15,136 bases of DNA from Desulfuromonas sp. SDB (GTDB lineage Bacteria; SDB-A), in NCBI GenBank assembly GCA_001412365.1, contig LKUE01000395.1, positions 1 through 15,136 of the forward strand, read 5' to 3'. Within the stretch, counting starts at the first letter, position 1, and each line of letters starts with the position of its first letter. The translations under genes and the position numbers were made by a program. Positions 1-15,136 of this stretch are shown piece by piece. The notes beneath the pieces are model-generated. The model ran no database searches, was not told where the DNA came from, and saw only the letters and a list, made by a program, of their open reading frames with translations.

Positions 1-32
1 AGATAAAATAATGAATATAAAAAAAACATAAT

Positions 33-114
33 TTCACTGCTCTGTACCTTAAAACACCCACCTCTCTCCTTTTTGCAGAGCAGTGAAGAAGGGGCTCTCC
101 GGAGCCCCTTTTTT
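33..114 (+). ncRNA. Candidate structured RNA or 3' UTR: long stem-loop followed by terminator
   Basis: A perfect 12-bp inverted repeat (33-44 with 76-87) can be extended by U45-G75, A46-U74 and U32-G88 to about 15 pairs. It closes a pyrimidine-rich loop (about 47-73) that carries CACCC and CUCUCUCCUUUU. The intrinsic terminator at 91-114 follows three bases later. A CU-rich loop next to a terminator is the architecture of many small RNAs that pair with Shine-Dalgarno regions. It could equally be the 3' UTR of a plus-strand gene lying left of the window, because all three forward frames meet a stop within the first 31 bases. I see no convincing promoter in the 32 bases upstream. The structure is seen in the sequence; the RNA function is inferred. 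Confidence 0.3.
91..114 (+). terminator. Rho-independent terminator
   Basis: A 7-bp GC-rich stem, GGGGCTC (91-97) with GAGCCCC (102-108), closed by a TCCG tetraloop, is followed directly by six T residues (109-114) and a further T-rich stretch. It points in the plus direction, so it ends a transcript coming from left of the window or from the stem-loop at 33-87. On the minus strand the hairpin is followed only by TTCTTC, so it would be a weak stop for the outer-membrane gene that ends at 153. Confidence 0.85.
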
Positions 115-134
115 ATTTATAGAGAAATATTTAA

Positions 135-160
135 AATTTTAATTTCTAGAAATTAAAATT
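135..160. repeat. Perfect 26-bp AT-rich palindrome over a stop codon
   Basis: Two 13-base arms, 135-147 and 148-160, are exact reverse complements centred on CTAG at 146-149, with no mismatch. The palindrome covers the last codons and the TAA stop (153-155) of the minus-strand outer-membrane gene. Transcribed as RNA it would fold into an almost purely A-U hairpin, followed on the minus strand by TTAAATATTTCTC. It may be an mRNA 3'-end or stability element, or a dimer-type protein site. It is not a classical GC-stem terminator. Confidence 0.6.
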
Positions 161-1526
161 CATATCTGGCGGAAATCTGAGTTATATAATCAACAGTGGG
201 TGCTCCCGACATAATATAGGGAGTGTTGTAAAAGATTTTATCGGTAAACTTGACTTCAACAATAATGTCTTCAGTTACATCAATTTCTGCTCCGATATCA
301 AAAGTTAATTCAGATATTATACCACCTTTATCCTGTTCAATGGTGGTGACTTCAGGAGGATCGTTGACATTAATCCAATTAAGCTGGGGATGTTCAATTG
401 CAGTGGAACTGTGAGTAACTGAATAAGAAAATGATGTACTGCTGCTCAACCATTTCCAGAATCTGTATTTATTGGCAACAAAAACCTGGGGAAAGGCAAT
501 ATCAGTAACAGTAGCTTTACCGGGCATGGAAACAATCACACTGTCTCCATTATTCAACACCACCATGGTATCCACAGTATAATCATCAGTGGAACGAGTT
601 AATGATACATCTATGCCTACACTAAATGACTGTAAAATTGAAATTTTGTCAAAACTTGTGCCTATGGAGAAAGAATAAGATTTTTTGTTATTTTCTGAAT
701 TCAGTGCATAATCTCCTAATTCCGAAGATACTAATTCTTCCCTTCCCGATTGATAATTAAAAGAAATGTGAGGTACACTCCAGTAGGTGGTATTACTGGT
801 CCACCATTTGTATTTAAAATCACCCATTAATTGCCAATAAGTAAAATCATAAGAGATATCGCCGGATTGGTTTAAAGTATCACTAATGGTATAGGAATTA
901 TCCGACCCCAGATAATCAAATCCTAACACAGTAAATAGATCTTTACGGTCAAACCCAATTTTACCACCTCCCGAGATCATGTTTTCCTTGGACTGGAGGG
1001 TATAGGCAAAAACATTCTGGTACTGGTCCTCAACTCCTTTGCTTCCCACATGAACATTTATTCCCAATCCGCCTCCCCAAACTCCTTTGGCCCACAGTAA
1101 ATCGGCAATATAAGAAGGAGCGCGGACCGAATCTTTGAGATGCCCTATAAGGGTGTATACAAATTGTCCCCGGGGATGGAAATAGGTTGTATCTATGGGA
1201 ATAAAGCCGGTATATGCATCGCGGTTAGCAGCTACTCCAAAATAATTGTCACCTAAACGGTAGTGCAGATAAAGCCACCTTTTTTCTCTCTGAAATCTCT
1301 CTCCATATTCAAAACCGACAGCATTTTTTTCAACCATGGAATGATAGGTGTATAAGAAACCCGGATTGAACCAGGCAGTACCTATCCCGGTGAAATATCC
1401 CTCCACTCCAGAAAAACATCCCAATCCCGGGATACACACCCCTCCTTGGGGATTTTGTGCATCATCTGCAAAAACAACCAGGTTAATTGCAATGATCATT
1501 AAACACAGTAAAACAGATTTTTTCAT
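153..1526 (-). CDS. Outer-membrane beta-barrel protein, function unknown
   Basis: The 457-residue protein starts with a Sec signal peptide: Lys2-Lys3, a hydrophobic core at about 4-19 and a likely cleavage after Val-Phe-Ala20. The mature part is rich in alternating aromatic/polar stretches and Gly/Ser/Thr/Asn turns, and it ends in Ala-Arg-Tyr-Glu-Phe. A terminal Phe with alternating hydrophobic residues is the usual BAM-complex beta-signal, so an outer-membrane barrel is likely. Near the N-terminus, Gly-Ile-Gly-Thr-Ala-Trp-Phe-Asn-Pro (47-55) recalls the glycine-rich NPA segment of FadL/PorV-type barrels, but I do not assign a family. Cys31 and Cys37 could form a disulfide in the first loop. 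The start is fixed by AGGAG at 1532-1536, 5 nt before ATG. It is monocistronic and divergent from gatE. The transported substrate or role is unknown. Confidence 0.75.
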   Translation of the reverse strand: MKKSVLLCLMIIAINLVVFADDAQNPQGGVCIPGLGCFSGVEGYFTGIGTAWFNPGFLYTYHSMVEKNAVGFEYGERFQREKRWLYLHYRLGDNYFGVAANRDAYTGFIPIDTTYFHPRGQFVYTLIGHLKDSVRAPSYIADLLWAKGVWGGGLGINVHVGSKGVEDQYQNVFAYTLQSKENMISGGGKIGFDRKDLFTVLGFDYLGSDNSYTISDTLNQSGDISYDFTYWQLMGDFKYKWWTSNTTYWSVPHISFNYQSGREELVSSELGDYALNSENNKKSYSFSIGTSFDKISILQSFSVGIDVSLTRSTDDYTVDTMVVLNNGDSVIVSMPGKATVTDIAFPQVFVANKYRFWKWLSSSTSFSYSVTHSSTAIEHPQLNWINVNDPPEVTTIEQDKGGIISELTFDIGAEIDVTEDIIVEVKFTDKIFYNTPYIMSGAPTVDYITQISARYEF

Positions 1527-1570
1527 AACTACTCCTGAATGAGATTAGCCATCATAAATGATAATTTTAA

Positions 1571-1599
1571 TTGATAGCATAAAACTAATCTTTTTTCAA
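1571..1599 (-). promoter_or_regulatory. Promoter of the outer-membrane protein gene
   Basis: On the minus strand, TTGAAA (1594-1599) is separated by 17 bp from TATCAA (1571-1576), which is preceded by TG at the extended -10 position (TGCTATCAA). This would give a leader of roughly 40 nt before the AGGAG ribosome-binding site. The spacing is optimal and the boxes match the consensus at 5/6 and 4/6. It is predicted only by eye. Confidence 0.4.
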
Positions 1600-1658
1600 T
1601 TTATATCTCTAAGTTTAAAGAAAAATTGATGGTGAAACGCTAAATTTTAATTGTTGTT

Positions 1659-1664
1659 TATAAT
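1659..1664 (+). promoter_or_regulatory. -10 box of the gatE-gatD-folC operon
   Basis: A perfect TATAAT lies 25 nt before the ATG at 1690. No good -35 element is seen at 16-18 bp; the TTGATG at 1626-1631 is too far away. Transcription would start near 1671, which excludes the upstream in-frame TTG at 1651 as a start and gives a short leader of about 19 nt without a strong Shine-Dalgarno sequence. Confidence 0.4.
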
Positions 1665-1689
1665 TATTCATGTTAATAAAGATGACATT

Positions 1690-3666
1690 ATGGACAATGA
1701 TAACAATCATTTTAACAATATTTATGTGCAAACCAAAAAGCTGGTCGGTTATAAAACCATTCAGCAGTGCACTCCTTTAGATTATAAAAATTTAGGATTT
1801 AAATCGGGATTGGAAGTTCATCAACAGCTGTACACTGATAAGAAGCTTTTCTGCCGTTGTCCGGCGGGTATGTATTTTCCCGGAGAAGATTATGATGCTG
1901 AAGTAATCCGGCACATGAGACCGACTTTAAGTGAGTTGGGTGAATACGACGGCACTGCGTTAATGGAATTTAAAACAAAAAAAAACATCACTTACCGAAT
2001 AAAAAATCCGACTACCTGTACTTATGAAATTGACGACACTCCCCCCTTCCCCATCAACCAGCAGGCATTGGATATTGCTTTAGAAGTAGCTCTCCTGTTA
2101 AAAACCAATGTGGTGGGAGAATTACATATCACCCGCAAACAGTATTTAGACGGCAGCATACCTACTGGATTTCAAAGAACTGCCATTGTAGGCATAGAAG
2201 GGGAAATCCCCTTAGCTGAAAAAAAAGTCAGGATTATTCAGCTGAGTTTAGAAGAAGACGCCTGCAGAGAAGTTTCAGATTTCAGGCATCAGAGAATTTA
2301 CACTACGGACAGATTGGGAATGCCCCTTATAGAAACAGTTACTTATCCTGATTTACTCACTCCCCAGGAAGTAGTGGAAGCAGGTAATTACATCAGGTTT
2401 ATGAACAGAAGCACTAATAAAGTTAGAACTGGTATTGGAGCAACCCGGCAAGATGTTAATGTAAGTATCCGCGGAGGAACCAGGGTTGAAATCAAAGGGG
2501 TAGCTCATATTAAGTGGTTTGCTGAACTGGTGCATAACGAAGCTTTCCGGCAAAAATCGCTGCTGCACATAAGTTCCCAGTTAAAACAACGGATTAAAGA
2601 TATAAAAAAGTGGGATTTAACTTATCAACTAATTGATCCGAGCTTAATTAATCCTCTCCCTCCCTCCCTTAAATACTATGCTGATTCTGAAATAAAATGG
2701 GTGGCGGTAAATCTTCCTCATTTCCAGGATATTCTTGCCCATTTCACACAGCCCGGTCAGGTATTCGGTGATGAACTCAGGGGAAGGTTAAAAGTTATCG
2801 CCTGTCTGGAATTAGAGAATTTAATCCACTCCCAAGATCGAAATGAATTGTTAGCTACGGTGGATTTCAGCAAAATTCGCCAACTTTTAAAGTCCAAATC
2901 CCTGGATGCTCAACTTCTCTTTTGGTGTCCTTCCCAGGATTTAAGCACTGCCGTGGAAACCATCAGGGAAAGATGTATGCTGGCATTTCACGGAGTGCCC
3001 AACGAAACCAGAAAAGCACTTGCCGATGGAACTACTGTTTTCGAAAGAGTATTGCCTGGTCCGGACCGGATGTATCCTGATACCGATTCCGCTCCCCTGC
3101 CTATTGATGAAGAACGGATCAACAAAGTTAAAAATAACCTGCCCCCCTCCATCCACTACCGATATGAACAATTAAATAAGTGGGAAATATCCCGGCATTA
3201 TTGGATTTATCTGCTCAGACATAATCTGGTCCCTATTATTGAAAAGATCATAGCTTTTACCAATTATTCCCCTAAATTTTTAGCCGGTTTTTTTGCCCAG
3301 GACCTAAAGCACTTGGAAGGCCGGAACTCAAGCAGTAATTTCGACTATATTCATCTTATCAGTTTGTTCAAATTTATCAGCAAACATAATCTTTCTCCGG
3401 AAATTGCCAAAATAATGTTGCCGGTAGTTTTCAATAATCCCAATATTGAATTGGAATCAGTGCTAACCATAATCGGATATCAAAAAAGGAATATCAGCGA
3501 TATCTTATCTTATATTCCCGATCTGAGGAAAAAATTCAAATCCATAGCTAAAAATAAAAATATTAACGCGGAGAGAAATTGGATCATGGGAAACCTTAAA
3601 TTGTTATCCATAGGCAACTATCCTCTGGATAAATTAAGTGAAGAAGTAAACCGAAGAGTTAAATGA
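1690..3666 (+). CDS. gatE: Glu-tRNA(Gln) amidotransferase subunit E (archaeal-type)
   Basis: GatE binds misacylated Glu-tRNA(Gln), phosphorylates the glutamyl group and amidates it with ammonia from GatD, giving Gln-tRNA(Gln) in the cytoplasm. From the ATG at 1690 the protein has 658 residues. The GatB/E cradle domain opens with Gly-Leu-Glu-Val-His-Gln-Gln-Leu (40-47; metal-site Glu42/His44 by analogy with GatB) and continues with LEEDA (about 187-191) and PLIE (about 212-215). A GAD insertion, shared with bacterial AspRS and diagnostic for GatE against GatB, lies at about 300-430. It is followed by the GatE hallmark GVPNETRKALADGT and a PGPDRMYPDTD stretch (about 435-466). The tail (about 500-658) is a YqeY-like tRNA-binding region, rather divergent near its IMGNLK motif. 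About 30 residues precede the usual N-terminus. An in-frame TTG at 1651 would add 13 residues but lies upstream of the TATAAT. It overlaps gatD by 4 nt. Confidence 0.93.
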   Translation: MDNDNNHFNNIYVQTKKLVGYKTIQQCTPLDYKNLGFKSGLEVHQQLYTDKKLFCRCPAGMYFPGEDYDAEVIRHMRPTLSELGEYDGTALMEFKTKKNITYRIKNPTTCTYEIDDTPPFPINQQALDIALEVALLLKTNVVGELHITRKQYLDGSIPTGFQRTAIVGIEGEIPLAEKKVRIIQLSLEEDACREVSDFRHQRIYTTDRLGMPLIETVTYPDLLTPQEVVEAGNYIRFMNRSTNKVRTGIGATRQDVNVSIRGGTRVEIKGVAHIKWFAELVHNEAFRQKSLLHISSQLKQRIKDIKKWDLTYQLIDPSLINPLPPSLKYYADSEIKWVAVNLPHFQDILAHFTQPGQVFGDELRGRLKVIACLELENLIHSQDRNELLATVDFSKIRQLLKSKSLDAQLLFWCPSQDLSTAVETIRERCMLAFHGVPNETRKALADGTTVFERVLPGPDRMYPDTDSAPLPIDEERINKVKNNLPPSIHYRYEQLNKWEISRHYWIYLLRHNLVPIIEKIIAFTNYSPKFLAGFFAQDLKHLEGRNSSSNFDYIHLISLFKFISKHNLSPEIAKIMLPVVFNNPNIELESVLTIIGYQKRNISDILSYIPDLRKKFKSIAKNKNINAERNWIMGNLKLLSIGNYPLDKLSEEVNRRVK

Positions 3667-5048
3667 TGAATGATATATTCAAAGGATACAAAGGGAAAGC
3701 TTTAGAAATATTGAAAAAGTACAATATCCGGGTATGGAGTGAAGCTACAATTAAAACCACTCGGGGAGATTTTAAGGGGATTGTATTACCCCGGTCTGAA
3801 AATGATGATGATCTTCATATTGTGCTTAAACTGGATAACGGTTATAACATCGGCATTGCTACCAATACTATAAAACAAATCAAAGAATTTGGGTATAAGG
3901 AAGCTCATTACAAGATACCGGAAAAAGAGTTTCCCACTTCTGAGGATAAACCTAACATAAAATTGTTTGGCACCGGAGGCACTATCGCTTCCAGACTGGA
4001 TTATCGCACCGGAGCAGTAATCCCTGCTTTTTCCCCGGGAGAACTCTACGGAGCCGTTCCGGAGTTGGCAGATATATGCAATTTAACCACAGAAAAATTA
4101 TTTGCAGTATTCAGTGAAAATATGGGACCTCACCAGTATAAAACATTAGCGGTAGCTATTGGAGAGGCAATTTCTCAAGGGATTGAGGGCATTGTCATTG
4201 GTCATGGCACTGACACCATGCATCATACCGCATCAGCATTGTCCTTCATGGTGCAAAACACCCCAGTACCTATAGTAATGGTTGGCTCCCAGAGATCGTC
4301 GGACCGACCTTCTTCTGATGCCGCATTAAACCTCATCCATGCAGTAAAAACTGCTTCTGAATCTGACATCGCCGAAGTTTTAGTTTGTATGTTTGGGCCT
4401 ACTTCTGATGAATACGGATTACTGCATCGGGGAACCAGGGTGAGGAAGATGCACTCATCTTACCGTTCTACCTTCCGCACCATTGGAGATATACCCCTAG
4501 CCATGGTGGATCGAAATAAAATTACTCCTCTTCAGCAAAATTACAATCATCGGAGAAAAGACACCCAGGTTAATATTTTGCCCTACTTTGAACAAAAAGT
4601 TTCATTGATTTATTACTATCCTAATATGCAGCCAGATATAATTGATTCATTGGTAGATAACGGTTACCGGGGCATAGTTATTGCGGGTACTGGTTTGGGA
4701 CATGTCAATAAACCCCTCTATCCTGCGATTAAAAGAGCCTGTCAGAAAAATGTAGCCATCTATATGACCGTCCAGACCTTATGGGGGTATACCCATATGT
4801 TTGTTTATGATACGGGCAGGGATCTTATGTCCAACGGGGTGATTCCCGCAGACAATATGTTGCCGGAAGTGGCTTATATAAAGCTTGGCTGGGCTCTGGG
4901 ACAAACTGAAGATTTAGATGAGGTTAAAAAAATTATGCTGACTCCGGTAATTGATGAAATAACTGAAAGAGAACCTTACAACGGTTATTTAGTGTTTCAG
5001 GGAGGTGTCCCTGAAATTGAACAATTTCTCAAAAAAATTCATAAATAA
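3663..5048 (+). CDS. gatD: Glu-tRNA(Gln) amidotransferase subunit D (archaeal-type)
   Basis: GatD is the glutaminase/asparaginase partner of GatE. It hydrolyses Gln (or Asn) and channels the ammonia to GatE when tRNA is bound. The 461-residue protein has the GatD-specific N-terminal domain (about 1-95), which plain L-asparaginases lack, and then a type-I asparaginase fold. TGGTIAS (104-110) and HGTDTM (181-186) carry the catalytic threonines Thr107 and Thr183 plus Asp184; a Lys in RKMHS (about 262) completes the quartet. The spacing Thr107-Thr183 equals that of the Thr101-Thr177 pair I recall for the Methanothermobacter enzyme. The length is normal for GatD. The start overlaps the gatE stop (ATGA) with a second ATG immediately after, so 3663 and 3666 are both possible. 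Tight coupling to gatE supports a stoichiometric complex. Confidence 0.93.
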   Translation: MMNDIFKGYKGKALEILKKYNIRVWSEATIKTTRGDFKGIVLPRSENDDDLHIVLKLDNGYNIGIATNTIKQIKEFGYKEAHYKIPEKEFPTSEDKPNIKLFGTGGTIASRLDYRTGAVIPAFSPGELYGAVPELADICNLTTEKLFAVFSENMGPHQYKTLAVAIGEAISQGIEGIVIGHGTDTMHHTASALSFMVQNTPVPIVMVGSQRSSDRPSSDAALNLIHAVKTASESDIAEVLVCMFGPTSDEYGLLHRGTRVRKMHSSYRSTFRTIGDIPLAMVDRNKITPLQQNYNHRRKDTQVNILPYFEQKVSLIYYYPNMQPDIIDSLVDNGYRGIVIAGTGLGHVNKPLYPAIKRACQKNVAIYMTVQTLWGYTHMFVYDTGRDLMSNGVIPADNMLPEVAYIKLGWALGQTEDLDEVKKIMLTPVIDEITEREPYNGYLVFQGGVPEIEQFLKKIHK

Positions 5049-5060
5049 ACATTTAAGGTT

Positions 5061-6377
5061 ATGATCTATAATTACTATCAAATTATTGATCAAATTTACC
5101 ATAGTGAATGGGTTTCCAAACGATTAGCCAGGTTTAAGAATTTTCAATCTGTGCTTGAACAGATATGGCCTAAGGGGCATCCCACCAAAATTATCCAAGT
5201 TGCCGGAACTAATGGGAAAGGATCAACAGTAAAATTTTTAGAATCCGGATTTACCCTTACCGGTAGCACTGGTTCATTTACCAATCCCCATTTATTTGAC
5301 TTTAAAGAAAGATTTAGCATTAACGGGAAGAATCCGGAAGAAATTGAAATCATTGATATTTGGGAAAAAGAAATTTTACCCATAATTATCCGGCAAGCTG
5401 GTGAAAATACTGAACATATATTGTATTTCAGTGAAATCTGCATTTTAATTGCGCTTAAGTTATTTGAATATCATCAAGTTGAATGGGGAATTATGGAAAC
5501 CGGCTGCGGGGGGAGATATGAAAGATTAACCCAACTCCCTGCGGAAGGTGCAGTGGTTACCAATGTAGGAGAGGACCACCCTCTAAGTCTTGGAGAAAAA
5601 TCATGGCAAAGGGCATTAGATAAAGCAGGGATCTGCCGAAGGGAAAAACCCTTTTTTACCAGTGAAATGAATCCACTCCATCTGGATATTTTCAAAGAAA
5701 CCTGCACTAAATTCAACTCCCCTCTGATAAAACTGGATGCCGGAGATATCAATAACATTAAATCTTTTGTGGAGAAAAACCAATCTTCCCTGCACCCTGA
5801 TAATCTCCTGTTCAATGCCCCTCATCAGCTGAAAAATGCCGCCCTGAGTTTAAAAGTATTAACATATTTTTATCCTCATCTAGATAGATTAAAAGTTATA
5901 CATCAATTTATTCAACTGAAATATTTAGGAAGATTCACCAAATTTGACCAGCAAGTTTTTATTGATATTGCCCACAACCAGGATAAAATTCAGGCTTTGG
6001 TAACCACTATTAAAGCAACCTATCCTCACCGCCAAAAATACTTTTTAATAGGATTATCCAATAATCGTTCTGCTTTAAAAGTTTTACCTCCGGTGGTGGA
6101 AATTGCAGATAAAATAGTACTGACTTCTGCCAGTCACCGGGGAGTGGATCCCCAGATAATCAAACAAGAGCTATCCGCTTGGGAAAAGGGGTGTAAAGAC
6201 ATAGAAGTAATAACCGATCCCCGCAAAGCTTATCACTACCTTAAAAGTTGTCTTACTCCCCACAGTCTGCTGTTTGTAACTGGCTCCGCTTATATGATTG
6301 ATCAAGCGGTCAATCCGGATCAATTTCTCAGTTATCTCAATTATTCATACGGTTGGAGAAACAATCAGAAACAGTAA
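5061..6377 (+). CDS. folC: Folylpolyglutamate/dihydrofolate synthase-like Mur ligase
   Basis: FolC enzymes attach glutamate to dihydropteroate and to folates using ATP. The 438-residue length is typical. Seen in order: the P-loop GTNGKGS (49-55), a TNPHL...ERFSING segment (74-89) matching the SPHL...ERI.ING block, METGCGGR (145-152), TNVGEDH..LG (167-178), and DKAGI (187-191) with Lys188 at the position usually carbamylated. The C-terminal ligase domain begins at about 290 with GRF. Some motifs depart from the usual form: DIAHNQ (302-307) in place of DGAHNP, and Glu-Arg-Leu-Thr after GGRY where DATN is expected. It may therefore be a divergent FolC or a relative with another substrate. It lies 12 nt after gatD, apparently in the same transcript. 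The start has only a close AAGG. It converges on the transporter gene. Confidence 0.8.
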   Translation: MIYNYYQIIDQIYHSEWVSKRLARFKNFQSVLEQIWPKGHPTKIIQVAGTNGKGSTVKFLESGFTLTGSTGSFTNPHLFDFKERFSINGKNPEEIEIIDIWEKEILPIIIRQAGENTEHILYFSEICILIALKLFEYHQVEWGIMETGCGGRYERLTQLPAEGAVVTNVGEDHPLSLGEKSWQRALDKAGICRREKPFFTSEMNPLHLDIFKETCTKFNSPLIKLDAGDINNIKSFVEKNQSSLHPDNLLFNAPHQLKNAALSLKVLTYFYPHLDRLKVIHQFIQLKYLGRFTKFDQQVFIDIAHNQDKIQALVTTIKATYPHRQKYFLIGLSNNRSALKVLPPVVEIADKIVLTSASHRGVDPQIIKQELSAWEKGCKDIEVITDPRKAYHYLKSCLTPHSLLFVTGSAYMIDQAVNPDQFLSYLNYSYGWRNNQKQ

Positions 6378-6422
6378 ACAGGATTTGATTGTTAAATTAA
6401 TTTTACAGCAGGATTCAACCTG

Positions 6423-8009
6423 CTAAATTCGACTTATAATATTAGTGAAAATTATTACCATGATTAAGGCAAAAGGATATACAGAAGCGTAAGATACATA
6501 AGGAATATTTGATTCAGTTAATGAAGAAACTGAACCTAAACCCGGAGTACTGGTCATTGCCCCGGTTATAACCCCCAAAAATGACAAAAAATTAATCTTG
6601 AATATTATCCTTCCCCCAATTAATCCTGCTAACATGGGAATCAAAGTCACCACAATGCCCATTAAGAATATTTTATATCCGTATTGACTGATGGTAGCGG
6701 TAAGATGTTTTCCTGCTTGAGTTCCCACTGAAGACAAGAACAGAAGCAAACCAAATTTTCTCAGCAGCTGATTGGCTGAACCGGACATAGACCAGAGAAT
6801 TGGCCCGGTTTTTCCAATACTGCTTAATATAATTGCAGTTAATAAAACTCCGCCGGTAATTCCCAGTCCAAATTGAAATGATCCCCAGGGAATCTTCAGC
6901 TGCCCCAGCCATAATCCTAAGCTTATGCCTAAAAAAATAGAGATCAAATCAGTTTCCGATAGTTTCTTGTCATCATTGCCCAATAATTTCATAACTTCAT
7001 TTAAATTTTGTTCACTGCAGGCAATCATCAGTTTATCTCCAAACCTGATTTTACTGCCGGCAGTAGGAGTAATGTCAATTCCACTTCTTCTAATCCTGGT
7101 TACGGTGGCATTATACATTTTCATCAAATTTAACTGACCGATGGTTTTATTCACATTTTTCTTATTGGTTACCAATACCCATTGCACTATGTATTTTCCC
7201 TGAAATTCTATTTTTTGATCAGTTGGAGAACCAATCAGATACTCCACATTTTCCAGAGATTTCTGAGTACCTACTGCTTTTACCACATCACCTTTATGTA
7301 ATAGGGTATCGGCATTGGCAGTTGAAGCAATGTTTTGATGCAGAACTCTGGAAATATTTGCTCCGGTCATGGATAAAATTCTCAATGTACCGATGGTCTT
7401 GCCGTCAATATTGTCATTCTCCACCTTAAAATTTTTATCTAACAACTCAGGATGTTCATTTAGATCATCCTGGTGTAATTTCTTCTCTTCCCGGTTTAAG
7501 TTAATTTTAAGTATGCGGGGAGTCAGTTTTACAAATAATATCACTCCTACCACCCCAAAAGGATAGGCGCATCCATATCCTATGGAAGCCAATGGAGATT
7601 GTGTGGTGTCAATGGCAGCAGCTAATCCAGGAGTACTGGTCAACGCTCCGGTGAAAATTCCCACTGCCATATTGCTGTCCATGTTAAAAATTTTTGCCAG
7701 AATTACAGTCACCAATGCTCCGGTGAAAATTACCAAAAAAGAAATAATTAACATCTGTCTGCCGTATTTTTGAAATACACTGAAAAATCCCGGTCCAGCT
7801 TGAATACCCACAGTGAAAATAAATAAAATTAAACCTAAACTCTGAAAATCATGAGGAACTTGAAAATTAAAATGACCCAGGATTAAAGCCACAAAGATAA
7901 CTGCAGATAAATCTAGGCTAATCCCTTTTATTTTAATTTTCCCTAGAAGCAATCCTATAGTTATTATAGAAATTAATAGAAAGAAACCGTTATTGAATAT
8001 TGCCGACAA
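6423..8009 (-). CDS. AspT/YidE/YbjL-family transporter with two RCK_C domains
   Basis: This inner-membrane protein has the layout of the aspartate:alanine exchanger family: five or six hydrophobic helices (about 7-165), two cytoplasmic TrkA-C/RCK_C ligand-binding domains (about 195-262 and 270-346) and a second membrane half (about 353-526). The halves are internal duplicates: GALTSTPGL (121-129) matches GAMTSTPGL (483-491), VGIQAG matches VGTQAG, and each half carries a Tyr-Pro-Phe segment near its end. At 528 residues it is slightly shorter than E. coli YidE and YbjL (about 550-560). The substrate cannot be told from the sequence; dicarboxylates or amino acids are known for the family. The start is TTG, supported by AGGA at 8016-8019 with 6-nt spacing. 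It lies 15 nt after glnS and is probably co-transcribed with it. Confidence 0.9.
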   Translation of the reverse strand: MSAIFNNGFFLLISIITIGLLLGKIKIKGISLDLSAVIFVALILGHFNFQVPHDFQSLGLILFIFTVGIQAGPGFFSVFQKYGRQMLIISFLVIFTGALVTVILAKIFNMDSNMAVGIFTGALTSTPGLAAAIDTTQSPLASIGYGCAYPFGVVGVILFVKLTPRILKINLNREEKKLHQDDLNEHPELLDKNFKVENDNIDGKTIGTLRILSMTGANISRVLHQNIASTANADTLLHKGDVVKAVGTQKSLENVEYLIGSPTDQKIEFQGKYIVQWVLVTNKKNVNKTIGQLNLMKMYNATVTRIRRSGIDITPTAGSKIRFGDKLMIACSEQNLNEVMKLLGNDDKKLSETDLISIFLGISLGLWLGQLKIPWGSFQFGLGITGGVLLTAIILSSIGKTGPILWSMSGSANQLLRKFGLLLFLSSVGTQAGKHLTATISQYGYKIFLMGIVVTLIPMLAGLIGGRIIFKINFLSFLGVITGAMTSTPGLGSVSSLTESNIPYVSYASVYPFALIMVIIFTNIISRI

Positions 8010-8015
8010 AAAATA

Positions 8016-8019
8016 TCCT
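8016..8019 (-). promoter_or_regulatory. Ribosome-binding site fixing a TTG start
   Basis: On the minus strand AGGA lies 6 nt upstream of the TTG at 8009-8007, inside the 15-nt gap after the glnS stop codon. The first in-frame ATG would remove most of the membrane half that contains the duplicated motif, so TTG is the credible start. Confidence 0.6.
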
Positions 8020-8024
8020 AATTA

Positions 8025-9689
8025 TTATTTGTTTTTAATTTTCAGCCATGTATCCTTAAGAGAAACAATTTTGTTAAAGATCAGCTTGTCCGGACTGGAA
8101 TCATAGTCAACACAGAAATAACCTTTCCTTAAAAATTGATATCTTTCTCCCCTGTTACTACTGCTTAAACTTGGCTCAACTTTACAGTTTTTTAGTATCT
8201 CCAGGCTATTCTCATTTACATCATCAAGAATATTGCCAGTATTTTTGCCGGGATGGGCAGTTTTAAACAGCCAGTTGTAAACTCTAATCTCAGCATTGAC
8301 CCCATGTTCAACAGAAACCCAATGCAGGGTTCCTTTAACTTTTCGGTTATCTGCAGTGGTTCCACCCTTGCTGGCGGGGTCATAAGTACATATTAATTCA
8401 ACAATCTGCCCGGAATCAGGATCTTTTACTACCTGTTGGCAGGTAATGTAATAGGCATGTTTCAGACGGACTTCCCTGCCCGGGGATAACCGAAAATATT
8501 TTCGGGGAGGATCCTGTTTAAAATCTTCCCGTTCGATGTACAACTCTCTGCTAAATGGAATTTCTCGGGTTCCGCAATTTAAATCTTCCGGATTGTTGAC
8601 TGCTTCCATCATTTCAACTTTTCCCTGAGGATAATTATCAATAATCACCTTAACCGGATTTAAAACCGCCATTACTCTAGGTGCAGTTAAATTCAGCTCC
8701 TCTCTCAGACTATGCTCCAGTAAGGCATAGTCAACCACACTGTCCCGTTTGGCTACTCCGATTCTCTTGCAAAAAGCATTTATGGATGAGGAAGTGAAAC
8801 CTCTCCTCCTCAATCCGGAAATTGTGGGCATCCGGGGATCATCCCAGCCATTTACATATTTTTTTTCCACCAGTTCTCTGAGTTTCCTCTTACTCAGTAC
8901 GGTATAAGTTAAATTCAGCCGGGCAAATTCTATTTGTCGGGAAGGAAAAATTTCCAATTGCTCAATAAACCAGTTGTACAGCGGACGGTGATCTTCAAAT
9001 TGCAAATCACAAAGGGAATGAGAAATCCTCTCAATGGAATCAGATTGTCCGTGGGTAAAATCATAAGTTGGATAAATGCACCATTTATCCCCGGTACGAG
9101 GATGTTTTTCAGTTAATATTCTATACATTACCGGATCCCTCATGTTGATATTAGGGGAAGACATATCAATCTTTGCCCTTAATACTTTTGATCCATCGGG
9201 ATAATTGCCCTTTTTCATTTGTTCAAACAATTCCAGATTTTCATCCACGGTTCGGTCCCGGTAAGGGCTGTTTTTGCCAGGTTCAGTTAAACTGCCTCGA
9301 TATTCACGGATTTGCTCTGCACTCAGATCACAAACATAAGCTTTCCCTTTTTTAATAAGTATCAATGCAAACTGATAAAGCTGATCAAAGTAATCAGAGG
9401 CAAAAAACAAATTGTTTCCCCAATCAGCTCCCAACCAGGCTACATCCCGTTTAATTGCCTCAATGTACTCAATTTCTTCTTTAATGGGATTGGTGTCATC
9501 AAATCTTAAATTAAACTGTCCACTGTATTTTTCCGCGATCCCGAAATTCAGACATATTGATTTTGCATGTCCAATATGCAGATAACCATTTGGTTCAGGA
9601 GGAAAACGGGTAATAATTTTCTGATATGTTTTATTTTCTAAATCCTGATCAATGATATCGGTAATGAAATTTTTATTATTACTTTCCAT
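8025..9689 (-). CDS. glnS: Glutaminyl-tRNA synthetase
   Basis: GlnRS ligates glutamine directly to tRNA(Gln). The protein has 554 residues, the same length I recall for E. coli GlnRS, and resembles it throughout. Class-I signatures are [12 protein letters not shown] (30-41, HIGH at 38-41) and VLSKR (264-268, the KMSKS loop). Residues that separate GlnRS from GluRS are kept: Asp64/Asp65 in RFDDTNP, Tyr209 in TYDF, and Cys227 in HSLC, the position at which GluRS has Arg. The two-part C-terminal anticodon-binding beta-barrel region (about 340-550) is complete. The start is set by GGGGAG at 9695-9700, 5 nt from ATG, downstream of a clear promoter. The gene leads a two-gene operon with the AspT-like transporter. 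It is close to gatDE, which makes the same product by another route. Confidence 0.97.
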
Positions 9690-9719
9690 ATCAACTCCCC
9701 ATTAAAAGTTTAGTCTTTG

Positions 9720-9748
9720 TTTATATATTAAATTTTCAGGTTATTCAA
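9720..9748 (-). promoter_or_regulatory. glnS promoter
   Basis: On the minus strand TTGAAT (9743-9748) and TATAAA (9720-9725) are separated by exactly 17 bp, giving a predicted start of transcription near 9713 and a leader of about 24 nt carrying GGGGAG. No T-box stem, specifier loop or leader terminator fits in this short leader, so tRNA-sensing attenuation is unlikely. Confidence 0.5.
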
Positions 9749-9765
9749 TTAAAATTATCAGTCTG

Positions 9766-9833
9766 TTTAAACTTCGATTAAATCAACCCTTAACAATTTT
9801 AAACTAAAAATAATTTTGGAAAAATTTTAAACT
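9766..9833. repeat. Three TTTAAACT direct repeats upstream of glnS
   Basis: TTTAAACT occurs at 9766-9773, 9798-9805 and 9826-9833, that is every 32 and 28 bp. The last two copies share the longer AATTTTAAACT. They lie just upstream of the glnS -35 box in the 200-bp gene-free gap between the Smr gene and glnS. Spacing near three helical turns would suit a DNA-binding protein or a phased UP-like region, but chance is credible in such AT-rich DNA. The rest of this gap shows only a short GGAATTAATTCC palindrome (9853-9864). Confidence 0.25.
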
Positions 9834-9889
9834 TCACTTCTGCTTATTTTGGGGAATTAATTCCTGGTTTGCAATGTAAACAGATATTA

Positions 9890-10156
9890 TCAACTATCCG
9901 GTTTCAATCTTACCAAAGTAGCCCCCCAGCCTCCAGAGTCAATGCCTCCTAAATGATAATGTTGAACCTCATCCAGTTTATCTAAAACTCCATGGACAAT
10001 ATTAGCTAAAGTTCCCCTGCCCTTACCGTGTATTATTCTCAAATTTAAGATGCCTTTTTTCCTGCATATCTTAATGTAATCTTCTACCAGCTCTTTTGCT
10101 TCACTGGGCTTAAAGGTATGAAGATCCAAAGTTCCATCAATGGGCAGGTCAATCAT
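9890..10156 (-). CDS. Stand-alone Smr-domain protein
   Basis: The 88-residue protein is almost entirely one Smr domain, the module also found at the C-terminus of MutS2. It shows Leu-Asp-Leu-His-Thr (10-14), the signature IIHGKGRG (41-48) and the closing GGWGAT (75-80). Smr domains bind or nick branched DNA or cleave RNA; which applies here cannot be read from sequence. The usual His-Gly of the first motif is His-Thr here. No coiled coil or MutS ATPase precedes it, so this is not a fragment of MutS2. Its ATG overlaps the stop codon of the upstream diguanylate cyclase (ATGA), with no separate Shine-Dalgarno, so translation is probably coupled. No GC-rich terminator follows it. Confidence 0.88.
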   Translation of the reverse strand: MIDLPIDGTLDLHTFKPSEAKELVEDYIKICRKKGILNLRIIHGKGRGTLANIVHGVLDKLDEVQHYHLGGIDSGGWGATLVRLKPDS

Positions 10157-11592
10157 TGTTTTTCAAGTGTTTGGAATTTTTCAGTATTATTTCTGCCTTT
10201 TTTCTTGGCTCGGTAAAGAGCCTGATCAGCGTTAGTTACTAAATCCGGCAAACTTTCAACATGTCCATCAGCACAGGCTACTCCCAAACTTACGGTAATA
10301 TTAAAAGATCCCTTACTCTTATCCTTCATCTCATAATTTTCAATTTGTACTCTAATTCTTTCTGCTAATTTATAAGCTCCGGATAATTCAGTTTTGGGCA
10401 TGAGAATGATAAATTCCTCTCCCCCATATCTGGCTAAAACATCAGATCTTCTGATCAGTTTCTTCATCAACCGGGAAACAACCTGTAAAACCTGATCACC
10501 GCAATCATGTCCATAATTATCATTTACTTGTTTAAAATGATCAATGTCCATTATTAATAATGATAATGGTTCCTGAAATCTCTTGCTTTTGAAAAATTCC
10601 TGTTCGGCTAAGGTGAAAAACAATCTGCGATTGTACAGACCAGTTAAATAATCGGTTATAGCCATTTGTTGTACTTGACCGAACAATCTGGCGTTTTCTA
10701 TGGATAATGATGACTGGTCGGTAATTTGCTTTAATAAATCTAAATCATCGTCAGTAAAATGTTCGGGGGAAGTATGATGGAGGGTAAAAATACCCAGCAC
10801 TATATTTCTTCTTATAATGGGCATGCAGATAGCTGATCTGATTTCCTTCTTGGATTTATTAATGCCGGAGACATTAACTGAATTATCATGTTTTTTAACG
10901 TCCAGCCATCGAATATCTTTTCGGGTGTCATTTACCAGTGCCGGTTCCTGACTTTTATAAACCCACCCCGCCAGTCCATAACTCATTATTTTTTTTAAAA
11001 TCTGGTTTTGAATATCCTGGGATACATATTGTTTGGAAAGCACTTGATGGGTAATATTTCCTTCTTGATCCAGCAGGAATATTGAACCTGAATAAGCAGA
11101 GGTTAAATCAACAGTTAATTCCACAATCTTATTTAAAACTTCATCAATATCTAAAGTGGAGTTTAAAATCCGGGTAACTGAATTGATCAAATCAGCCCGG
11201 TACAGTTTACTTTTCAAGTTTAGATTTATCTCAAGCATCTTAAACTGGTTGAGAATTTTAGCTTTCAATTCCTGTATGTACAGGGGATACTTTATCCAGT
11301 CATTGCATTTCAGCATCCATTGTTCAAAATCAGATAGGGAATAATTTAAAGGGAGAATTAAAATTAAGGGCAATAGTTTATAAATATATTTGCTTCTAAT
11401 TAAATCAATTAAGGATTGATCGTAATTTTCCACATTCAACATATCAATTATTATCAACTGTATATTTTTCTTTTTGATAATTTTCAATAATTCTTTGGGA
11501 TCAGAATTAAAACATATATTGAGCTGGGGCAAGGCAGTTATTAAATCCCGGTAGAGGATTTCTGATTCAGAAAAAAATAAAATGTTTCCCAT
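10153..11592 (-). CDS. Diguanylate cyclase with REC-like and GAF domains
   Basis: The 479-residue soluble protein probably makes cyclic di-GMP. Residues 1-115 resemble a response-regulator receiver: LIIID with Asp50 at the phosphoacceptor place and Lys101-Tyr-Pro near the usual Lys-Pro. However, the N-terminal acidic pair is replaced by Ser-Glu-Ser-Glu (8-11) and the switch Thr/Ser is not evident, so phosphorylation is doubtful. A GAF domain follows (about 145-302), then a short linker helix and a GGDEF domain (about 312-470). That domain has MDID (348-351), GGEEF (390-394) and an intact inhibitory site RxxD (Arg381...Asp384), five residues before GGEEF, so active and product-inhibited enzyme is expected. 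No EAL domain is present. It overlaps the downstream Smr gene by 4 nt. A possible promoter lies at 11606-11634. Confidence 0.92.
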   Translation of the reverse strand: MGNILFFSESEILYRDLITALPQLNICFNSDPKELLKIIKKKNIQLIIIDMLNVENYDQSLIDLIRSKYIYKLLPLILILPLNYSLSDFEQWMLKCNDWIKYPLYIQELKAKILNQFKMLEINLNLKSKLYRADLINSVTRILNSTLDIDEVLNKIVELTVDLTSAYSGSIFLLDQEGNITHQVLSKQYVSQDIQNQILKKIMSYGLAGWVYKSQEPALVNDTRKDIRWLDVKKHDNSVNVSGINKSKKEIRSAICMPIIRRNIVLGIFTLHHTSPEHFTDDDLDLLKQITDQSSLSIENARLFGQVQQMAITDYLTGLYNRRLFFTLAEQEFFKSKRFQEPLSLLIMDIDHFKQVNDNYGHDCGDQVLQVVSRLMKKLIRRSDVLARYGGEEFIILMPKTELSGAYKLAERIRVQIENYEMKDKSKGSFNITVSLGVACADGHVESLPDLVTNADQALYRAKKKGRNNTEKFQTLEKQ

Positions 11593-11605
11593 ATTTGCTC
11601 ATCTT

Positions 11606-11634
11606 ATACTAAAAACATATGCAACATATTTCAA
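11606..11634 (-). promoter_or_regulatory. Promoter of the diguanylate cyclase-smr operon
   Basis: On the minus strand TTGAAA (11629-11634) is followed after 17 bp by TAGTAT (11606-11611), close to the start codon at 11592. The leader would be only about 7-10 nt, too short for a normal ribosome-binding site, and none is obvious. Alternative -10 boxes (TATAAG at 11603-11608) have poorer spacing. Confidence 0.3.
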
Positions 11635-11657
11635 TAGCATTCTCCTCTCAACTTTCT

Positions 11658-11694
11658 TGACAATAACAGACAGTTATAGGAAAATGAATTGTCA
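11658..11694. repeat. Inverted repeat TGACAAT...ATTGTCA in a divergent promoter region
   Basis: TGACAAT at 11658-11664 and ATTGTCA at 11688-11694 form perfect 7-bp half-sites with 23 bp between them (30 bp centre to centre). The right arm contains the TTGTCA proposed as the -35 box of the NYN operon. The placement between two divergent operons suits an operator, but the half-sites are short and no regulator gene is adjacent. Confidence 0.3.
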
Positions 11695-11716
11695 TTTTTC
11701 TTTATCTATCTAATAT
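11689..11716 (+). promoter_or_regulatory. Possible promoter of the NYN-AIM24-YgiQ operon, giving a leaderless mRNA
   Basis: TTGTCA (11689-11694) and TAATAT (11711-11716) are 16 bp apart. The -10 box ends only 4 bases before the ATG at 11721, so transcription would begin at or next to the start codon. No Shine-Dalgarno-like sequence is seen upstream of that ATG, which agrees with leaderless translation. The -10 match is only 4/6. A perfect TTGACA at 11657-11662 has no well-placed -10 box. Confidence 0.25.
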
Positions 11717-11720
11717 TATT

Positions 11721-12176
11721 ATGATTTATTTAATTGTGGACGGCTATAATTTAATTGGTCAGCAGAATTCAGAAAATATCTGTGACCAAAACCTGAGGAC
11801 AAAAATAATTAATCAGGTAAAATCCTATGCCAGTTATTATCATTTCATGCCGGTAGTAGTTTTCGATGGTAAGGGAGTGACCTCCAATTTTCAAAAACTT
11901 CCCGGAGTAAATGTGATTTATACAAATCGAAACACTGAAGCAGATCAAACCATAATCAAATTAGTTGAAACCAACAAATCCCATCACTGTATAGTAGTTA
12001 CTAAAGACCATGATTTAGCCAAAAAATGCAGAAAACTGGGGGCGGAGGTAAAACCCAACTTAAACCTCAACATTTCCAATAAAAATAAACAGGAAATTAA
12101 ATCATCAAGATTAAGTGATAATGATGTTCATTATTGGTTAGATGAATTTGGTTTTCAGAACAAGGAGGTTTCATGA
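11721..12176 (+). CDS. NYN-domain (YacP-like) RNA-binding/nuclease protein
   Basis: The 151-residue protein has the PIN-like NYN fold of the YacP/Rae1 family. It opens with IVDGYNLIG (5-13), where Asp7 and Asn10 are at the usual acidic-site positions. Next come VVFDGKG (46-52), an acidic NTEADQTI (71-78) and VVTKDHDLA (92-100), supplying further acidic metal-ligand candidates (Glu73, Asp75, Asp96, Asp98). Bacillus Rae1 cuts mRNA in the ribosome, but stand-alone homologues vary, so only a ribonuclease-type role is proposed. The C-terminal 35 residues are polar and lysine-rich. It is the first gene of a three-gene operon and ends in a 4-nt ATGA overlap with the next gene. No ribosome-binding site precedes the ATG. 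Confidence 0.85.
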   Translation: MIYLIVDGYNLIGQQNSENICDQNLRTKIINQVKSYASYYHFMPVVVFDGKGVTSNFQKLPGVNVIYTNRNTEADQTIIKLVETNKSHHCIVVTKDHDLAKKCRKLGAEVKPNLNLNISNKNKQEIKSSRLSDNDVHYWLDEFGFQNKEVS

Positions 12177-12859
12177 AGTACGAGATTTTGTATCAACCAA
12201 GCTATTCGGTAGCTAAAATCACTCTGCAGGCGGATGAAAGCATTATGGCAGAATCCGGAGCGATGGTCAGCATGAGCAGCAACATTGAAATCAAGTCTGA
12301 AATGGGCGGGGGGAAAAAAGGTTTAGGCGGTTTCATGAAAGCAGCAGCCAGGGGGCTTGCCGGAGAAAGCTTTTTTGTCACCAGGTTTACCGCCAAAGAC
12401 AATCCCGGTGAAATAATTGTTGCTCCGGGAGGAGTAGGAGACATTCAGGTACTGGAATTGGAAAATCAGGAAATATTAGTGCAATCCGGTTCATATCTGG
12501 CTGCATCCCCGGAATTACAGGTAGATACTAAATTTACCGGAGGTAAAAGTTTCTTCTCCAAAGAAGGATTTTTTATGGTAAAAGTTTCCGGTACCGGCAA
12601 ATTATTTGTCTCCAGTTTTGGAGCAATTCATGAAGTTAATTTAGCTCCTGACGAAGAATACATTGTGGACAACGGACACATTGTGGCATTTGATGCAAAA
12701 ATCCCCTATACTTTGGAAAAAGCGGCTAAAGGTTTGTTTGCCTCCATGACCTCAGGGGAAGGCTTAGTGTGTAAGTATAAAGGACCCGGTAAAATATATC
12801 TACAAACCAGACAACTCCAGGGTTTGGCCAGTTTGTTGGCGCCTTTCTTCAAGAAATAG
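12173..12859 (+). CDS. TIGR00266/AIM24-family protein
   Basis: The 228-residue protein matches the TIGR00266 family, related to mitochondrial AIM24. It begins with MKYEILYQPSYSVAKITL and has the glycine/lysine-rich GGGKKGLGGFMKAAARG loop (about 45-61). After that come GESFF (64-68), a repeated beta-sandwich pattern, and a C-terminal GPGKIYLQTR segment (about 203-212). Members form a trimer-like beta-prism resembling tryptophan RNA-binding protein folds. Their biochemical role is not established. The gene has the strongest ribosome-binding site here, AGGAGG (12163-12168), inside the end of the NYN gene. The next gene starts immediately after its TAG stop, without a gap. Confidence 0.88.
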   Translation: MKYEILYQPSYSVAKITLQADESIMAESGAMVSMSSNIEIKSEMGGGKKGLGGFMKAAARGLAGESFFVTRFTAKDNPGEIIVAPGGVGDIQVLELENQEILVQSGSYLAASPELQVDTKFTGGKSFFSKEGFFMVKVSGTGKLFVSSFGAIHEVNLAPDEEYIVDNGHIVAFDAKIPYTLEKAAKGLFASMTSGEGLVCKYKGPGKIYLQTRQLQGLASLLAPFFKK

Positions 12860-14533
12860 ATGATTCTTCCTGCTTGTGCAGATGAAGTTGCCTACTACTA
12901 TAAAAACAACTTAGATATTCTTTTACTGACGGGTGATGCCTATGTGGATCACCCGTCATTCGGTATTTCCATCATTGCTCAATTGTTAAAGAAACAAGGC
13001 TATCGGGTAGCCATTGCAGCCCAGCCGACTAAATCCACTTTGAGAAATTATCCCCGCCCTAATTTACTGGTGGGGATTACTGCTGGCAACGTAGATTCAA
13101 TTTTATCTAATTATACTGCAAACCGCAAAATACGCAGTGATGACAAGTATTCTTCTGGGGGCAGTCCCGGTTTTAAAAACAACCGCAACCGACCGCCCCG
13201 GGCTACCATCGTCTATGCTAATTGGATTAAGGAAATTTTCAAGGGGATTCCGGTGGTGATTGGGGGAATTGAAGCTTCATTGAGAAGATTTGCCCATTAT
13301 GACTATTACAGCGATAAAATCAGAAAATCAATTCTTGCCGATAGCAAAGCTGACCTTTTAGTTTACGGGATGGGTGAATCTCAAATTTTGGAAATTGTAA
13401 AAAGAGTTGAACATCAGGGACCAGATTTCGACCGGAGTGGAATACCCGGAACCTGTTATCTCCAGTCTTCCCCCCAAGGCAAAATATTACCGTCCTATGA
13501 GGAAGTGGTAAATAATAAATCCGGATTGCCTCAAGCTTATAAAATAATTTCCCAACATTCTCACCCCGGTTACAGTTCGATATTATCTCAGCAGCAGGAT
13601 TCAAGATATATCATCTGTAATCCTCCTGCTCTCCCTGTGGATACAGTTAAACTGGATGAAATCTACGGGCTTCCTTATTCCCGTACAGTTCATTTTCTTT
13701 TTAAAAAAGTCCCCGCTTTTGAGATGATTGCCAATTCCATAACCTCTCATCGGGGATGTGTAGGTAATTGTTCATTTTGTTCAATAATTACCCATCAGGG
13801 AAGGATTATTTCCTCCCGCAGTGAAAGTTCAATTTTAGAGGAAGTTGATATAATTACAACTCTGGAATCTTTTCACGGACATATTACCGATGTAGGCGGT
13901 CCTTCTGCAGATATGTACGGAAGTTACTGTAATTTTAATTCTCAAATTGGATGTGGTTCCCGCAGATTTTGCCTTTACCCTAAACCTTGTTTGAATTTTA
14001 TAAATCAGCCTGATAAGTATTTTCAGCTTCTGGAAAAAATCTTAAGCCATCCCAAGGTGAAAAAAGTTAGCATTGGATCCGGATTAAGACTGGATCTAGC
14101 CCTCAGACATGATCAGTATTTAAAAAAGATTATAACCACTTATACCAGCGGTATGCTGAAAGTTGCACCTGAACATATTGCTCCCCAAGTTCTGGAAGTT
14201 ATGAGAAAATATCAGCCGGGAGAATTTGAAAAATTTTATACCAGATTTACAAAACTTAAAAAGGAATTCAAGCTTAGAATACAGCTGGTCCCGTATTTCA
14301 TCCTATCCCATCCCGGGGAAACTGAATCAGATCTGGAATTGCTTTCCCGCTATGTCAAGAAAAATCGCATTTTCTCCAAGGCAATTCAAGATTTTACTCC
14401 TTCTCCCCTCACCAGATCCACAGCAATTTATGCCAGCGGCATCAATCCGGATAATGGCCAGGAAATTTATGTGGCCAAAAAGGATAAAATTCGAAAAAGA
14501 AGAAGAACAAAAATACTAAATAAAAAACCTTAA
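12860..14533 (+). CDS. ygiQ: YgiQ-family radical SAM protein
   Basis: The family (UPF0313) is a B12-less-looking radical SAM group of unknown reaction. The 557-residue protein has the family N-terminal block LLTGDAYVDHPSFG (22-35) and GGIEASLRR (135-143). The radical SAM cluster motif HRGCVGNCSFC (297-307, Cys300/304/307) binds the SAM-cleaving 4Fe-4S cluster. A second conserved Cys set (357, 365, 371, 377, ending YPKPC) probably holds another cluster. The VAPEH (435-439) and ILSHPGET (481-488) motifs are also kept. The C-terminus stops shortly after the QDFTPSP block (510-516) with a basic tail, lacking about 35 or more residues that other members carry; no frameshifted continuation is seen. 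It follows the AIM24-type gene with zero spacing and shares its terminal TTAA with the opposite VOC gene. Confidence 0.92.
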   Translation: MILPACADEVAYYYKNNLDILLLTGDAYVDHPSFGISIIAQLLKKQGYRVAIAAQPTKSTLRNYPRPNLLVGITAGNVDSILSNYTANRKIRSDDKYSSGGSPGFKNNRNRPPRATIVYANWIKEIFKGIPVVIGGIEASLRRFAHYDYYSDKIRKSILADSKADLLVYGMGESQILEIVKRVEHQGPDFDRSGIPGTCYLQSSPQGKILPSYEEVVNNKSGLPQAYKIISQHSHPGYSSILSQQQDSRYIICNPPALPVDTVKLDEIYGLPYSRTVHFLFKKVPAFEMIANSITSHRGCVGNCSFCSIITHQGRIISSRSESSILEEVDIITTLESFHGHITDVGGPSADMYGSYCNFNSQIGCGSRRFCLYPKPCLNFINQPDKYFQLLEKILSHPKVKKVSIGSGLRLDLALRHDQYLKKIITTYTSGMLKVAPEHIAPQVLEVMRKYQPGEFEKFYTRFTKLKKEFKLRIQLVPYFILSHPGETESDLELLSRYVKKNRIFSKAIQDFTPSPLTRSTAIYASGINPDNGQEIYVAKKDKIRKRRRTKILNKKP

Positions 14534-14883
14534 TCCAAGAATTTCATCAATTCAAATGTGTTTCCTGCAGGATCTGACCCAAAGAAATGGTAAATATTGT
14601 ATTTTTCGTTCTTTTTAGGTTCAGTTATTGCAAATTTATGATCATTGAATTTGCGGTACCAGTCATCCACCTGATCAGTAACCCATGAAATCAAAATTCC
14701 CTCAGAATAAGTATCTTCACTTCCCGCCCGGCAGTAAGCAAGTCCAATTTGTTCATTCAACAAGTATATATTGCAATGTTCCTTCTTTTTCCACAGTTTC
14801 AATTGAAGTACTTGTTCTGCAAATTCTTCACATTGTTCAAATTCATCAACCCGGCAATATACAATCATCTTATCAATGGTCAT
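14530..14883 (-). CDS. Small VOC (glyoxalase/bleomycin-resistance fold) protein
   Basis: The protein has 117 residues from the ATG at 14883; a GTG at 14892 would add three. AGGTG lies about 6 nt upstream of the ATG, which favours it. Two beta-alpha-beta-beta-beta units are apparent: an IVYCRV strand followed by a helix and IGLAYCRAG, then ISWVTDQVDDWYRKF and the typical closing FFGSDPAGNTFELMKF (about 101-116), the FxDPxGNxxEL signature of the superfamily. It is a single VOC half-unit, so it probably dimerises. The usual metal-binding His/Glu set is not clearly present, so an enzymatic role such as lactoylglutathione lyase is not assigned. It overlaps the end of the upstream small membrane-protein gene by 11 nt. 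Confidence 0.8.
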   Translation of the reverse strand: MTIDKMIVYCRVDEFEQCEEFAEQVLQLKLWKKKEHCNIYLLNEQIGLAYCRAGSEDTYSEGILISWVTDQVDDWYRKFNDHKFAITEPKKNEKYNIYHFFGSDPAGNTFELMKFLD

Positions 14884-15136
14884 TGCCTTCACCTGAAGGT
14901 TGATTGATGTTCACCCCATGCTGGTTGTAGATATTAAAAAACAAACTAATTAATGCACCTGCGATTAATAAGCCCCATTCCAAAACTCTCAGGGAACCCC
15001 ATATTGGAATGGGGGGAGCATTATCCAAGCCCTGAATCATTGCTGCCCGTGCTGCAGAGACATTTGCAGATAGATGTAGGATATTGATGACAAGGGCACC
15101 AAAAAATCCCCAAAAAATAAAGACATAGGACAATTT
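14873..15136 (-). CDS. Membrane protein, 3' part only (runs off the window)
   Basis: The frame is open to the right edge of the window; the codon before the TTG at 15133 is AAA, so the true start is probably outside. The visible 87 or so residues contain two predicted membrane helices: one at the beginning (YVFIFWGFFGALVINILHL) and one at about 50-67 (WGLLIAGALISLFFNI). An Ala-rich and Pro-rich segment with Asn-Ala-Pro-Pro lies between them, and the polar tail is short. I do not recognise the family. It overlaps the VOC gene by 11 nt and is probably co-transcribed with it. Confidence 0.55.
   Translation of the reverse strand, partial: KLSYVFIFWGFFGALVINILHLSANVSAARAAMIQGLDNAPPIPIWGSLRVLEWGLLIAGALISLFFNIYNQHGVNINQPSGEGNDH

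Follow-up and report, generated by a model that had tools for sequence, protein, structure and literature searches.

The window analysed here, a 15,136-nucleotide stretch of contig LKUE01000395.1 from the bacterium Desulfuromonas sp. SDB, carries gatE, gatD, folC, a transporter gene and glnS in that order. Its features, in window coordinates, are as follows:

153-1526, divergent from gatE: gene for an outer-membrane-like protein (omp)
1690-3666, + strand: gatE, 658 aa from its ATG, for the predicted kinase/amidating and tRNA-binding subunit of Glu-tRNA(Gln) amidotransferase
3663-5048, + strand: gatD, 461 aa, for the predicted asparaginase-like, ammonia-releasing subunit; its start overlaps the gatE stop
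5061-6377, + strand: folC-like gene, above the TIGR01499 cut-off and outside the Gln-tRNA pathway
6423-8009, - strand: AspT/YidE-type transporter gene (TIGR01625)
8025-9689, - strand: glnS, glutaminyl-tRNA synthetase, 554 aa, above the TIGR00440 and NF011291 cut-offs
10-14.5 kb: ggdef, yacP, aim24 and ygiQ genes

The omp product has no Pfam or NCBIfam match and is kept beside gatE across the family at about 40% identity. An Rfam search of the window gave no matches.

The GatE, GatD and GlnRS proteins

By sequence, GatE and GatD belong to the GatDE family, and the presence of GlnRS concerns the host and not the enzyme as such. GatE scores above both of its equivalog cut-offs (461.8 against 456 bits for NF003107 and 379.5 against 319.6 bits for TIGR00134), as does GatD for both NCBIfam equivalogs (about 515 bits against cut-offs of 310-324). 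GatD is made up of a GatD_N domain plus asparaginase N and C domains, and its T107, T183, D184 and K262, within the motifs GTGGTIAS, GHGTDT and VRKMH, are shared with the GatD proteins of Pyrococcus abyssi and Methanothermobacter thermautotrophicus. In GatE, H44, E188 and E215, which we take to be metal ligands, align with H15, E157 and E184 of the M. thermautotrophicus protein and are the same in every sequence of the bacterial set.

An AlphaFold model of GatE, built with 29 bacterial sequences as input (mean pLDDT 77.8), found its best match in 2d6f_D, the GatE chain of the archaeal GatDE-tRNA(Gln) complex (Z 27.2, rmsd 4.7, 487 residues), while residues 305-435 matched a bacterial AspRS insertion domain. 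GatE gave no hit to the Pfam models for the tail and GAD domains, yet a phmmer alignment to 1zq1_C covers residues 8-606 and the predicted structure stays helical up to the C-terminus. On this modelling, GatE keeps every domain of archaeal GatE, including the AspRS-like insertion and the helical tail. The comparison was read for domain content and not for function, and pLDDT is low at the most conserved loops, so that little can be read from the model about the active site.

The likeness to archaeal GatDE (P. abyssi, 1ZQ1; M. thermautotrophicus, 2D6F) thus extends to the same two subunits, domain order, catalytic residues and GatE fold, with alignment over the full length. The differences lie in the bacterial host with its GlnRS (the archaea lack one), the tight gatE-gatD pairing and a set of residues fixed only in bacteria; identity to the archaeal proteins is about 33% for GatE and 47% for GatD. 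The MurT/GatD enzyme of Gram-positive bacteria shares the name alone, being a peptidoglycan amidotransferase with a different GatD (PMC6085368).

GlnRS scores 753 bits against the TIGR00440 cut-off of 426, and its class Ic catalytic domain and two anticodon-binding domains are likewise above curated cut-offs. When aligned to bacterial GlnRS structures, that of E. coli among them, the sequence shows HIGH, a VLSKR loop and Cys227, the counterpart of E. coli Cys229. The protein resembles the E. coli and Deinococcus radiodurans enzymes over its whole length, in HIGH, the SKR loop, the Cys229 equivalent and both anticodon-binding domains; it has no YqeY-type C-terminal fusion and differs from them in nothing notable. 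The equivalog scores and the residues aligned to known proteins bear out the initial annotation, which had described gatE, gatD and glnS as full length with intact catalytic residues.

Genomic setting and the rest of the Gln-tRNA machinery

The assembly is MAG-like, with 433 contigs and a contamination estimate of 3.9%, and this gives some ground for suspecting that the contig is chimeric or that gatED is a recent import in decay. Such an explanation is scarcely credible, given that gene order is kept on both flanks. Three independently assembled genomes of the same family (G051, G052 and G053) show the order omp-gatE-gatD-folC up to the limits of their contigs, and folC adjoins gatED in all four genomes examined from the phylum. 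In G051 and G052, folC is followed by ggdef, yacP, aim24 and ygiQ, just as at 10-14.5 kb of the window; the sole difference is the presence of transporter-glnS-smr between folC and ggdef in the window, the AspT/YidE-type transporter being missing from that position in the related loci L261 and L263. The reading frames are open, the catalytic residues are invariant across many genomes, the G+C of gatED (0.40-0.41) is close to that of neighbouring genes, and the GatD groups with those of its relatives. The synteny thereby disposes of the possibility, raised with the initial annotation, that archaeal and bacterial reads were joined between folC and the transporter. Since it is conserved on both sides, gatED is resident in the lineage.

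The description of GatDE and GlnRS as lying side by side was only partly upheld. The genes do share a window, but folC and the AspT/YidE-type transporter gene stand between them, and in the relative G052 glnS-smr lies on a separate contig from gatED. Among 81 loci compared, glnS is close to gatED only in the window and at one Zixibacteria locus. The gatE-gatD pair travels alone, and the nearness to glnS is therefore merely a local rearrangement that carries no weight as evidence.

The initial annotation had also proposed surveying the genome for gltX, gatCAB, asnS and tRNA-Gln genes, and this survey was run. The genome encodes a single bacterial-type GluRS (TIGR00464, 543 bits), a single GlnRS, an AsnRS above cut-off and a bacterial-type AspRS, and a glutamine synthetase match occurs at a contig end. 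GatB, and hence GatCAB, was not found in this genome by a search whose control set gave matches in 12 of 14 genomes, the exceptions being E. coli and Bacteroides; nor was GatB found in the three relatives. Both routes to Gln-tRNA(Gln), as far as the GatDE and GlnRS genes go, are thus encoded in one bacterium as first supposed, an arrangement that is unusual against the literature.

Two tRNA-Gln genes are present, with UUG and CUG anticodons. Both tRNAs have U1-A72, G2-C71, G3-C70, G10 and G73, which is the acceptor-stem and D-arm identity set of bacterial GlnRS, and amidotransferases also depend on U1-A72 (PMC9976931); position 37 is G and not A. Archaeal tRNA-Gln, in contrast, has A1-U72 and A73 (PMC9499178). 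Elsewhere in the genome, tRNA-Glu(CTC) (L121:125-196) has a G1-U72 wobble as its first pair, tRNA-Glu(TTC) has G1-C72, and a tRNA-Sec gene is found (L125:137-230).

Arg358 has been described as a residue of discriminating GluRS (PMC3927822), and the GluRS of this genome has it. As a marker of specificity, Arg358 was nonetheless discarded when its control failed: GatCAB-bearing genomes that lack GlnRS, whose GluRS must be non-discriminating, carry it too. Two GluRS-like genes occur in some of the genomes with GatDE (L208/L209 in G047, L215/L216 in G010 and L210/L211 in G025), with Gly or Tyr at the Arg358 position in one copy each of G047 and G010.

GatDE across bacterial phyla

A GatD scan with one genome per species gave 164 stretches, and the 80 kept were all bacterial records, mainly from Zixibacteria, Cloacimonadota, Aminicenantes and Bacteroidales. 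The GatD studied here is 74-83% identical to those of Zixibacteria, Cloacimonadota, Aminicenantes and Bacteroidota. GatD-bearing genomes have GatE above cut-off in 45 of 50 cases and GlnRS above cut-off in 47 of 50; about 11 of the 50 also have GatB. The archaeal pattern, in which GatDE occurs where GlnRS is absent, was not seen in this genome or in those 47. The pairing of GatDE with GlnRS recurs over several bacterial phyla and is no fluke. Glutamine synthetase was found in 49 of 51 GatD-bearing genomes; GatDE is therefore not a glutamine supply, and glutamine auxotrophy was rejected. A nutrient route by tRNA-dependent amide synthesis of the Deinococcus kind would go with the lack of the free amino-acid amide synthetase, which is not the pattern seen.

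Within the phylum of the window, all four genomes examined have GatE and none has GatB. GlnRS was found in Desulfuromonas sp. SDB and G052 and not in G051 or G053, absences that likely reflect assembly gaps because G053 also shows no GluRS. Among 98 Zixibacteria genomes, 65 have both GatE and GlnRS, 3 GatE only, 15 GlnRS only and 15 neither. The association appears strong by Fisher's test (p 4e-7) but is not significant after correction for kinship, independent pairs on the GluRS tree being about 2 in the same direction, 0 opposite and 5 without difference. One of the 3 Zixibacteria genomes with GatE only, G126 (L237, L255), has GatDE with neither GlnRS nor GatB detected, in a possibly incomplete assembly; it may rely on GatDE alone, as would be expected if bacterial GatDE is able to amidate Glu-tRNA(Gln). 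In G113 and G114 (L230, L231) no GatE, GatB or GlnRS was found, leaving Gln-tRNA(Gln) with no visible route, and these assemblies are probably incomplete. G031 has two full-length GlnRS genes (C773, C339).

Where a locus holds the pair (72 cases), gatE precedes gatD in the same orientation, directly so in nearly all. No other conserved neighbour was found beside gatED among the 81 loci, and the idea that adjoining genes might hint at an operon or pathway was given up for that reason. A 1172-aa frame in G135 that resembled a GatE-GatD fusion proved to be merely an upstream open frame. The order is gatD-gatE in G126 and G128. A second bacterial group of GatE occurs in Zixibacteria (L237-L246, L251); its members score closer to the archaeal model (449-514 bits), and most have no gatD next to them. 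At L285 and L286 (G135 and G030), gltX, glnS, gatE and gatD all fall inside about 11 kb, with glnS and gatE divergent. In G025 and in several members of the Zixibacteria set (L211, L222, L225, L229), a tRNA-Gln(CTG) gene adjoins gltX; in two Bacteroidales genomes (L169, L178) it adjoins glnS, with position 73 apparently A and not G.

The GatD tree follows phyla largely (6 changes, against a least possible 5) and places the lineage studied here in one group (support 88), with archaea, represented by two sequences, on a very long branch. Median identities in the main bacterial group are 77% for GatD, 66% for GlnRS, 56% for GatE and 38% for GluRS. In the one archaeal pair compared, GatD and GatE are both at 56%. 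Fixed in the main bacterial group yet different from both archaea are 32 columns of GatD and 32 of GatE, including TVQT in place of TSQC in the GatD C-terminal domain. The high GatD identity might suggest recent transfer, which was rejected because the tree largely follows phyla and because GatE (57-58%) is below GlnRS (66%) in the same genomes; GatD is simply slow. No carriage of GatDE by phage, plasmid or virus was found. A recent gain of one route, offered earlier as an explanation, accordingly lacks support, given a gatE-gatD pair present with kept synteny in all four genomes of the phylum and a bacterial GatD that forms one large group largely by phyla. The best reading is that this GatDE is a bacterial branch, long resident in several phyla that also use GlnRS.

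Possible roles of GatDE beside GlnRS

We favour a reading in which bacterial GatDE would amidate Glu-tRNA(Gln), correcting or supplementing mischarging by GluRS while GlnRS supplies the bulk, and we give it an even chance of being right. GlnRS would make most Gln-tRNA(Gln), and the single bacterial-type GluRS would glutamylate a fraction of tRNA(Gln), perhaps with a preference for the CUG isoacceptor. GatE would then phosphorylate the tRNA-bound glutamate with ATP and GatD would free ammonia from glutamine or asparagine, giving Gln-tRNA(Gln), so that misacylated tRNA(Gln) could be repaired or GlnRS supplemented when free glutamine is short. Consistent with this are two full-length subunits with active sites invariant across bacteria, the archaeal GatE/GatB fold with its AspRS-like insertion in the GatE model, a genome with one GluRS, one GlnRS, AsnRS and no GatB, tRNA-Gln genes whose GlnRS-type elements include the U1-A72 pair, the wide occurrence of GlnRS and glutamine synthetase in GatD-bearing genomes, and G126. 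A precedent for the substrate is Acidithiobacillus ferrooxidans GluRS1, which charges tRNA-Gln(CUG) and not UUG (PMC3927822).

E. coli has GlnRS and the two tRNA-Gln isoacceptors yet does without an amidotransferase, and repair is therefore not obligatory. Moreover, GatE is missing from 15 of the 80 GlnRS-bearing Zixibacteria genomes, and the GatB found in about 11 of 50 GatDE genomes could do the same job. The weak point of the amidation model is the source of its Glu-tRNA(Gln) substrate. In a rival reading, a non-discriminating GluRS and GatDE would make a major share of Gln-tRNA(Gln) and GlnRS the rest, with glutamine supply switching between them. The Arg358 position is alike in the GluRS of GlnRS-less, GatCAB-bearing and of GlnRS-bearing Zixibacteria, and tRNA-Gln keeps U1-A72; these parallel routes are still rather doubtful, as the GluRSs characterised from bacteria that have GlnRS discriminate against tRNA(Gln) (PMC3927822) and the genome has no second GluRS. 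Distinctly improbable is a division of isoacceptors, with UUG charged by GlnRS and CUG by GluRS plus GatDE. Both isoacceptors are present, the CUG gene adjoins gltX in some Zixibacteria and A. ferrooxidans GluRS1 again offers a precedent, but the two tRNAs share their acceptor-stem identity elements, genomes without GlnRS (G059 and G060) likewise have tRNA-Gln(CUG) next to gltX, and in the two Bacteroidales genomes the CUG gene is beside glnS instead.

GatDE could also have been repurposed for another aminoacyl-tRNA or another carboxyl substrate, possibly with a different amide donor for GatD. This would suit the absence of a clear need for Glu-tRNA(Gln) amidation alongside GlnRS, the bacterial-fixed columns and the excess of GatD over GatE conservation in bacteria, a contrast that rests on only one archaeal pair. 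It is unlikely, however, as the tRNA-binding domains and GatE active site are retained and no conserved gatED neighbour suggests another pathway. Returning to amidation, we tentatively propose that widespread bacterial GatDE might serve as dedicated quality control, editing mischarged Glu-tRNA(Gln) by amidation where GlnRS is the normal route, or else act on a new substrate, a possibility that we place a little below an even chance. We know of no tRNA-dependent amidotransferase for which either role has been reported.

GlnRS-bearing Deinococcus, Thermus and Bdellovibrio are already known to retain an amidotransferase, GatCAB, next to direct synthetases. There, it is kept for tRNA-dependent Asn synthesis (PMC4206432), whereas the GatDE considered here is glutamine-specific and glutamine synthetase is present. 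GatDE itself has been described as archaeal (reviewed in PMC9499178 and PMC8007984), and reviews from 2014-2022 either confine it to archaea or know of no bacterium with both Gln-tRNA routes. Automatic annotation very likely already labels bacterial gatE and gatD genes; no paper on bacterial GatDE was found in a literature search that covered only a minority of subscription journals and preprints.

It has been argued that the common ancestor possessed GatDE and that bacteria lost it; the recurrence of GatDE with GlnRS in several bacterial phyla, and the very slow evolution of GatD there, are relevant to that view. The same co-residence is relevant to why the two enzymes were taken to exclude each other, and it makes possible a direct test of amidotransferase function in a cell that has GlnRS.
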